This document shows, piece by piece, positions 1 through 64,000 of a stretch of 64,000 bases of DNA. The DNA is from an uncultured Isosphaeraceae bacterium. GTDB lineage: Bacteria > Planctomycetota > Planctomycetia > Isosphaerales > Isosphaeraceae. A model generated the notes under the pieces. The model saw nothing but the letters and a program-made list of their open reading frames with translations, did no database searches and was not told where the DNA came from. Location of the stretch: positions 1 to 64,000 of the forward strand of contig CAMFLR010000006.1 in assembly GCA_945957605.1 (NCBI GenBank), written 5' to 3'. Each line of letters begins with the position of its first letter. Within the stretch, counting starts at the first letter, position 1. Position numbers and translations under genes: made by a program.

Positions 1-27
1 ACAGGAATCCCGGACAATATTGGGTAC

Positions 28-68
28 GCCACCAGTGTGCCCTAAGTGACGTCAAGCACACTGGTGGC
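28..68. repeat. 13-bp perfect inverted repeat (hairpin)
   Basis: GCCACCAGTGTGC at 28-40 is exactly complementary to GCACACTGGTGGC at 56-68, with a 15-nt loop. There is no T-run on either strand, so it does not look like an intrinsic terminator. It lies about 275 nt downstream of panB, next to the second repeat cluster, and resembles a REP-like intergenic palindrome. Confidence 0.7.
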
Positions 69-171
69 ATCCAGAAAAGGCCGACATAGGCAAGAATACC
101 GCTCACCACCCTGAATTCCTGCATGAGCCATTTTGGTTTTTCGCGGTTGGAAAAACGAAATTGTTAGAACA

Positions 172-287
172 GGGTAGCCCGGACAACTCGTTGTCCGGGT
201 GGCGCAGCCACAAGAGGACGAAGCGACAGAATATGCGATTGCCTCTTGTCGCTCCGCGACCGGGACAACGAGTTGTCCCGGCCACCC
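172..287. repeat. Inverted pair of two-hairpin REP-like elements
   Basis: Two copies of a 47-nt unit, one on plus (172-218) and one on minus (287-241), face each other across about 22 nt and match at 40 of 47 positions. Each unit folds into a long palindrome (arms 178-187/190-199 and 260-269/272-281) followed by a 5-bp, 3-nt-loop hairpin. Differences between the copies are compensatory in both stems: a C-G pair becomes G-C in the long stem and a G-C pair becomes C-G in the short stem. This arrangement is like bacterial BIMEs or small MITEs. No transposase is present in the window. Confidence 0.75.
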
Positions 288-343
288 AACTCCAGATTGC
301 ATCAAACATCAAGTGTGCAATTCTGCTTTTGATTCAATTCATT

Positions 344-1147
344 TCAAGAAAAACTTTCCTGATCATTCGGGAATGTCTGCTCGCGGACATCTTTGAGATA
401 TTCGGATGCCGCAGCCCGAATCGTATCGGCGAGTTCGGCATAACGTCGCACGAATTTGGGCCTGAAGCTTTCGAATAGACCGAGCATGTCGGGCGTGACG
501 AGCACCTGGCCGTCGCAATGAACGCCTGCGCCGATGCCGATCGTCGGAATCGAAATGCTCGCCGTGATTTGCTTCGCCAGATCGGCGGGAACGCATTCGA
601 GAACGATTGCGAAAGCCCCAGACTCGGCGACAGCCTGCGCATCCGCGAGCACCCGAGTTTCGTCGCGTTGAACCTTGAAACCGCCAAGCGCGCGAACCGA
701 TTGTGGTGTCAAGCCGACGTGCCCCATCACGGGGATCCCGCAACTCACGAGACGTTTGATCGTTGGCGCCGTTGTCACTCCGCCTTCGAGTTTCACGGCA
801 TGGCACTGCGTCCCCTTGAGGTACTTGCCAGCCGTTTCGATCGCTTGCTCGGGCGAGACTTGATACGTGAGAAACGGTAGGTCAGCCACGACAAATGCGT
901 TGCGAGCGGCCCGGCTGACCATTTCCGCGTGGTAGAGCATCTGGTCGAGCGTGACTCGCAGGGTCGTGTCCCAGCCCTGAACGACCGTGCCGAGGCTATC
1001 GCCGACGAGCAGGCAATCGGCTCCGGCCTCGTCGAGCAAGCGCGCGGTTGTGTAGTCGTACGCGGTGAGAACGCCGATTTTCCGCCCTTCCGTCTTGCAG
1101 CGTGCGAAGTCGGACAGAGTGAATGGGCGGCGAGTTGGAGTCGTCAT
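344..1147 (-). CDS. panB: 3-methyl-2-oxobutanoate hydroxymethyltransferase
   Basis: PanB transfers a hydroxymethyl group from 5,10-methylene-tetrahydrofolate to 2-oxoisovalerate to give ketopantoate, the first step of pantothenate and CoA synthesis in the cytoplasm. The 267-residue length is normal for the family. Visible hallmarks are LTAYDYTTARLLDEAG (27-42), VGDSLG with the metal-binding Asp50, AVKLEGG (117-123), the catalytic-type Glu184 in VLECVP, and CDGQVLVTPDMLGL near 211-224. It starts 11 nt after the stop of the upstream GT39 gene, so the two are probably co-transcribed although their functions are unrelated. No panC or panD homolog is adjacent. Confidence 0.96.
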   Translation of the reverse strand: MTTPTRRPFTLSDFARCKTEGRKIGVLTAYDYTTARLLDEAGADCLLVGDSLGTVVQGWDTTLRVTLDQMLYHAEMVSRAARNAFVVADLPFLTYQVSPEQAIETAGKYLKGTQCHAVKLEGGVTTAPTIKRLVSCGIPVMGHVGLTPQSVRALGGFKVQRDETRVLADAQAVAESGAFAIVLECVPADLAKQITASISIPTIGIGAGVHCDGQVLVTPDMLGLFESFRPKFVRRYAELADTIRAAASEYLKDVREQTFPNDQESFS

Positions 1148-1158
1148 GAAGTGGGTCG

Positions 1159-2694
1159 CTACCGGTCGAGTTTGGGCAGGCCAATCAGCACAAAACGGCC
1201 GCCGTGATCGTCGTAAATCCAGATTCCAGGAATTTCCCTGATTCGATCGTGTAATCGACGCCGCGCGTTGTCGCTGGGTTCGGGGCGGACGTCGGCGAAG
1301 ATCATGTCTTCGTGCCGCCGGCGATAGAACTGCACGAGTGCGAAGGGATCGGTCTCAACAAACCGTGTTTCCGGCCGCCACTCATTCGCCGCTCTAACCA
1401 CGGCCGACGGCTCATATTCTAGGCGACAGCCCCGCCGATCGCCCAGATAGATGATCGCCTCGGGTCCAATGACGACGCGGTTCGGCGGCGTCTCCTCGAT
1501 GATCGCCTCGCCAAGCTCCTGCGCGTTTTGCCACTCCGGTGGCGTTTTCCAGGTCGCACGCGTTTGCCAGATTCCCAGCAGAACTAGCGCTACGAGCGAT
1601 GCAATCGCCAGGCCTCGCGACCGTTGGGAGATCCAGTCGAGACCGACGCCGCTCCAGGCTGCCGCAGGCGGAGCCAGAATGAGCCAGTAATAGTCATGGT
1701 GGAGTTTGCCGAAGAGAAGGACGAGCGTGAACGCTGCCGCGCCGATCCAGACCTTCCAAAGCAGATCGACCTGCTTCCAGCCCAGTAATCCCAGGCCGAT
1801 CAGAATCCCGCCGATCGGCGTGAAGGCGCGATAGGCGAGATCTTTGGCGACATTCAAGTACCGATGCGGTTCGAAGAAAACGTGAAGGCCCAAAGCCGAC
1901 GCCCAGCGCGCTGCATTATCACTCGATGCAGCCGACGCATCGACCTGCGCCTGTGACGCTGCGTAGAGATACCAGGCAACCACCGGAATAATGATCGCGG
2001 TACTAGCGACGATCGATCGCACCGAACGCGTCGGACGCAACACGATCATCAGCGGGACGACAATGATTGCCCAGTAAACTTTCTGCGCCACTGCAATCGC
2101 GAGCAGCGACCCGCCAAAGATTCGTTGAATCCGCCCTTCGCCATCCCAGAGCGCGAGGCCAAGAACCGCCAAGCTCATGGTCATCACGTCGGGCTGAAAC
2201 GCACGGCCATAGCGAATCAGTACGGGAAAGCTTGCAAATATCAGTGCAGACGCGATTGCGGATGTTCCCTCGCTCCGACGTCGCACGAGCCGATAAAGGC
2301 CGCACACCGCAAGACCCGCGAAAACAGCGGAAATCGCCCGTCCCGCAGGCTCCAGCGGCGCATGAATCAACCGGCTTATCCAGGCGACAATCTGGGCATA
2401 AATCGGCGGTTCGACAAGGAACTTGTTGGGAAAAGGTCCGGTGTCGAGTTCGGGTGAAAGGAAGCCCGATCCGCGCGCGAGATTGCGAGCAACCATCGCA
2501 GTTGGGATCTGTCGACCGACATAATTCTCGACGATCGGTTGGTCGAGTTTCTGCACGCGCCAGAAGATCGCCCACAACACGAGCAAACAAACGACCGCGC
2601 GTTCCTTGCGATCTGGCTGACTCAACCCAGCGCTCCTGGGATTGGCGAAAAACTCCGTCTCGCGATCGTACGAAGCGACCGCGTGCTGAGTCAA
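1159..2694 (-). CDS. GT39/ArnT-like membrane glycosyltransferase
   Basis: A 511-residue polytopic protein with about ten hydrophobic segments and a C-terminal soluble part. The first extracytoplasmic loop (PIVENYVGRQ, then ARNLARG) fits the GT39/PMT/ArnT fold, in which an acidic residue in this loop acts in catalysis with polyprenyl-phosphate sugars. The likely role is transfer of a lipid-linked sugar to an envelope acceptor; the substrate cannot be read. The longest frame starts with TTG at 2694, with an in-frame TAA five codons upstream. A TTG at 2625 has a better Shine-Dalgarno (AGGAG at 2633-2637, 7-nt spacing) and may be the true start. A hairpin with a T-run lies just upstream on the same strand. 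Confidence 0.8.
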   Translation of the reverse strand: MTQHAVASYDRETEFFANPRSAGLSQPDRKERAVVCLLVLWAIFWRVQKLDQPIVENYVGRQIPTAMVARNLARGSGFLSPELDTGPFPNKFLVEPPIYAQIVAWISRLIHAPLEPAGRAISAVFAGLAVCGLYRLVRRRSEGTSAIASALIFASFPVLIRYGRAFQPDVMTMSLAVLGLALWDGEGRIQRIFGGSLLAIAVAQKVYWAIIVVPLMIVLRPTRSVRSIVASTAIIIPVVAWYLYAASQAQVDASAASSDNAARWASALGLHVFFEPHRYLNVAKDLAYRAFTPIGGILIGLGLLGWKQVDLLWKVWIGAAAFTLVLLFGKLHHDYYWLILAPPAAAWSGVGLDWISQRSRGLAIASLVALVLLGIWQTRATWKTPPEWQNAQELGEAIIEETPPNRVVIGPEAIIYLGDRRGCRLEYEPSAVVRAANEWRPETRFVETDPFALVQFYRRRHEDMIFADVRPEPSDNARRRLHDRIREIPGIWIYDDHGGRFVLIGLPKLDR

Positions 2695-2722
2695 TCCAAC
2701 CCGGGATTAGGCTGAGCGCATG

Positions 2723-2756
2723 AAAAAAGCTCGACGCGCCCTCTCACGCGTCGAGC
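2723..2756 (-). terminator. Rho-independent hairpin upstream of GT39 gene
   Basis: GCTCGACGCG (2729-2738) and CGCGTCGAGC (2747-2756) form a perfect 10-bp stem with an 8-nt loop. On the minus strand it is followed by six Ts (2728-2723). It lies 29 nt before the TTG at 2694, and no minus-strand gene lies between it and the aldo/keto reductase. It therefore either stops antisense or non-coding transcription, or acts as a leader attenuator for the GT39-panB transcript. Confidence 0.75.
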
Positions 2757-3273
2757 CCGAGTTGATCGTCTGCCGAAACATCCGATCCTCTCTCATGAAT
2801 TAGCGTCAAATCCCAAATCCTGGCCCGGGAGATTCTAAGAATTACGTGCGTGTATGACGTCAGTCACGCTCACTGCCAACTTTGCGGCAAAAACTGCCGA
2901 TTCGTAACACTTTCTTGCAAAACAGGATACGTCTACAACACTCGAAAACACGACGTGGCCGAGAGTCATAAAGCGTTGATCTGTCGCCGAGAAGCGATCG
3001 TGCATACTGATGATCGAATGGAAAAGCACCCACTCGATTTAACAATCGCGAAAGCGTGTGTCCCGCCGCGCCGGAGTGGACGTAGAGTGATCGGACACCT
3101 GATGGGTGTGCGACATTTCTTTTGCGAGCGCGCAATTGCGAGAAATCGTTTGCATTTCCTGCTGGGCGCGATCAGGATTGCGGTAGTAAGTCCCTTCTCG
3201 ATCTTCCTTTCCCTAGCGCGGCACGCTTTCGCTCGAGAGCCGCTCGACCGCGCGCAGATGCGGGAGAAGGTTC
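2757..3273. other. Gene-free 517-bp region upstream of the CBS gene
   Basis: Open frames here on both strands are short, lack Shine-Dalgarno sequences and do not look like conserved proteins. One runs into the CBS gene in another frame. The region is locally richer in A+T (about 2880-3060) than its surroundings. It probably holds the CBS promoter and possibly a minus-strand non-coding transcript ending at the hairpin at 2723-2756. A TGACGTCA palindrome lies at 2853-2860. Confidence 0.5.
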
Positions 3274-3708
3274 ATGCTAGTACGCGAGGTGCTCAAGAAC
3301 AAAGGCGGACGCGTCGTTTCGATTGGTCCCGAAGCCACCATTTCCGAGGCGATCGCCCGGCTCGTCCAGCACAACATTGGTTCGCTCCCCGTAGTCGACG
3401 AGCACGGCAGTCTCGTCGGCGTCGTGAGCGAACGCGACATGCTTCGTCACATGCACAATCGCGGCGAGGTGTTTTCACGCCACCGCGTGGACGAGGTGAT
3501 GACGTCTCACCCAATTACCTGTGCGCCCGAGGACGACGTCGAAGTAGTGATGGGGCACATGAGCAGCCGGCGCATCGCCAAGGTGCCCGTGCTTGAAGAA
3601 GGGCGGCTGGTCGGCATCGTTTCGGTGGGCGACGTCATCAAGGTGATGTACGAGCGCGTTTCCGCCGAGAATTCGCACCTCATGAGTTACCTTTACGGCC
3701 AGACCTGA
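3274..3708 (+). CDS. Two-CBS-domain protein
   Basis: A 144-residue protein made almost wholly of a Bateman pair of CBS domains (about 8-60 and 73-130). The repeated core SLPVVDEHGSLVGVVSERD in the first is matched by KVPVLEEGRLVGIVSVGD in the second. Such stand-alone pairs bind adenine nucleotides such as AMP, ATP or NADH and act as energy or redox sensors; they have no catalytic site. The ATG has GGGAGAAGG upstream at a suitable distance. It is transcribed alone, convergent with the aldo/keto reductase 33 nt away. Its regulatory partner cannot be inferred from the neighbours. Confidence 0.9.
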   Translation: MLVREVLKNKGGRVVSIGPEATISEAIARLVQHNIGSLPVVDEHGSLVGVVSERDMLRHMHNRGEVFSRHRVDEVMTSHPITCAPEDDVEVVMGHMSSRRIAKVPVLEEGRLVGIVSVGDVIKVMYERVSAENSHLMSYLYGQT

Positions 3709-3741
3709 GCCGAATCTGCAGCCCAGGCCCGGCCGATTGAA

Positions 3742-4713
3742 TCATTGCGACCAGTCGGTCGGCCGGCGGTCCCAGCGATGGGTTTTCAGTTCGGCCATGA
3801 GCGCGGGGGCAAGGCGCTTGCCGTCGCTCGTGGCGATATTCGCCTCGACATTCTTGAGCTTGCGCATGCCGGGGATGATCGTCGACACCCGCGTGTCTTC
3901 GAGAATCCACCGCAGTGCCAACTCAGGCATCTTCATCTCCGCGGGAACAACCGGCCGAAGCTTCTCGGCGCGGTCGACGCTCGCGTTCAAATTGGCCGGA
4001 ACGAAGTACGTGTTCCGCCAGTCGCCCGCGTCCCAGGTTGAATCCTTCGTCAGCGTGCCCGTGAGCGTTCCTTCATCGAACGGCACTCGCGCAATGACTG
4101 CAACATTTCGCTCCTGACAAAGCGGGAACAACACGTCTTCAGGTGCTTGATCGAAGATGTTGTAGATCACCTGAACCGCGTCGACAAGACCCGTCTTGAT
4201 CGACTCGACAACGTTTTCAGGCTCCCAGCGATTCACGCTGATGCCGATGGCGTTGATGACCCCTTCGGCCTTAAGGTCTTCCATCGCGCGTTGCCAGCGC
4301 TCGTCCGTCGCCCACGCATCTTCCCAGACGTGAAATTGAAGCAAGTCGATCTGATCGAGCCCCAGGTTCGTCAGCGATTTGTGCGCGTATTCCTTGATGT
4401 GTTCGGGCGGGAAGCAATCGTCGAGCGTATAACCCCGCTTCGAAGGCCACTTGAAATTCTTGGGCGGAAGCTTGGTCGCGACGTAGAGCTTCTTGCCGGA
4501 ATTCGCCTTCACGAGCTTGCCGAGCAATCCTTCGCTGTGCCCTGCGCCGTAGCCCCAGGCGGTGTCGAAGAAGTTGCAGCCGAGATCGACGGAGCGCTGG
4601 AGCGACGCGAGTGATTCGGCGTCGTCCGAGCCTTTCCACCCCGCCATTCCCCACATTCCGTAGCCGATCTCGCTGACCGACCATCCCGTGCGCCCAAAGG
4701 TGCGGTTATGCAT
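3742..4713 (-). CDS. Aldo/keto reductase
   Basis: A 323-residue cytoplasmic TIM-barrel oxidoreductase expected to reduce aldehydes or ketones with NADPH. The catalytic tetrad is complete: Asp50 and Tyr55 in FFDTAWGYG, Lys81 in YVATKLPP and His128 in LLQFHVW. The C-terminal NADPH-binding region with the VSTIIPGMRKLKNVEAN segment is intact. It resembles the Tas/YajO-like group rather than sugar-alcohol dehydrogenases. The ATG at 4713 is the only good start. It is separated from the preceding minus operon by the terminator at 4742-4778, so it should have its own promoter. The physiological substrate is unknown. Confidence 0.93.
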   Translation of the reverse strand: MHNRTFGRTGWSVSEIGYGMWGMAGWKGSDDAESLASLQRSVDLGCNFFDTAWGYGAGHSEGLLGKLVKANSGKKLYVATKLPPKNFKWPSKRGYTLDDCFPPEHIKEYAHKSLTNLGLDQIDLLQFHVWEDAWATDERWQRAMEDLKAEGVINAIGISVNRWEPENVVESIKTGLVDAVQVIYNIFDQAPEDVLFPLCQERNVAVIARVPFDEGTLTGTLTKDSTWDAGDWRNTYFVPANLNASVDRAEKLRPVVPAEMKMPELALRWILEDTRVSTIIPGMRKLKNVEANIATSDGKRLAPALMAELKTHRWDRRPTDWSQ

Positions 4714-4741
4714 TGGATTCGCTTCCTGGAGCGGAAAAGAG

Positions 4742-4778
4742 ACGACCCGGAGACGTCGATCGACGCGCTCCGGGTCGT
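4742..4778 (-). terminator. Terminator of the MoxR operon
   Basis: ACGACCCGGAG (4742-4752) pairs perfectly with CTCCGGGTCGT (4768-4778): an 11-bp stem and a 15-nt loop. On the minus strand it is followed by CTCTTTTCC, a weak T-tract. It begins 29 nt after the stop codon at 4808 and fits termination of the five-gene operon read from 12824. Confidence 0.7.
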
Positions 4779-4807
4779 TGCATTGGCTCGATCAATCGGG
4801 CCCGAGT

Positions 4808-6325
4808 TTACTTGGTCGCTGGTGCCGCTTCAACGGCCTTCGCACCAGACTCATCCGATTTGGCCGATGCGCCGCCTTCGGGGCGAATCAGCTCGAAGTA
4901 CTTGCGAATCGCCTGGCGGTGGCCGAGGGGAATCGGCTCGCTGTCGAGCACTGATTCCGACATCTTCTTGTACTTCTGGTAGTTTTCCTTATAACCCCGC
5001 GCGGAGTTTTGCTTCCCTTCAGGGGAGTGAGTCGTCTCCATTTCGGAGGCACCTTCACCCTCGATGCCTGTGATTTCCTTCACATCGCGCTTGGCCTGAA
5101 GCTTCGTCTTGTCACCCAGGACGTTGCCGCTGGTCCCAAGACCCCAACTCGTCGACGGCGAGGTCGACTTTTCGGGCTTCTTACCCCGCATCGCGAATTC
5201 GGAATTGCACTCGCCCTTGCACTCGCTCAGCGATTCCACTTCGCCGTCAAGGATTTGCTTGATCTTCTTGCGTTTGCTGTGCGACTTGGAAATGCCCGCA
5301 AGTTCACGGGTCGCCTTCTTGAACTTCGCCTTGTTGTTCGACTTCACGCCCTCGGCCATTTCACCAGTGGCACCTGAAAGCTGGCCGAGTCCAACGTCGC
5401 CCATCGACTTGGCGAGATCCTTGAGCTTCTCTTCGAGCGACTTCGATTCCTTCTTGTCAACCGGCGGATCTTCGAGCTTCTCGAGTTCCTTCGCGGCCTG
5501 ATCGAACTTGCCGTCCTGAAGCGCCTGACCGGCTGCTTCAGTCGGATTCGTCGACATCAACGCCGCACCCAGCGACTGCATCTGAGCGTCGACCAGCCCA
5601 ACATTGAACTGGGCCTGCTTCTGAGCAATCGCCGCCTGCATTTCTGAAAGCTTGGCGAGCGCTTCCTTCACATCGACGCCGGGTGTCTTGAGTTCCTCAA
5701 CCTTCGCCTCGAGCTGCTTGGCCAGGTCTTCGAGTTCTTTATCTTCGTTTTCCCGCGCGAATTTGGCGAGTTCCTTGAAGTCATCGGCCTTCTTTTCGGC
5801 GATCGCCAGGATGCCCGGAAGCGATTCCTTGGGCGCGGCCTGAAGCTTCTTGGCACCCAACTGCGGCAAGCAGAAGAGCGTAAGCGCACCGACGAACAGG
5901 GCCAACGCATAAGGCAGAGTTTTGGGCATGCGGAACGGCACAACGTCGCGTGCGCTCACCTTCAAGAGGTGATTCTCGGCATCGCGAAGCTGAAGTTCGT
6001 GCAATGTATCGCTATTGGGCAGCTCGACGAATGCGAGCGCGGTAAGCGACCGATCTTTCAAACCATAATGAGCGTCGACGGCTCGTGCAGCCGACCGCCA
6101 GCCCCAACCCGTTACTGCGCCGACAATAAGGCCAAGAATCGGGCCGCCGAGCATAAGCCCGGCCGCGGCCAGCGGCGAGACGTCGCGGCCGATAAGCCGG
6201 ATGATTCCGAGATAAACCCCGACAACCGACGCGAGCAAGCAGCCGATCAACATCGACCGCAACATCAGCATCACACGTTGACGACGCGCCACGGGGCGCA
6301 GCTCTCGATAAATCCGTTCCGGCAT
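4808..6325 (-). CDS. Coiled-coil membrane protein, last gene of MoxR operon
   Basis: A 505-residue protein with hydrophobic segments at about 20-42, 52-75 and 137-156. A long, charged, Lys/Glu/Ala-rich helical region follows (about 165-370) that should form coiled coils, then a low-complexity Ser/Gly/Lys tail. The layout recalls the DUF4175-like proteins seen with MoxR/VWA genes in other bacteria, but this is an inference from architecture only. A small Cys pair (CKGEC, about 380) may bind metal. It starts 42 nt after the VWA gene stop and closes the operon. A role as an envelope scaffold or partner of the VWA proteins is plausible; no catalytic motif was found. Confidence 0.75.
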   Translation of the reverse strand: MPERIYRELRPVARRQRVMLMLRSMLIGCLLASVVGVYLGIIRLIGRDVSPLAAAGLMLGGPILGLIVGAVTGWGWRSAARAVDAHYGLKDRSLTALAFVELPNSDTLHELQLRDAENHLLKVSARDVVPFRMPKTLPYALALFVGALTLFCLPQLGAKKLQAAPKESLPGILAIAEKKADDFKELAKFARENEDKELEDLAKQLEAKVEELKTPGVDVKEALAKLSEMQAAIAQKQAQFNVGLVDAQMQSLGAALMSTNPTEAAGQALQDGKFDQAAKELEKLEDPPVDKKESKSLEEKLKDLAKSMGDVGLGQLSGATGEMAEGVKSNNKAKFKKATRELAGISKSHSKRKKIKQILDGEVESLSECKGECNSEFAMRGKKPEKSTSPSTSWGLGTSGNVLGDKTKLQAKRDVKEITGIEGEGASEMETTHSPEGKQNSARGYKENYQKYKKMSESVLDSEPIPLGHRQAIRKYFELIRPEGGASAKSDESGAKAVEAAPATK

Positions 6326-6367
6326 GACCCGACTCCCATCGAAGAAGAATCGACGCGAGGGTACTTG

Positions 6368-8989
6368 TTAAACACGACTAGTGTACGACGAATTCATTCC
6401 GAGTGCTAGCGGATTTCTCCGCGACGCAAATACCGTCGCAAAGTCAATTCGCCGCAAGGCAACATCGATCACAAACAGCGAGATCGCAGCCGCGAGAAGA
6501 TAAGGCCAGAGCGGCGTTGCGAGCCGCGCAATCCGCCCATCTGCCTTAAAAACGTCCGAGGGCGCAACGCCATAGGTTCCGCCGCTTACCCGCGCAAGTG
6601 ATTGCAGTAAATCTTCGTTCGTCGCCCGCAACCGCAACTCTTCGGGGTAACCCACCGCCAAACCGCGCGACTGCTGGTGAATCGGCCGGCCATCGAGCTT
6701 CTGACCGATTTCCAGGTGATAGGCCCCAGCTTCGGGGGTCTCAACCTCTGCTTGATAACGGCCCGGCGCCGTCTGGGCCATTTCAAGCGTCTTCTTGCCC
6801 AGGCGATCGTTGATGACCGTAACCTCAGTCGTCGCCTGGTTAAGGTATTTGCCCGACGGATCGATCGCGTCGAGCGTCAGCAAAGCCTTGCGGTCTTTCT
6901 GATCGACCTGAACGACAATCCCCTTCGCCTCGCTCTTGCGCATGGCATGACGAACGATTTGTGCCCAGAACTTGCCGTAGTTCGGCCAGGAAATCCAGTC
7001 GGCAGCCCAGCGGCTCTTGGCGTCTGACGTGAATGCCACGCTCACTCCCAAACCATAACGCCACCAGGCCAGGAGCGGGTCGCCGGCTTCGGATGCCAGG
7101 ATGAGTTCACTGGTGGGCTTGGCACGCGTGACCACGTAGCCGAGCAAGAGCGGCGAGTTTTCGACATCAAGGTCGGCCAGTGCTTGAGTCGAACGAATGA
7201 CCTGTGGGGTGAACGGTTGCTCGTTGATCGCCGACTTGCTCGCCGAGACCGTTTCCTTGGCGAAAATCTGCGGAATCGAGCCCGGATCATCGGTGAAGTA
7301 GTATCGTCCGTTGCCAATCCGGGCAATTTCCTCGAGAAGCTGAGCATCAGCCCCTTCACCCACGCCGACCGTACTCACCGTAATCTTGGCGCCGAGCATC
7401 GTCTGGGTGATGCCTTCAAAATCGCCAGGAGCCGACTGGCCGTCGGTAAGCATGATGACGTGCTTCAGCTTGGCCGTCGTTTGCGCGAGTGCCTCATGCG
7501 CCTCGACCATCGCCGGGTACATGTCGGTACCGCCGCCGGCTTCGATGGTGCTCACGCGATCGAGCACGAACGGCTTGTCGGAAGCGGCATGCATCTCGCT
7601 GACCCAGAAGACGTCGCCTTCAAACGCGATGACGCCGATCTTGTCGTTGGGGCCGAGCAATTCAATCGCCGACTTTGCCGCTTCCTTGGCCAGCTCGATT
7701 TTTTCACCGCCCATCGAGCCTGACTTGTCGATGACCAGCACCATCGCCAGGCTCGGCTTTTCCTTCTCCTTTTCGAAGTCGGAACGAACGGGCAGGATTT
7801 CTTCGAGCGCCGTCTTGTAATAACCGCCAAGGCCGAACGACTGATCGCCGCCGAGCATGATCAGCCCGCCGCCGAGGTCGCGGACGTAGGTGCGTGCCAG
7901 ATCCATCTGGCGAAGCGTGAGCTTCGTCGCGGGGACATTTGAGAGGATGAGTAGCTCATAATTTTGCAGGTCGGACAGATTGTCGGGCATCCCTTGCGGC
8001 GGGCGGACATCAACCTGGATTTCGTGCTCCTCGAGCGCGGCGACGAGATCGCCCACTTCCTTGGGAACGCTCTCGATGATCAAAACTCGCGGCTTGCCCG
8101 AGGTGAACACGAGCCCGAAATCGCTGTTGTTATCAAGCAGCGTATCCTTGGCATTGCGAACCCGCGCGGTGTAAGTCGCGAGCCGGTCGTTCTCAATTGT
8201 CTGGCGGAAGACGAAGCGATTTTCGCCCTTTTTCAGCGTCTTGCGCTCGCCAACGACCTTGATCGCCCCTTTGTAAACTTCAACGTCAACCGTGTCGTCG
8301 TGATTCGAGTCGATCACTACTTCGACGTTGAACGGCTCCCCCTGCTGCACCTGCGCAGGGACTTTCACGGCCGATAGTTGCACTTCAGGGTCATCGCGAG
8401 TTTTCAGCGGCACGACCGAAACCGGAATGCCTGTGTTGAGTGCGGCTTTCACCGCATCGCCGCCCGTCTGGTTGCCGTCAGAAAGGACAACGATCTTCGG
8501 CACATAGAATGGCGGAATCGCGGCTGCCGCAACTTCAATTGCCGCGGCGATGTTCGTCCCCTTCGCTTCCTCTTGCTTGGGATCAACCGCGGGCGAGCCG
8601 GCCGGTTTGGGCGACGCGCTGTTCTCTTCCTGAATCACGCCCGGCTCGTTGGCGAATCGCAGGAACGCCGCCTTGTCGGCCCCGAGCGTTTTCGTCGCCT
8701 CGGCGACAAAATTCTCCGCCGCCTTGCGCGAATCCTCGCCCACGCTCACGCTGTCATCTATGGCGAAAATCACATACTGCGACTTCGTCGTGGTGAGCAA
8801 AGTTAGCCCGGCGAGACAGAGGACGATTAGCACCGAAATCGCCAGGCGTGTCAGCAGCGACAGGCGCATTTGCCACTTGGAAAAGTCGACGAGGCTGCGG
8901 ATCGAGTAATAAATGACGATCGGCAAAACCACCAGGGCGGCCAGCCATTGCGGGCGAGTTAGCTCGAACGGAAACGCAAGTTGATCCAT
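6368..8989 (-). CDS. Membrane protein with two VWA domains and a GATase-like core
   Basis: An 873-residue protein. Two N-terminal membrane helices (about 14-32 and 45-66) precede a first VWA domain whose MIDAS reads DDSVS (78-82). A class-I glutamine-amidotransferase-like fold follows (about 340-400, ELLILSNVPATKL and GGGLIMLGGDQSFG) without an obvious catalytic Cys. A second, canonical VWA domain has DKSGSM near 420, and a last helix lies near 830-850. The soluble part should be periplasmic. VWA domains bind divalent metal and mediate protein interactions. It begins 1 nt after the BatA-like gene stop, so expression is tightly coupled. This architecture is common in planctomycete MoxR operons and is not biochemically characterised there. 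Confidence 0.88.
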   Translation of the reverse strand: MDQLAFPFELTRPQWLAALVVLPIVIYYSIRSLVDFSKWQMRLSLLTRLAISVLIVLCLAGLTLLTTTKSQYVIFAIDDSVSVGEDSRKAAENFVAEATKTLGADKAAFLRFANEPGVIQEENSASPKPAGSPAVDPKQEEAKGTNIAAAIEVAAAAIPPFYVPKIVVLSDGNQTGGDAVKAALNTGIPVSVVPLKTRDDPEVQLSAVKVPAQVQQGEPFNVEVVIDSNHDDTVDVEVYKGAIKVVGERKTLKKGENRFVFRQTIENDRLATYTARVRNAKDTLLDNNSDFGLVFTSGKPRVLIIESVPKEVGDLVAALEEHEIQVDVRPPQGMPDNLSDLQNYELLILSNVPATKLTLRQMDLARTYVRDLGGGLIMLGGDQSFGLGGYYKTALEEILPVRSDFEKEKEKPSLAMVLVIDKSGSMGGEKIELAKEAAKSAIELLGPNDKIGVIAFEGDVFWVSEMHAASDKPFVLDRVSTIEAGGGTDMYPAMVEAHEALAQTTAKLKHVIMLTDGQSAPGDFEGITQTMLGAKITVSTVGVGEGADAQLLEEIARIGNGRYYFTDDPGSIPQIFAKETVSASKSAINEQPFTPQVIRSTQALADLDVENSPLLLGYVVTRAKPTSELILASEAGDPLLAWWRYGLGVSVAFTSDAKSRWAADWISWPNYGKFWAQIVRHAMRKSEAKGIVVQVDQKDRKALLTLDAIDPSGKYLNQATTEVTVINDRLGKKTLEMAQTAPGRYQAEVETPEAGAYHLEIGQKLDGRPIHQQSRGLAVGYPEELRLRATNEDLLQSLARVSGGTYGVAPSDVFKADGRIARLATPLWPYLLAAAISLFVIDVALRRIDFATVFASRRNPLALGMNSSYTSRV

Positions 8990-8990
8990 G

Positions 8991-10871
8991 TCAGCTAATC
9001 CATCGCCGTTGATAGAGGAACCACTCGACGACCGTCAGAATTCCGGCCACGAGAGCGAGGATGAACCAGAGCGGCCAGCCGCCAAACCCCGCGCCGATTT
9101 TTGCGGACTCGACGACCTTGAGCGCATCCGACAGCCGAATATCACTCTCGGTCTTCGCCGCCAGATTGCAGGCGATTTCCAGCACGGGTGCAGCTTTCGC
9201 GTCGGACTTCGATTTCGCTTCCGGCTTGTTTGGAGTGTCGAGCGTCCAGACGCCGCACTCATCGAGCGGGCCGACCGTCACCTTTCCGTTCGACACCGGC
9301 AACGATTTGCGTTTGCCATCAGGCGCTATCAAATCAAGCGCCGAAGCATTTGAGCCCGGCCCGCGTGGCAGTTCGATGTCAGCAACGGCACCCGTGGCCA
9401 AAGCCTCGCGCAACTCGCCGCGGGTGCCGCTGAACCAGCCGAGTGCGTTCGCGACCAGGATTGGAAACGCAGTCTGAAGCGGTAGATCGCCCTTTTCCAA
9501 ATCGACCGTCAGCACCAGCACTTTGCCTTTGCCGTCAGGCCGTTCAATCGCGTAGTAGAGCGGATCGCCGCCGAGCGCGGTCGCAAGCGCTTGCCCCTTC
9601 GCGCTGAACTTGATCTGCCGCGCTTCAGGCATCAGCACATTGTCGAGCCGGATGTGCGTCATCAACGGTGACGTTCGGTCCTGCTTCTCGACCACCGGGC
9701 TCTGCAGCACATCGCCGACCGTCCACAAATCGCTCGCCTCGCGTGGCTCGATGACGAAATGATTGCCCGGCGGTAGCGGATTCGGCACCTTACGGTGCCA
9801 GACCGTAAGGTTACGAAGCGGCGCGTCTTTCGCCAGCGACTTCACCACTTCCAGATTGACGAGCGGGTTGGCCTCGAAAACTTTCTCGAGGAAAAGATTG
9901 CCTTCGGTCACAAGCGTGACCGGAATCACTTCGCGCTTGGGCAAGATCGCCACCGCCGTGTTGTCGACGGCCAGCGCATCGCCTCGAACAATCTTCGCCG
10001 TCAGGCGTCCGCCATCGCTCGATGTCTTCTCGAACACCTGCGTCCAGGTTGCACCAGGCGCGAGGTCGAGCGGAATGACGTCGATCGTGTTTCCTTCCAG
10101 TTCCAACTCAAAGCGCGTCTCAACCTTCTGTTCCGATGCGTTTCGCACCTCGGCGAGAATCTGATAGCCGATCGGGTCGAGCAAACTCCGGCGCACCTGG
10201 AATCGCGTGATAGCGACGTTTCCGGTCTTCTGGCCGACGGGCACAATCGTCACGTCGGGGGCGGCCTTGATCGCGTCGAACTCGGCAAAGCCGCCGTCGC
10301 TCACGATGATCACTTGCTTCCGCGGCTGATCGGCTAGCAGTCGACGAGCGAGCGCCACCGCCTCGGGAATGCGTGTCGGGCCGTCGGTGGGATTGATCGA
10401 CGTGACGGCCTCGCGCAAAGTGCTTTGATGTCCCGTTAAACCACTGCGTACTTGTGGCTGAGTGCCCGCGGAAAGAACGGCGATTTCATCGCGGAATCGC
10501 AAACCTTCAATGAGCGGCAGCGCAGCCTTCTTGGCGGCTTCAAGGCGAGTCGGCGCGACATCGGTCGCATTCATGCTGGCCGAGTTGTCGATGATCAGCA
10601 CGATGCGCCGGGCTTCGCGAATTTCCCACTTGAAAATCGGTTCAGCGAGTGCGGCGACAATCAGCAAGAGAAATGCGAGTTGCACGAGCAGCGAAAGCAA
10701 GTGCCGCAGCTTTTGCCAGATTGATCGAGGTTGTTTCTCTTCGAAAATCTGCCGCCAGAAGAGAATGGTCGACACCGGAACGCGACGCATGCGGATCTTC
10801 AGGATGTAGAAGATCACGATCGGAATGGCCAACGCGGCCCAGAGCATCGCGACGGGGTGGACAAGACTCAT
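8991..10871 (-). CDS. BatA-like VWA membrane protein
   Basis: A 626-residue protein. The first 80 residues match the BatA / aerotolerance-regulator N-terminal domain, with helices at about 5-25 and 58-77 and a conserved Arg-rich loop between them. A VWA domain with MIDAS motif DNSASM (95-100) follows, then a long beta-rich extracytoplasmic region and a C-terminal helix (about 600-620). It lies between the DUF58 gene (27 nt upstream) and the double-VWA gene (1 nt downstream). In Bacteroides the Bat proteins are linked to aerotolerance; a general role in envelope protein-complex assembly together with the MoxR chaperone is the safer inference here. Confidence 0.9.
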   Translation of the reverse strand: MSLVHPVAMLWAALAIPIVIFYILKIRMRRVPVSTILFWRQIFEEKQPRSIWQKLRHLLSLLVQLAFLLLIVAALAEPIFKWEIREARRIVLIIDNSASMNATDVAPTRLEAAKKAALPLIEGLRFRDEIAVLSAGTQPQVRSGLTGHQSTLREAVTSINPTDGPTRIPEAVALARRLLADQPRKQVIIVSDGGFAEFDAIKAAPDVTIVPVGQKTGNVAITRFQVRRSLLDPIGYQILAEVRNASEQKVETRFELELEGNTIDVIPLDLAPGATWTQVFEKTSSDGGRLTAKIVRGDALAVDNTAVAILPKREVIPVTLVTEGNLFLEKVFEANPLVNLEVVKSLAKDAPLRNLTVWHRKVPNPLPPGNHFVIEPREASDLWTVGDVLQSPVVEKQDRTSPLMTHIRLDNVLMPEARQIKFSAKGQALATALGGDPLYYAIERPDGKGKVLVLTVDLEKGDLPLQTAFPILVANALGWFSGTRGELREALATGAVADIELPRGPGSNASALDLIAPDGKRKSLPVSNGKVTVGPLDECGVWTLDTPNKPEAKSKSDAKAAPVLEIACNLAAKTESDIRLSDALKVVESAKIGAGFGGWPLWFILALVAGILTVVEWFLYQRRWIS

Positions 10872-10898
10872 ATCAATTCCCGCTCTCGCCTTCCTGGT

Positions 10899-11777
10899 TC
10901 AGGTCAACGCCCCAGCCGTGCGCATCATCTTGAGAATCAACTCGTCGAACGGAATCTCGGTCGACGTCCGCGTGCAGCCGAGTCCGTAGGTCTGACAGTA
11001 TGCTTTCACCGACTCCTGGAACCCTTCAAAAATCGCGCGATATTGCCGCAGGTTCCGCTCGGTCACAGTCACTTTCTGAATCGTGCCGGTCTCGACGTCG
11101 AAAAGCTCGACATCTCCCTTCATCTTGGGCTCGGCCTCTTCGCGGTCGTAAATCTGAATGACGTGCGGCTCATAGCGGTGATGCCGCAGCAAGTCGAGCC
11201 CGCCGTTGAAGCCATTCGGGTCATACAGGTCACTCACGACCAGCGCCAGACCACGTCGCTGAGTACGGTGAACGAATCCTTTGACGACGCGCGAAAGGTC
11301 AGTCACCGTCCCTTGCGGCTTGAGATCTTCCAGAAACTTGAGCAGTGAGAGAATGCGGTTCTTACCGCGCGTGAGCGGAAAATCGGCCACGATATCGCCT
11401 GCAAAGCCGATGACCGCGACCCGATCGAGATCGGCAAGCGCGATATACGCCAAGGCCGCTGCAACCTGTCGCGCGAAGTCAAACTTGGGTGGGCGGCCGA
11501 AGTTCATGCTCGTCGAACAATCCAGAAGAATGTAGACGTGAAGGTCTTCTTCTTCCTGGAATCGTTTCAGCAGCAGTTCGTCGTGGCGTGCGAAGACGTT
11601 CCAGTCGAGGTGGCGGAAATCGTCGCCGGGGGAGTATTCGCGGTGGTCGGCGAACTCGATACCGCCGCCCAGTTGCATCGTTTTGCGCTGGGCCAGAATC
11701 GACCCGCGAAAGACGCGTCGGGAGACGAGCGAAAGGTATTCGAGCTTCTTGAGGAAGTCGGTGCCGAACAGTGCCAT
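10899..11777 (-). CDS. DUF58 domain protein
   Basis: A 292-residue soluble protein. The DUF58 signature REYSPGDDFRHLDW (46-59) is complete and is followed by a VWA-like core with DCSTSM (86-91). It lacks the N-terminal membrane helices of longer DUF58 proteins, so it probably acts on the cytoplasmic face. DUF58 proteins almost always sit beside a MoxR ATPase, as here (24-nt gap), and are thought to be adaptors or substrates of it. No enzymatic residues are known for the family. The start ATG at 11777 has only a weak AAGG upstream. Confidence 0.93.
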   Translation of the reverse strand: MALFGTDFLKKLEYLSLVSRRVFRGSILAQRKTMQLGGGIEFADHREYSPGDDFRHLDWNVFARHDELLLKRFQEEEDLHVYILLDCSTSMNFGRPPKFDFARQVAAALAYIALADLDRVAVIGFAGDIVADFPLTRGKNRILSLLKFLEDLKPQGTVTDLSRVVKGFVHRTQRRGLALVVSDLYDPNGFNGGLDLLRHHRYEPHVIQIYDREEAEPKMKGDVELFDVETGTIQKVTVTERNLRQYRAIFEGFQESVKAYCQTYGLGCTRTSTEIPFDELILKMMRTAGALT

Positions 11778-11801
11778 GGTCGACCTTTTTCGGCAGGGCG
11801 A

Positions 11802-12824
11802 TTAGTGGGCGGATCCGGCAGTCGCCGCGGCGGGCTCTTCGATTGAATCAAGAGCATCGACGATAATGTCGTCGGCACTGATGCTCTCGGCCTGGCCTTC
11901 AAAGTTGAGGATCAGCCGGTGTCGCAATGCTGCAGGAGCGACGGCGCGAATGTCATCGCGGCTGACGTGGTAGCGATGATCGAGAATCGCTCGGATCTTG
12001 GCTCCGAGGATGATCGCCTGGGCTCCTCGCGGGCTTGCACCGTAGCGAACGTATCGCTTGGTCATCTCAGTAGCGAGTTCGTGTTCGGGGTGCGTCGCCA
12101 GCACCAGGCTCACTGCGTAGCGTCGCAATTCGTCGGCGATGGGAATCTGCCGCGCGAGCCTGCTCATTTCCAGAATGGCGTGGCCGTCGAAAACGGCTGC
12201 GGCTTTCGGTTCGACGGCTTCGGTCGTGCGATCGAGGATCTTCTCGATTTCGCTTGCGCTCGGGAACTTGACCATCAGCTTGAAGAAGAAGCGGTCGAGT
12301 TGTGCTTCGGGAAGCGGATAGGTCCCTTCCATTTCGAGCGGGTTTTGTGTGGCGAGCACGAAGAACGGGCGGTCGAGCGTGAAGGTTTTGCCCGCGACCG
12401 TTACCGACTTCTCCTGCATCGCTTCGAGCAACGCCGACTGCGTTTTCGGTGTCGCGCGATTGATTTCGTCGGCCAGCACGAGGTTCGAGAAGATCGGCCC
12501 TTGCTGGAACTCGAACTTGCGGCCGCCTTCGGGTGATTCGAGCACGACGTTCGTGCCGATCACGTCGGCCGGCATGAGGTCGGGCGTGAACTGGATGCGC
12601 TGGAATTTGAGCGTGAGGGCATCGGCCAACGTGCGGACGAGCAGCGTTTTGCCCAGTCCCGGCACGCCTTCGAGCAGCACGTGGCCGCCGGCGATCAATG
12701 CAGTCAGCGTGCCAATGACGATCTCATCCTGGCCGACGATGACCTTCGCCACTTCCGAGCGGAGCCGTTCGAACCCTGCGCGGAACTCGTCGAGCTTCTG
12801 CTTCATCTCGTCGGTCGTCGCCAT
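11802..12824 (-). CDS. MoxR-family AAA+ ATPase
   Basis: A 340-residue AAA+ ATPase of the MoxR class. Walker A is GVPGLGKT (53-60) and Walker B is LVLADE (115-120). Sensor-1 Asn lies in VLATQNPLEMEGTYPLPEAQLDR at about 156-178, followed by an intact helical lid. MoxR proteins are chaperone-like ATPases that activate or assemble partner proteins carrying VWA or DUF58 domains, and three such partners follow in the operon. It is the first gene of the operon; the promoter should lie within 12825-12921, but no convincing box was found there. Confidence 0.95.
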   Translation of the reverse strand: MATTDEMKQKLDEFRAGFERLRSEVAKVIVGQDEIVIGTLTALIAGGHVLLEGVPGLGKTLLVRTLADALTLKFQRIQFTPDLMPADVIGTNVVLESPEGGRKFEFQQGPIFSNLVLADEINRATPKTQSALLEAMQEKSVTVAGKTFTLDRPFFVLATQNPLEMEGTYPLPEAQLDRFFFKLMVKFPSASEIEKILDRTTEAVEPKAAAVFDGHAILEMSRLARQIPIADELRRYAVSLVLATHPEHELATEMTKRYVRYGASPRGAQAIILGAKIRAILDHRYHVSRDDIRAVAPAALRHRLILNFEGQAESISADDIIVDALDSIEEPAAATAGSAH

Positions 12825-12921
12825 CGCCTGAGGCTCCGCTCATCGTTGGTTGATCAGCCATGCAAACTCTGACTCAATGCGATCGAACCTAAAGCCATGC
12901 ATGACGGATGTCAAACGAAAA

Positions 12922-12976
12922 GCCGCCGCGAAACCGAATTCCTTCAAATTCGGCTTCGCCAGCGGCATTCAGGCTA
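12922..12976 (-). terminator. Probable terminator after the DUF1080 gene
   Basis: A long imperfect hairpin, with GCCGC and GCGAA plus an inner CCGAATT stem pairing with AATTCGG, TTCGC and GCGGC. On the minus strand it is followed by TTTTCG. It starts 14 nt after the stop of the DUF1080 gene and separates it from the MoxR operon. Confidence 0.55.
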
Positions 12977-12990
12977 TGCGCGCATAGCGA

Positions 12991-13566
12991 TCAGAGCGTT
13001 TTCAGATAGATATTGCGGAACTCGAGCGGGTTGCCGTGATGCTGAAGTTCGATCTTCCCCTTGGCCGGAACCGGCTTCGAGCGATCGAAGTAATTCTCAA
13101 GCACAACATCATCCGTGACAAGCTTGCCGTTCAAATGAACGGTAACTTTATCGCCTTTCATGATGATATGAAAGGTATTCCACTCACCGACGGGTTTATC
13201 AGCAACGACCAGCGGCTTGCTCGGCCCCTTCTGGTTGTTGTACAAGCCGCCCGAACCGATGGGGTCGTCCCAAATCTGCACTTGCGGGCAGCCACGAACG
13301 TAGATGCCCGAATCCCCCTTGGGACCGATCTTCCAGTCAACATAAAGCTCGAAGTCGCCGTAGTCCTTGGCTGTGACGAGGCTCTCCCCCTTACCGTCGT
13401 AATGCAAGACGCCGTCTTTGACCGTCCAGTGCCCCTTCGCCTTCCCTTCATCGCTCCAGTTTTCGATGTCCTTGCCATTGAACAGAGCGATGAAGCCCGG
13501 CGGCGGTTGAGGAGCTTCCGCGGGGGCAAGCGAAAGCGCGGCGAGGGTAAGGAGAACTTGCAGCAT
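12991..13566 (-). CDS. Secreted DUF1080 (3-keto-disaccharide hydrolase-like) protein
   Basis: A 191-residue exported protein: a signal peptide of about 18 residues and then one DUF1080 domain. The typical start GFIALFNGKDIENW, the central YVDWKIGPKGDSGIYVRG stretch and the C-terminal GKIELQHHGNPLEFRNI all match the concanavalin-like fold. Planctomycetes hold many copies; some DUF1080 proteins cleave 3-keto-glycosides and others are of unknown function. The start at 13566 was chosen because it begins the signal peptide and has GGAG 8 nt upstream; the frame stays open to 13620. It is monocistronic and divergent from the next gene. Confidence 0.9.
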   Translation of the reverse strand: MLQVLLTLAALSLAPAEAPQPPPGFIALFNGKDIENWSDEGKAKGHWTVKDGVLHYDGKGESLVTAKDYGDFELYVDWKIGPKGDSGIYVRGCPQVQIWDDPIGSGGLYNNQKGPSKPLVVADKPVGEWNTFHIIMKGDKVTVHLNGKLVTDDVVLENYFDRSKPVPAKGKIELQHHGNPLEFRNIYLKTL

Positions 13567-13759
13567 CGTATTGGCTCCATTCCATTGAGTGAACGACATC
13601 CCGTCGGCATGGCTTGTCAAACCGATGTTTCACCGACGGTTCGCACCTCAAGCAAACCCGATCGGTCGCCTCTCGTCATCCCCCTACTCACCACGAGGAG
13701 CCAAAGATATAGAATGAATGGCGGCGTGGCGCGTGGATCACTCGCACGGAGAACCTGCG

Positions 13760-14182
13760 ATGGTCTGGGAAATGGTCATTGGTTTAGGCTTAGCTGCGAG
13801 CAACATTGTCGCAGCCTGTGTCGGCAAAACTTGGCTCGGCGTCGAGAATCGCTCGGGCCAAAGCATCAAATGTCTCATGATCGCCGTGGAAGGAACGTCC
13901 GAGGGAGCAGTCTTCAACGACATCGCACATGGAACGGCGTGCGAGACATCTGTCGGATTTCGCGGCGACAGCCGCTTCCACATTTTTGGAGTACTCGAGG
14001 ATGAGTCGAGGCTGAACGTCTCAACCGAGTACTACACGCTGCCATTGGAGAAGCGTGTCATGTTCATTATTCATCCCGGCGGCGTTGTTGAGTGCTCGTT
14101 TGTCGATCTGCTTCAATTTCGAGGCGAGCAAATTGCGAAGATGCCAGCGTCTAAAACTGCGGAGCGAGACTGGTCCGCATAA
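13760..14182 (+). CDS. Hypothetical protein with N-terminal hydrophobic segment
   Basis: A 140-residue protein not recognised as a known family. A hydrophobic stretch at about 4-22 may be a membrane anchor or uncleaved signal. The rest is mixed alpha/beta with segments such as LGVENRSGQSIKCLMI and HPGGVVECSFVDL. The start was set at 13760 because GGAG lies 8 nt upstream; an in-frame start at 13718 is possible. It is the first of three small plus-strand genes of unknown role. Confidence 0.65.
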   Translation: MVWEMVIGLGLAASNIVAACVGKTWLGVENRSGQSIKCLMIAVEGTSEGAVFNDIAHGTACETSVGFRGDSRFHIFGVLEDESRLNVSTEYYTLPLEKRVMFIIHPGGVVECSFVDLLQFRGEQIAKMPASKTAERDWSA

Positions 14183-14183
14183 A

Positions 14184-14217
14184 GCGAAGTCTTCAACGGC
14201 TCTTCGCGAACCTTTTT
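14184..14217 (+). terminator. Possible weak terminator
   Basis: GCGAAG (14184-14189) pairs with CTTCGC (14202-14207), and TTTTT follows 5 nt later (14213-14217). The stem is short and the T-run displaced, so this is tentative. Its position just after the stop at 14182 is right. Confidence 0.3.
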
Positions 14218-14321
14218 GCTCATATTCTAAATAGTGCTAGTTGCCCTTGTCCTGTGTTGACGCTGAATCCCGCATCAACGCGAAATTCGGACACTTGGGT
14301 CAGCCAGATGACTTTCAATAT

Positions 14322-14576
14322 ATGAACCGCATATTTGGCGTTTTCTGTATTGTCCAACTGGCGCTAATCGCCGCCGTGTTTGCGATGTGCAGACGCAAGC
14401 GAACCGATGTGGCGATCGTAATCGCGATCGGTCCGCTCATTTCGACAGCGCTCGCCGGATTGCACGAGGATTGGCGCGACCCGAATTGGTATATCATTGT
14501 CGCGGTGTGTTCAATTAGCTGGTTCGTTAGCATCGCAGTAGGTTGTTGTTACTGGCATTTGAAACGAAAACACTGA
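14322..14576 (+). CDS. Small membrane protein
   Basis: An 84-residue protein with two or three hydrophobic segments (about 5-20, 27-45 and 55-75) separated by an RRKRTD basic loop and by HEDWRDPN, ending with a basic tail. The segments suggest a small polytopic inner-membrane protein; no family was recognised. No good Shine-Dalgarno precedes the ATG. The frame extends upstream to a TTG at 14241, but that region is not hydrophobic and looks non-coding. Confidence 0.5.
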   Translation: MNRIFGVFCIVQLALIAAVFAMCRRKRTDVAIVIAIGPLISTALAGLHEDWRDPNWYIIVAVCSISWFVSIAVGCCYWHLKRKH

Positions 14577-14630
14577 CGTATGTATGATGAATTTAGGAGT
14601 TACGCATTTGGTTCGGACATGAGGTTAATC

Positions 14631-14665
14631 GGGTGGCCGGGACAACAAGTTGTCTGGGCCACCCC
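14631..14665. repeat. Third copy of the GGACAAC/GTTGTCC palindrome
   Basis: GGGTGGCCGGGACAAC, a 2-nt centre and GTTGTCTGGGCCACCC form 16-nt arms with two mismatched positions. The sequence is clearly related to the units at 172-218 and 241-287 but lacks the second small hairpin. It lies in the intergenic space before the gene at 14791. Confidence 0.7.
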
Positions 14666-14790
14666 GTACGATCCATTTCATGGTTCTTACCGCTTAACTC
14701 CTAGAATTGTCCCTTTTGCTTGTATGCCTCCAAGCCTTGTTTTACATTCAAGCAAGAGACGGCTCATTCGGCAGGATCGGGAGCAGCAAC

Positions 14791-15501
14791 ATGAATCCGC
14801 AAAGCACATGGGTGGGATCCACGCTGATCTGTCTGCTCGCTTTGACCGCTCGAGCCGATACGCACAAACAACTGCTCACACTCACTCCTGCTGAAAGTAC
14901 ATATCTCAGCAAAGAACCAATTCTCATCACTCTGCGCATCGAAGGCGAAACCGCTCGCAACTTGCCAGTCGCATTGGAATCGGCAAGTCCTTCGACCGCG
15001 TTACGATTCGAAATCGAACCGCCAGTGAAACCGCGCAAGGGTGCGAATCCGCTCCCGGCAGAGCTCGCTAAGGCAATTTCCCAATCGCGCATCTACGACC
15101 TGCTCGAATGGTTCGAATTCCCCGAGTCAGGAGAGTTCACAGTTCAGGCAGTTTATGAGAACTCGGGAAACCCAATCACCTCGGCGACAATTCCGCTCAC
15201 CATTCGTGCTCCAAAGAACGGCGACGCCAATGCCGAAGCCGTCGCGCGAATTCATCACGTCCCCTGGAGCAACTATGCAACCAACGCCTATTGCGGCGAC
15301 ACGGCCGACGTCGTCAAACGCTGGCCCGAGAGCAAGCTCGCTCGTTATTGCATGTTCTGGAACGGCCAGTATACGCAGCAGCAAAAGGATTTCACCAAGG
15401 CCATTGCGATCTATGAAGAGTTGATCGCGAAGTATCCCAATTTCATTCTCGCTCGCGATGCAAAGGCCGAAATCGAGGAATGTCGCTGGGCCATGAAGTG
15501 A
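14791..15501 (+). CDS. Exported protein of unknown function, TPR-like C-terminus
   Basis: A 236-residue protein beginning with a likely signal peptide (cleavage after about TARA, residue 22). A beta-rich domain (about 25-155), possibly immunoglobulin-like, follows. A helical C-terminus contains one TPR-like unit (AIAIYEELIAKYPN, about 208-221). The frame continues upstream to 14707, but the start at 14791 begins the signal peptide. Similar proteins are common in planctomycetes, and no specific role can be given. It is followed by the promoter of the glycan operon, so it is transcribed separately. Confidence 0.75.
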   Translation: MNPQSTWVGSTLICLLALTARADTHKQLLTLTPAESTYLSKEPILITLRIEGETARNLPVALESASPSTALRFEIEPPVKPRKGANPLPAELAKAISQSRIYDLLEWFEFPESGEFTVQAVYENSGNPITSATIPLTIRAPKNGDANAEAVARIHHVPWSNYATNAYCGDTADVVKRWPESKLARYCMFWNGQYTQQQKDFTKAIAIYEELIAKYPNFILARDAKAEIEECRWAMK

Positions 15502-15526
15502 TTGCATGTGATGCATACGGCCGGGC

Positions 15527-15555
15527 TTGACCGTTTTTCCCGTTGTTCGTATGGT
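15527..15555 (+). promoter_or_regulatory. Sigma70-like promoter of the envelope-glycan operon
   Basis: TTGACC (15527-15532), a 17-nt spacer and TATGGT (15550-15555) form a good -35/-10 pair. Transcription would start near 15562, about 47 nt before the GTG start codon of the first glycosyltransferase. Confidence 0.65.
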
Positions 15556-15608
15556 ACGCGACGATTGGCAGGAGGCCGATCAACCGGGATGACTTGAAGG
15601 AACGAGTC

Positions 15609-16556
15609 GTGGTCGTCGATCGCACGCATATTCTCGTGCTGAACTACAACGGCCGAGAGCTGCTCGAGGAATGCTTGCCGTCGCTTCTCGCGGCGTGCAA
15701 CGCCTCGCCCGTGCCATGCCGGTTGACGATCATTGACAACGAGTCGACCGATTCTTCGGTTGCCTACCTCGAAACACACTGGCCCCAGGTGAAGCTTATT
15801 CGCGAAGCCAACCGGGGGCTTGCGTCGTTCAACGCCGTGCTTGAAAGGCTCGACGAACCTGTCGTCTTGCTGCTCAACAACGACGTGAAGCTCGACGCCA
15901 ACGCAGTCGCGCCGCTGTTACAAGCGTTTCGCGACCACGACGACACATTCTTCTCCGCACCGATGTGCTGGACGTTCGACGGCCGCGACTATGAGGGGAT
16001 GCGCACGCGCGTTCGTACAAGGTTCGGCCTGGTTCAAGGAATGAGCCGGGTTCCAGGCTTCGAGCGAACGATCGCCCACGCCGACCTTACTGCCGCCGCA
16101 GGTCCCGTGCAGGCTGTCGATCGCCAAAAATTCCTCGCTCTCGGCGGATACGACCCGCTCTACTTCCCAGGCCGAATCGAAGATCTCGACCTCGGATTCC
16201 GCGGTTGGATGGCAGGCTGGAAAGGGTATTACGTTCCGGATTCGGTCGCATACCATCGCGGCTTCGGCTCGTTCGGGCCGGCTTTTGGCGCGAAGGGAAA
16301 CGACCGGCTGGCGATTCGTAATACACTGCTGTTCGCCTGGAAAAATCTGGCGGGGCCGCGATTGTGGTCTCATCTCGCGTGGCTGCCAGTCCGGCTGTTA
16401 CGCGGGTTATTCGCACGCGATTCAGGTTTCATCCCGGCGTTTACTGAGGCGCTAGCACGTCTGGGTGAGGCGCTGGAAATTCGGAGAAAGCAGAGTGTCG
16501 GCGGAACGGGCTGGCGGCAAACGCAGGAGGCGTTTTTTCGTCAGTTCCGGTGGTGA
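15609..16556 (+). CDS. Family 2 glycosyltransferase (rhamnosyltransferase-like)
   Basis: A 315-residue GT-A-fold glycosyltransferase. The GT2 core is visible: ILVLNYNGRELLEECLPSL at the start, TIIDNESTD, the LLNNDVKLD motif (Asn-Asn-Asp at about 90-92) that binds nucleotide-sugar and metal, and GRIEDLDLGFRGW (about 186-198), which carries the acceptor-site acidic residues. It should act at the inner face of the membrane, adding a sugar to a lipid-linked or polysaccharide acceptor. The GTG at 15609 was chosen because AAGGAA ends 6 nt upstream; the frame is open to 15543. It is the first gene of the glycan operon. Confidence 0.9.
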   Translation: MVVDRTHILVLNYNGRELLEECLPSLLAACNASPVPCRLTIIDNESTDSSVAYLETHWPQVKLIREANRGLASFNAVLERLDEPVVLLLNNDVKLDANAVAPLLQAFRDHDDTFFSAPMCWTFDGRDYEGMRTRVRTRFGLVQGMSRVPGFERTIAHADLTAAAGPVQAVDRQKFLALGGYDPLYFPGRIEDLDLGFRGWMAGWKGYYVPDSVAYHRGFGSFGPAFGAKGNDRLAIRNTLLFAWKNLAGPRLWSHLAWLPVRLLRGLFARDSGFIPAFTEALARLGEALEIRRKQSVGGTGWRQTQEAFFRQFRW

Positions 16557-16617
16557 ACGAGTTCGCGTTCGTTGCGGATAGGTAGTTCCCCGGCGACCCT
16601 GCGCAAGGAGGCGCTCG

Positions 16618-17649
16618 ATGTCGCGAACGTCCCCTCCCCTCGTCATCGATGCTCGCCCTCGCGGCGAATCGGGCCTGCTCGCCAGCGAGCAAGTGCTCGG
16701 GCGTCCCGTGCTTGACCATCTGGTCGAACTGGCCGAGTCGGTCGACGGCGGCACAATTGCGATTCACGCGCGTCAGGAAGAGCACGAACGGCTCGCCGAA
16801 TTGCTGGCGGCTCGTCCTTCGCAGCGCTATCGCCTCGCGCTCGGTCCACCGCCCGAAAATGCCGCGATTTTGCGTGCCGATCGTTTCTACGACAGCGCCA
16901 AGCTGAAACGCGCGCTGCGACGAGGAATCGACGTCGAATCGGCCGTGATCTGGCGCATCGATGGCGTGCATGCGATTCAAGTCGCGTCCGACGAAGTGAT
17001 CCGCCGCCGGACCTATCAACCGCTCGGCCGCTTTTGGGCAACCCGCCCTGCACTCGCCCTTTCGCGTGCTCTCGTTGCGACACGCATCCGTCCCAATCAT
17101 CTCACCATCGCCGCTGGCCTGCTCATGCTGGGCTCGGCGGCGTGCGTCGCGTTCGCACGAGGTTTCTGGCTAGGACAAATCATCCCCGCAATCGCAATGG
17201 CATTAGCCCTCGTGTTTGACACCGCCGACGGCCACCTCGCGCGGTTGCAAGGAACCGCGAGCGAATTCGGCCGATGGCTCGATGCGTCGTTCGACGAACT
17301 TGGCGACATGGCGCTTCACGGCGGTATCGCCTGGGCCGCTTATCTGCACACGCAGAACCCGATTCTTCTCGTTACGGGGATGATTTACGGGATGTCGAAA
17401 TACCTCTTCGCGTTTGGTTTGCAGTCGGGGGCGAGCAACCTCCCGGCGGCAAATAACACACGCGAATCGCAGCCGACAGGTCTCCGCAAAATCGCACATA
17501 TCGTCGGGCATGCCGACATTCGCTGGCATCTCTGGATCGCTCTGGCACTGCTGGGGCGGCTCGATCTCGCGCTTGGTTTTTACACGATTTACTTCATGGC
17601 CCGTTGTGTCGGCGGAGTCATGAGAAAGGTGGGCGCGTATGCTGCGTAG
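16618..17649 (+). CDS. CDP-alcohol phosphatidyltransferase with extra N-terminal domain
   Basis: A 343-residue protein. The C-terminal half has the full CDP-alcohol phosphotransferase motif, DG-x2-AR-x8-G-x3-D-x3-D, near residues 204-227, within about six membrane helices. It joins a CDP-activated alcohol or diacylglycerol to a second alcohol. The first 140 residues form a soluble domain resembling a worn nucleotidyltransferase (compare the IPCT-DIPPS fusions of inositol-lipid enzymes), but the glycine-rich nucleotide loop is absent. AAGGAGG precedes the ATG by a few bases. The stop overlaps the next gene by 11 nt. The lipid head group made is unknown. Confidence 0.85.
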   Translation: MSRTSPPLVIDARPRGESGLLASEQVLGRPVLDHLVELAESVDGGTIAIHARQEEHERLAELLAARPSQRYRLALGPPPENAAILRADRFYDSAKLKRALRRGIDVESAVIWRIDGVHAIQVASDEVIRRRTYQPLGRFWATRPALALSRALVATRIRPNHLTIAAGLLMLGSAACVAFARGFWLGQIIPAIAMALALVFDTADGHLARLQGTASEFGRWLDASFDELGDMALHGGIAWAAYLHTQNPILLVTGMIYGMSKYLFAFGLQSGASNLPAANNTRESQPTGLRKIAHIVGHADIRWHLWIALALLGRLDLALGFYTIYFMARCVGGVMRKVGAYAA

Positions 17650-18409
17650 CCCGCGAGTTTCAGCGGTCATCCTGGCGAAGGACGAGGCGAACAACCTGCC
17701 AAATTGCCTCGAAACCGTCGCTTGGGCGAACGAGGTGATCGTCGTCGTCGACCGCGCCAGCCGCGACCAGACCGAAGCGATCGCCAAGCGCGGCGCCGAC
17801 CTCGTCGCCATTCGCACGTTTGACGATTTCGCCAATCAGCGCAACGCCGCGCTCGAACTCGCGAGCGGCGAATGGGTGTTCGCAATCGACGCCGACGAAC
17901 GCGCCACGCCCGAGCTCGCTGCGGAAATCCGTCGCGCGATTTCCGATCCCGAACAAAAGCACGTCGGGTTCCGCGTGCCGATTCGCAGCGTCGTCCTCGG
18001 TAAGCGATTCAAGTATTCCGGAACGCAAAACGATCGCCCGCTACGACTCTTCAAGCGCGGCCACGGACGATGGACCGGCGCGGTGCACGAGACGGTCAAT
18101 CTCGAAGGAACGGCCGGACAGCTCTCGAATCATCTCGAACACCGTACGATTCCCGACATGCAGACATTTCTGCGTAAAATCAATGAATACACGACGCTCG
18201 AAGCGATCAAGTTCGTGCGAGAAAATCGCAAGGTACGCATGACCGACCTGGCTGTGCGTCCGTTCTGGACGTTCCTGAAACTCTACTTCGGCAAGCGCGG
18301 TTTTCTCGACGGCCTCGAAGGCTTCGTCTTTTGCTCGTTCTCGGGCGTTTCAGTTGCGGTGCGGCACTTCAAGCACCGCGAGATTGTGCGCATGCGGAGG
18401 GCTTCGTGA
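17639..18409 (+). CDS. Family 2 glycosyltransferase, WaaE/KdtX-like
   Basis: A 256-residue protein of the WaaE-type GT2 group, known in Gram-negative bacteria for adding sugars to the lipopolysaccharide core. Motifs are SAVILAKDEANNLPNCL (start), VVDRASRDQT, and FAIDADER (about 81-88), the DxD-like nucleotide-sugar site. RPLRLFKRGHGRWTGAVHE is a hallmark of the group. The typical C-terminal amphipathic segment (FWTFLKLYFGKRGFLDGLEG) should touch the membrane. It overlaps the upstream gene by 11 nt and the downstream methyltransferase by 4 nt, indicating translational coupling. Confidence 0.92.
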   Translation: MLRSPRVSAVILAKDEANNLPNCLETVAWANEVIVVVDRASRDQTEAIAKRGADLVAIRTFDDFANQRNAALELASGEWVFAIDADERATPELAAEIRRAISDPEQKHVGFRVPIRSVVLGKRFKYSGTQNDRPLRLFKRGHGRWTGAVHETVNLEGTAGQLSNHLEHRTIPDMQTFLRKINEYTTLEAIKFVRENRKVRMTDLAVRPFWTFLKLYFGKRGFLDGLEGFVFCSFSGVSVAVRHFKHREIVRMRRAS

Positions 18410-19104
18410 CGTCGACCACCCTCCACGACGCCGAGGTTGCGTTCCGCTTCGACTCGCTCGCCGGCCGCTTCAAAGCGGCGGTCGACTCAGTCGATTATCG
18501 GCTGGCTGCGATTGCACATGCTCTCGCGCCGCTGGAACGGCCCGCGATTCTCGATCTCGGTTGCGGCAAGGGACGATTCGCTCGTCACCTTGAGCGGACG
18601 GCGTCAAACGTGGTTGGCATCGACTTATCTTCGCGGATGCTTGCCGAAACCCATGGCTTGAAATGTGCTCGCGCCAACGGCACGCGACTGCCGTTTGCTG
18701 ATGCGTCATTCGATGCGGCGATTGCGGTCGAAACGCTCGAACACGTTCGCAATGTCGATCAATTTCTTGACGAGGCGAGACGCGTGTTGCGGCCCGACGG
18801 ACGGCTGATCATCGTCGACAAGAACGCATGCTCGCTCAATCATATTCGTCCCTGGCTGCCGAGTCTCATGGTGAAATGGATCGACGAACGCCGCGGCCGC
18901 TGGATGTATCCTGCCGGTGGACTGGTTCGCGAGCGATGGTTCGTTCCAGGCCGGATGTGCAAGCTGCTTCGCACTCGGTTTGAATCGGCGTCATGCGAAT
19001 TCTTGCTGTCGCCGTCTGAGGCGGAGAAACCCGTGTTTCGCATGCTTCCGCGAGCGCGGCTGATGGTGTGCTGGACGGCGGTTGTGCCAGGAGGCGAGCA
19101 ATGA
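18406..19104 (+). CDS. SAM-dependent class I methyltransferase
   Basis: A 232-residue methyltransferase. Motif I is LDLGCGKGRFARHL (about 49-62). GIDLSSRML follows as motif II, and FDAAIAVETLEHV with RVLRPDGRLIIVDK as later motifs of the Methyltransf_11 group. It probably methylates a sugar or a lipid head group of the glycan made by the operon. The start is GTG at 18406, overlapping the previous stop as GTGA, with GGAGGG upstream. The frame stays open to 18331 inside the previous gene, but this start fits coupling. It overlaps the next gene as ATGA. Confidence 0.88.
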   Translation: MTSTTLHDAEVAFRFDSLAGRFKAAVDSVDYRLAAIAHALAPLERPAILDLGCGKGRFARHLERTASNVVGIDLSSRMLAETHGLKCARANGTRLPFADASFDAAIAVETLEHVRNVDQFLDEARRVLRPDGRLIIVDKNACSLNHIRPWLPSLMVKWIDERRGRWMYPAGGLVRERWFVPGRMCKLLRTRFESASCEFLLSPSEAEKPVFRMLPRARLMVCWTAVVPGGEQ

Positions 19105-20588
19105 TCGCCCCAACTCGCACGCTTCCCGAGTTGCCGCTACTGCTCTGGAACACGCCGATTGCGCTTCAAACGATCTTGGAGCAAGAAGGCGTCGCGTTTC
19201 GCGTGATTCGCGATGCACATCCGCTCGCACTTCGCGCAGGGCGATTCGTTCTGTTCGACAGCCGATCGCAAACGAAGCTCGAAATGCGGCCTTTCCTCAA
19301 GCCCGAGCATGTTCTCATCGACATTCGTGAGTTATGCAACGGCGAATCGATCGACCCGTTTGAAGCCCTGCTCGAAAATCGCGGACGGGCAACGTCGTGG
19401 CGGCTCGTGCATCATAGCGTCACCGAAACGGTCGCGCGATTTGATCGGGCGCGAATTCGACGGCGGTTGATTACGCGGCTTCGCGATATCCTGCTGGCAC
19501 ATGACGGAATTTGGGCGCGAATCGCGCCGTTTCCTCATCCCTATCGCGCAGCCTTCAATTTGCGCGTCGATCTCGACGAATGCGTCCCCGAAGATTATTT
19601 CGCCTTTGCGGGTGCACGCGACGCGATTGCTGATGCAACCACGCACTTCGTAAGCACTCACGCCTATGGCACAACGCCGGCGATTCTTGCCGATTTGAAA
19701 CAGTTCGACACGCATTCGCATGCTCACTATCACGTGATTTATCGTGAAGACGCACCCAACCGGGTGAACTTGCGAAGAGCCCTCGATACGCTTCACACCG
19801 CAGGCATTGAAGGCATGGGATTCGCCTCGCCGCACGGCAAATGGAACGCGGGACTCAATCAGGAGCTTGAAGAACTCGGGCATACGTTTTCGTCGGAATT
19901 TCAGGTCGGTTACGACGATTTGCCGTTCTATCCCTGGACCGGTTCGCGCCGCGGCCGGGTGATTCAGATTCCCGTCCACCCGATTTGCGAAGGGTTGTTC
20001 GACGACGCAGGCTCCGAAGGTCCGGAAGCAATTACTGATCACCTCACGGCGGTGGTAAAAGCCAAAATCTCCGCGGGTGAGCCTGCGTTTGTTTACGGGC
20101 ATCCCGAACGTCGTTTGGGGCGTTATCCCTCGGTGGTGCGTGATCTGGCCGAGCTTGTCATTGGCGATGCGAACGTGTGGAAAGTGGGCCTCGGCCCTTT
20201 TGCCGAGTGGTGGAAGTGGCGGATGGATTGCAGTTGGTCGCTGATGCATAAGGGCGATCAATCGTACCAGCTTCAAGTTGAAGATTGGGACGCGCGATAT
20301 CCGCTGGCACTCGAGGTCATTCGTGATCGCCAGGCCGCAATCATCCCAATCGAGAATGCGACTTCAACCATCAGCCTCGATGCTCTCGAGTTCGAACGTA
20401 AGACCACAGAGTATTCGCTTCCAGCACCGGTCGATACACCGCGTGATCGCAGTCTCAAGGGAACGATTCGCCGCGTGATTGACTGGGAAACCGTGACACC
20501 GATCGACGACCTTCCGGTGATTTCGCTGCGTTCGCGCATCAAGCGCGAGCTGCGAATCTGGCGGGAACGGTCGTCGCAAGCAAGCTAA
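19101..20588 (+). CDS. Polysaccharide deacetylase-like (NodB fold) protein
   Basis: A 495-residue protein. The central part resembles a NodB-homology deacetylase. NLRVDLDE (about 155-162) gives the catalytic/metal Asp pair, FDTHSHAHYHV (about 203-213) the H-S-x(3-4)-H metal motif, and GMGFASPHGKWNAG the motif-3 region. The first 140 residues are a separate domain of unknown type. A cytoplasmic or membrane-peripheral location is likely because no signal peptide is seen. It may remove N-acetyl groups from an intermediate of the envelope glycan. The ATG start overlaps the methyltransferase stop, and GAGG lies upstream. Confidence 0.82.
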   Translation: MIAPTRTLPELPLLLWNTPIALQTILEQEGVAFRVIRDAHPLALRAGRFVLFDSRSQTKLEMRPFLKPEHVLIDIRELCNGESIDPFEALLENRGRATSWRLVHHSVTETVARFDRARIRRRLITRLRDILLAHDGIWARIAPFPHPYRAAFNLRVDLDECVPEDYFAFAGARDAIADATTHFVSTHAYGTTPAILADLKQFDTHSHAHYHVIYREDAPNRVNLRRALDTLHTAGIEGMGFASPHGKWNAGLNQELEELGHTFSSEFQVGYDDLPFYPWTGSRRGRVIQIPVHPICEGLFDDAGSEGPEAITDHLTAVVKAKISAGEPAFVYGHPERRLGRYPSVVRDLAELVIGDANVWKVGLGPFAEWWKWRMDCSWSLMHKGDQSYQLQVEDWDARYPLALEVIRDRQAAIIPIENATSTISLDALEFERKTTEYSLPAPVDTPRDRSLKGTIRRVIDWETVTPIDDLPVISLRSRIKRELRIWRERSSQAS

Positions 20589-20611
20589 TTACTGAAGGAC
20601 CAATCCGCCGC

Positions 20612-21760
20612 ATGACCGCGACGTTTGCCGCAAAGCCTCTGGCCACGTTTGAGACGCTGCCTGCGATGGAGCAAACCTCCGCGCGTGAGTGGCTCATCTC
20701 GCGTGCTCGCGCCGAAGCGGCTCCGGCTTTCGTCACGCTTCATGCACCGTCGTTCGCGTTTCAAACACCCGGTGGCGGTGAAAATCAGCTCATCCAAACG
20801 GCTCGCCATCTCGAAGCACTTGGCGTCGATTTGCGACTGTTTTCAAGCTGGACCGATCGTCTCGCCGAGTCGAAGATTCTCCACCTGTTTGGCATGTCGC
20901 AAGAGGGACTGGAACTCGCGCGAATTGCTCGTAAACAGGGTGTGAAGGTCGTGCTTTCGCCGATTTGCTGGCTCGAGCCCGGCGCACTCTTTGCTCTTGC
21001 GAACTCACGAGCACGAGGTGCGTGGCACGCAGCCAAGTGGTCGCTCAAGGGGATCATTCCCAGGATTCGCGGCTGGCGCGATGAGTTGATCGCTCTGTCT
21101 GATGCAATCCTGCCCAACTCACATTCCGAAGCGGCGCAGCTTCAGCGTTTCTTCCGCGCAGATCCCACGCGAATTCACGTCGTACCCAACGGTGTTGATC
21201 CGCGTTTCGCAAAGGCCGACGCAGGGCTGTTCGCCAATCCGAGCGACGAAGATTTCATCCTCTACGTTGGCCGGATCGAACCGCGTAAAAATGTGCTGGC
21301 GTTGATTCATGCAGCGAAGGCGATCAAAAAGCCGCTCGTGATTATTGGTGCGGCGCCTTCGCGTGAAGCCGATTATCTCGCCCGTTGCCGAAGCGCTGGG
21401 CAAGGTTTTACAACGTGGATCGATGCGTTCGAGCACGACGATCCGCGACTGGCCGCAGCTTACGCGGCCGCGCGGGTCTTTGCCCTGCCAAGCTGGTTTG
21501 AAACACCTGGTCTCGCTGCGCTTGAAGCAGCATTAGCGGGGACGGCGGTTGTCCTCACACCTCACGGATGCACACGCGAATACTTCGGTGATCGGGTCGA
21601 ATATGCGAGGCCCGATCGTCCTCAGGAAATCATCGACGCGCTGGAACGGGCATGGCACGACGGGCCGCGACCAGGATTGAGGTCGCTGGTGGCCGAACAT
21701 TACCCGTGGACAGTCGTCGCCAAACGAACGGCGGAGGCCTATGAGCATGTCATGCGTTAG
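20612..21760 (+). CDS. Family 4 (GT-B) glycosyltransferase
   Basis: A 382-residue GT-B glycosyltransferase. The C-terminal donor-binding half shows IHVVPNGVDPRFA, FILYVGRIEPRKNVLALIHA and the GLAALEAALAGTAVVLTPHG region, which contains the E-x7-E catalytic-type motif. The N-terminal half has the expected GGGENQL glycine loop. It likely transfers a hexose to the growing glycolipid on the cytoplasmic face. The gap to the previous gene is 23 nt, and it overlaps the GT9 gene by 20 nt. The start at 20612 is the longest reading; an ATG at 20657 is an alternative, and neither has a strong Shine-Dalgarno. Confidence 0.9.
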   Translation: MTATFAAKPLATFETLPAMEQTSAREWLISRARAEAAPAFVTLHAPSFAFQTPGGGENQLIQTARHLEALGVDLRLFSSWTDRLAESKILHLFGMSQEGLELARIARKQGVKVVLSPICWLEPGALFALANSRARGAWHAAKWSLKGIIPRIRGWRDELIALSDAILPNSHSEAAQLQRFFRADPTRIHVVPNGVDPRFAKADAGLFANPSDEDFILYVGRIEPRKNVLALIHAAKAIKKPLVIIGAAPSREADYLARCRSAGQGFTTWIDAFEHDDPRLAAAYAAARVFALPSWFETPGLAALEAALAGTAVVLTPHGCTREYFGDRVEYARPDRPQEIIDALERAWHDGPRPGLRSLVAEHYPWTVVAKRTAEAYEHVMR

Positions 21761-23096
21761 CCTCAGGCCTGTAAGAACCGGCCGGTATCGCTACACGAAG
21801 TGGCGATGGCGGATCATGGTGGGGGCGTTCGACACCCTCGGCGCGATCGGTGCGCGCATCTGGCGAATCGCCCGCCCCGCCCAGGCTTCCATCAAGCCCC
21901 GTCGCATCCTGATTTTGCAGCTTGATCATATGGGTGACGCAATTCTCACCAGCCCGCTCATTGCGCGGCTGCGCGAAGCACATCCGCACGCGATCATTGA
22001 CGTGCTTGCATCACCCAGCAATCGCGAAATATTCGAGTCGAATCCCGATATCGACAACGTTCATCTCGCGACCCGCAACTGGTTCGAGCGCAAGCCAGGC
22101 AAATGGGCGCTCGGTTCGGCGGTGTTCAACCTCGGCCGCTCGCTCCGCGGCATGGGATACGACCTCGGTATCGACGTTCGCGGCGATATCCTTTCCGTCC
22201 TCGTTCTCACGATTGCGGGCATTCCGCGACGCTTGGGTTGGACGATGGGCGGCGGCGGATTCTTGCTGTCCGATGTCGCCGAATGGGTTCCCGGTCGGCA
22301 CGAAGTGCGATCGCGTCTTGCGCTGCTCGATCGACTTGGCGTCGATACGTCAGGGACGAATCGTGTCGCGGTTCATTCGAGTGATGACGACCGCATACGC
22401 GTTGCACAGCGGCTGCACGAAGCATATCCAACCCGGGCGCGAAAGCTCACAGTCGGCGGCGTGCGGGTACGGATCAAGCAAGCGGTTGGCGTGGGAGGCG
22501 GTGGCGATTCGTCGGTCGCCGAGTGGACGCAAATTGACGAACTCGACTTGCTGCACGGCGGTCGTCTTGGTGAAGAAGAACCGATTTTGGCCGTTCACCT
22601 TGGAGCTGGCACAGCCGCAAAACGTTGGCCGGTGCGACACTGGAATTCGCTTATCGGGCGATTTCTGAACGATGGCTGGCGCGTGATCATGGTCGGTGGG
22701 CCGGAAGACGTTGCCACAGCCGCTGAGATCACTCCCCATTCGCGTCTACGCGACTGGACCGGCAGCCTGGCGATCACGGAAACATCGGCACTTCTCGAAC
22801 GTGCCGACTTCTTCATCGGATCGGACAGCGGCCCCGCGCATATTGCAGCGTCGGCCGGTGTGCCGGCTGTCGTTCTGTTTAGCGGGACGAATCGACCGGC
22901 GCAGTGGCGGCCGTGGTCGCGGCGGATCATGATCATCCGCAAGCGCGTGCCATGTCGGCCCTGCCATCAGAAGACCTGCCCGCTCGCCGACCATCCCTGC
23001 ATGACCGGCATCACCCCCGACCGCGTTTTCCGCGCTGCCAAGCGCTGGTGGACGCGACTGCACCGCCAGGAGACTTCGCATGCCGTCGCACGATGA
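21741..23096 (+). CDS. Family 9 glycosyltransferase (heptosyltransferase-like)
   Basis: A 451-residue member of GT9, the family of LPS heptosyltransferases that use ADP-heptose. Hallmarks are RILILQLDHMGDAILTSP (about 53-70), VHLGAGTAAKRWP, and GSDSGPAHIAAS near 365. The C-terminal Cys cluster, CRPCHQKTCPLADHPCM, is shared by many GT9 enzymes. An extra segment (about 215-265) is rich in Gly and Arg. The presence of GT9 argues for an LPS-like core in this organism. The ATG lies inside the previous gene after GGAGG; ATG codons at 21747 and 21816 are alternatives. Its stop overlaps the 49-residue gene by 17 nt. Confidence 0.9.
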   Translation: MSMSCVSLRPVRTGRYRYTKWRWRIMVGAFDTLGAIGARIWRIARPAQASIKPRRILILQLDHMGDAILTSPLIARLREAHPHAIIDVLASPSNREIFESNPDIDNVHLATRNWFERKPGKWALGSAVFNLGRSLRGMGYDLGIDVRGDILSVLVLTIAGIPRRLGWTMGGGGFLLSDVAEWVPGRHEVRSRLALLDRLGVDTSGTNRVAVHSSDDDRIRVAQRLHEAYPTRARKLTVGGVRVRIKQAVGVGGGGDSSVAEWTQIDELDLLHGGRLGEEEPILAVHLGAGTAAKRWPVRHWNSLIGRFLNDGWRVIMVGGPEDVATAAEITPHSRLRDWTGSLAITETSALLERADFFIGSDSGPAHIAASAGVPAVVLFSGTNRPAQWRPWSRRIMIIRKRVPCRPCHQKTCPLADHPCMTGITPDRVFRAAKRWWTRLHRQETSHAVAR

Positions 23097-23229
23097 ATTA
23101 GCACATTCGATTGATTGGCGAAGCTGGCTTGCGCTCGGCTGGATGACCGTTTTCGCTGTGCTTTATGCCGTGATGGTCGTCCACGAAAAGGCGCCGGCGT
23201 TGTTAACGTTTCTGCGCGTCAAAGACTGA
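23080..23229 (+). CDS. 49-residue single-helix membrane protein
   Basis: A short frame that begins inside the end of the GT9 gene in another frame and reads MPSHDELAHSIDWRSWL, then a single hydrophobic helix (about residues 17-33), then a basic HEKAPALLTFLRVKD tail. AGGAG ends 7 nt before the ATG, which is one of the better ribosome sites in the operon. It closes the glycan operon and overlaps the convergent phosphatase gene by 27 nt. It could anchor or stabilise a glycosyltransferase complex. Too short to assign to a family. Confidence 0.6.
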   Translation: MPSHDELAHSIDWRSWLALGWMTVFAVLYAVMVVHEKAPALLTFLRVKD

Positions 23230-25083
23230 ACGCTGCACTTCGACATCACGCGTGGCACGCTGGTCGACGAGCGGGGTATGTTTGCGCAGTTCAAAGGCAT
23301 CGTGTTCGACACCTTCAACATCCATTGAGCGAAACTTCAAGGTGCCGTTTCGCGGGCTGATGTCGATCACTTCATAGGTCGCAACGTCGGCAAAACCCTT
23401 CGCAGTGTAAGGCCGGTCGGCGATCGGCACGAACTTTTGCCCGCTCACCGAGACGACATAAACCGTCCCGCGATCTCCGCCCGCGACCGACTGATTTCCG
23501 CGCAGGGGATAGGTTCGCAGGTAAGCGTGGTCGTGGCCCTGAATCACAAGATCGACCGCGTGCTTGTCGAAAATCGGAATCCAGGCGTTCGCGAGTTGCG
23601 GCGTCGCGCGTTTGGGATGCGACGGGTAAACCGGATGATGAAAGACGACAAGTTTCCAGGTCGCTTTAGTCCGAGTGAGTTGATCGTCGAGCCATCGGCC
23701 AATCACTTCGGCCTTGGCGGATGAGTAAACGGCCGGATTGCTATCAAGCACCGCGATGAACGCGTTTGCATAGTGAAATGCGTATGTCAGGCCATGCGGG
23801 ATACCTTGCGGGCCGTTCGCAGGGAGCAAGAACGACCGTTCAAAGTGAACAGGGCCGCGATCGAGATACTCGTGATTGCCTACTGCCGGCATCATCGGCA
23901 GCGTGTCGAATACTCCCGCAGCGCGAAGGAAGAAGTGATCCCAGTTCGAACGCTCGTTGCCGCGATCGACGAGATCACCGGCGATGACAAGAAGCCCTGC
24001 GTCGGGATGACGCGAGTGTGCTGTTTCGAGCAGCGTGCCCCACTCTTCAAGTCCACACTGAGGGTCGCCCATTGAGAGGAAAGTGAAATCGCGATCAGTA
24101 TCGGGGCCGGTTTTCACCGTGTGCCAGGCGGTCCAATCGCCGATCGACGTGTCGCGAATTCGGTAGCGGTAGGAGGTGTCGGGCGTGAGTCCTTCAACAT
24201 GGGCGCGATGGCGATGAATGACGGGATCGTTGAGCAGCCCAAAGGAGTCGATGGGCAGGAATTCACTTTTGAGCAATTGCTGAGTCGATCCGTCGAGCGA
24301 CTCCAGCGCGACTTCGCTCGCTTTGACCGTCGAATCGGTTCGCCAAGTCCAGGTTAAGGAGCGAGCGGCATCGGCTCCGAACCCAACGACAACCTGGTCG
24401 GGTGATTTCGACGACGGCACGCGGGTTTTCCAGACCTTGGAATGCACCAAAGCCATGGCGTGACGAGCATCGCGCCTCGGTTGCAGCACGATCGAGCCAG
24501 AGAGTTCGGCTGGCAGTGCGTCAAACGGCTGGGCATCGTCGCTGTAGGGACTCAAGTCCGTCACGACTGGAACAGAGGTCGCTCGATCTTTATCGAGCAC
24601 CTCGACATCCACACCCGACGCAGGGCCGCGAACGAACGTGATGTAATGGCCAGTTGCACTGCGATCGAGCGAATTGACGCCAAGGCCGATCGTTCCGGCC
24701 ACGAAATCACGCGACCAGACGTTGAAGCGTTCGTTGCCCCGGCTGAGGACGTGCGAAGTCTTCTGAAATCCCTGATCCGTGAGCCAGAACGGCGGTCGCG
24801 TGCCGGTGAAGGCCACGCTGATGACAACAGGTTGATCGACGCGAAATTTGAGATAGCCTCGAGCGAGCGCGTCGCGTTCAGTTGCAGTCAAGTGCGCCAG
24901 CAGTGTTGCCTCGTTGCTGCCGATCGATTCGAGTTTATCGGGTGAGAGTTTGGTTCCGAGCCGCTTGCCGACGGATTGAAGAACGTCTTCAGATCGCGGC
25001 AAAGCAGCAACATCAACACGTGCGCCGCAACCTGCAACTGTGAGCGCAAGCAAGAGCAAGCCGGTCTTCGCATTCGAACGCAT
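23203..25083 (-). CDS. Purple acid phosphatase-like lipoprotein
   Basis: A 626-residue exported metallophosphoesterase. The N-terminal signal ends in a lipobox, LTVAGC, so it should be a lipoprotein. A fibronectin-III-like domain (about 225-320) precedes the catalytic domain, as in purple acid phosphatases. All metal motifs are present: SMGDPQCG, AGDLVDRG, GNHEYLD, FHHPVY and QGHDHAYLR. It hydrolyses phosphomonoesters outside the cytoplasm. The start at 25083 has GAGG 6 nt upstream and begins the lipoprotein signal; the longer frame starts at 25104. Last gene of the minus operon with a glycosyltransferase and a kinase, so envelope phosphate turnover is a possible role. Confidence 0.88.
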   Translation of the reverse strand: MRSNAKTGLLLLALTVAGCGARVDVAALPRSEDVLQSVGKRLGTKLSPDKLESIGSNEATLLAHLTATERDALARGYLKFRVDQPVVISVAFTGTRPPFWLTDQGFQKTSHVLSRGNERFNVWSRDFVAGTIGLGVNSLDRSATGHYITFVRGPASGVDVEVLDKDRATSVPVVTDLSPYSDDAQPFDALPAELSGSIVLQPRRDARHAMALVHSKVWKTRVPSSKSPDQVVVGFGADAARSLTWTWRTDSTVKASEVALESLDGSTQQLLKSEFLPIDSFGLLNDPVIHRHRAHVEGLTPDTSYRYRIRDTSIGDWTAWHTVKTGPDTDRDFTFLSMGDPQCGLEEWGTLLETAHSRHPDAGLLVIAGDLVDRGNERSNWDHFFLRAAGVFDTLPMMPAVGNHEYLDRGPVHFERSFLLPANGPQGIPHGLTYAFHYANAFIAVLDSNPAVYSSAKAEVIGRWLDDQLTRTKATWKLVVFHHPVYPSHPKRATPQLANAWIPIFDKHAVDLVIQGHDHAYLRTYPLRGNQSVAGGDRGTVYVVSVSGQKFVPIADRPYTAKGFADVATYEVIDISPRNGTLKFRSMDVEGVEHDAFELRKHTPLVDQRATRDVEVQRSVFDAQKR

Positions 25084-25139
25084 GTACAACCTCAAGAGAT
25101 GCATCGTCAGCGTGGCAAATTCTTCGCAAGATTACTCGC

Positions 25140-26102
25140 TCAATCGAGCATGCGTCCGATCATCCGGCTGAAAAAGCCGCGTTTCTTGGTGGGATTGGGC
25201 TCGATCGGCTCGATTTCGATCGGCACGTTCTGGAGCCGAAGCGTTGGCTCGGGGTTGGCCGTCATCGTGGCGGGGGGCTGATTTTCGCGAATCGTCTCGG
25301 GCTTCGCGAGCTTGGCGACGTGGCCATTCAAGGCGATTGCGCGGTCGCGCGGGTTGCCGCGGAGCCGTTCGGAAAGGGGCGTTGGCGTGGTTGATTTGTG
25401 CAAGTCGGCAATGTAGCCCAGCAAATTGGCCCGGCCGTCGCTCGACTCGTTCAGGAGGTAATGAACCCACGCCCAGGCTTCGCGATAGTCGCGCGGGGTC
25501 ATCGCGCGGACTGCCTTCAACCCTTCGAGCCGCGTGAGGTCGGGCGAAAAACCTTCTTCAAGGTCGCGTCCATATCGGGCGATGTGTTCTTTGTTTTCGC
25601 CGCCGGGCGCGGTGGTTTCGAAGTATTCAGCGAGCCCTTCGTCAAGCCAGAGCGGGATCTCGCCAATTGCAAGATTGAGCAAGGCGTGCGAGGCCTCGTG
25701 ACGGATATCCTCTTCGAGACGATCACCTTTGAACGTGTAAACCACCCGCCGCTCCCCTTGCGCTATGAAGAATGCGCGTCGTGCCGGAAGCTCGGGATAG
25801 TAGAATTTGACGAAATGCTCGTACGTTTTCCGATCGGAAAGAATGTACACTTCGATCGGATGCTCGCCTGGCTCGACGTGCACACCCAGCGTGTTCTCAA
25901 CCTCGGCCCGCAACGAGATGAGTTGCTTCACGACCCCGTCGTCGGTGGGCAGTGCGTAGTTCGTGAAGATGACGTACGGGCCGGTCTTGGTTTTGTACTG
26001 CTCGGGAATAATCGGCTGGCCGCGATCGCCGGTCGTGGCGCAGCCGCCAGCGATCAGGAGCAGGGCGATCAGGGGGAGCCGTTTCGCGGGTGTGTTATGC
26101 AT
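25140..26102 (-). CDS. Lipoprotein with zinc-peptidase-like domain (DUF1570-like)
   Basis: A 320-residue protein. The signal ends in the lipobox LIAGGC, so lipid anchoring is expected. The centre has the gluzincin-type motif HEASH (about 138-142) followed by WLDEGLAEYFE (about 152-162), whose Glu would be the third zinc ligand. This pattern matches the peptidase MA / DUF1570 group, common in planctomycetes. The C-terminus is basic. The activity is predicted, with no known substrate. It lies 32 nt after the kinase gene and 56 nt before the phosphatase gene. Confidence 0.82.
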   Translation of the reverse strand: MHNTPAKRLPLIALLLIAGGCATTGDRGQPIIPEQYKTKTGPYVIFTNYALPTDDGVVKQLISLRAEVENTLGVHVEPGEHPIEVYILSDRKTYEHFVKFYYPELPARRAFFIAQGERRVVYTFKGDRLEEDIRHEASHALLNLAIGEIPLWLDEGLAEYFETTAPGGENKEHIARYGRDLEEGFSPDLTRLEGLKAVRAMTPRDYREAWAWVHYLLNESSDGRANLLGYIADLHKSTTPTPLSERLRGNPRDRAIALNGHVAKLAKPETIRENQPPATMTANPEPTLRLQNVPIEIEPIEPNPTKKRGFFSRMIGRMLD

Positions 26103-26134
26103 CGCGGCCTCGCTCGCGAACCTGGGGCGAATCG

Positions 26135-27913
26135 TCAGGAGAGCAGGCGCCCCCGATGACGATTGCGCTCACGTTTCTTGTCGCAAACGCGGGCCACGGC
26201 CCGCCAGATTGACTTCCAGTCGTTATGCGGCGACAGCCCCCACGGCAGATATGCGCGGAGGAAGCGAAGGGCGTCGCTATTCGACGGCCCAGCGAGCGCC
26301 TGAAGGCTGATCAACAACCGCGCCAGGTTCTGAATGCGGCGATGTCGCGGAATGGGATGACAAAGCTGCACGCCAACGAGGTCGATGAGGCAAAGCACGG
26401 GCTCTTCCCGCGTGGGATCACCCTGAATCATGATGTTGGCGGCTTTGAGGTCACGGTCGGAGAGCGATCGTTCGTGCAGTGTACGCAGAAGCCAGGCGAG
26501 CCCGCGGGTGATCGAACGCACAGCGCGGCGTCGATCCTCGGGCGAGAGTTTGGGCATCACTTCAAGAGCATAGTCGCACAGGGTGAGTGCGGGCTCTGTT
26601 TTGATCGTGATCAAATACGTCTCAAGCGGCACCGGCACATGAGGCGTTGTTTTTTCGATGATCGCCAGATTTTGCGGAGTGGGAATGCCGCGGGCGACCA
26701 TGTGCTGCGCCGCTTGCCAGGCACGCCAGGCACGCGTGGGACGCAAAAGGTTAAGCAGCCATTCGAGCGGCTTTTTCGCCTTGAATCGCTTGAAGATCAC
26801 CCGTCGCGGTTCGCCGCGCACCGGCATCGTCAGCTCGGCGACGGTTGTGGTCCGCGATTCCTTGAGGATGACGGTATCAGGATGCGTGAGAAACTGGCTG
26901 GGATCTTCGAGCGCGGCCTTGGCGGCGTCGCGGTCGAGGTCGCGTGATGTGATCGCCCAGGCATTCTCAGCCGCATACTTCTTGAAATATTTGTTGTTGC
27001 CGGTGCAGCGCTTGCCCCAGCGCCGCCAGAGTCGTTCGGCCCACTGGCGTGTCGAGTTTTCGATCGTCGAGGCAAACCAGCGCGTCCGTTTAGGATCGGC
27101 CTTGCGCGCTTCGAGATAGGTTCGCAAGAACCGGCAGCGATCGGAGCGACTACAACGCACCCAGAAGTAATGATTCAGCAGCGCGAGGTTTCGACGCGCC
27201 GCTTGCCAGCTCAGCCTGCGCTTGACGCGGAGTGCGTCGAGATCGATCAGCGAGAGATGCGGGCGGTCGTTCTCGTCGAATCGGACGAGGACGTTGCCTG
27301 GGTGGAAATCTTTGTGAACGAAACCGGCGTCGTGCAGGTGCGCTGTCAGTTCGGCGATGGCCACGGCGATCGACTGCCGAACCTTTGCCTGACGTTTGGG
27401 GTCGATCTGCGGCAGACGGTGTTCGACGAACTCGTCGAGCGGAACAGTTTCGGGAATCGCCTGGGTAATCAGGTAATTCTCAAAGAGGAAATTGCGCTTC
27501 CGCTGCTCGCCAAGCGCGATGGGATCGATCGTGTCGACACCGATCGCCGCGAGTTTCACCGCACGACGCCCTTCGTTGCGACCCTTGCCGCGCCTGAACC
27601 ACTGGCGGGCCATCGCACGAACATCAGGCACAAGGAAGTGTTTGACGTAAATCGCGCCTTCCGCGAGATCGACGCGGTAAACGTTGCGATGAGGGCCAGT
27701 CTTCACGACCTTGAGCCGGCCGTGCTGCTTCCACTCGTCGAGCCGTAGACCACGGTCGCCGAGTAGAACCCCGCGCCAGTCGGGTCGAACCCACCAGCCG
27801 GTGTCACCCGCGTGTTCCCAGGCCCAGCCAGGCGCCTCGAACAAACGATCGTGACGCGTCGGCATCAGGTCGTGACGTTCTTGCAGCGATTCGCACACGC
27901 CCTGGTCCATCAT
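26135..27913 (-). CDS. Tandem lipopolysaccharide-kinase-like protein
   Basis: A 592-residue protein with two protein-kinase-like domains of the WaaP/KdkA type in one chain. Domain 1 (about 45-275) has a Lys in IYVKHFL, the catalytic loop GFVHKDFHPGNVLV and the metal-binding IDLDAL. Domain 2 (about 325-575) has VIFKRFK, the loop SLSDRDLKAANIMI and IDLVGV. Both catalytic loops keep Asp and Asn, so both may be active. WaaP/KdkA kinases phosphorylate heptose or Kdo of LPS at the inner membrane face. The start overlaps the stop of the upstream GT4 gene as ATGA. Confidence 0.88.
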   Translation of the reverse strand: MMDQGVCESLQERHDLMPTRHDRLFEAPGWAWEHAGDTGWWVRPDWRGVLLGDRGLRLDEWKQHGRLKVVKTGPHRNVYRVDLAEGAIYVKHFLVPDVRAMARQWFRRGKGRNEGRRAVKLAAIGVDTIDPIALGEQRKRNFLFENYLITQAIPETVPLDEFVEHRLPQIDPKRQAKVRQSIAVAIAELTAHLHDAGFVHKDFHPGNVLVRFDENDRPHLSLIDLDALRVKRRLSWQAARRNLALLNHYFWVRCSRSDRCRFLRTYLEARKADPKRTRWFASTIENSTRQWAERLWRRWGKRCTGNNKYFKKYAAENAWAITSRDLDRDAAKAALEDPSQFLTHPDTVILKESRTTTVAELTMPVRGEPRRVIFKRFKAKKPLEWLLNLLRPTRAWRAWQAAQHMVARGIPTPQNLAIIEKTTPHVPVPLETYLITIKTEPALTLCDYALEVMPKLSPEDRRRAVRSITRGLAWLLRTLHERSLSDRDLKAANIMIQGDPTREEPVLCLIDLVGVQLCHPIPRHRRIQNLARLLISLQALAGPSNSDALRFLRAYLPWGLSPHNDWKSIWRAVARVCDKKRERNRHRGRLLS

Positions 27914-28995
27914 TCGGCCCCCAAGGACGTGGTGATCGATTCGGCAGCACTGGCCGATCGGCTCGATTGCAGGAGTCGAGGCGCGGGAATCGACGTCCCC
28001 TGCCCGCTCACTGCCTGCACAAAAGTTCTTGTCCAGGCTGCAACCGAATAGTGGGTTTCAACAAATCTGCGAGCGGATTGCCCCATGACCAATCGCTCAG
28101 CCGGATGATCCCGCAAATAGCGAATCGCGGCGATCCATTCATCGGCGGTCGTCGCAAGATGACCGTTTTCGCCCGGGTGAACCATTTCGGGATGGACGCC
28201 AACTGGGTTCGTCACCACCGGCAATCCCGCCGCCATATATTGAAGGATCTTCAGGCCGCACTTCCCGCGAGACCATAGGCCGTCGGGAATCCAGCTCACA
28301 CCGACATCCGCCCGCGCCAACTCTTTTGCCTCAGTCGCTTCGCTCCAGGCGATTGGCACGACGGGCAGGTTGCTGAATTGAGGGAAGGTGTCGCAGATCA
28401 GACGCAAACGCGATCCGCGAACTTCCGCACCAACTCTTTCCCAGATTTCACTTTGCGACTCAAGGCCCCGAAGCGTGCTGGCCGAGCCGATCCAGGTAAG
28501 ATCGATTGTGTCTTGGTTTGCGGCCGAGCGTTCAGGCAACGGATACTTGCCCGGGTCGACGCAGGTGGGGATGACTGTCACCTGGCTGTCACCCGCGCCG
28601 GCGTTTCGAGCACATTCGGCGAGAAAACCGTTGCCGGCAATCACTTGATCGACCGAGTGCATCAGCGCTCGGAAGCGGTTCGTACGACGGCTCGAGTGCG
28701 GGCCGCGCCGATCGTTCGAGTCGCGATAGAGCACGGCGTCATCGAAGTCGAAAACGAGCCGGCGAACGCGTTTGCGGAGCAGTCGCAACTGCCAGACTGG
28801 CAGGAGTTTGCGCTGGAGGATTACGACGTCGTAATCGGCGGTGGCGTGGAGTTGCCGGAGCCGTGGCAGGAGCTTTGGTTCGAGCCCTGCGACGTCGATT
28901 TGGTGGCCGGCAGCTTCGAGTCCGGAAGCGAAGGCGCGTATGCGATAGCGCCCGCAAACGTGATCCGGAGACTCAATTAGCCCCAAAACCCGCAT
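27910..28995 (-). CDS. Family 4-like GT-B glycosyltransferase
   Basis: A 361-residue GT-B glycosyltransferase. Typical parts are MRVLGLIESPDHVCGRYRI at the start, DYDVVILQRKLLPVW, VTVIPTCVDPGKYP, IDLTWIGSASTLRGLES, and CGLKILQYMAAGLPVVTNPVGVHPEMV, which has the E/K donor-site pattern. It should extend a glycolipid on the cytoplasmic face. The start at 28995 has GGAGG 5 nt upstream; the frame stays open to 29052. It is first in the minus operon GT4 > kinase > lipoprotein > phosphatase and is divergent from the ABC exporter. Confidence 0.88.
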   Translation of the reverse strand: MRVLGLIESPDHVCGRYRIRAFASGLEAAGHQIDVAGLEPKLLPRLRQLHATADYDVVILQRKLLPVWQLRLLRKRVRRLVFDFDDAVLYRDSNDRRGPHSSRRTNRFRALMHSVDQVIAGNGFLAECARNAGAGDSQVTVIPTCVDPGKYPLPERSAANQDTIDLTWIGSASTLRGLESQSEIWERVGAEVRGSRLRLICDTFPQFSNLPVVPIAWSEATEAKELARADVGVSWIPDGLWSRGKCGLKILQYMAAGLPVVTNPVGVHPEMVHPGENGHLATTADEWIAAIRYLRDHPAERLVMGQSARRFVETHYSVAAWTRTFVQAVSGQGTSIPAPRLLQSSRSASAAESITTSLGAE

Positions 28996-29378
28996 CCCGT
29001 CCTCCCTGACGGACGCGACTTTCCGAGTGAACGGAAGCCGGCGTAGCCACAAACTCTGCGGCGCGAATCCTACTTCAACGCGTTCGCAGTGGCCAGATCA
29101 ATTTTCCATGATCGACATCCTATTCGATCGACCTCGAATCATGGTCACTTCTCAAAGTATTACGGAAGAACGACCGCTGTCCGCACATGGACGATCATCA
29201 AGCCGGTCCAACGGGTGTGCCGATAGAGTGGGTAACGACCCGTAAGCCATTCGAGGAAACTCGGATTGTCACGGTTTGAAACAATTGCTAGAAGTGCCCC
29301 GCCCGAAATTCGCGAACGGAAACGTGCGCGAACGGCATGGAGGCCAGAGGGTATCCCCGTCATCGGCGCTTCCCAATA
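28996..29378. other. Divergent intergenic region (383 bp)
   Basis: The region separates the minus glycan/kinase operon from the plus ABC exporter. No frame on either strand looks protein-coding apart from extensions of the two flanking genes. It holds the proposed exporter promoter at 29266-29294. A 7-bp inverted repeat CCATGAT/ATCATGG (29107-29113 and 29137-29143) may be an operator, but this is weak. Confidence 0.5.
29266..29294 (+). promoter_or_regulatory. Candidate promoter of the ABC exporter
   Basis: TTGTCA (29266-29271), a 17-nt spacer and TAGAAG (29289-29294) resemble a sigma70 promoter with a poor -10 box. It lies 85 nt before the preferred start codon. Confidence 0.4.
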
Positions 29379-31628
29379 ATGAAAAACTTTGCCCGCCTCG
29401 TGCGTTTCGCCTGGCCTTATCGGGTCCGGTTCGTATTGTCCCTCGTGTGCGCCGGCATGGTCGCGGTGATGTGGGGCGGCAATCTTGGGGCGGTCTATCC
29501 CCTGCTCTCGATCCTGTTTCGAAACCAGAACTGCCAGTACTGGATCGCCGAGCGCGTCGACCAGACTGAGACTGAGGTTCAGGTTTACCGAGCGCGGACG
29601 GAGGAGCTTGGTCTCCTCACCAAGAACGGCTTGATGCCGCTTGTGGACTTCACCGCGCACTACAGGACTCTGCGATCAGAGCAGCGCGCCGAGTCAGACC
29701 GCGTCCGCAAGCTTCAGGACGAGAAGATCAGCCAGGCGACCAGCGAGCGACAGACCGATGTTAGCGCGATATTGCCTCCGTCAGAAATTGCACTCAACGA
29801 AGCGCAAAATCGGCCGCTCCATGTGATCGACGCGCGAGTCAAAGAGTTGGAAGGCGTGCAGGCGTTCGTTCAGGCTCGCGACTTGCACTCGATCGAGGTC
29901 CGCCGCGACCGCGCCGAAAGGTCGATGAACGATAGCAAGTGGTGGCTAAACATCTACTTGCGCGTTCAACCGTGGGTCAATCGCTATCTCCCGAACAATG
30001 GCTTCAACACACTGCTGCTGCTCATTGGCGTCGTGATGTTCGGTGTCGCGCTCAAGGGCTTCTTCACCTTCCTGCAAGAAGTTCTCGTGGCCGACATGAG
30101 CCATCTCACGATGTTCGACGTCCGCAACCAGTTCTTCCGGCGGACGCTCGCGCTCGACCTCGCCAGCTTTAATAATCAAGGCTCGGCTGACCTGCTTGCG
30201 CGTTTCACAAACGACATGGATTCGTTCCATCAGGGTTTGAACACGATCCTGGGCCGCGTGATTCGCGAACCGCTTCGCGTAATTAGCTGCCTGGGTGGCG
30301 CGCTCTGGCTCAACTGGCGACTTACACTACTCGCTCTCGTGCTCGTTCCGGTCTCCGCCGCGACCACCTACCGCGCAGGCAAGGTGATGAAACGCGCCGT
30401 TCGGAAGAGCCTTGAGAGCATGTCGAACATTTATAAGATTCTCCAGGAAAGCATCAGCGGGATTCGCGTCGTAAAGGCGTTCACCAGCGAACGTTACGAA
30501 CGTCGCCGATTCTTCGTCGAGACGAAGAGCTTCTACAAGAAAGCGGTGCGGGTCGCCACGATTGACGCCCTTTCCGATCCGGTTCTGGAAATCCTGGCGC
30601 TCACCACCGTCTCGATCGCTTTGCTTTCGGGATCGTACCTCGTTCTGAATCACACGATCTTCCTCAATCTCGGCTTCATGAAGCTGCAACTGGCCTCGAA
30701 GCCGATGTCGATCGAGGACTTGCTTACGCTTTATGCGATGCTGGCCGGTATTTCGGATCCCATTCGCAAACTCGCGAATGTTCACTCCAAGATTCAGCGA
30801 GCGGCCGCCGCGTCCGATCGCATTTGTGCGCTCATGGATCGCCGGCCCGAAGTCGTCGATCAGCCCGAGGCCGTCCGCCTGCCGCGCCACCGCCAGACGA
30901 TCGAGTTCGATCGCGTGAGCTTCACCTACGATGGCTCGAAGCAAGCGCTTCGCGACGTCACGCTCAAGGTCCGGCATGGCGAGACGATCGCCCTCGTTGG
31001 CCCGAACGGGTGCGGCAAGTCGACCTTGATGAACTTGCTCCCGCGGTTCTGGGACGTCCAGTCGGGCGGGATCCGGATCGACGGCCACGACCTCAAGGAC
31101 GTGCATATTCGCGGCCTGCGGTCGCAAATCGGCATGGTGCTTCAGGAAACGACGCTGTTCAACGACACCGTTGCCAATAACCTCGCGTATGGCAATCGCC
31201 ATATCAGCCGCGAGGCGATCATCGAAGCCGCCAAACGTGCTTACGCCCACCAGTTCATCATGCAGTTGCCCAAGGGGTACGACACAGTCCTCGGCGAGGC
31301 GGGTGTCGGACTATCTGGCGGCCAGCGTCAGCGGTTGGCGATCGCCCGAGCCATGCTCCGCGACCCCGCCATCCTCATCCTTGACGAAGCCACCAGTGCA
31401 GTCGATATCCAGGACGAAGCCCTCATTCGCAAGGCGATCGAGGAGTTCGTCCGCGGCCGGACGACGTTCCTGATCACTCACAGTCTTGGCGCGCTCGATA
31501 TCGCCGACCGCATTGTCTTGATGAACGAAGGCCGCATCGAAGCGGTCGGCACTGAGTCTGAGTTGCGGAAAAGCTCGACTCTGTTTCGCAAACTCTACGA
31601 GATTCACTACCAACGCGATTCGGCCTGA
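29379..31628 (+). CDS. ABC exporter, MsbA-like, with large periplasmic insert
   Basis: A 749-residue fused permease-ATPase. The ATPase is complete: Walker A GPNGCGKST (about 541-549), Q-loop VLQETTLF, signature LSGGQRQR (about 645), Walker B LILDEATSA and H-loop ITHSLG. The permease is unusual: about 160 residues of charged, probably coiled-coil sequence (about 45-205) lie between the first and second membrane helices. MsbA-type exporters flip lipid A or similar lipids using ATP. Its place between glycan operons supports glycolipid export. The ATG at 29379 begins KNFARLVRFAWPYR; the frame is open to 29337, and no start has a strong Shine-Dalgarno. Confidence 0.9.
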   Translation: MKNFARLVRFAWPYRVRFVLSLVCAGMVAVMWGGNLGAVYPLLSILFRNQNCQYWIAERVDQTETEVQVYRARTEELGLLTKNGLMPLVDFTAHYRTLRSEQRAESDRVRKLQDEKISQATSERQTDVSAILPPSEIALNEAQNRPLHVIDARVKELEGVQAFVQARDLHSIEVRRDRAERSMNDSKWWLNIYLRVQPWVNRYLPNNGFNTLLLLIGVVMFGVALKGFFTFLQEVLVADMSHLTMFDVRNQFFRRTLALDLASFNNQGSADLLARFTNDMDSFHQGLNTILGRVIREPLRVISCLGGALWLNWRLTLLALVLVPVSAATTYRAGKVMKRAVRKSLESMSNIYKILQESISGIRVVKAFTSERYERRRFFVETKSFYKKAVRVATIDALSDPVLEILALTTVSIALLSGSYLVLNHTIFLNLGFMKLQLASKPMSIEDLLTLYAMLAGISDPIRKLANVHSKIQRAAAASDRICALMDRRPEVVDQPEAVRLPRHRQTIEFDRVSFTYDGSKQALRDVTLKVRHGETIALVGPNGCGKSTLMNLLPRFWDVQSGGIRIDGHDLKDVHIRGLRSQIGMVLQETTLFNDTVANNLAYGNRHISREAIIEAAKRAYAHQFIMQLPKGYDTVLGEAGVGLSGGQRQRLAIARAMLRDPAILILDEATSAVDIQDEALIRKAIEEFVRGRTTFLITHSLGALDIADRIVLMNEGRIEAVGTESELRKSSTLFRKLYEIHYQRDSA

Positions 31629-31728
31629 CAATTTGTCGTTCTCGAAACAAAAGATAAGCGTTCGCTTCGCTGGTTACTTATAATTTCAAAAGCGGGAAGT
31701 GTCGCGCATTAAACTCGTTCGCCCCATC

Positions 31729-31828
31729 ATGCATGCAACACTGCATTAAGCAGTAAATTCATGCAAGTGAATGCGTCACAGATGGGAAGTCGCCACGTAA
31801 AGCACGAAGATTGACTGCATTCATGCAA
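31729..31828. repeat. Three copies of AT(T/G)CATGCAA
   Basis: ATGCATGCAA at 31729-31738, ATTCATGCAA at 31757-31766 and ATTCATGCAA at 31819-31828 lie in the 337-bp gap between the ABC exporter and the DUF1549 gene. The gap is otherwise gene-free. The copies could be sites of a DNA-binding regulator of the DUF1549/DUF1501 pair. No clear -35/-10 pair was found. Confidence 0.5.
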
Positions 31829-31965
31829 AACGGCGTGTCTGCACTCGATTTCATTTGACGATGCCAGAGCGCGTGCCTTAAGCTACGAAGCGCGGACGAG
31901 TTCCGACCCTTCTTGCCGATCCACCGTCGCCTGAGTTTGATTGAGCCCGACTGAGGAGAACGGAC

Positions 31966-33753
31966 ATGCCTGTCATGCCTCGCTGGTCCTCGAAGCCTGC
32001 GTGGGTTTCCGCACTTTGTATGGCTGGTATTGTCGGCCTTGTCGCGGCGGCGCCTGTCGACAAGGCGAAGGATGCACCCAAAGGCAAGGCGGTTCCCGGC
32101 AAGACCACGTCCGGCAAGAGCACAGGGCCGGCGCGAGAGATGATGAAGGACTCGGCAGCGAAGTCGGATGATGTCGACGATTCGCCGGCTCCCTCGAAAT
32201 CGGCGACGAAGTCGGCCGCATCGGCCCCGGTTTCGGGAAAAACCACCGGCGCAAGGCTCGACTTCATCGATAAGGATCTACGCGAAGCGTGGGCCAGCGC
32301 GAGCATCAAGCCCTCACCGATGGCCACCGACCCCGAGTTCATGCGCCGCGCTTATCTCGACGTCCTCGGTCGCACCCCGAACATCACCGAAGCCAAGGCG
32401 TTCCTGAGCAGCAAGGATAAGGGCAAGCGAGCCAAGCTTGTCGAATACCTGCTCGCTCATCCCGACTATGAAAAGAACTTCGCCAATATCTGGAAGGTCA
32501 TCCTCATTGGCCGCCAGAATCAGGGTCAGGACGTTAGCGAAAAGGCTCTGCGCGACTGGCTCCGGCGGCAATTCGCCGACAACCGGCCGTGGAACGAGAT
32601 TTCTTACGAACTGATCACGGCGACGGGCAATAACAAGACGAACGGCTCGGCCAACTTCGTCATGTCGCACCTCGAAGGCGGCGCGGTTCCGCTGACGTCG
32701 ATCATCACCCGAACATTCTTGAGCCAACAGATTCAGTGCACCCAGTGCCACGACCACCCGTCGAACGACTGGAAGCAGCCGGACTTCTGGGGCATCAACG
32801 CGTTCCTAAAGGGGATCAAGACCGAGCGCGTTCGTGTGGAAGACGCCACCGGTGCAAGCGTCGTCGATCACGTTGAAGTCACCGACATGCCGACCGACGC
32901 CTTTGCCAGCTTCGAGCGTCGCGACGCTCGCGTTGGTATCGCTTTTCCGACGTTCCTCGACGGTCGCAAGATTAGCCAGGGCAAGGACGTGAATCGCCGC
33001 CAGGCCTTGGGGAAGTTCATCACCGAGCCGGCGAACGACACCTTCCCCAAGGCGTTCGTGAACCGGATGTGGGGCCACTTCATGGGTAAGGGTTTTGTGA
33101 ACCCGCTCGATGACTTCGGCGCTCATAACGAACCGTCGCACCCGGAACTGCTCGACAAGCTCGGCGCGGAATTCCGCAACAGCAAGTATGACGTCAAGCA
33201 ACTGATCCGCTGGATCATGAACAGCGAAGCATATAACTTGACCAGTTCGTCAACGAAGTCGAACGACAAGGACGAAACGCTCTTCAGCCACATGACGCTG
33301 AAGCCGATGTCGCCCGAGCAGTTGTTCGACTCGCTGATCGTGGCAACAGCCGCGCACAAGAGCGGCGGCGGCGATAACGACGGCCGGCGAAACGAGTGGA
33401 TGCGGCAGTTCCAGTTCGCTTTCGCGAACGACGAAGGCGACGAAGGGACGAGCTTCCAGGGGACGATTCCACAGGCCCTCATGATGATGAACGGCCCGCT
33501 GATGGCCGAAGCCGTGGGCGGCAAGCCTGGCAGCTTCCTGGCGGATCTACTCGCCAGTGCCCAGCGCCAGGGAGGCGATCCGGGAGCTTACATCATCAAT
33601 CACCTGTATCTGGCTGCTCTGAGCCGATATCCGACGGGTCCGGAACTGAGCACGTTCCATCACGTGTTCAACAACAATCCGGACAAGATCTACGTCATGG
33701 AGGATATCTTCTGGGCCTTGCTCAACTCAAATGAGTTCGTACTGAATCGCTGA
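31966..33753 (+). CDS. DUF1549/DUF1553 protein, short form
   Basis: A 595-residue exported planctomycete protein. The signal-like N-terminus is followed by a low-complexity Lys/Ala/Ser/Pro stretch (about 30-95). DUF1549 (about 100-290) contains CTQCHDHPSNDW near 257, a CxxCH haem-type motif, and DUF1553 (about 330-590) follows. DUF1549/1553 proteins are abundant in planctomycetes beside DUF1501 proteins and are of uncertain function, perhaps in cytochrome-linked oxidation of sulfated or complex glycans. GAGGAG lies 8 nt before the ATG. The DUF1501 gene follows 98 nt later. Confidence 0.92.
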   Translation: MPVMPRWSSKPAWVSALCMAGIVGLVAAAPVDKAKDAPKGKAVPGKTTSGKSTGPAREMMKDSAAKSDDVDDSPAPSKSATKSAASAPVSGKTTGARLDFIDKDLREAWASASIKPSPMATDPEFMRRAYLDVLGRTPNITEAKAFLSSKDKGKRAKLVEYLLAHPDYEKNFANIWKVILIGRQNQGQDVSEKALRDWLRRQFADNRPWNEISYELITATGNNKTNGSANFVMSHLEGGAVPLTSIITRTFLSQQIQCTQCHDHPSNDWKQPDFWGINAFLKGIKTERVRVEDATGASVVDHVEVTDMPTDAFASFERRDARVGIAFPTFLDGRKISQGKDVNRRQALGKFITEPANDTFPKAFVNRMWGHFMGKGFVNPLDDFGAHNEPSHPELLDKLGAEFRNSKYDVKQLIRWIMNSEAYNLTSSSTKSNDKDETLFSHMTLKPMSPEQLFDSLIVATAAHKSGGGDNDGRRNEWMRQFQFAFANDEGDEGTSFQGTIPQALMMMNGPLMAEAVGGKPGSFLADLLASAQRQGGDPGAYIINHLYLAALSRYPTGPELSTFHHVFNNNPDKIYVMEDIFWALLNSNEFVLNR

Positions 33754-33851
33754 TTCGATTCCTGAAGCGCAGTTGCCTCCTCGGCGGCCATGTCGGCGTG
33801 TCGAGAGTAGTCGAGTCTCCCTGAGTTACAAGTCATAGGGGGTTTGCTCCG

Positions 33852-35138
33852 ATGTCCGATCGACTGATTGTCCCCGCGGGGATGTCTCGCCGACACTTCA
33901 TGAGCCACGTTGCCGCCACTTCGCTGGCTGTGCCTGCGATCCAGTTCTTTGGATCGCTCGAGGCGAACGCCCAGCAGGTTCGCAAGCAAAACAAGAGCTG
34001 CATCCTCTTGTGGATGGGCGGCGGCCCCAGCCACATGGATACCTGGGACCTCAAGCCCGAGAGCGAGAAGAACGGCGGTCCGTTCAAGCCGATTGCTACT
34101 TCAGCCGACGGCGTGAAGATCAGTGAGCACCTGCCGACCGTCGCGAAGCAGATGCATCACATGAACATCATCCGCTCGCTGAACTCGAAGGAAGGCAATC
34201 ACGACCGCGGCACGTACATCATGCACAACGGCTACACGCCGAACCCGACGGTTGTGCATCCTTCGTTCGGCTCGGTTTGCTCTTACGAACTGGGCGAACG
34301 CCTCGAAAACTTCGATCTACCGCACTGCATCTCGATCAACTCGCCTGGCCAAGGGGCCGGCTTCCTGGGCATGGCGCACTCGCCCTTCATGGTGCAAAAC
34401 CCCAACGCCCCGGTTGCCAACCTCAAGCCGCCGGCGGGCGTCGATGCCGCTCGTATGATGCGTCGTGGCGAGATGCTGAGCAGCGTCGAGAACAATTTCA
34501 TCTCGCAGCGCCGCGGTCAGGGCGCGGTCGACCACAAGGCGGTCTACGCCAAGACGATGCGCATGATGAACTCGCGCTACACGAACGCGTTCAAGCTCGA
34601 CGACGAACCGGCAGCGCTTCGCGATGCTTACGGCCGTGGCTCGTTCGGTTCGGGCTGCTTGATGGCCCGTAAGCTCGTCGAACAGGGTGTGACATTCGTT
34701 GAAGTGTCGCTCGGCGGCTGGGACACGCACGCGAACGCGTTTGACACGCTCTCGAACCGCCTCCAGCCCGAACTCGACAAGGGCATGGGCACGCTAATCG
34801 CCGACCTCGCCCAGCGCGGCCTGCTCGACTCCACGCTCGTCGTCTGGATGGGCGAATTCGGCCGCACCCCGCGTATCAACCAGGACGGCGGCCGCGACCA
34901 CTGGCCGAATAGTTGGTCGGTTGTGATGGGTGGTGCCGGCATGAAGGGCGGCCAGGTGATTGGCGCCACCGATAAGGACGGCGTAGACATCGTCGACAAC
35001 CCGTTCGGCCCGATGGACCTCATCGGCAGCATGGCGAAGGCGATGGGTCTCAAGATCGACACCCAGTACACCACGCCGCGCGGCCGGCCGATCAAGCTCG
35101 TCGACGGCGGCAAGCCCATCGATCAGCTCTTCGCCTGA
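33852..35138 (+). CDS. DUF1501 family protein with Tat signal
   Basis: A 428-residue protein of the DUF1501 family, distantly related to sulfatase and alkaline-phosphatase folds. A twin-arginine signal, SRRHFMSHVAATSLAVPA, starts at residue 12, so it is exported folded. The hallmark SCILLWMGGGPSHMDTWDLK, the SLGGWDTHANAF segment and GEFGRTPRINQDGGRDHWP are all intact. Paired with the DUF1549/1553 gene upstream. A GGGGG-containing Shine-Dalgarno precedes the ATG. The transcript ends at a strong terminator 30 nt after the stop. Confidence 0.95.
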   Translation: MSDRLIVPAGMSRRHFMSHVAATSLAVPAIQFFGSLEANAQQVRKQNKSCILLWMGGGPSHMDTWDLKPESEKNGGPFKPIATSADGVKISEHLPTVAKQMHHMNIIRSLNSKEGNHDRGTYIMHNGYTPNPTVVHPSFGSVCSYELGERLENFDLPHCISINSPGQGAGFLGMAHSPFMVQNPNAPVANLKPPAGVDAARMMRRGEMLSSVENNFISQRRGQGAVDHKAVYAKTMRMMNSRYTNAFKLDDEPAALRDAYGRGSFGSGCLMARKLVEQGVTFVEVSLGGWDTHANAFDTLSNRLQPELDKGMGTLIADLAQRGLLDSTLVVWMGEFGRTPRINQDGGRDHWPNSWSVVMGGAGMKGGQVIGATDKDGVDIVDNPFGPMDLIGSMAKAMGLKIDTQYTTPRGRPIKLVDGGKPIDQLFA

Positions 35139-35167
35139 TCGAAACAAACGGCAAACGAAACTCGAAC

Positions 35168-35203
35168 CGCCGGTCTCATCCCACGAGGCCGGCGTTTTTT
35201 TTT
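35168..35203 (+). terminator. Strong rho-independent terminator
   Basis: CGCCGGTCTC (35168-35177) and GAGGCCGGCG (35185-35194) form a 10-bp stem with one G-U pair and a 7-nt loop, followed directly by nine Ts (35195-35203). It ends the DUF1549-DUF1501 transcript. It has no T-run on the minus strand. Confidence 0.92.
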
Positions 35204-35209
35204 GTTCGA

Positions 35210-38200
35210 TCAAGTTGCCGAATGACGCCCCGCGGCGTTCATCGCGAGCAAGAAGAGAGCGGGGATCGGACAGATAAGAGCCAAAAGACAAAGCCCGACA
35301 ATCAACCCTCGTCCCATAACCCGCGACCTGCGCCAGAGGCCGCGTGTAGTCCAGCCCGATACGAACAGGCTCGCAAAACCGATCGCCACGCCGCAGATCG
35401 GCAAAACCACTGCCGGGATTGTTTCAGGGGTTTTCTCGAGCTCAAACCGACGCGTGTTGTTCGACGATCCGGGGGTCGTGCGGAAGTAGTTCGTCGTGCT
35501 GAATAGCCCACGAAGCGGTGGTGCGATTGCTTCAATTTGTGGCGGGGTTCGATCGATTCCCGCCTGCGTAACCGCCGAGAGGTCGAGCGCGCTGTTCAGG
35601 TCTTCGAGACCGTTGACCGCGAGACTTTCGGATACAACTTCGCGCGTCCGCGTCAGTCGTTCAGTGACCGAATCGAGCACCGCAGCGTTCGAGGCATTTC
35701 GCGAACCGTAAGTGAGAGTCACGCTATTTCTGACAGCGATCGATTGCTCGGCGAACTCGGAAATCATGCGACGCAGCCGTGCCTCGTCGACCGTCGAGCT
35801 GCGATCGAGCTGGCCGATCCGGCTCACGACTCGTCGTGCGAGGCGATCGACCCGTTCGAGCATCCAGAGCGGTTCGGGAATCTCTTCAGCTCCGCCTTCG
35901 GCCCGAATGCGTGCCGATGCTTCGGTGCTCATCTGAAAAATCGCCGCACCATCGCCAGAAATCGCGTGCGGATAAACCAAGCCGCGGCCACTCTCATTGG
36001 CGGCGTGCCAGTAGAGATCGACGACCGCCTCGCCGGGAGAATCAACCGCCAAGCACCATCGCGCCGGCGATTCGCGAAGCGCGGAAGTGACACGACCATC
36101 AACGGTCGCCGCGAGCACGGAGGCAGGAGCAGAAAGATCAAAATGAAACATCGCCCCACGCCGGCCATCAATGAGAAACCGTGCCCTGCCCCATGTTGTG
36201 CCGTCGATATCGCGCGCGACGTTGTACGACGTCTCTCGCACTTGGGGCTCGGCCAGCGGCGAGCGATCGCTCCGATCTCCACGCACAAGCAGCGACAACC
36301 CCCAGCTATCGCCTCGAACTCGATACGTTTCGACGCGATCGAGGTTGATATCGAAGAGGTCGATATCATTGACTCGCGAAAGATCGACCGTTTGCAGGCC
36401 CGAGGATCCTTCGATTTCAATTGGCGTCGACGTTTGCCGTTCGACCGCAAGCAGCCGATCGACCGACCCATGGCCGAGCGGGATGATATCGGGAAATGCG
36501 ATCGAAGCGCCCGGTGTGTTGGGTCGCGAACTTCGCACTGCGAGCCTGGCCGTGCCCCAGACCGGTCGATTGGGGCGGATCGTCCAGAGCGTCCATTCGC
36601 CACGCGTTTCGGCGATGCGCTGAGTCGTCTCGCCGAGAAGTTCGATTTGGAAGCCGGCGGCCCAAGTGGTGGGAACTTTGAGATAAAGCACGTCGATCGG
36701 ACCGCCGGTCACGTTGTAGCGGATCGACGACGTGAGTTGCGACGACTCATCGCTCATCGTCAGGCGGCTAAAGAGCCGAACCTTCACATTCGGCGGCGCA
36801 GCTTGCCAGACAAGTTCGCTGAGCCCTGAAGGTTGCTCGACCTGGTAAACGGCTCGATAAGCCGCAGACGCAGCGCCGGTCGCGGGCTGATCGATGACAG
36901 AAACTTGTGAAACTCCTGTACCCATCGCAAGCTGCGGCCGTACCGAGGCCTGAACCGTGAGTTGGCCCGGCAATTCATTGGCGCCACGCCAGCCGATCCA
37001 GGGCGTGATCACGCGATACCTGCGCGACTCGCTCAGCGGCTGGTCGGGGGCGACGGTGATATGCCCCTTGAGCGCCAGCTTTCGCGTCTCGCTCGCGACG
37101 GGATTCAGTTCGACATGCAACCTGCGCGGTTCGGGCCGGCTGAGGCATGCGAGTCCATCAACGGTGAATCCGTCGAGCGTGAGATCGGCCGGGACGACGA
37201 GATCGAATTCGACGGGTGATCCACGTAATCTTGTCAGTTCCGCATCGACGGCCAGATCGACTCGTCCCTCGCCCAAATCAACGCGCACCTGCGGCCGGCT
37301 GGCGAACCGCGGAGCCAGCGCGGTTGTTTCAGCCGAGGCCTCGATCGTTTGCAGGAATCCAGTTGCGCCGGCGAGAGTAAGCGACTCGGCGGGAAGCGTT
37401 CCCCACGATCGCACAAATGTCTCCTCGTCGATCGGATCGAACCCATTCGCCGAGTTGAGCCGCCCGCTCCAGTCGCTCGGCCGCCTGAACGCGATCGCAC
37501 CCGAAAATGAGGCATTTCCCGCCAGCGTGACGCTGGGCGCCCTTCGTCTCTGAACATCCCCACTCATCCCGCGCGACAGTGGCCGCCAGACTTCTACGAG
37601 AATCTCCTCCGGACGGCGGAACGGCGGATCGAACGTCGCCACCCATTCCGGTTTCTGAGTCGTCCCTTCCCAACGCTGGTCCGCAAGCCGCCCCGGCTGG
37701 GCCAAACGAATTTGTGTCCCGGGCAACACGGCGAATCGCAAGCGAGAAATCGGCGACGTGACGTTAGGCGTTAGCCTCAGCCGCACGTGGTCGCCTGCGA
37801 TGCGAGCATCCCAAAGAGCGAGCGCCGAAAATGTTTCACGCAGCCGTGCGGTTTCGGCTCGCGTCCGAAAGTTAATCCCGATGGTGCGCACGAGCCCGAC
37901 TTCTGCCGAAACGTTGCTCGAAATCAGGCTCGAACGGAGGTTGGGATAATCAATATCAACGAATGGATACGCAGACGTCTTGGAAACTTCGAGATGCGTC
38001 AAGGCAACGGGATTGACGCCGATCGCCAACCGCTCCGATTCGCCCTCTTCCTGCAATCGCACCATTCGCTCGAAAACCAGCCGGTGCCGGCCTGGCTCGG
38101 CGAATCGCGCGATCGCCGCGTTTCCGTCGCTCACAACGCGCAGGGGGTGATCGCGGCCGTCGAGCGTGGCTTGCAGATTCCACGCTCCCTCGCTCCGCAA

Positions 38201-41200
38201 GCGCCAGTCGGCGGGTTCGTCGCCGCTCGTCACGACGAGATACTCGCTACGCACCAGCACCGTTTTCCCTTCGACAACGCGGCACTCGTGTCGTGCCTCG
38301 ATCGCATCAACGCGGGGCGCAGTTGGAGCCGCAGGAGGATTTGCGATCGCCTTGAGCCGTTCAAGGTCGGCGAGTTTCATGATCACGTGGGTGGGCGCAG
38401 CGTTGATCGTCGCCTCACCGTCGTATGGCATGAGCACGATGATAACGTCGCTCGCGCGGTTGACCGCCTGTGCCTCGAGCCGAATTGACGGCCATGCGAG
38501 CACGATTGAGCCGATCAGGAGGATGGGTGTCAGGTGGCGTAGTGAGGTCGTTCGCCCTGAACGCACGGAAGAATCGTGGCTCGCAGAGGTAATTGAAACG
38601 CTCAGGCGCGGCTCCAACTTCGGCCGCGCGGCGAGCACCAATCCCGCCGCACCAAGCCACGACGCGACGATAATCCACGCCGGAGCGTAATGAATGAACC
38701 CGACAAGCGTCAGCCCAATGGCAACAGCGATGGATATCATCACTCTTAATGATTTGGGCGTGATCGCGCGAAGCACGAGTCCCAGCACGATCATCGTCAG
38801 CGCTGTGCCCAATGCACGCCAGATGCCGAGGTGTTCTGGCTCGACTTCGCACCAGAATTCGGCGGTGGGCCATCCATTGCATCTGAGATGAATCGTGCCG
38901 ACGTTGCTCGCCGACGATTCTTCCGCTGGGACAGAATGGTGCCGCCAGGCGTGTGCGTATTTCAAACGGCTCGTAAGGTCGTCGCCACCAAGCAGCGATC
39001 GCCGAATTTCCGCCTTTGTGCGGGGCGATTGCGACCAGTCGATGTGTGCAGAATTCGCGACTTCACGCGTCGTAACGATCCAGGCCGAGCCCGTTGGAAT
39101 CACCACCAGCGGCCCGCGCTCGAATCGCGTCGGATTGCGATTCTCCTTCCAGTTCGCCGAGTCGCCGAACGGTGCGGACGACGATGTCAAACTTGCTTCC
39201 GCTAATGCGGCCGCGTCGACCAGAACCGGAACCTCTGACGATTCGAGACGCCCGAGCCATTCACCGACGGTCAATGCCGCTGACGAGTTCTGCTCGTCTG
39301 TATTGAGTAGTTCGCGCAGCCGTTGAGTTTGAGTCGCGCTTTGCCCATTCGCTTGGAACGATGTGCTCAATCCACCGGCGGTTAACAGTTCCAGCACACC
39401 GGGTGATTGGTTGACTCCATCGCGCAGTACTGCGTTGCCCAGGCGGGCGACGCGCCATTGCGTCGGCAGCGATACTTGCCACGAAAAAGAGTGACATGTC
39501 CCTTCGATTTGAGGCACCGCCGGCACCAGCCGCATACCGGCGACCAATGTCGAGTTCGCTTCGCTGGCGTATTCAACGAGTACATCGAGAGGTGCGTCGC
39601 TGTTGGTGGGAGGGAGCGCTAATACAACGCGTGCCCCTGAACTCGCAGGGGTTAGCGGTTTGCCCCGTACCAGAACGCGCGAGAGTTTCGTGCCCGCGGG
39701 AAGTGTCAAAACGAGCGCCTCGGCGAATGAAGGGCGGCACAGAACTTCGAGCGCGAGGCGGTGAGAAGCTGCGCCATCCGCGCTGAGGGTCGATTGCAGC
39801 ATCGCGTTCTTGATGACGACTAGCGGGGATTCGGCCGCTGGAGGCGTGAGCGAGACCTTGAGGGTCCCATTCACCCCTTCGTAGTTGAACCGATGCGACG
39901 CCCTGACGCCGAGTTCACCGCGAGTTGCGGTCGTCGTCCCCTTCTCAGCAAGCGGTTCGACAATCTCCAGACCGCGCGAGTCGACCGTCGGCAAGAGGCG
40001 TTCATCGACGATGAGAGCAAGCGAGGCACGCGCGTGAAAAGTCTCGCCGAGGCAAAGTAAGGGAAGCGATGAAGGGTCGGTCCAGGCAGAGTCGCTGCTA
40101 ACTTTGATCCGGATCAGGTGCGCGTTATCTGCGATTGCCGTTGGCGGAGTCTGCGGCAACGCGATCGCCAGCGCCGTTCCTCCCTCGCGTGCAAAACCAG
40201 CGTCGAGCCGCTCTTCGACTGTCATCTCACGGATCGAAACAGGCTGAGGTTCATTCGCTTCGTCAACGATTTTCCAGTCGAGCTTTCCGGGAGGCGGTAG
40301 CGTGAAAAAGATGGGCAGATCGCGGCTTTGCGATGACCCCGCACGGATCGTCACGTTCCACTCCATGAGCAGCCGTCGATTCGCGATCGTCGCCTTCCCC
40401 TCGACGTGCGACCGCGTCTCGCGTGGGGGCATCGTGATTGCGGCGACGAGTTTGGCGTCGCCGTCGACATACCGCCAGCCGATCGCGTGATCGATATCAC
40501 CAGGCCCAGTTTCGGGCTGAAAAGCGGCTGAGCGCACTGACGCGGGATCGATCCATGCAACGCCCTTTGCGGTGAGCGGCGTGAGCACGCGTCCGCCATC
40601 GGCCGATGCAACCCAGGTTTCATCGCTCGCAGGTACGCCGGCGGGACGAATTCGGGGTAGTTCGAAGTCGTTCAATCCGGGTGGTGATTTACGAATCGCA
40701 TCGACCTGAATCGCAAAGTGGTCGTCGTCCCCAGTTCTTGGAGGCGTCAACATTTGCACGCGCAAGGTGTTTTGATCGACGACCGTACTGTGCCAGGTCA
40801 GCGGCTCGTCTTCTTGCGTGATGCTCTCGACCGACCATTCCCGCGGGAGGTCAAATGCGATTACTCCCACCTTGCCACGAGCGAGCGACCAGCGGACGAG
40901 TGCGGTTAGTTTCGTTTGTCCCTGCGAAGATCGCACATATCCATGAACCGTTGCGCGGCTCAGTGGTGGCGTTTTGAGGAATGTCAGTTCGGCCGGTGGT
41001 TCGGGACGCTCGGGGTCGAACACAAGCGTGTGGCGATCGGCGGGCTCGTTCGCACCTGGGCTCAAACGCCTCCCTTGAAGCACTCGACAGCTTTCGAGCA
41101 AATGCGATCTTTCAAGGTGAACCGTTGTCGTTCCGCCCGTCCAAACGCCGTCGACAGGCCGCGCTGCGGGAATCGTCCAGGGGCGATCGACTTGAAGTAG

Positions 41201-42166
41201 AGCGACGCCACGAATGACGATTGAAGTCGCAGCAGCAAGGTCGGGATCGAACTGGACTGTGAGCGTGGCGGCACCTTGAGGAGTTTTGCCGGCGGTAAAC
41301 GATGTCACAGCGGGACCGGTCACGCTCAACGGTTCGAGCCCCTCGCTGAATGCCAACGTCAGCGGTCCGTGTCCGCCGTTGAGGTCGACGGTCCAGTCGC
41401 ATCGCCACGTTGCGGAAAGCGGCGCGACGTCGACGACGGTCGGCCCCGAAACCCAAGGAAGTGTCGGCGCAGATTTGTTCGCGTTTGCGGAGCGAAGCCG
41501 GATTTCCACGCGATTCGACGCCGATGCGAGCGACCACAGGCTGTGACCTGAGGCAACGGCATCATTTCGCGGCTGCTTCGCAAAACGATCGGCAACGAGG
41601 TTGTCGGGAAGGTCGAGTTCAAACGATCCAACTGCTGCACGCGGCAGATCGAGACTGAACGAGAGCCCGTCGGTTCCTGCTCGCGACGTGGCTCGCCAGC
41701 GATACGTCACCTGATTGGGACCATCGGGCGGAAGCCATAAGGAGACGGCTCCAGCATCGCTCGTTCGAATTTGAAAATCACGAGCCTCGGCCGAGTCGAG
41801 AAGCACGTTGAACGGCTCGAGAGCAAGAGCCCCAGCCCTCGCGCCTCGGCGAATGTCGAGTGTTGTCTCCCCGCGCAAAACGCCGTCGATCCATACGGCG
41901 TGATGAACGGCCCGAAGAAGGATCGGCCCGTCATTCGGCCGGCCGGCGTCAGCGGATTGAACCGAGCGAAGCAGAGTTTCGAACTCGGCGACGGGCAACG
42001 AAACCAGTTCGGTCCCTTTAGGAAACCAGGTCGTCACCTTGGACGCGGGAACGCGCGCTCGCACAACTTCAGGTGCCGCAGCGTTCGCAATTGGAAGCGT
42101 TGCGAAAAACGCAAACAGCGAACAGACGATGATTCGCGTCCATCCGCGAAAATCACCGCGGCTCAT
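35210..42166 (-). CDS. Giant two-unit secreted/membrane protein (2318 residues)
   Basis: One continuous frame. A signal peptide (about 1-30) is followed by about 1080 residues of beta-rich extracytoplasmic sequence and three or four membrane helices (about 1115-1180). A second signal-like helix (RHLTPILLIGSIVLAWPSI, about 1210-1228) leads another 1000 beta-rich residues, a coiled-coil stretch (about 2130-2250) and two C-terminal helices (about 2255-2310). Both halves start with a similar block just after the signal, so the gene looks like a fusion of two related genes. No known domain or catalytic motif was recognised. The start overlaps the previous stop as ATGA. A large cell-surface or periplasmic assembly is the best guess. 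Confidence 0.8.
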   Translation of the reverse strand: MSRGDFRGWTRIIVCSLFAFFATLPIANAAAPEVVRARVPASKVTTWFPKGTELVSLPVAEFETLLRSVQSADAGRPNDGPILLRAVHHAVWIDGVLRGETTLDIRRGARAGALALEPFNVLLDSAEARDFQIRTSDAGAVSLWLPPDGPNQVTYRWRATSRAGTDGLSFSLDLPRAAVGSFELDLPDNLVADRFAKQPRNDAVASGHSLWSLASASNRVEIRLRSANANKSAPTLPWVSGPTVVDVAPLSATWRCDWTVDLNGGHGPLTLAFSEGLEPLSVTGPAVTSFTAGKTPQGAATLTVQFDPDLAAATSIVIRGVALLQVDRPWTIPAARPVDGVWTGGTTTVHLERSHLLESCRVLQGRRLSPGANEPADRHTLVFDPERPEPPAELTFLKTPPLSRATVHGYVRSSQGQTKLTALVRWSLARGKVGVIAFDLPREWSVESITQEDEPLTWHSTVVDQNTLRVQMLTPPRTGDDDHFAIQVDAIRKSPPGLNDFELPRIRPAGVPASDETWVASADGGRVLTPLTAKGVAWIDPASVRSAAFQPETGPGDIDHAIGWRYVDGDAKLVAAITMPPRETRSHVEGKATIANRRLLMEWNVTIRAGSSQSRDLPIFFTLPPPGKLDWKIVDEANEPQPVSIREMTVEERLDAGFAREGGTALAIALPQTPPTAIADNAHLIRIKVSSDSAWTDPSSLPLLCLGETFHARASLALIVDERLLPTVDSRGLEIVEPLAEKGTTTATRGELGVRASHRFNYEGVNGTLKVSLTPPAAESPLVVIKNAMLQSTLSADGAASHRLALEVLCRPSFAEALVLTLPAGTKLSRVLVRGKPLTPASSGARVVLALPPTNSDAPLDVLVEYASEANSTLVAGMRLVPAVPQIEGTCHSFSWQVSLPTQWRVARLGNAVLRDGVNQSPGVLELLTAGGLSTSFQANGQSATQTQRLRELLNTDEQNSSAALTVGEWLGRLESSEVPVLVDAAALAEASLTSSSAPFGDSANWKENRNPTRFERGPLVVIPTGSAWIVTTREVANSAHIDWSQSPRTKAEIRRSLLGGDDLTSRLKYAHAWRHHSVPAEESSASNVGTIHLRCNGWPTAEFWCEVEPEHLGIWRALGTALTMIVLGLVLRAITPKSLRVMISIAVAIGLTLVGFIHYAPAWIIVASWLGAAGLVLAARPKLEPRLSVSITSASHDSSVRSGRTTSLRHLTPILLIGSIVLAWPSIRLEAQAVNRASDVIIVLMPYDGEATINAAPTHVIMKLADLERLKAIANPPAAPTAPRVDAIEARHECRVVEGKTVLVRSEYLVVTSGDEPADWRLRSEGAWNLQATLDGRDHPLRVVSDGNAAIARFAEPGRHRLVFERMVRLQEEGESERLAIGVNPVALTHLEVSKTSAYPFVDIDYPNLRSSLISSNVSAEVGLVRTIGINFRTRAETARLRETFSALALWDARIAGDHVRLRLTPNVTSPISRLRFAVLPGTQIRLAQPGRLADQRWEGTTQKPEWVATFDPPFRRPEEILVEVWRPLSRGMSGDVQRRRAPSVTLAGNASFSGAIAFRRPSDWSGRLNSANGFDPIDEETFVRSWGTLPAESLTLAGATGFLQTIEASAETTALAPRFASRPQVRVDLGEGRVDLAVDAELTRLRGSPVEFDLVVPADLTLDGFTVDGLACLSRPEPRRLHVELNPVASETRKLALKGHITVAPDQPLSESRRYRVITPWIGWRGANELPGQLTVQASVRPQLAMGTGVSQVSVIDQPATGAASAAYRAVYQVEQPSGLSELVWQAAPPNVKVRLFSRLTMSDESSQLTSSIRYNVTGGPIDVLYLKVPTTWAAGFQIELLGETTQRIAETRGEWTLWTIRPNRPVWGTARLAVRSSRPNTPGASIAFPDIIPLGHGSVDRLLAVERQTSTPIEIEGSSGLQTVDLSRVNDIDLFDINLDRVETYRVRGDSWGLSLLVRGDRSDRSPLAEPQVRETSYNVARDIDGTTWGRARFLIDGRRGAMFHFDLSAPASVLAATVDGRVTSALRESPARWCLAVDSPGEAVVDLYWHAANESGRGLVYPHAISGDGAAIFQMSTEASARIRAEGGAEEIPEPLWMLERVDRLARRVVSRIGQLDRSSTVDEARLRRMISEFAEQSIAVRNSVTLTYGSRNASNAAVLDSVTERLTRTREVVSESLAVNGLEDLNSALDLSAVTQAGIDRTPPQIEAIAPPLRGLFSTTNYFRTTPGSSNNTRRFELEKTPETIPAVVLPICGVAIGFASLFVSGWTTRGLWRRSRVMGRGLIVGLCLLALICPIPALFLLAMNAAGRHSAT

Positions 42167-45100
42167 GACTCGTGTCCCGTTTCGGTCGTCGGGCTCGCGG
42201 ATTTAGGCGGTGGTTCAACTGCTGACGGCGGTGGGCCGATGAGGATGCGATCGTTTGAAAGCGGACGCGTACGGATGGCCGTCGACTCATCGTCGCTGAT
42301 TGGCGTGTGCACGAGGCTCGTTGTCCGTTGCGGCCCCTGAGTGTGGCTGCCAGACGATTCGATCACGCGCGGCCTACCGCCGGAGCGTCGATCGATCACG
42401 CGCTGGAGTACGAGCGCGATACCAGCGAGCGTCGCGCCGAGCATTCCTGATTGCACTACTTGAAACGTGATGTTCGGATCCCAGCCGACGGCGACGATGA
42501 AAACGGCCATCGCGGCCGGAATGATGAGCGACCGAAGCGCGGGTCGAGCGATGACGAGCAAAATGCCGAAGAGTCCGACGCTTCCGGAGCAGATCGCCAG
42601 GAGCAAGACGCGCGAGACGGTCATCACCGGCATGCGTGCCGGACCTTCGGTACGACGGAACAGGTATGCGTGACCGGTTCCAACTGCGGGTGGTTCGTCG
42701 TTCGCTCGTTTCCGAGCGGTGCCGCTGAACCAGGCGCGAAGTTCATCGACCGACATGACCGGACGGCGAATCCAGACGAATCGGTCCCAGGCCCATTCGT
42801 TCTGGTCGGTCCACCCTGTGGGAACGCCGAGAATAGCAACGGTATTCGGCACCGAGACGTTCCAGTACGTCGTCTGCCAGATTGCGGACTCAACCGCAGG
42901 CGGCTCCCATGCCGACTTCGACCGCGCTGGCGTGGCATAGTCGATCGCCAGAATCACCCCGCCATCGGACGGGAGCAAGACGCGATACTGTGTCCCTTCG
43001 CCCACCTTTTCGACGTCGGTGAGTGCCTGACCATTCACCTGTGCCTGGATCCAGCGCGACTCAGGCGGCAACGCCACCACGACATCGCGCCCGTGTGACT
43101 CAAACCGGAGAGTCGCCGTTGTGCGGAGTTCGTCATTGCCGACCGATGTCGACAACAACGCCCGGCCGATCACCAGCGAGGGCAGACCGACCAGCGGCTC
43201 GGCACGAACCGAGAATTCAGGCAGCGATTCCGAGTTGGACGCGACATACGCAAGCGATCCGGCGGCGATTTCGTTCGATGCGTCGCTAGCACCCGACGGC
43301 GCGAGTTGCTGCGACCAACCGGCGGGCTTCATTTCAACCTTGAGCCCGGGCTCGGCCTCGAAGGCGAATCGCGTGTTGCCCTCGCCCATCGGCTGCACGC
43401 GCAGCGTCTCAAAGCGCCCGGCGAACGCCTTATCACTGGGAATTGGCGCATCGAAGGTCGTGCGATAGCGGAAGCGCAAATCGATCCGCTTGACGTCTGG
43501 CTTCGCGAGCGTGAGCGTGTAGCGGCGGCGGCCGTCTGGCAGCGCCGAAGCCGGTTCCCGGCGCGCAATTTCCACACCCTCGACCTCCCACGATCGGTCC
43601 ACGCCGGGAGGAACAAGCACGTCGAATTCAGAGAGCAAACCATTCACAACTTCAAGCGAAACGCTTGAACGATAGTCAATCCCAGTGCGAGTGACTCGCG
43701 CCTTTACTTCCGAATGAGACCGAATGTCGCGCTTTTGTTGGGCAAGCCGAAGCGGCAGCGTGTCGGGATTGCCGTCGTATGTCAACCAGGTCAGAGTCGA
43801 CTCGATTCCCGGGGTGGCTGTCGAGCTCAGCGTCCAGTCGCCAGCGGCGGGGGGCAATGCGCGAAGGAATTGCGGTTCGACTGGGGCCTTTGCTGCCACC
43901 TCGGCAAGATCGGCGTCGATTCCAACCGCGCGACGGATGGCGATCCGTCCGCCGAGACTCGCCGTGCGATCGGGTTCGATGAGTCCCAGCAGCGTCCGTG
44001 TCGAGCGGCTCCAACGCTGATGCGTGACGAGCTTGATCCGAAACACACCGAGGTCGCGGGCATGCGGCGTGAGCCGCACATTTAGCAACCGCTTTGCAAT
44101 CGGCGTAAATCCACGTTCTGGGGTTGGGTCCATCCCAAGCTTGGCCGATTCGATATTTTCATCGGCGGCAACCGTGTCGAGCGTCACGTTCACAGGCACG
44201 TGAAACCGCACATTGAAGGTCTGGCCCGGCGTCGCGCGGAATTGAAATTCCGACTCGATTGTCACCTGGTCGGGAAGCGCGGTCACCAGCGACCGATTAC
44301 GTGACTCGAGCGAAGGCGGCGCGGAATCGACCTTGAGACTGAGCTCGAACGGTTGCTCGACAAACCGATACGCCAGAGTCGTTCCCGGTCGGCTCCGAAG
44401 CTCGGCGGGAAGGTCTTCGGCGGGGTCGATACGCGTCAGGCCGCGCACCACCGATCCATCAACCCAAATCGAACCGTTTTGCGTGAGCGAAATCGCTCCG
44501 GTTTGAAGCGTGGCGCCTGCGATGGGATAGCCCTTCATACTCACATTCGCGCCGTTACGTGCCGAAAGCTTGCGGCGGGTATTGAACGTCACCGTCGCGC
44601 CCAAACTCCCCTGGCGGAGCGGGTCGGGAAGGTCGATCACAAAGTAGCGATTCGGCGCCTTCGTTACGGTATCAACCGCCAGCGATCGGCCGTCGAGTTC
44701 GAGGTCGATCAGGTCTTCGTCGGCGTCGAGCGTGAATTGGAGCGAGCGCGTTGTGCCGCGAACCGCCGTAATCGACCAGCGCGCACGCGTGCGAATCGCT
44801 TCAGCCGTCACGTCAACTGCTAACTCGCCCTGCGCAGAGAGGAGCGGCGGCAGAAGCATCGATTGTTCGAGCGGCACGCGCCAGGTGAGGTCGAGCCGAT
44901 TCCTCGGCGTCATCGAAACCGCGATCTTGCCGCCTGTCTTTTGTCCGGCGGATTTTTGAACGGTTACGGGGTCGTGGCCGCCGAGTGCGGCGTCGATTGC
45001 CGACTCTTCGAGTGTCAGGTCAACGGCGGTCGTCGCTGCGAGTGGAATCGCCAGGTCGAGCCGCCGCTCTTCACCATTCGTCACCACAGCCGCCGTGAAC

Positions 45101-45723
45101 TCAACGTCCACGACGTGCCGCCCTGCCCCCGTAACTTCCGCCTCCCACGCCCCGCCACCCACACCGTTCCGCACCTGCAAAAGCTGACCACGCTCGCTCA
45201 CGCGCCCGACGGGTAGGCCATCGAGTCTAAGTGCGACCCAGCGCGGTTGGGCATCGTCGTTGAAGACCTCAAACTCGGCCGCAAGTCGCGCGGTTTTCGA
45301 GCCAGCCTGGCCTTTGATCGTCACTCGCGCAATCGAAGGTGCCGGCGCGGTCGGCTTCGTAGCGTTCGCGGGCGTTGTCGCCTTGAGAAGCGACTGATAC
45401 CGATCGCCCCGAAGCAGAACGAAGTCGGGCGACTGGATCCGCGCGAGGAATGCGTCGAGCGACGCCGGACTTTCCAGAAATATCGGCACAGCCGGCTCGG
45501 CGGGCTGCGGTCCTTGCGCTGGTGCAGGCGCGGGAGAGGACGGGGCCGATGGGGGATCGGCGGCAACGGTGGGGATGACCCACGCCAGAACGAGTAAGGC
45601 GGGCAGGATTCGGGCCAAGGGCTTACGGTCCGTGCGGATACAACCAGAGCCGCGCGGACAGTTGAAAAGATGGCCCGACTGCCAGTGGAAACACCGGCGT
45701 CGAGCCTCGCGCAGCTTCTCCAT
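42163..45723 (-). CDS. Large secreted/membrane protein related to its downstream neighbour
   Basis: A 1186-residue protein with an N-terminal signal (hydrophobic ILPALLVLAWVIPTVAA) and a Pro/Ala linker. A long beta-rich region begins with a block like those in the 2318-residue protein (FVLLRGDRYQSLLKA and then VTIKGQAGSK). Three hydrophobic helices lie near 1035-1110, with a Pro/Ser/Thr tail behind them. It has no recognised enzyme motif. The ATG at 45723 begins MEKLREARRR; a GTG at 45744 is the alternative. It is 46 nt after the monophosphatase gene and overlaps the giant gene by 4 nt, so the pair is made together. Confidence 0.8.
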   Translation of the reverse strand: MEKLREARRRCFHWQSGHLFNCPRGSGCIRTDRKPLARILPALLVLAWVIPTVAADPPSAPSSPAPAPAQGPQPAEPAVPIFLESPASLDAFLARIQSPDFVLLRGDRYQSLLKATTPANATKPTAPAPSIARVTIKGQAGSKTARLAAEFEVFNDDAQPRWVALRLDGLPVGRVSERGQLLQVRNGVGGGAWEAEVTGAGRHVVDVEFTAAVVTNGEERRLDLAIPLAATTAVDLTLEESAIDAALGGHDPVTVQKSAGQKTGGKIAVSMTPRNRLDLTWRVPLEQSMLLPPLLSAQGELAVDVTAEAIRTRARWSITAVRGTTRSLQFTLDADEDLIDLELDGRSLAVDTVTKAPNRYFVIDLPDPLRQGSLGATVTFNTRRKLSARNGANVSMKGYPIAGATLQTGAISLTQNGSIWVDGSVVRGLTRIDPAEDLPAELRSRPGTTLAYRFVEQPFELSLKVDSAPPSLESRNRSLVTALPDQVTIESEFQFRATPGQTFNVRFHVPVNVTLDTVAADENIESAKLGMDPTPERGFTPIAKRLLNVRLTPHARDLGVFRIKLVTHQRWSRSTRTLLGLIEPDRTASLGGRIAIRRAVGIDADLAEVAAKAPVEPQFLRALPPAAGDWTLSSTATPGIESTLTWLTYDGNPDTLPLRLAQQKRDIRSHSEVKARVTRTGIDYRSSVSLEVVNGLLSEFDVLVPPGVDRSWEVEGVEIARREPASALPDGRRRYTLTLAKPDVKRIDLRFRYRTTFDAPIPSDKAFAGRFETLRVQPMGEGNTRFAFEAEPGLKVEMKPAGWSQQLAPSGASDASNEIAAGSLAYVASNSESLPEFSVRAEPLVGLPSLVIGRALLSTSVGNDELRTTATLRFESHGRDVVVALPPESRWIQAQVNGQALTDVEKVGEGTQYRVLLPSDGGVILAIDYATPARSKSAWEPPAVESAIWQTTYWNVSVPNTVAILGVPTGWTDQNEWAWDRFVWIRRPVMSVDELRAWFSGTARKRANDEPPAVGTGHAYLFRRTEGPARMPVMTVSRVLLLAICSGSVGLFGILLVIARPALRSLIIPAAMAVFIVAVGWDPNITFQVVQSGMLGATLAGIALVLQRVIDRRSGGRPRVIESSGSHTQGPQRTTSLVHTPISDDESTAIRTRPLSNDRILIGPPPSAVEPPPKSASPTTETGHES

Positions 45724-45769
45724 TCTATCACGCGAACGGGGCACCGGCCACGAACAAACCCCGCGACCG

Positions 45770-46567
45770 TTATCCCTTGCCGAGCCCCTGTCGAGCCCGC
45801 ATCACCGCCTCGCCATGCAGATGACCATTTGTCGCGAGCAGCGTCGGCTGATCGATCGAGTATGGCATGCCGTCGATGGCACAAATCGTCCCACCGGCTT
45901 CAGTCACGAGCAGAAGTCCTGCCGCGACGTCCCAGGGATGAACCGATGTTGTGTAATAGACATCAAACCCGCCCGCCGCGAGCAGGCCAAGATTAAGGGC
46001 GGTCGAGCCGGTGCGACGAACCGAGTGGGTTTCGGTCGAAAACGCGCGAAAGAGCCCGAGTTGCCGCTCGGCATCTTTCTTGAACTGCGTCGGTAACCCG
46101 GCAGAAATCAGCGACGACCTCAATGCGCTCACATTGCTCACGCGAATCGGCTGGCCGTTGCGTGTCGCGCCGCCACCCAACGATGCCGAATAGCAAGTGT
46201 TCGTCAATGGGTCGAACACCACACCAACCACCATCTTGCCCGCGTGTTCCAGACCAATTGACACGCACCAGAATGGAAAACCGTGGGCGAAGTTGATGGT
46301 GCCGTCGAGCGGGTCGACGATCCACTTCCAGGGGCGAGACGGGTCGGGGACGACGTTGTCCTCTTCAGCGAGCAGCGTGTGCTCGGGATAGCGTTCGGCA
46401 ATCATCGATGCGATCAGCCGCTGGCTCGCGGTATCTGCCTCGGTGACGAGGTCGCTCGGCCCTTTCTCACGGGCGGAAACCTTGCCAAACGCGTCGCGGA
46501 GAACCTCGCCGGCTGCGTGGGCGAGGCTCTCCGCAAACTTCAATTCTTCTGCATAAGTACCAGGCAA
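45770..46567 (-). CDS. Inositol monophosphatase family protein
   Basis: A 265-residue Mg2+-dependent phosphatase. Metal ligands are Glu69 in AEED, Asp85 and Asp88 in DPLDGTINFAHGFP (85-98), and the second motif WDVAAGLLLVTEAGG near 212. Substrates in this family include inositol-1-phosphate, histidinol phosphate and 3'-phosphoadenosine-5'-phosphate; the sequence alone does not choose among them, though length and motifs fit SuhB-type IMPases. The start is TTG at 46567 with AAGGA 7 nt upstream. It sits between the FecR/HEAT gene and the giant protein pair, with short gaps, in one probable operon. Confidence 0.93.
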   Translation of the reverse strand: MPGTYAEELKFAESLAHAAGEVLRDAFGKVSAREKGPSDLVTEADTASQRLIASMIAERYPEHTLLAEEDNVVPDPSRPWKWIVDPLDGTINFAHGFPFWCVSIGLEHAGKMVVGVVFDPLTNTCYSASLGGGATRNGQPIRVSNVSALRSSLISAGLPTQFKKDAERQLGLFRAFSTETHSVRRTGSTALNLGLLAAGGFDVYYTTSVHPWDVAAGLLLVTEAGGTICAIDGMPYSIDQPTLLATNGHLHGEAVMRARQGLGKG

Positions 46568-46622
46568 GAGACGTTCCTTGGTCGAGACAATCAGGACAGT
46601 TCGCCGCGTGAGTTTATCCGCA

Positions 46623-48521
46623 TCACTTGCGCGGAAGAACAGGCGCGGGAGGCAAACCCTTGATGAGTTCCTTCTTGTGCAAGAGGTCTTGCCAGGCCTT
46701 CAGCCCCTTCCCTTCGGGCTTGAGCGGGTCGTACTCGAGCGCATCGCGGTGGGTGATCGCCTTGAGCGCGGTGATCGCCAATTCGCGGGTGCCGAGTTCC
46801 GGCGATGTGAGCAGGCGGACCAGTTCGGCACCCGTGGTCTCGAGCAGCGTTTCCTCGGCCGTGAAACCAACGAGCAGTTTCTCGACGTCGTCCGCCCATT
46901 CTTGACCGAAGACGTTCGTCAGTTCGGTGCGAACACCCTTTGAACTATCTCCGCCGCGTGCCAGGAGCGAACGCAGAACGTCGGCAGCAGCGGCGCGGGT
47001 GGCGGCGTCGGTCGACGCATTGTTCAGCACGGGCACGATCATCTCGGCATCGCCAATCGCACCAAGGCCGCGAATCGCCAGCAGGCGGATGTCCTGATCG
47101 TCGCTATCAACCGCCTCGACCAGGTCTCGGAGGATCGCACCACCGGGCCGGAAGAACTTGGCGAACCGCGCGGCGAGTTGCTTCTCGGCCGGTGAGGCCC
47201 CTGTATCACCGACCCAGCCCGGAAGCTTGGGATTGCCGGCAACACGGATCGCTCCACCGCTGGTCACCGATGCAGACGCTGGCCCCTTCACGACTTCCTT
47301 GTTGCCGCCGCTATCAATTGTGGCCTCGCCCGACGAGACATAAACGACCAAGGGTGCGGCCGTCGCTTCTGTGCTTCCAGGTGCGAGACTCCACGCCCGT
47401 TCAATGCCAACGAGCACGCCAGGCCCAGGCGCGATCGTCACGCGTGAGTTCCCGACCTTGACCGTGTAGGGATGATCGACATCCGCCCCCTTCAGCAGTG
47501 CCCGACCATCGTCGAGGGTCACGGTAAACGGTTGCGACGTGCCGATCGTCAACTTCGCACCACCGATGAGGCTCGCCTGCACAGGACCAGCAGTGACGTT
47601 CGTCCAGAAGGGATCGAGATTCAGCAAGCGGGCTCCGTCCTTGATCGGGTCGGCGTCGACGAGGCGATTCCAGGCCGATTTGCCGGCGTTCCAGCCGTAA
47701 ATCACGCCATCACCGGCTGCGACCGACATCGCACCAGGCTTGGGCGCGGCAGCGGTTTTTGTTTCTGCCTCGGGCTTAACGGGCTCGGGTGCTTTTGTCT
47801 CAGTCTTAGCGACCGTCGTCGGCGCGATCGGTTGCGCGGCGGCGTTGGCTTCCGCGGTATCTGCTCCTGGCGGCTTGGGCAGCGTGGCCTGAATGACCTG
47901 ACTGCGGTTGGCTGCCAGCACGTCTTCGCGGGACGTGTCGGGCGATAGCGATGTGTATGCGGTCCAGCCGATCACAGCGAGAAGCGCAGCGACGAGGGCA
48001 CCGATCCCGAGCCGCTCGTTGATTGGCCTTCCAGGCACAATCGGCGCCGTCCACTCGACAGGCGGCACAGTTTCGCGTTTGGGAGTTTCATGTGTCGCCT
48101 CGGAAAACACTGGCTGGGCTGACACTCTTTTGACCGATTCGCGCCCCTTGATGAGGCGATACATCCGATGCCGCGCTTCAGGCGGAACCTTCGCCTTGTG
48201 GCCGATCAGGCTGAGAATCTGGTGCGCGCTTGCCACTTCCGCCAGGTGGACGTCCGAAGTGAGGCACTTCTTTTCGAATTCAACCACATCATCCGGCGCC
48301 AGCTCATCGCTGAGATACGCGGCGACGGTGTTGGGATCGGTCGCGTCGGGTCCGGTTGTCGGTGGCACCAGCAACCGCCGCTGGCGCATGACTCGATAAG
48401 TGCGGTCGATCACTTCCTGGGCGAATGGCGATTCGGAAACCTGTTTGCCAATTTGCTTTACGTCTGATGCCGGCAGCTTGTCGTCAAGCCAGGCCAGCAG
48501 GGTGCGCAGGGTGAGTCTCAT
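46623..48521 (-). CDS. FecR-like membrane protein with C-terminal HEAT repeats
   Basis: A 632-residue protein. The first 150 residues resemble a zinc-less anti-sigma or carboxyl-regulator-like helical domain (LRTLLAWLDDKLPASDVK and AYLSDELAPDDVVEFE). One membrane helix lies near 178-196. Behind a Pro/Ala/Thr linker is a FecR-like beta domain (about 295-410), and then HEAT-like repeats (about 450-600; DIRLLAIRGLGAIGDAEMI). FecR-type domains sense or signal across membranes, and HEAT repeats bind proteins. It may connect cytoplasmic regulation with the giant proteins encoded downstream. ATG start at 48521, weak Shine-Dalgarno. Confidence 0.8.
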   Translation of the reverse strand: MRLTLRTLLAWLDDKLPASDVKQIGKQVSESPFAQEVIDRTYRVMRQRRLLVPPTTGPDATDPNTVAAYLSDELAPDDVVEFEKKCLTSDVHLAEVASAHQILSLIGHKAKVPPEARHRMYRLIKGRESVKRVSAQPVFSEATHETPKRETVPPVEWTAPIVPGRPINERLGIGALVAALLAVIGWTAYTSLSPDTSREDVLAANRSQVIQATLPKPPGADTAEANAAAQPIAPTTVAKTETKAPEPVKPEAETKTAAAPKPGAMSVAAGDGVIYGWNAGKSAWNRLVDADPIKDGARLLNLDPFWTNVTAGPVQASLIGGAKLTIGTSQPFTVTLDDGRALLKGADVDHPYTVKVGNSRVTIAPGPGVLVGIERAWSLAPGSTEATAAPLVVYVSSGEATIDSGGNKEVVKGPASASVTSGGAIRVAGNPKLPGWVGDTGASPAEKQLAARFAKFFRPGGAILRDLVEAVDSDDQDIRLLAIRGLGAIGDAEMIVPVLNNASTDAATRAAAADVLRSLLARGGDSSKGVRTELTNVFGQEWADDVEKLLVGFTAEETLLETTGAELVRLLTSPELGTRELAITALKAITHRDALEYDPLKPEGKGLKAWQDLLHKKELIKGLPPAPVLPRK

Positions 48522-48606
48522 CGGGGGTCGCTCCGTGGATGCGCGTCATGCGAGAGGTCGCTTTTCCTTATTAGTGCGATCTCGAAGCGCGATCCGTCGA
48601 AATCGG

Positions 48607-50805
48607 TTAACGATTTTCGGAAGCGGCCACGGAATAAATCTTGAACAGGTTGTCGCCGTACAGAAGCGTGAACGTTTCGGGATGCAAGTCAGCCCAGACA
48701 CGTTCGATTGTAAAGTGCTCCGAGTTGGCGACGTTATGCACGCCTTCGGTCGGGTCGGCACGGGTTACGACTAGCAGTTTGATGTCGGCGGCGCGTAAAT
48801 TCGCCAGCCACGCGTCGTAGTCGGGATAGGCGCGATCCCAGCCGGGCCGGGTGTCATCCCAACGCGATGGGAGATCGAGCGACTCGGCCGCGGCGTGGAA
48901 ATCGTGCGGCCGCCAATTGCGCTGTTTGTTGATGTTGATGTAGAAGACGTCGCTACGGAAATCGGGGCCCATCAAATAGTAAGGCAGATTCGTGCCGGCG
49001 TAGGCAATGCGTGTTCCCGAGGGCGGAACTCTCAGGTCGAGATCGACCCAGCCGTGCAAATAGTCTGGGAAATTCGGGAACTTGTTCAGAACCGGAAACT
49101 TGTTTTCCCAGTAGACCGAGGCACACATCGCAATAAACAGAGCGGTCGCGCAAAACAGATCCATCACGACCTTTTGCCAACCCATCCGCCAGTTCCAGAC
49201 CAGCGTCAGTCCAAGCACGACGGAACCAAGGCCGACAAGCAACTCGCACGTGGACGTCATCGGCCGATTCGAACCGGGCACTGCGAGGAAGCCCATCAAT
49301 ATCTCAAATAGACGCACCGGCGATGGGCTGAAGTTGGGGACCTGGGGCGTTAAGTCCCAGAATCCGCGAGCGTGCGTTGGTCGCAGAGGCCATCCTTCGG
49401 GTGTCAGGATGTGAAACACTAGCGCTGTTACCACGAGTGCACGGACGATTTTGCCGCGATCGAGCAGCGCCGCGAGCGGGATGGCGGCGAGTCCGGTCGC
49501 GTGCAGCATGAACCGCTGCTGAGTTCGGTAAGGGATGACCAGCCAGTATAACGCGATGTTGAGAAGCGCGAGCCCCGCGCAGCACCAGATGAGCCGGTCT
49601 GTTTCCTTGCGGCTTCGGCCGATCGCCCAGAAACCCGTGAGACCTGCAATCCAGAATGGAACCAAACGCGGGTCGAACACGGTCATCATCAGGTCGATGA
49701 ACGCCTGCCACGACTTGAACGGTATGTAGTACTTGCTCGTTGGCATCACCTCTGCGCTGTACCAACCGCGCAAGATCTCGCGGCCACCCAATTTGAGATC
49801 GAGCGGATAGAGCGGGTTGTTCGTCCACATCCAGTTGCGGACAAGCCAGTAACCCTCGAGTACAAACGGTGCCATCGCCAAGATGGTCAGCGCCTGAAGT
49901 TTGCGAAAAACAGGCATGTCCGCGCGTAGGACCGCGAATCCGATGCAGCCAAGCAGAGTGGGGATGAAAACAATCCCGGGCGCCTTGCATCCCCAGGCCG
50001 CACCAGCCGCGAGTCCGCAAAGCACGACCGACGGCACGCAGTGATCACCGAGAAGGAAATGCGATGCGAAATAGCAGGCAAGCAAATATCCAGCGATGAA
50101 CAACGTGTCGACATTCGGCTGCGACGTGAAAAACATCAACGGGCTGAGGTTGAAGAAGCAGCACGTCGCGATCATCGAACCCGAAACCGTTACCTGCGCC
50201 TTACGACAAAGTCCGTAAATCGCGCCAGCGGCGACGAACAGAAACGGAATCTGGCCTATGCGCGCGAGGCGATCTCCGCCCCACATCACGAACAGCCACG
50301 TATGCCAGAGGTCGCCGACCGCTGGAAAATAAGGCGCTGCCGACTCCCCGAACGGAGTGGGAACCAGGAAAATCCGCTCGGCCTTCCACCACTTCGCCGC
50401 AAAATAGAGGTGGTAAATTGGCCCATCGCTGGCAACTTCGACGGGAAACATCAACGAATAGGCACTCACCGACAGGATCGACCAGAGCGTGAACCCTAGC
50501 GCGATGCATGCGCCGAGCGAAAGCTTCTCTCGCGCAGACGGTTCCAAATCTTCGTCGGCCACCAAATTCCTGGTGCCGTACAGGCCCGTAACAAAAGCTA
50601 GCACCGAGCTTGCAAGCAACCAGACACGCGTGAGATTGCCGGTCAGCCCGAGCGCGAGCACGCTGAGAGAAAGCCAAGTCCATCCAAGAACGACGGTACC
50701 GAGCACAGCAGGAAGCCCGCTGGGCAGACGAAACCAAACTCGAGCCGCGCGATAACTTCCCAGGGCGAGAAAGGTCAGTCCGGCGACGCTCCAAACCCAA
50801 TCCAT
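48607..50805 (-). CDS. Large polytopic membrane glycosyltransferase-like protein
   Basis: A 732-residue protein with about twelve to fourteen hydrophobic segments and a short extracytoplasmic C-terminus. The early loop carries the FPVEVASDGPIYHLYFAAKW stretch, which fits the catalytic acidic loop of GT39/GT83 (ArnT-like) polyprenyl-phosphate-sugar transferases. Its role would be sugar addition outside the cytoplasm. The start at 50805 begins the first helix and is preceded by GGGA; the frame is open to 50841. It heads a series of minus genes down to 35210, with gaps of 85 nt or less. Divergent from the SIS/ROK pair. Confidence 0.8.
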   Translation of the reverse strand: MDWVWSVAGLTFLALGSYRAARVWFRLPSGLPAVLGTVVLGWTWLSLSVLALGLTGNLTRVWLLASSVLAFVTGLYGTRNLVADEDLEPSAREKLSLGACIALGFTLWSILSVSAYSLMFPVEVASDGPIYHLYFAAKWWKAERIFLVPTPFGESAAPYFPAVGDLWHTWLFVMWGGDRLARIGQIPFLFVAAGAIYGLCRKAQVTVSGSMIATCCFFNLSPLMFFTSQPNVDTLFIAGYLLACYFASHFLLGDHCVPSVVLCGLAAGAAWGCKAPGIVFIPTLLGCIGFAVLRADMPVFRKLQALTILAMAPFVLEGYWLVRNWMWTNNPLYPLDLKLGGREILRGWYSAEVMPTSKYYIPFKSWQAFIDLMMTVFDPRLVPFWIAGLTGFWAIGRSRKETDRLIWCCAGLALLNIALYWLVIPYRTQQRFMLHATGLAAIPLAALLDRGKIVRALVVTALVFHILTPEGWPLRPTHARGFWDLTPQVPNFSPSPVRLFEILMGFLAVPGSNRPMTSTCELLVGLGSVVLGLTLVWNWRMGWQKVVMDLFCATALFIAMCASVYWENKFPVLNKFPNFPDYLHGWVDLDLRVPPSGTRIAYAGTNLPYYLMGPDFRSDVFYININKQRNWRPHDFHAAAESLDLPSRWDDTRPGWDRAYPDYDAWLANLRAADIKLLVVTRADPTEGVHNVANSEHFTIERVWADLHPETFTLLYGDNLFKIYSVAASENR

Positions 50806-50996
50806 CAACGTCCCATTCCCGCGTAAGTCACGACGTGTCACAACCGAGCAGCGATGTCATCATTGTCGTCAGACCCGGGCGTCTCTCACAAGGGGGCCTC
50901 TCGACCTTCGCGCGTTTCGCATCCTTCGCTAGAATCACGAATCGAAAAAACCGGACACGGATTTCCGGCACCCCCGCCTCGAAGGAGCGATCGGCC
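50806..50996. other. Divergent intergenic region (191 bp) with plus promoter candidate
   Basis: No protein-coding frame is supported. TAGAAT at 50930-50935 is a fair -10 box; the best -35 at the right spacing is TTCGCG (50907-50912), which is poor. AAGGAG at 50982-50987 is the Shine-Dalgarno of the SIS gene. Confidence 0.35.
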
Positions 50997-51599
50997 ATGC
51001 TCGGAGCGACACTCAGCGCCAAGGCTTATTTTGACCGGGTCTGCCAAGAGATCCAGCGGCTCGACCTTCGCCAGATCGAGGCGTTCTCACAACTCATAGA
51101 AGATGCATACCACGCTGGCAAATTCGTGTTCATCATTGGCAACGGCGGCTCGGGCGCGAACGCGTCGCACCTTTGCGAAGATCTTTGCAAGTGCACCTTG
51201 CGCGACTTCGAAAATCAAAAGCGGCTTCGCGTCCTCTCGTTGACCGACAATACGGCCGGAATCATGGCCTGGGCGAACGACGAAGGATACGAGCGAGTGT
51301 TCGTCGAACAGCTCAAAAACCTAGCCTCGCCGGGCGACGTCTTGCTCGCTATCAGCGGCTCGGGAAATAGCCCGAACATCCTTCGCGCTGTCGAGTGGGC
51401 AAACAACAATGGCATGAAGACGCTTGGCATCACCGGCTTCGGCGGCGGCAAGCTCAAGTCGTTGGCACACTTGAACTTCCACGCCGGTATCGACGACATG
51501 GGCATTGCCGAGTCGTTGCATCAGGTCGCGTTCCATTACATTATCGATGACCTGTATCGCCGCATCTCGGGACCGATCACAATCGCGCAGGCTTCCTGA
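50997..51599 (+). CDS. SIS-domain phosphosugar isomerase, GmhA-like
   Basis: A 200-residue single SIS domain. GNGGSGANASHLCEDL (48-63), ISGSGNSPN (about 118-126) and ESLHQVAFHYIIDDL near the C-terminus match GmhA, which converts sedoheptulose-7-phosphate to heptose phosphate for LPS heptose. The putative active-site Glu/His pair is retained. An isomerase role for this organism's LPS-like heptose would fit the GT9 gene elsewhere in the window. AAGGAG lies 9 nt before the ATG at 50997; the frame is open to 50835. The ROK kinase gene follows after 4 nt. Confidence 0.85.
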   Translation: MLGATLSAKAYFDRVCQEIQRLDLRQIEAFSQLIEDAYHAGKFVFIIGNGGSGANASHLCEDLCKCTLRDFENQKRLRVLSLTDNTAGIMAWANDEGYERVFVEQLKNLASPGDVLLAISGSGNSPNILRAVEWANNNGMKTLGITGFGGGKLKSLAHLNFHAGIDDMGIAESLHQVAFHYIIDDLYRRISGPITIAQAS

Positions 51600-51603
51600 C
51601 TCC

Positions 51604-52599
51604 ATGACTGACACTCACCCGCTACTGCTCGGCATCGAAATCGGCGGCACGAAACTCCAGCTCGGCGTGGGCCGGGGTGACGGTCACTTGACCGATCTCG
51701 AACGGCTCAATGTCGTGCCGAGCAATGGCGGCGCAGGGATCCGGGCGCAGATCGAGACAGCCGCCAAAACGCTGCTCGATCGCGCCGGCGATGGCCATAC
51801 GCACTTCGATGCCGTCGGCATCGGCTTCGGTGGACCTGTCGACGCAAAACGAGGTGTGGTCACAGTTTCCAACCAGATCGCCGGCTGGGCCGATTTCCCA
51901 CTCGTCGCCTGGGTGCGGGAAACCCTCGGCGTGTCGCGCGTCTCGCTGCAAAACGACGCCGACACTGCCGCGCTTGGTGAAGCTCGCTTTGGCGCGGGCC
52001 GAGGCGCGTCGCCCGTCCTCTACATGACGGTCGGCAGCGGGATCGGCGGCGGTCTGATCATCGATGGTAAGATCTACCGCGGCTCGGGCCAGGGTGCGCT
52101 CGAAATCGGTCATACCGTGATCGAGGAAAATGCTGACAGCTCGTTGCTTTCACTCGAACAGATCGCGTCCGGCTGGTCGATTGGCCGCGACACGGCGATC
52201 GAACTCAAAACGCTGGTTGAGCAAGGGCTTACGTCGACCAATTCCCCGCTTCTGGCGATGGTTGATGGTGACATTTCGCGTGTGACAACCGCTCTCGTCG
52301 CTCGCGCAGCCGAAGAGGGTGACGCACTCGCGTTAAGGATGATTAGCCGCGCTGCGAAGGCGATCGCGCAGGCGCTCGCTCACGGCGTTACGCTTTTAGC
52401 CCCGCAGCGGATCATCCTTGGCGGCGGCGTTTCGTTGATGAATCCCAAACTCTGGATTGATCCCATTCGCGCGGGAGTCGATCGGCGAGCGTTTGGCCCG
52501 TTCCGTGGGACCTACGAAATCGTCGCGCCAGAGCTCGGTGAGGAGGTCGTCGTCCATGGCGCAGTCGCGCTTGCGGCCGATGCTGTATCAGTATCTTAA
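51604..52599 (+). CDS. ROK family sugar kinase
   Basis: A 331-residue ROK-fold kinase. EIGGTKLQLGVG is the phosphate-binding start, GFGGPVD and LQNDADTAALGE (catalytic Asp) follow, and GSGIGGGLIIDGK is the second phosphate loop. The usual zinc motif CxCGxxGC after the conserved EIGH is absent (EIGHTVIEENADSS). It probably phosphorylates glucose, an amino sugar or a related heptose. Co-transcribed with the SIS gene (4-nt gap), suggesting the two act on the same sugar phosphate. It overlaps the convergent YdcF-like gene by 12 nt. Confidence 0.9.
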   Translation: MTDTHPLLLGIEIGGTKLQLGVGRGDGHLTDLERLNVVPSNGGAGIRAQIETAAKTLLDRAGDGHTHFDAVGIGFGGPVDAKRGVVTVSNQIAGWADFPLVAWVRETLGVSRVSLQNDADTAALGEARFGAGRGASPVLYMTVGSGIGGGLIIDGKIYRGSGQGALEIGHTVIEENADSSLLSLEQIASGWSIGRDTAIELKTLVEQGLTSTNSPLLAMVDGDISRVTTALVARAAEEGDALALRMISRAAKAIAQALAHGVTLLAPQRIILGGGVSLMNPKLWIDPIRAGVDRRAFGPFRGTYEIVAPELGEEVVVHGAVALAADAVSVS

Positions 52600-53253
52600 C
52601 CAATAATAAAGCGTCTTCATGGTCTCGTTAAAATAAACCAAAGCACTTTCGTCGTGCTCGAACCAGTTGGTTTCATCGAAGTCCGGATCGGCTGCGGCGG
52701 CGATGTGAATCGCAATTCCGCTATCCCGAAAAATTCTTGAAAACGCGAACCGAGACCTCCGAGTGTGGAACGAGGTCGTCACCACGATCAGACTTTTCCA
52801 CCCGCGCTCCTTGGCGAGGGGCAGAATTGCGTTCGCCTCGTCGAACGTGCTCATGGTCTTCTTGTCGATGATGGTGATCGCGCTCAAGGGAACGCCCGAC
52901 ACCGCCATCGCTCGCACGGCAGCGTGTGATTCTCGCGCGAATCCTTCGCGTGCAGGCTGACCCGCGCACAGCACGATCCGAGGCGCGTAACCTTCGCGAT
53001 AAAGCGCCGCCGCCTTGTACGGTCGTGACTCAGGGCCGCCCAGCAACATGACGATCGCATCCGACGGCGTTGGGTCGTCGACGCGAAAAAGCATGGCATA
53101 GCGCGTCAGAATTGTCCGGTGATACTTCCAGACCACGCCCGCGCCCGCCGCAAGAACCAGCAGACACGCCATCCAAATTCGAAGCTTTTGGCGCAACGGA
53201 TGCGGCGGTTGAGGGACGAGGGGCCCAGGTGCAAGTTGATTTGAGTTCGGCAA
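52588..53253 (-). CDS. YdcF/SanA-like DUF218 membrane protein
   Basis: A 221-residue protein with one membrane helix (about 28-45) and a DUF218 domain. SDAIVMLLGGPESRPYKAAALYREG and VLCAGQPAREG at the start of the domain, DKKTMSTFDEANAILPLAKERGWKS in the middle, and TTSFHTRRSRFAF near the end are characteristic. DUF218 proteins include SanA and ElyC, linked to envelope integrity; the catalytic function is not settled. The start is TTG at 53253 with GGAG 8 nt upstream. Confidence 0.9.
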   Translation of the reverse strand: MPNSNQLAPGPLVPQPPHPLRQKLRIWMACLLVLAAGAGVVWKYHRTILTRYAMLFRVDDPTPSDAIVMLLGGPESRPYKAAALYREGYAPRIVLCAGQPAREGFARESHAAVRAMAVSGVPLSAITIIDKKTMSTFDEANAILPLAKERGWKSLIVVTTSFHTRRSRFAFSRIFRDSGIAIHIAAAADPDFDETNWFEHDESALVYFNETMKTLYYWLRY

Positions 53254-53324
53254 CAGAACAGCTCCAGATCGCGCACGAAAGATACGTGTAGTGTAGCTCG
53301 ACGGCGGCCACCCGTCGAACTCGG

Positions 53325-53353
53325 TTGCCTCACGGCGACGCGATCGCTAAGGT
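53325..53353 (+). promoter_or_regulatory. Candidate promoter of the enolase-like gene
   Basis: TTGCCT (53325-53330), a 17-nt spacer and TAAGGT (53348-53353) form a plausible sigma70 pair, about 64 nt upstream of the start codon. Confidence 0.45.
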
Positions 53354-53416
53354 GGTGCTTTCCTTCGGCGAGGGCCCGGGGACGACCGCCGAGGATTATG
53401 CAGCAGGTTTCAGCGG

Positions 53417-54508
53417 ATGGAGAGACGAGGCGTGCGGATTTCCGACCTGGATGTCGTGGTCGCAACCGACAAGTTGGACGGCCTCCTCGACCTGACGATC
53501 CGCACCGATGACGGATCGGCCGGCCACGCCCAAACGGCCTTGCCGTCGCGTCCCGCCGCGCTCCTGGCGATTCTCGACAGCTTCAAATCGCATCCGCTGA
53601 TTGGGTCCGACGCCACGCAACCCGCTCGCGTCCAGCAAATCCTCGCTGCGCTCGAGCCGCCAACCGAGAGCTCTGCTGCTGCAACCGCCATCGGCCTGGT
53701 CGAAGCCGCCTGCTGGGATCTGACTGCGAAACGCCTGGCACTTCCGCTTCGTCACCTCCTTGGTGGGGCAATCCGCGAAGCCGTACCCGCTTGCGCAGTC
53801 GATTGGGAGCCCGCCGACCGCAATCCCGACCACTTTGCAGCCGCGGCGCAGGAGGTTGTCGCACAGGGATATCGGATCGTCAAATACGCGCCGTTCTCGC
53901 ACTTCGTCCCGGGTAATCACATTCCCAAGACCGAGGCGATTCGCGCTTTGCGGTCTTGCGAGATGCTTCGTGCAGCGTTTGGGCCGGACGTTTCGCTCTG
54001 GCTCAGCTTCGGCGGATTGTTCAACGCTCCCGATGCACTACGGCTTGTGAAGGCCGTAAAACGAGTAGAACCGGCAGGGATCCTTGACCCGCTGACACCT
54101 GACGCGAATGATCAGATAGGAGCACTGGCGCGTCGGGTCGGCGTGCCGCTCGCGGTGAGTCAGCGCGTGAATCAGTGGCCAATGCTTAGAAACCAGATCG
54201 CCGAGGGAGCTGTCGGACTCGTTTCGGCCGACCCGGTTGCCGCCGGCGGGATCACTGCGACGCGCACTCTCGCAACGCTTGCCTCTGCCAACGGAATCAG
54301 CTTCGCCCTCCGCGCCAGTGGCGGCGAAGTTACCCTCCGCCTGGCAGCCGAACTCGCGCTTGCGCTTCCCGGCGTTCGATTCGTCGAGACACCGGTCCGT
54401 ACTCATTCGGCGCGAGTGGACACTCAGCCCCCCGCGCTGAACCCTCTGATGTTTCTTCTAGGAAACATTTCTGAACCCAGTCACAGTGTGAGTCGTCCAA
54501 GTGTATGA
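53417..54508 (+). CDS. Enolase-superfamily (mandelate racemase-like) protein, metal ligands lost
   Basis: A 363-residue protein with the two-domain shape of mandelate racemase / galactonate dehydratase relatives. The three carboxylate ligands for Mg2+ are not present where expected. The first metal Asp position reads LWLSFGG (about 193), the Glu position reads ILDPLTPD (about 221), and the third reads AVSQRVNQW (about 245), where relatives have Asp or Glu. The KxK-like position reads VKYAP. It is therefore probably not an ordinary Mg2+-dependent racemase or dehydratase. The ATG at 53417 lacks a clear Shine-Dalgarno; a GTG at 53432 has GGAGAG 7 nt upstream. It has no obvious operon partner. 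Confidence 0.8.
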   Translation: MERRGVRISDLDVVVATDKLDGLLDLTIRTDDGSAGHAQTALPSRPAALLAILDSFKSHPLIGSDATQPARVQQILAALEPPTESSAAATAIGLVEAACWDLTAKRLALPLRHLLGGAIREAVPACAVDWEPADRNPDHFAAAAQEVVAQGYRIVKYAPFSHFVPGNHIPKTEAIRALRSCEMLRAAFGPDVSLWLSFGGLFNAPDALRLVKAVKRVEPAGILDPLTPDANDQIGALARRVGVPLAVSQRVNQWPMLRNQIAEGAVGLVSADPVAAGGITATRTLATLASANGISFALRASGGEVTLRLAAELALALPGVRFVETPVRTHSARVDTQPPALNPLMFLLGNISEPSHSVSRPSV

Positions 54509-55058
54509 ATGCATGGAGTGTCGTGAAATGCGAATGAGACAGGCACGACGCTCGTTCGTTAAGCTATGATGAAACGGTGCAGCTCGCGTGAAGGCGTGCT
54601 CGATCGATTCGCCTTGGCGAGTTCCCCGCGTTTCCGACCATTTTTCCCGGATTTTCCGGTAGGAAAGGAGGTAACGGCGGGGGCAAGGAACGTCCTCGTG
54701 CAAACACAAATGATTGGCCTTCGATTTGCGTCTCTGTGTAAACGTGGTGTTTTTTCACAGGGGTTTGCCTCGAACGCGGGCACGCGTGTTATGGTGGAAA
54801 GGTGGACTAAAAGTCCGCTTCTCAAAATGCGGTGATTTTGCGAACGTGTCGCAGCCTAGGGGTCTCTGTACGAAGTGAAGGGTGAGAGTAGATCAAGGAT
54901 AGGATCGGGCCGAAGGAACGAGCCGCAATCATCCGGCAGCATCAGTGAACATTATTCTCGTTTGCCTCGTTTAGATTGTCAGAGGGTGTGGGAAGGGATG
55001 TGGTCCTTCCCGGTACGGCCAAGGCCAAGTCGATCCAGACTTTATCGAGGGGCTCGCC
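54509..55058 (+). other. Gene-free 550-bp region with long leader
   Basis: Open frames are present but lack ribosome sites and look non-coding. Seen here are an isolated AAAGGAGGT (54664-54672) with no start codon at a usable distance, a weak promoter candidate (TTGCCT at 54765-54770, 19-nt spacer, TATGGT at 54790-54795), a 7-bp hairpin with a 3-nt loop at 54802-54818 near the predicted transcript start, and a GGGAAGG/CCTTCCC hairpin at 54990-55011. This could be a 260-nt leader of the 80-residue gene or a small RNA. Confidence 0.45.
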
Positions 55059-55301
55059 ATGACAATGAAATTGGCCGAAACCCAACTGTGGCAGCACAAC
55101 GCTGCGTCGCTCATCCGCTCGGGCCTGTTCCAGCGGGCCGAAACGGGTGAATTCCACGGTTTGCACACGGTGATCGGTGTGTACCGCGACGGGACTTTCT
55201 CGGCCCCGCTGGCCAAGTACGCCGATAGTCGTCGAGCGTCCGACGCCGCGCATCTGGTCAACCAGCTTGCGAAGCTTCCCTCGCCCGTCGAAGCCAACTA
55301 A
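55059..55301 (+). CDS. 80-residue soluble protein of unknown function
   Basis: A small protein without membrane segments or Cys residues. Its sequence is mixed: a helix-like start (ETQLWQHNAASLIRSGLF), a beta-like middle (GLHTVIGVYRDGTFSAP) and a helical end (DAAHLVNQLAKLP). No family was recognised. GAGGGG about 8 nt before the ATG supports translation; a second in-frame ATG at 55065 is possible. It has a long leader and its own terminator, so it is a free-standing gene. A regulatory or binding role is likely for such a size, but nothing specific can be claimed. Confidence 0.65.
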   Translation: MTMKLAETQLWQHNAASLIRSGLFQRAETGEFHGLHTVIGVYRDGTFSAPLAKYADSRRASDAAHLVNQLAKLPSPVEAN

Positions 55302-55364
55302 TTACCCCTAACCGGTTTGGGATGTCCCTCTCCGTTTCCGCCCATAGATCCAAAATCCCACTCG

Positions 55365-55401
55365 CCCGGCTGCGGTCCACCACCGTCGCCGGGTTTTTTT
55401 T
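55365..55401 (+). terminator. Rho-independent terminator
   Basis: CCCGGC (55365-55370) pairs with GCCGGG (55388-55393), extended inward by GCGGT/ACCGT across one mismatch and followed by eight Ts. It ends the 80-residue gene's transcript 64 nt after the stop. Confidence 0.85.
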
Positions 55402-55417
55402 ATTGGAACTTGGCGCC

Positions 55418-56500
55418 CTATCCGCTCGCGTTCGACGGATTTCCCCTGCTCCAGCCGATTTCCGCTGCCGTCAACGGATCGATCCGCAGCTTGCTCAACC
55501 GCTCGACGTCGAGCCTCATCACATCGTTACGAGTGACCGTCCGTTCCGGAAACGTCTTCAAGGACGTGCCATATTTATCGGTCGCGCCGAATTGATGCAA
55601 CAGTTCGTGTGCGATGGTGACCGGATCAATAAACGGCAAGCCAACCAGCGGCTCGGAGTAATTCTCTTCGCGCGCATAACAGACGATGACGCCATCCCCC
55701 GGCAGGCCAAACTGCCCCGGCAAAATCGCGCTCGATCGACCTGCGCGCATCAGGCAGACGATGAAAATCAAAACGTCGTGATCCGCGAGACGTCCAATCA
55801 TCTCGATCATCGCGTCTAAATGCTCGAACCCAAGCGCAGCGGCCGCGCGTGTCGCACTCGTCAACGCTTTGAGATCGGCGTCGCGCTCGTCGATAATGTT
55901 TTCGAACGGATCCAGACTGTCGACCAGCTCGACCGTCTCCGTATGTTCATCATTCGCAACAAAATACGTCGCCAACCGTTCGAGATTAAGCGGCACATTC
56001 GAACGCTGCGCCTCGCGTTCCAACCACACGCCCGCGCGTTCGATCGACTTGTAAGTTTCGACGATCTCCCGCTCGTCCCAGGCGTTTTCATCCCGCCCAA
56101 CAAAGAAAGCCGCCAGTCCAACTCGCCCGCGCAATCGCTTACCGCCATTGCGCACTCGGATATCACTGGAATGATCAGAGTTCAACTTATCAAAGGGCCC
56201 GATCGCCGGCAGAAGCGAATTGATGCTTCGTGAAATGCCTGCCGTTTCGACGATCGGAACCAGTCCATCGGCTGGCCGATCGTCAAACGCCTCATCATCC
56301 GTTGGCGTGTTACGGAGATGCAGTAGCTCGCCAAATAATGCGGCCATTGCGACGAGGCAAAACCCGACAAGCAGTAGCACAGGCCAGGGCACACCGAGGC
56401 GATTGGATAGCAACGGCAATATCCCGGCGACGACGCACCAGGGGATCAGTTCCAGTCGCCAAAGCCGCATCGCCGAAAAACTCAGGAAGAATGATCTCAC
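55418..56500 (-). CDS. Membrane-anchored metalloprotease-like protein
   Basis: A 360-residue protein with two hydrophobic segments (about 16-31 and 38-60), a variable linker, and a soluble C-terminal domain. The zinc motif TIAHELLHQFGATDKY (HELLH at about 296-300) matches HExxH followed by a G-x-x-D-like metzincin-style third ligand region. The catalytic Glu is present. Substrate unknown; the domain should face outside the cytoplasm. The longest frame starts with GTG at 56500; an ATG at 56470 is possible. It is transcribed convergently with the 80-residue gene. Confidence 0.7.
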   Translation of the reverse strand: MRSFFLSFSAMRLWRLELIPWCVVAGILPLLSNRLGVPWPVLLLVGFCLVAMAALFGELLHLRNTPTDDEAFDDRPADGLVPIVETAGISRSINSLLPAIGPFDKLNSDHSSDIRVRNGGKRLRGRVGLAAFFVGRDENAWDEREIVETYKSIERAGVWLEREAQRSNVPLNLERLATYFVANDEHTETVELVDSLDPFENIIDERDADLKALTSATRAAAALGFEHLDAMIEMIGRLADHDVLIFIVCLMRAGRSSAILPGQFGLPGDGVIVCYAREENYSEPLVGLPFIDPVTIAHELLHQFGATDKYGTSLKTFPERTVTRNDVMRLDVERLSKLRIDPLTAAEIGWSRGNPSNASG

Positions 56501-56595
56501 GATCGTAGAGACTTTTACGATACGATCTTAGCAAGCAGACCTACCCGCCGTCTTCACTCGGATTGTCCCACCGGTTCCCCACGAGGTTGCCCGCG

Positions 56596-58023
56596 ATGAG
56601 CGACCTGTTCGGCATCCCGCCCGAATCGCGCAGAGCGTTCTTCCGCGACGCCGGTGGCGGATTCGCCGCGCTCGCGCTTGCGTGGCTCGAATCGCAGCGA
56701 GTGGCAGCCGCGGCCGATCCCATAGCCTCGCCACTCGCCCCGCGCCAGCCCCACTTCCCCGCGAAGGCGCAACGGGTCATCTTCCTGTTCATGCACGGAG
56801 GCCCGAGCCACCTCGAGACCTTCGACCCCAAGCCCGAACTGCAACGCCTCGCCGGCCAGCCACTCCCCGCCAGCTTCGGCGCGGTGGCAACTCGTCGCAA
56901 GGTGGCGGCGAACCCTTTGCTGGCAACGACGCGTACGTTCCGCAAGTTCGGCAAGTCGGGAATCGAAGTGTCCGACTTTCTGCCCAACATCGCCAAGCAC
57001 GTCGACGACCTCGCCGTGATCCGATCCTGTTGGGCCGACAGCGTGAATCATCCGCAGGCCGTCTACCAGATCAACACCGGCACCGTGCTGATGGGCAAGC
57101 CGAGTCTCGGCTCGTGGGTGAGTTACGGTCTGGGCACCGAAAATCAGAATCTCCCCGCATTCGTCGTCCTCCCCGACCCGGCCGGCGGCATCAAGGGCGG
57201 TCCGCCCGCCTATGGTGCCGGCTTCCTTCCGGCGAGTTACCAGGGAACGCAAATGCGCGGGGGACCGAGTCCGATTCTCGACCTCGACCCCGGTGACGAT
57301 CACCCCGCCGCTCGCCAGCGTGCCACGCTCGACCTCATCGGCAAGCTCAACGCGACGCACAAATCCACGCGCGGCGACGACCAGGAACTCGCCGCGCGAA
57401 TCAATGCGTACGAGCTGGCCTATCGGATGCAATCCGCCGCGCCCGACGCCGTTGATTTCGCTCAGGAATCCGCCGAGACAAAAACGCTCTACGGCCTCGA
57501 TGGAGACGTCACGCGCGACTTCGGCTCGCGCTGCTTGCTGGCGCGGCGACTCGTCGAACGCGGCGTACGTTTCGTCCAACTCTATTCCGGCGACGTCAAC
57601 GGCTGGGACGCGCACGATAACGTCGAAACGAATCACGCACGGATGTGCGCGAAAACCGATCAACCCGTCGCCGCCTTGCTCACCGATCTCAAGCGTCGCG
57701 GACTATTCGACAGCACCCTCGTGATCTGGGGCGGCGAGTTCGGTCGTATGCCGATGTCGGAGTCGGGCGTCGGCCGCGACCATAACCCGCATGGTTTCAG
57801 TTATTGGTTCGCCGGCGCGGGGATAAAAGGCGGCGTCGTCCACGGTGCGACCGATCCGGTCGGCCTGCGCGCGGAGGTCGATCGCGTTCACGTCCACGAC
57901 CTTCATGCGACGATTCTCCACCTGCTTGGCATCGACCACACCAAGCTAACCTTCCCGCATAACGGCCGCGACGAACGCCTGACCGACACCGCCGGGAACG
58001 TCGTCCGTTCGATCCTGGCGTGA
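56596..58023 (+). CDS. DUF1501 family protein
   Basis: A 475-residue protein of the DUF1501 family with a twin-arginine-like start (ESRRAFFRDAGGGFAALAL). The hallmark IFLFMHGGPSHLETFDPKPE is intact, as are YSGDVNGWDAHDN and GGEFGRMPMSESGVGRDHN. DUF1501 proteins have an alkaline-phosphatase/sulfatase-like fold and are exported. The start at 56596 was chosen over 56563 because GAGG lies 9 nt upstream and the Tat motif follows. The stop lies 29 nt before the ATG of the DUF1549 gene, so they form one unit, in the reverse gene order to the pair at 31966-35138. Confidence 0.93.
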   Translation: MSDLFGIPPESRRAFFRDAGGGFAALALAWLESQRVAAAADPIASPLAPRQPHFPAKAQRVIFLFMHGGPSHLETFDPKPELQRLAGQPLPASFGAVATRRKVAANPLLATTRTFRKFGKSGIEVSDFLPNIAKHVDDLAVIRSCWADSVNHPQAVYQINTGTVLMGKPSLGSWVSYGLGTENQNLPAFVVLPDPAGGIKGGPPAYGAGFLPASYQGTQMRGGPSPILDLDPGDDHPAARQRATLDLIGKLNATHKSTRGDDQELAARINAYELAYRMQSAAPDAVDFAQESAETKTLYGLDGDVTRDFGSRCLLARRLVERGVRFVQLYSGDVNGWDAHDNVETNHARMCAKTDQPVAALLTDLKRRGLFDSTLVIWGGEFGRMPMSESGVGRDHNPHGFSYWFAGAGIKGGVVHGATDPVGLRAEVDRVHVHDLHATILHLLGIDHTKLTFPHNGRDERLTDTAGNVVRSILA

Positions 58024-58052
58024 GCACACGAGTCGATTGCGGAGCCCCCTCG

Positions 58053-60218
58053 ATGCCTCGTTTGCTTCTGTTCGCCGGGATGCTTGTGGTTTGCAACTCG
58101 TTCGCAACCGTAGCGGACGTCAAGGAAAAGCCGATCACCAGCGACGATCGCGCTCATTGGGCGTTCCGCCCGCTCGCACGCCCTGAGTTGCCAGACTTCG
58201 CCGGTGCAAAGGACATCAAAAACCCGATCGACCGCTGGATTCGTGCCAAGCTGGTCGAGGCCGGCCTGAAGCCGTCGCTCCGAGCATCGCGTTCAGTACT
58301 CATTCGCCGCCTCAGCTTCGACCTGATCGGCCTCCCCCCGACACCCGAAGAAGTGACCGTATTTGAAAACGACAAACGCCCCGATGCATACGAACGCCTC
58401 GTCGATCGCTTGCTCAAATCACCTCATTACGGCGAGCGCTGGGCGCAACACTGGCTCGATCTAGCACGATATGCCGACACTGACGGTTTCGAGTTCGATC
58501 AGGCCCGGCCAAACGCCTGGCGCTATCGCGATTGGGTTGTGAAAGCGCTCAACGACGACATGCCCTACAACCGCTTCGTCACGCAGCAAATCGCGGGCGA
58601 CGAGTCGACTCCCGACGACCCCAGCGGATTCGTGGCGACTGGCTTCAATCGCTGCTATCCCGACATGGTCGACCTCAATGACCAAGCTTTGCGGCGTCAG
58701 AACGCGCTCAACGACATCACCGACACAACCGGCCTCGTCTTTCTCGGTCTGACAATCGGCTGCGCTCGCTGCCACGATCACAAATTCGAACCGATCAGTC
58801 AGGCCGACTATTACCGGCTGCAGGCCTTCTTCACGCCCGCGCGCTTTCGCGATGATTTTTCGATTGCGACATCGGCCGAGCGTGCCGAATTCGAACGCAA
58901 GCGCGACGCCTGGCAAAAGCTTCTTATGGCCGCGCAGTCGCGCGTGATGTCGATCGAAGAACCGGTTCGCGCCAAGCTTGCCGCAATTCCGACCGGCGCG
59001 ACGGATGACATCATCGTCGCGCTGCAAAAATCGCCCGACGTTCGTACGTCTCGCGAAATAGGCCTGATCTACGACGCGCAGCGCAAGGATAAACGGATCA
59101 GCGATCGCCAGTTCGCGCAATCACTCGACGGCAAAAGCAACGAAGCTCGCCTCGCGGCCCTGCGTGACGTTGATCAGCTTCGCAAAAACGCGCCGGCCAG
59201 CCCGCCTCAGGCGACAGGAATCGACGAACCCGCCAGCCCCCCTGCTCTGACGTTCCTGCTCAAACGCGGCGACTTCTACCAGAAAGGACAGCAAGTCGAA
59301 CCCGGCGTTCCGCGCGTTCTTTTGGTGAATGATGACGCGGCAAAGCTTGCGATTGCAGCGCGTCCCTCGTCATCGGGTCGACGCCTCGCACTCGCGAATT
59401 GGCTGACCTCATCGACCAACCCTCTAACTTCTCGTGTGATGGTCAATCGCGTCTGGCAGCGTCATTTCGGTCGTGGACTGGTCGCCATGACGAGCGACTT
59501 TGGCACGCAAACCGACGAGCCGAGCCATCCCGAACTACTCGACTGGCTGAGTGCCGAATTCATCGCGCAGGGCTGGAGCCTCAAAACACTGCACCGACTC
59601 ATTGTCACCAGCGAAACCTATCGCCAGTCATCCGTCCCGAACTCAAAAGCCGCCGACATTGATCCCACGAACGAACTGCTCTGGCGGCAAAATCGCCAAC
59701 GGCTCGATGGCGAGGCGATTCGCGATTCGTTGCTCGCCGTGTCAGGTCAATTGAATCTCGCAATCGGCGGCCCATGCGTTTTCCCCGAGTTGCCGGATGA
59801 ATTGAAGAAGCTGAGCAACAAGGGCGAAACCTGGCCGGTGTCGAAACGCGTCGAGGATCGCAACCGCCGCAGCCTTTACGTCTTCACCAGACGCAACTTG
59901 CGCTATCCATTCTTCGAAGTCTTCGACCGCCCTGACACGAACGCAAGCTGTCCTCAGCGACCTGTTTCAACGATCGCGCCGCAGGCGCTCACGCTGCTAA
60001 ACAGCACGCTCTCACGCCAGGCTGCCAAAGCACTCGCGGAACAGCTCAATCGCGAACCGGTGCAGGAAAATCGAATCGCGCGAGCCTACCAGCTTACGCT
60101 CGCACGAGCCCCATCCCACGAAGAAACGGAACTCGCGAACGAGTTCCTGAAGCATGCGCCGCTCGAAGATTTTTGCCTCGCGTTGTTGAACATCAACGAG
60201 TTCATTTACATCGACTGA
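58053..60218 (+). CDS. DUF1549/DUF1553 protein, full form
   Basis: A 721-residue exported protein. A signal peptide (about 1-22) precedes the conserved HWAFRPLARPELPDF segment. DUF1549 runs from about 60-275 with KSPHYGERWAQHWLDLARYAD and the CARCHDHKFEPI CxxCH motif near 240. DUF1553 runs from about 430-700 with RVMVNRVWQRHFGRGLV and ETYRQSS. This is the typical form, unlike the short paralog at 31966. The start at 58053 has GGAG 8 nt upstream; an upstream GTG at 58020 overlaps the DUF1501 stop. Its stop directly abuts the malQ stop on the other strand (TGATCA). Confidence 0.95.
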   Translation: MPRLLLFAGMLVVCNSFATVADVKEKPITSDDRAHWAFRPLARPELPDFAGAKDIKNPIDRWIRAKLVEAGLKPSLRASRSVLIRRLSFDLIGLPPTPEEVTVFENDKRPDAYERLVDRLLKSPHYGERWAQHWLDLARYADTDGFEFDQARPNAWRYRDWVVKALNDDMPYNRFVTQQIAGDESTPDDPSGFVATGFNRCYPDMVDLNDQALRRQNALNDITDTTGLVFLGLTIGCARCHDHKFEPISQADYYRLQAFFTPARFRDDFSIATSAERAEFERKRDAWQKLLMAAQSRVMSIEEPVRAKLAAIPTGATDDIIVALQKSPDVRTSREIGLIYDAQRKDKRISDRQFAQSLDGKSNEARLAALRDVDQLRKNAPASPPQATGIDEPASPPALTFLLKRGDFYQKGQQVEPGVPRVLLVNDDAAKLAIAARPSSSGRRLALANWLTSSTNPLTSRVMVNRVWQRHFGRGLVAMTSDFGTQTDEPSHPELLDWLSAEFIAQGWSLKTLHRLIVTSETYRQSSVPNSKAADIDPTNELLWRQNRQRLDGEAIRDSLLAVSGQLNLAIGGPCVFPELPDELKKLSNKGETWPVSKRVEDRNRRSLYVFTRRNLRYPFFEVFDRPDTNASCPQRPVSTIAPQALTLLNSTLSRQAAKALAEQLNREPVQENRIARAYQLTLARAPSHEETELANEFLKHAPLEDFCLALLNINEFIYID

Positions 60219-61769
60219 TCACCAGCGATGCAGATGGTTGGGAATCTGGCCGTTCCAGCGTTGGTAGACGTACGTCAGGTCGGCCAGGTGTGCGCGAACT
60301 TCATGCGTTATCTGGCTGAACTCGAACCGCCATCCCCAGTGGCCGTCGGCCTCGCCGGGGATGTTCATCCGCGCTGAACTGCCGAGCCCAAGAATATCCT
60401 GAAGCGGCAGAATCGCCGTGTCCGCGACCGACTTCATCGCCAGGCGATTAAAAGCCCAGTGAATCGCCTCGTCGTGCGATCCAATGTACCGCCGGGTGTA
60501 GGCACGCTCCTCGTGGATTTGCTCCTGCGACTGAATCATGCTCGGCGGTGATTGATAAAACCATCCTACCGAAGTGTCGTTATCATGCGTACCGGTATAA
60601 ACCACGCAGTGATGAACATGATTATGCGGCAAATGGCCGCCGTCGCCTCCCGGTCCGAATCCGAATTGCAAAATGCGCATGCCGGGTAAGCCGAAGTCGT
60701 CACGCAGTTTCTCGACCTTGTCAGTAATCACACCAAGGTCTTCCGCGACGAGCGGCAAACTGCCGAGTTGGTTGCGCATCGATTCAAGGAAATCGGCGCC
60801 CGGCCCTTCAACCCACTGGCCAATCGCTGCGGTTGGCGAAGTGGCTGGCACTTCCCAGTACGCTTCGAAGCCGCGGAAATGATCGAGCCGCACCAGGTCG
60901 ACGTGATTGATGCTGGCCTTCAAACGCGACGCCCACCACTTGTATCCTTCGGCCTTGTGCGCGTCCCAGTTGTAAATCGGGTTGCCCCAGCGCTGGCCAT
61001 GCTCCGGACTGAACAAATCCGGCGGCACCCCGGCGACGAGCGTCGCACGGCCATTCTCATCAAGGTGAAACAAATCCGGTCGCGACCAGACATCCGCGCT
61101 ATCCTCGGCAACATAGATCGGCAAATCACCAATCAATTCGATGTTGCGCGACCGGCACAGCGTTCGAAGTGCGTGCCATTGCCGAGCGAAAAGGTACTGC
61201 ACGAACTTGTGATACCGAACCTCATCCTCGAACTTCCTTCGCGCCACAGCGAGTGCCTCGGCCTGGCGCATCCGCAACGCGGGCTCCCAATCCCACCACG
61301 CCTGGCCATTGTGCGCGTGCTTGAGCGCCATGTAGAGCGAGAAGTCGTCGAGCCATTCGGCCTCGTTTGTCACGAATTCCTGATACTTGTGATCGCGATC
61401 GGGATGAAACTTCGAGAATGCCCGGCGCAGCAGTGATTCCTTCAAAACCGCTACCGCGTGGAAGTCAACGCGATGATCGGGATTATCGATCGGCGGAACG
61501 TCGGGCAATTCCTGCTGATCGAGAAACCCGTCGTTCACCATTTCTTCGGGACTGATCAGCAGCGGATTGCCCGCGAACGACGAGTGCGACTGATACGGCG
61601 AATTTCCCGCGCCGGTGGGGCCGAGCGGCAACATCTGCCACCAGTGCTGGCCTGTTTCCGTCAGGAAATCGACGAATGCCCACGCGGCGGGGCCAATATC
61701 GCCGATTCCGAACCGGCCAGGCAGCGATGTGGGATGAAGCAGAATGCCGCTCGCTCGCTTGTGTCGCAT
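60219..61769 (-). CDS. malQ: 4-alpha-glucanotransferase
   Basis: A 516-residue GH77 enzyme that transfers alpha-1,4-glucan segments between maltodextrins, in starch or glycogen metabolism. Motifs are RASGILLHPTSLPGRFGIGDIG at the start, GAGNSPYQSHSSFAGNPLLI, WGNPIYNWDAHKAEGYKWW, LVRLDHFRGFEAYW with the nucleophile Asp, LVAEDLG with the acid/base Glu, and GTHDNDTSVGW. The length is normal for bacterial and plant-type (D-enzyme) members. ATG at 61769. It stands alone, with no other glycogen gene nearby. Confidence 0.97.
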   Translation of the reverse strand: MRHKRASGILLHPTSLPGRFGIGDIGPAAWAFVDFLTETGQHWWQMLPLGPTGAGNSPYQSHSSFAGNPLLISPEEMVNDGFLDQQELPDVPPIDNPDHRVDFHAVAVLKESLLRRAFSKFHPDRDHKYQEFVTNEAEWLDDFSLYMALKHAHNGQAWWDWEPALRMRQAEALAVARRKFEDEVRYHKFVQYLFARQWHALRTLCRSRNIELIGDLPIYVAEDSADVWSRPDLFHLDENGRATLVAGVPPDLFSPEHGQRWGNPIYNWDAHKAEGYKWWASRLKASINHVDLVRLDHFRGFEAYWEVPATSPTAAIGQWVEGPGADFLESMRNQLGSLPLVAEDLGVITDKVEKLRDDFGLPGMRILQFGFGPGGDGGHLPHNHVHHCVVYTGTHDNDTSVGWFYQSPPSMIQSQEQIHEERAYTRRYIGSHDEAIHWAFNRLAMKSVADTAILPLQDILGLGSSARMNIPGEADGHWGWRFEFSQITHEVRAHLADLTYVYQRWNGQIPNHLHRW

Positions 61770-61794
61770 TCGGATTTCCTGGAATGAGGCAGTG

Positions 61795-63072
61795 TTAACG
61801 AGAGATTGAGCGGGGATGAGCGTTCAATCGGTAACGGGAAGCCTGATCGCGAATTTCTTCGGGACTATTGAACTTCACTTCGGTTCGTTCACCCGTCAGC
61901 GGGTGCGCCGCGCTCTGCAAAATCAAGCTTACGCCGCGTTCCGGCGTCGTGGCGAATCGCTGGGCCACCCACTCGGCAACTCCGGTAAGGTAGCGGTTCT
62001 GTGGATACGGTGGAACCCCGCGCCGGTCGCGAAACCAATCATAAAGATCGAGATAGTCGATCCCCTCTGTGAACCCTTGCACATAACGCCGGAATTCGTC
62101 GGGATAGTTTGGCGGCACCTCTTGCCCCTGAATTCCCCAGAACGTGATCCAACCTCGCTCACAATGGCTGGCATACAATGCGTGCGACGGCCAGGCGTCG
62201 AACCAGCCCAATCGCTCAGTCAGAGGCAATACCGCGACGATGGCAACGCCAACAACTCCAACTCGGCCAGCACGCGAAAACGCAGTTCGCTCGGCAATTT
62301 GCGAGCGACGTTGCCCGACGCCAAACAACAAAACATCTTCAACACAAAAGACAGCGTTCCACAACAGCACGATCGCGCTATGCGCAAGCCCCCAGGGACT
62401 GAGAATCGTAATCAAGATCAGATGCATGACGATTGCGAGTATCAGGCCGACGATCCGCGTTCTTCTCCAAATCAGCAGAATCGCCGCGAGAATTTCCGCA
62501 AGCGGCGCAACGTATAGCAGTAACCCGTCGTCTGCCGTGGCAAACGCGCCGATATCTCGATTCGTCACACGCGAAAACGCTTGGGCGAACCTGGGTCCGA
62601 GCTCGTGAACAAATGAGAAATCAAACTTGGACAGTCCGGAATGGATATACGTCAAAATCATAAACGCGCGAGAGAGCAACAATGCTTCGCGCGCAGGCAG
62701 AAATGCTAGTAATGCACCAACAACAAGAAAGTGATAAACCCACGCTTGAAGCCGTAGTTGATCGGCGAGAATCAACACAAAAAAAATCGCCAGCGCGGAA
62801 AACAATCCAACACGTTGCGTCGGCCGCCACGCGCCACCGGCCAATGCAATCGCAAGCAGCAAGAGTGACGCAGGAGACCAGGTAAGCGGCAAACTCGGCC
62901 ACCAACGGATGAATGGAATCGCGGGAAAATCAGCCTGATCGAACCAGAGTCGCCAGGAAAGCGCGACCATCACGAGCGTTGCGCCACAGAGAAAACGGCC
63001 GAGCGTTCGAGCCGTCTCAACGGGCACATCGCTCACGCTCGAATCGATCTGCACCGGTTCGCTGGCGCTCAC
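61795..63072 (-). CDS. HTTM-like multi-pass membrane protein
   Basis: A 425-residue polytopic protein with about seven to nine hydrophobic segments and a soluble C-terminal tail. The motif SGLSKFDFSF within a helix, WKxGAxFA-like spacing with ELGPRFAQAF, and the overall pattern resemble HTTM/vitamin K-dependent gamma-carboxylase-like or DoxX-like membrane proteins, which is a weak, architecture-based match. The GTG at 63072 has GAGG 9 nt upstream and lies 4 nt after the small upstream gene, so the two are coupled. No clear catalytic residue is claimed. Confidence 0.72.
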   Translation of the reverse strand: MSASEPVQIDSSVSDVPVETARTLGRFLCGATLVMVALSWRLWFDQADFPAIPFIRWWPSLPLTWSPASLLLLAIALAGGAWRPTQRVGLFSALAIFFVLILADQLRLQAWVYHFLVVGALLAFLPAREALLLSRAFMILTYIHSGLSKFDFSFVHELGPRFAQAFSRVTNRDIGAFATADDGLLLYVAPLAEILAAILLIWRRTRIVGLILAIVMHLILITILSPWGLAHSAIVLLWNAVFCVEDVLLFGVGQRRSQIAERTAFSRAGRVGVVGVAIVAVLPLTERLGWFDAWPSHALYASHCERGWITFWGIQGQEVPPNYPDEFRRYVQGFTEGIDYLDLYDWFRDRRGVPPYPQNRYLTGVAEWVAQRFATTPERGVSLILQSAAHPLTGERTEVKFNSPEEIRDQASRYRLNAHPRSISR

Positions 63073-63076
63073 AAGG

Positions 63077-63304
63077 TCAAACCTCGTTGCCCATCGAATA
63101 GATCCCGTGCCCCTCGCGTTTCAGCTTGCCTTGCTTCGCAAGTTCTTCCCAGACTTCGGGCGTGAAACCATTGGGGGGAGTGATCCCGCTAATCTTAGAC
63201 GTTTTCGTGCCTGGACTCAGCCCCGAAGCGTCATCAAGTCGCGCCAGTTTCAAACGTTTTTTGAACGCTTTGTACGCCCGTTTCAATTCGTCTTCGGTCG
63301 GCAT
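63077..63304 (-). CDS. 75-residue basic protein of unknown function
   Basis: A small soluble protein. The N-terminal half is a charged helix (MPTEDELKRAYKAFKKRLK). The C-terminal half, GFTPEVWEELAKQGKLKREGHGIYSM, could be a small winged-helix-like or binding fold. GGAG lies 8 nt before the ATG at 63304. It is directly upstream of the HTTM-like gene. No family was recognised. Confidence 0.75.
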   Translation of the reverse strand: MPTEDELKRAYKAFKKRLKLARLDDASGLSPGTKTSKISGITPPNGFTPEVWEELAKQGKLKREGHGIYSMGNEV

Positions 63305-63379
63305 CGATCATCTCCCCAAATCAATCGCACTGGGACGAATCCGAGAGTAGCCGACCCACCCGCGCGCAGCAAGGCGACA

Positions 63380-64000
63380 TCACGCCAGGAATGCTCCAAT
63401 CGCGTCGCGGAACAAGGCTCCATTCTCAATATGCGGCAAGTGCCCCACTTCCGGAAAGATCGAGAGACTCGCGCCGGGAATTGCCTCGGCCAGCGCCGTC
63501 GCCACGCGCGGAGGGTTCACGAGGTCATACTCGCCGACGATCACCAACGTGGGGACGCGAATCTCGCCGAGGCGATCCTTCGAGTAATGCCCCGCCGCCG
63601 CTTCGCACTGACGCGTGAACGCACCAAGATCTTGCGACCAGTCGTTCCGCTCGGCGAACTTGACCAGTCCTTCGACCTGTGCCGGGCTCTGATAGAAGGC
63701 TGGAGCGACGAGCCAGGGAAGCGTTGTGCGAGTGAATTCGCCAGGTGTCGACTTGGAACGAATGTCGATCCATGACGCGAGCAGCGCCTTACGCCAGGGG
63801 TCGGCCCCGCCGTGCGTCGACGCGAGTACGAGCGATCGAACGCTATGCGGATGATTGATCGCCAGTTCCTGTGCGATCATCCCGCCAAGTGAATGCCCCA
63901 CAACATGCGCTGGCCCCGCGCCGATCTGCTCGATCCATGCCGCGACTCCATGCGCAAGGTCGCTCGCGGAATACGACGCACTCCTTCGCGTACTTCGACC
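63380..64000 (-). CDS. Alpha/beta hydrolase (partial, N-terminus beyond window)
   Basis: At least 207 residues of an alpha/beta hydrolase. The frame is open to the window edge and reads into [14 protein letters not shown] and [16 protein letters not shown], the nucleophile elbow with Ser in GHSLGG. The catalytic Asp is in [16 protein letters not shown], and the final His lies in [12 protein letters not shown]. The pattern is that of 3-oxoadipate enol-lactonase or similar esterases and C-C hydrolases; the substrate is unknown. The first residues, including the oxyanion-hole HG motif, lie outside the window. Confidence 0.92.

Follow-up and report, generated by a model that had tools for sequence, protein, structure and literature searches.

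We report that a gene pair on the reverse strand of a 64,000-nucleotide stretch of DNA from an uncultured Isosphaeraceae bacterium (henceforth the window) encodes three homologous units in tandem, one in a protein of 1186 amino acids (P1) and two in a protein of 2318 amino acids (P2).

42163..45723 (-): P1, 1186 aa; signal, unit U1 (five predicted M1N-like beta domains), three membrane helices and a conserved cytoplasmic tail
35210..42166 (-): P2, 2318 aa; signal, then U2 and U3, each followed by membrane helices
42163..42166 (-): ATGA in which the P1 stop overlaps the P2 start (translational coupling), kept in several families
38837..42076 (-): unit U2 of P2, about residues 31-1110 (profile comparison, P1-only HMM)
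35429..38464 (-): unit U3 of P2, about residues 1235-2246 (P1-only HMM, model); last domain with predicted M1N fold

Homology and age of the three units

To compare the units, family alignments were made of P1 (U1), of residues 1-1200 of P2 (U2) and of residues 1200-2318 of P2 (U3). Profile comparison with hhalign gave 99.8% (E 1.9e-27) for U1 and U2, 99.7% (E 4e-26) for U1 and U3 and 99.0% (E 4e-18) for U2 and U3, with pairwise alignments that were collinear across 740-1000 columns, while reversed or column-shuffled controls gave at most 1.9%. The homology is thus far beyond chance, and the three tandem units that had been proposed from the letters of the window (henceforth the sequence-only reading) are borne out by the very comparison suggested there. 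An HMM built from P1 proteins alone also matched the P2 of the window twice, at residues 22-916 (96 bits) and 1227-2058 (111 bits). At two loci (L102 and L129) the system consists of three separate tandem genes of ~1130-1450 amino acids each. In a tree of 97 units, in which several deep branches have low support, P1 and the N- and C-terminal halves of P2 mostly grouped by position, and the second and third genes of these split loci grouped with the N-terminal and the C-terminal half of P2, respectively. Since the units sort by position, the split-locus genes included, the triplication is probably old.

The coordinates, lengths and ATGA overlap that the sequence-only reading gave for the two genes proved exact on re-checking. 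Both reading frames are kept over ~1100 or more residues in dozens of genera, so the genes are real and coding. P1 starts at the ATG at 45723, which leaves a long n-region of ~35 residues, and the TTG at codon 36 is therefore a possible alternative start. The overlap at 42163-42166, through which co-translation had been proposed, recurs in relatives (a -4 overlap is also found at L061, L062, L068, L101, L110, L111, L122, L124 and L125), and translational coupling of P1 and P2 fits their co-assembly in a fixed ratio.

Predicted architecture and fold of the units

The segments recognised within P1 and P2, in order along the two proteins, are as follows.

45553..45618 (-): P1 signal or hydrophobic segment, about residues 35-57 (hydropathy)
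45382..45489 (-): P1 opening block, PIFLESP...DFVLLRGDRYQSLLK (about residues 79-114), which corresponds to the phylum consensus
44860..45348 (-): P1 domain D1, residues 126-288; predicted LTA4H/ERAP1 N-domain fold, Z ~13
44326..44859 (-): P1 domain D2, residues 289-466; internal repeat, offset ~177
43795..44325 (-): P1 domain D3, residues 467-643; D2-D3 hhalign 96.7%
43189..43794 (-): P1 domain D4, residues 644-845; D3-D4 hhalign 90.8%
42613..43188 (-): P1 domain D5, residues 846-1037; predicted PepN N-domain fold, Z 12.7
42385..42612 (-): three P1 membrane helices, residues 1038-1113 (1031-1110 by hydropathy), with the CSG motif (hydropathy, alignment, model)
42253..42300 (-): P1 cytoplasmic tail motif SDDESTAIRTR (family consensus VGSDDSTAIRxR)
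42071..42145 (-): P2 signal or hydrophobic segment, residues 8-32 (hydropathy)
38477..38830 (-): central P2 membrane helices, residues 1113-1181 and 1212-1230, between U2 and U3 (hydropathy)
35561..35875 (-): helical insertion in the last U3 domain, about residues 2098-2202 (alignment, model)
35225..35428 (-): C-terminal P2 membrane helices, residues 2247-2314 (hydropathy, model)

The plan that the sequence-only reading saw in both proteins (a signal, a beta-rich stretch and a cluster of helices) agrees with hydropathy and with beta-rich models over ~900-1000 residues per unit. The block of small-hydrophobic-x-LL type noticed near the start is also real: it is a motif of strand-helix-strand-helix form that opens each unit phylum-wide, with the consensus ~IYVPYxxLexvFe...VFLPYxEFlkLW. 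Self-comparison of the profiles revealed a repeat offset of ~177 residues, at 98.1% in U1 and more weakly in U2 and U3. By profile comparison D1 had no detectable sequence relation to D2-D5, to which it is related by fold only, and the pairs D4-D5 and D3-D5 were not significant. Each unit is predicted, from the models, to consist of about five tandem beta domains of ~177 residues followed by membrane helices. The most conserved patch of P1, GVPxGWxDENxWYWDxYVWKRRP, sits in D5.

As membrane helices stand at the end of every unit (by hydropathy three to four in the centre of P2 and two or more at its C-terminus), P1 and P2 are predicted to be periplasmic proteins anchored in the inner membrane. 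Hence, of the earlier description of the proteins as secreted, the signal-like segments stand, whereas release from the membrane is doubtful. In the CSG motif of the P1 helices S1046 is invariant and C1045 and G1047 are nearly so; in the Isosphaeraceae the tail that follows has the consensus VGSDDSTAIRxR, and of the two types of locus in family f2 one has a comparable RST-type tail.

Searches of Pfam, NCBIfam and PDB sequences, and of the PADLOC anti-phage defence models, gave no match to P1 or P2. The verdict that no known family is evident therefore holds for sequence but not for fold: structure prediction, which the sequence-only reading had recommended, yielded about five M1N-like beta domains per unit. 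The P1 model had a mean pLDDT of 73, with beta domains mostly at 80-93, and the U3 model one of 69; the relative placement of domains in these models is not reliable (pTM 0.34-0.37). The top Foldseek match of both models was ribophorin I/Ost1 (E 6.6e-10 for P1 and 2.8e-10 for U3). In VIA-align comparisons of the predicted models, residues 125-284 of P1 matched the LTA4H/ERAP1 N-domain (Z ~13, rmsd 3.0-3.5 over ~155 residues) and residues 1969-2246 of P2, the last U3 domain, matched tricorn factor F3 (Z 15.3, rmsd 2.4 over 142 residues); such matching is most direct for the first and last domains, the middle ones being less directly tested. Both models also matched the VIT-VWA protein ITIH1 (inter-alpha-inhibitor heavy chain) in Foldseek. 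The domains of the units are accordingly modelled as sharing the beta fold of M1-aminopeptidase N-domains, ribophorin I (Ost1) and VIT domains, without a catalytic motif. Integrins, too, had good Foldseek E-values, yet a relationship was rejected: the alignments have rmsd >18 and were therefore read as generic beta-sandwich strings.

Each of these known systems differs from P1 and P2. M1 aminopeptidases (LTA4H, ERAP1, PepN, tricorn factor F3) share the N-domain fold at Z 13-15 and rmsd 2.4-3.5 over 142-158 residues, whereas P1 and P2 are without the catalytic gluzincin domain and its motifs HExxH and GxMEN, and repeat their domains in tandem. In VIT-VWA and YfbK-type proteins, unlike P1 and P2, a VWA domain is present; the pairing of P1 and P2 with VWA proteins is a genetic one. 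Bacterial DUF4424 (lpg2210, PDB 4g2a) is a secreted domain of LTA4H-N-like fold, without a peptidase domain, for which a catalytic partner has been suggested (PMC3848476). In contrast to P1 and P2, DUF4424 proteins have 300-360 amino acids, a single domain and no membrane cluster, and no Pfam model of DUF4424 or of other M1N-like families matched P1 or P2. The fold is known, and the arrangement and the system are undescribed as far as the searched literature and databases show, in which we found no description of either.

Distribution and gene neighbourhood

A search of 59 genomes (that of the window and 58 relatives) showed P1 in 37 and P2 in 31, the two being adjacent in most cases; named relatives (Singulisphaera acidiphila, Paludisphaera soli, Aquisphaera insulae and metagenome-assembled genomes) place the family in the Isosphaeraceae. 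The pair of the window combines a whole-length P1 profile match with an adjoining two-unit P2, which is how we define the P1-P2 family, and no further copy was found in the window's own genome. A search of other planctomycetes, likewise proposed at the outset, was made with a diverse P1 phylum profile in 244 evenly drawn genomes, and detected the units phylum-wide, in at least 84 of them, most at E 1e-70 or better. This count is a lower bound because scoring was confined to the 3 best candidates in each genome; on the same basis about two thirds of the genomes had no P1 match. P1 and P2 are usually neighbours in the same order and on the same strand, often with the -4 overlap, one exception being G018, where they lie ~11 kb apart. 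Some other families have a two-unit version of ~2150 amino acids without a separate P1.

In the Isosphaeraceae the pair lies in a syntenic block that comprises a SIS isomerase, ROK, a 744-aa membrane protein, a 632-aa HEAT membrane protein, an inositol-monophosphatase-family protein (IMPase), P1, P2, DUF1501 and DUF1549. The neighbours of main concern are:

45770..46567 (-): IMPase gene, directly upstream of P1
46623..48521 (-): 632-aa membrane protein with C-terminal HEAT repeats, syntenic in Isosphaeraceae; possible partner
L122 19098-19901, L124 863-1675 and L101 16860-17711, convergent to P2: BacA/UppP gene in f2 loci

The IMPase gene was directly upstream of P1 in all five Isosphaeraceae and in four of the six f2-family genomes searched for it, and this recurrence makes IMPase a candidate partner of P1 and P2. 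UppP (BacA, undecaprenyl-diphosphatase) is often convergent just behind P2 in f2 loci of the short-P2 type. We considered the 632-aa neighbour as an anti-sigma factor, since two of its N-terminal blocks look anti-sigma-like by eye, and rejected it when profile comparison with anti-sigma domains was not significant (8.5%). The 744-aa multi-pass membrane protein (48607-50841, (-)), syntenic in Isosphaeraceae, has no Pfam match and appears glycosyltransferase-C-like by eye.

A transmembrane VWA/YfbK gene of anti-sigma type immediately precedes P1 or the two-unit gene in 16 or more genomes from ~10 other families. By chance 0.03 such genomes would be expected, on the assumption, not entirely true, that the genomes are independent of one another. 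Several of these VWA/YfbK proteins bear a zf-HC2 anti-sigma domain, and an ECF sigma gene often precedes the VWA/YfbK gene where the contig allows (G066, G114, G122, G156, G166, G169, G220 and G073); the zf-HC2 and sigma-70 domains were confirmed in the linkage cases sampled. The pair in several families has the surroundings of an ECF sigma/transmembrane anti-sigma system, of which giant beta-array proteins are, to our knowledge, not a standard part. Unlike these families, the Isosphaeraceae, and hence the window, have no ECF sigma or VWA gene adjoining the pair.

Some VWA/YfbK proteins are giants of 850-1900 amino acids (L126 4546-8196, L134, L136, L139 and L142), several with zf-HC2; in this subfamily the YfbK_C domain is split or matches poorly, and large uncharacterised parts lie between the membrane helix and VWA. 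At L128 and L139-L143 the two-unit protein of ~2150 amino acids stands behind a VWA/YfbK gene, and its halves form clades of their own.

Proposed role and competing explanations

The cell plan of planctomycetes is unusual, its periplasm being enlarged and invaginated, and few of the proteins that support it are known. The anatomy of P1 and P2 is well supported: the homology, the repeats, the gene pairing, the distribution and the linkage are results of the comparisons, and the fold and the topology are predictions. We infer, tentatively and with slightly less than even confidence, that the three homologous units of P1 and P2 make up a scaffold or sensor that is anchored in the inner membrane and lies in the periplasm. 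Rod-like arrays of beta domains would be placed in the periplasm or cross it, and a signal or contact would be relayed inward through the conserved domain next to the membrane, the CSG helix and the cytoplasmic tail of P1; P1 and P2, made in a fixed ratio via translational coupling, would co-assemble. In many lineages the pair may be wired to an ECF sigma pathway, in a putative partnership with the anti-sigma VWA domain. Since an ECF sigma gene and a zf-HC2/VWA/YfbK anti-sigma gene stand directly upstream in other families, the pair probably serves to sense or maintain the envelope, in a way that is coupled to gene expression. A wider proposition is possible, though we doubt it: a phylum-wide envelope machine, whose three units, homologous and ancient, consist of nothing but M1N-like domains in tandem, that would sense or brace the unusually wide planctomycete periplasm, would report via a dedicated ECF sigma/VWA anti-sigma pathway and had not been described before.

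Three other explanations are weaker than a scaffold or sensor, because no STT3, no surface anchor and no recurring protease gene was seen. In the eukaryotic OST, ribophorin I has two M1N-like domains in tandem on a membrane anchor, and P1 and P2 resemble ribophorin I/Ost1 in having a signal, tandem M1N-like beta domains (in predicted structures) and a membrane anchor. This best structural match, together with UppP, PMT-type glycosyltransferase and IMPase neighbours in some families, would suit a pair that assists, as accessory scaffolds, a machine for lipid-linked glycans or for protein glycosylation; we consider this unlikely. M1N-like domains are common and the glycosylation neighbours are not constant, the inter-domain geometry of OST misfits the models (rmsd ~15-17 over two domains), and P1 and P2 have about five domains per unit in three units, as against two domains, in the periplasm of a bacterium. 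Membership of the ribophorin family was rejected: neither the Pfam Ribophorin_I nor the PDB profile revealed sequence similarity, and no STT3 homologue was found in the window's genome (assembly 95% complete), in a search in which archaeal controls were detected. Ribophorin-like tandem M1N arrays are predicted in bacteria, and such structural evidence alone says nothing on eukaryotic ancestry.

A role of the pair at the cell surface, as an adhesin or surface-layer system with integrin-like legs for attachment or aggregation, is quite improbable. Long arrays of beta domains and the high Foldseek rank of integrin alpha ectodomains would suit such a system, but the integrin alignments are as poor as stated above, the signals and multiple membrane helices predict an inner-membrane anchor, no outer-membrane or cell-wall anchor was seen, and coupling to an anti-sigma gene fits sensing at least as well. 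Least likely of all, the units would be degenerate M1 peptidases that serve a periplasmic protease or secretion machine as scaffolds or as chaperones that bind substrates, as their M1 N-domain fold and the catalytic partner proposed for DUF4424 might suggest, but there is no trace of a catalytic domain or its motifs and no recurring protease or secretion gene adjoins the pair at the loci examined.

A large recurrent gene pair among the uncharacterised planctomycete proteins, one whose structure can be interpreted, gains a predicted fold and a likely regulatory partner, and its role can be tested in genetically tractable strains. A screen in Planctopirus limnophila lists 108 essential planctomycete-specific proteins of unknown function (PMC10632474). 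The Plim_0401-0410 secretion operon of that species was rejected as the identity of the pair, the P1/P2 loci of G289 being elsewhere on the chromosome by a rough comparison of gene order. We take G289 to be P. limnophila. At L107 in this genome (2787-11352, (-)) the N-terminus is missing from the P2 frame, and immediately upstream there is a frame of 168 aa, possibly through a frameshift or a split start.
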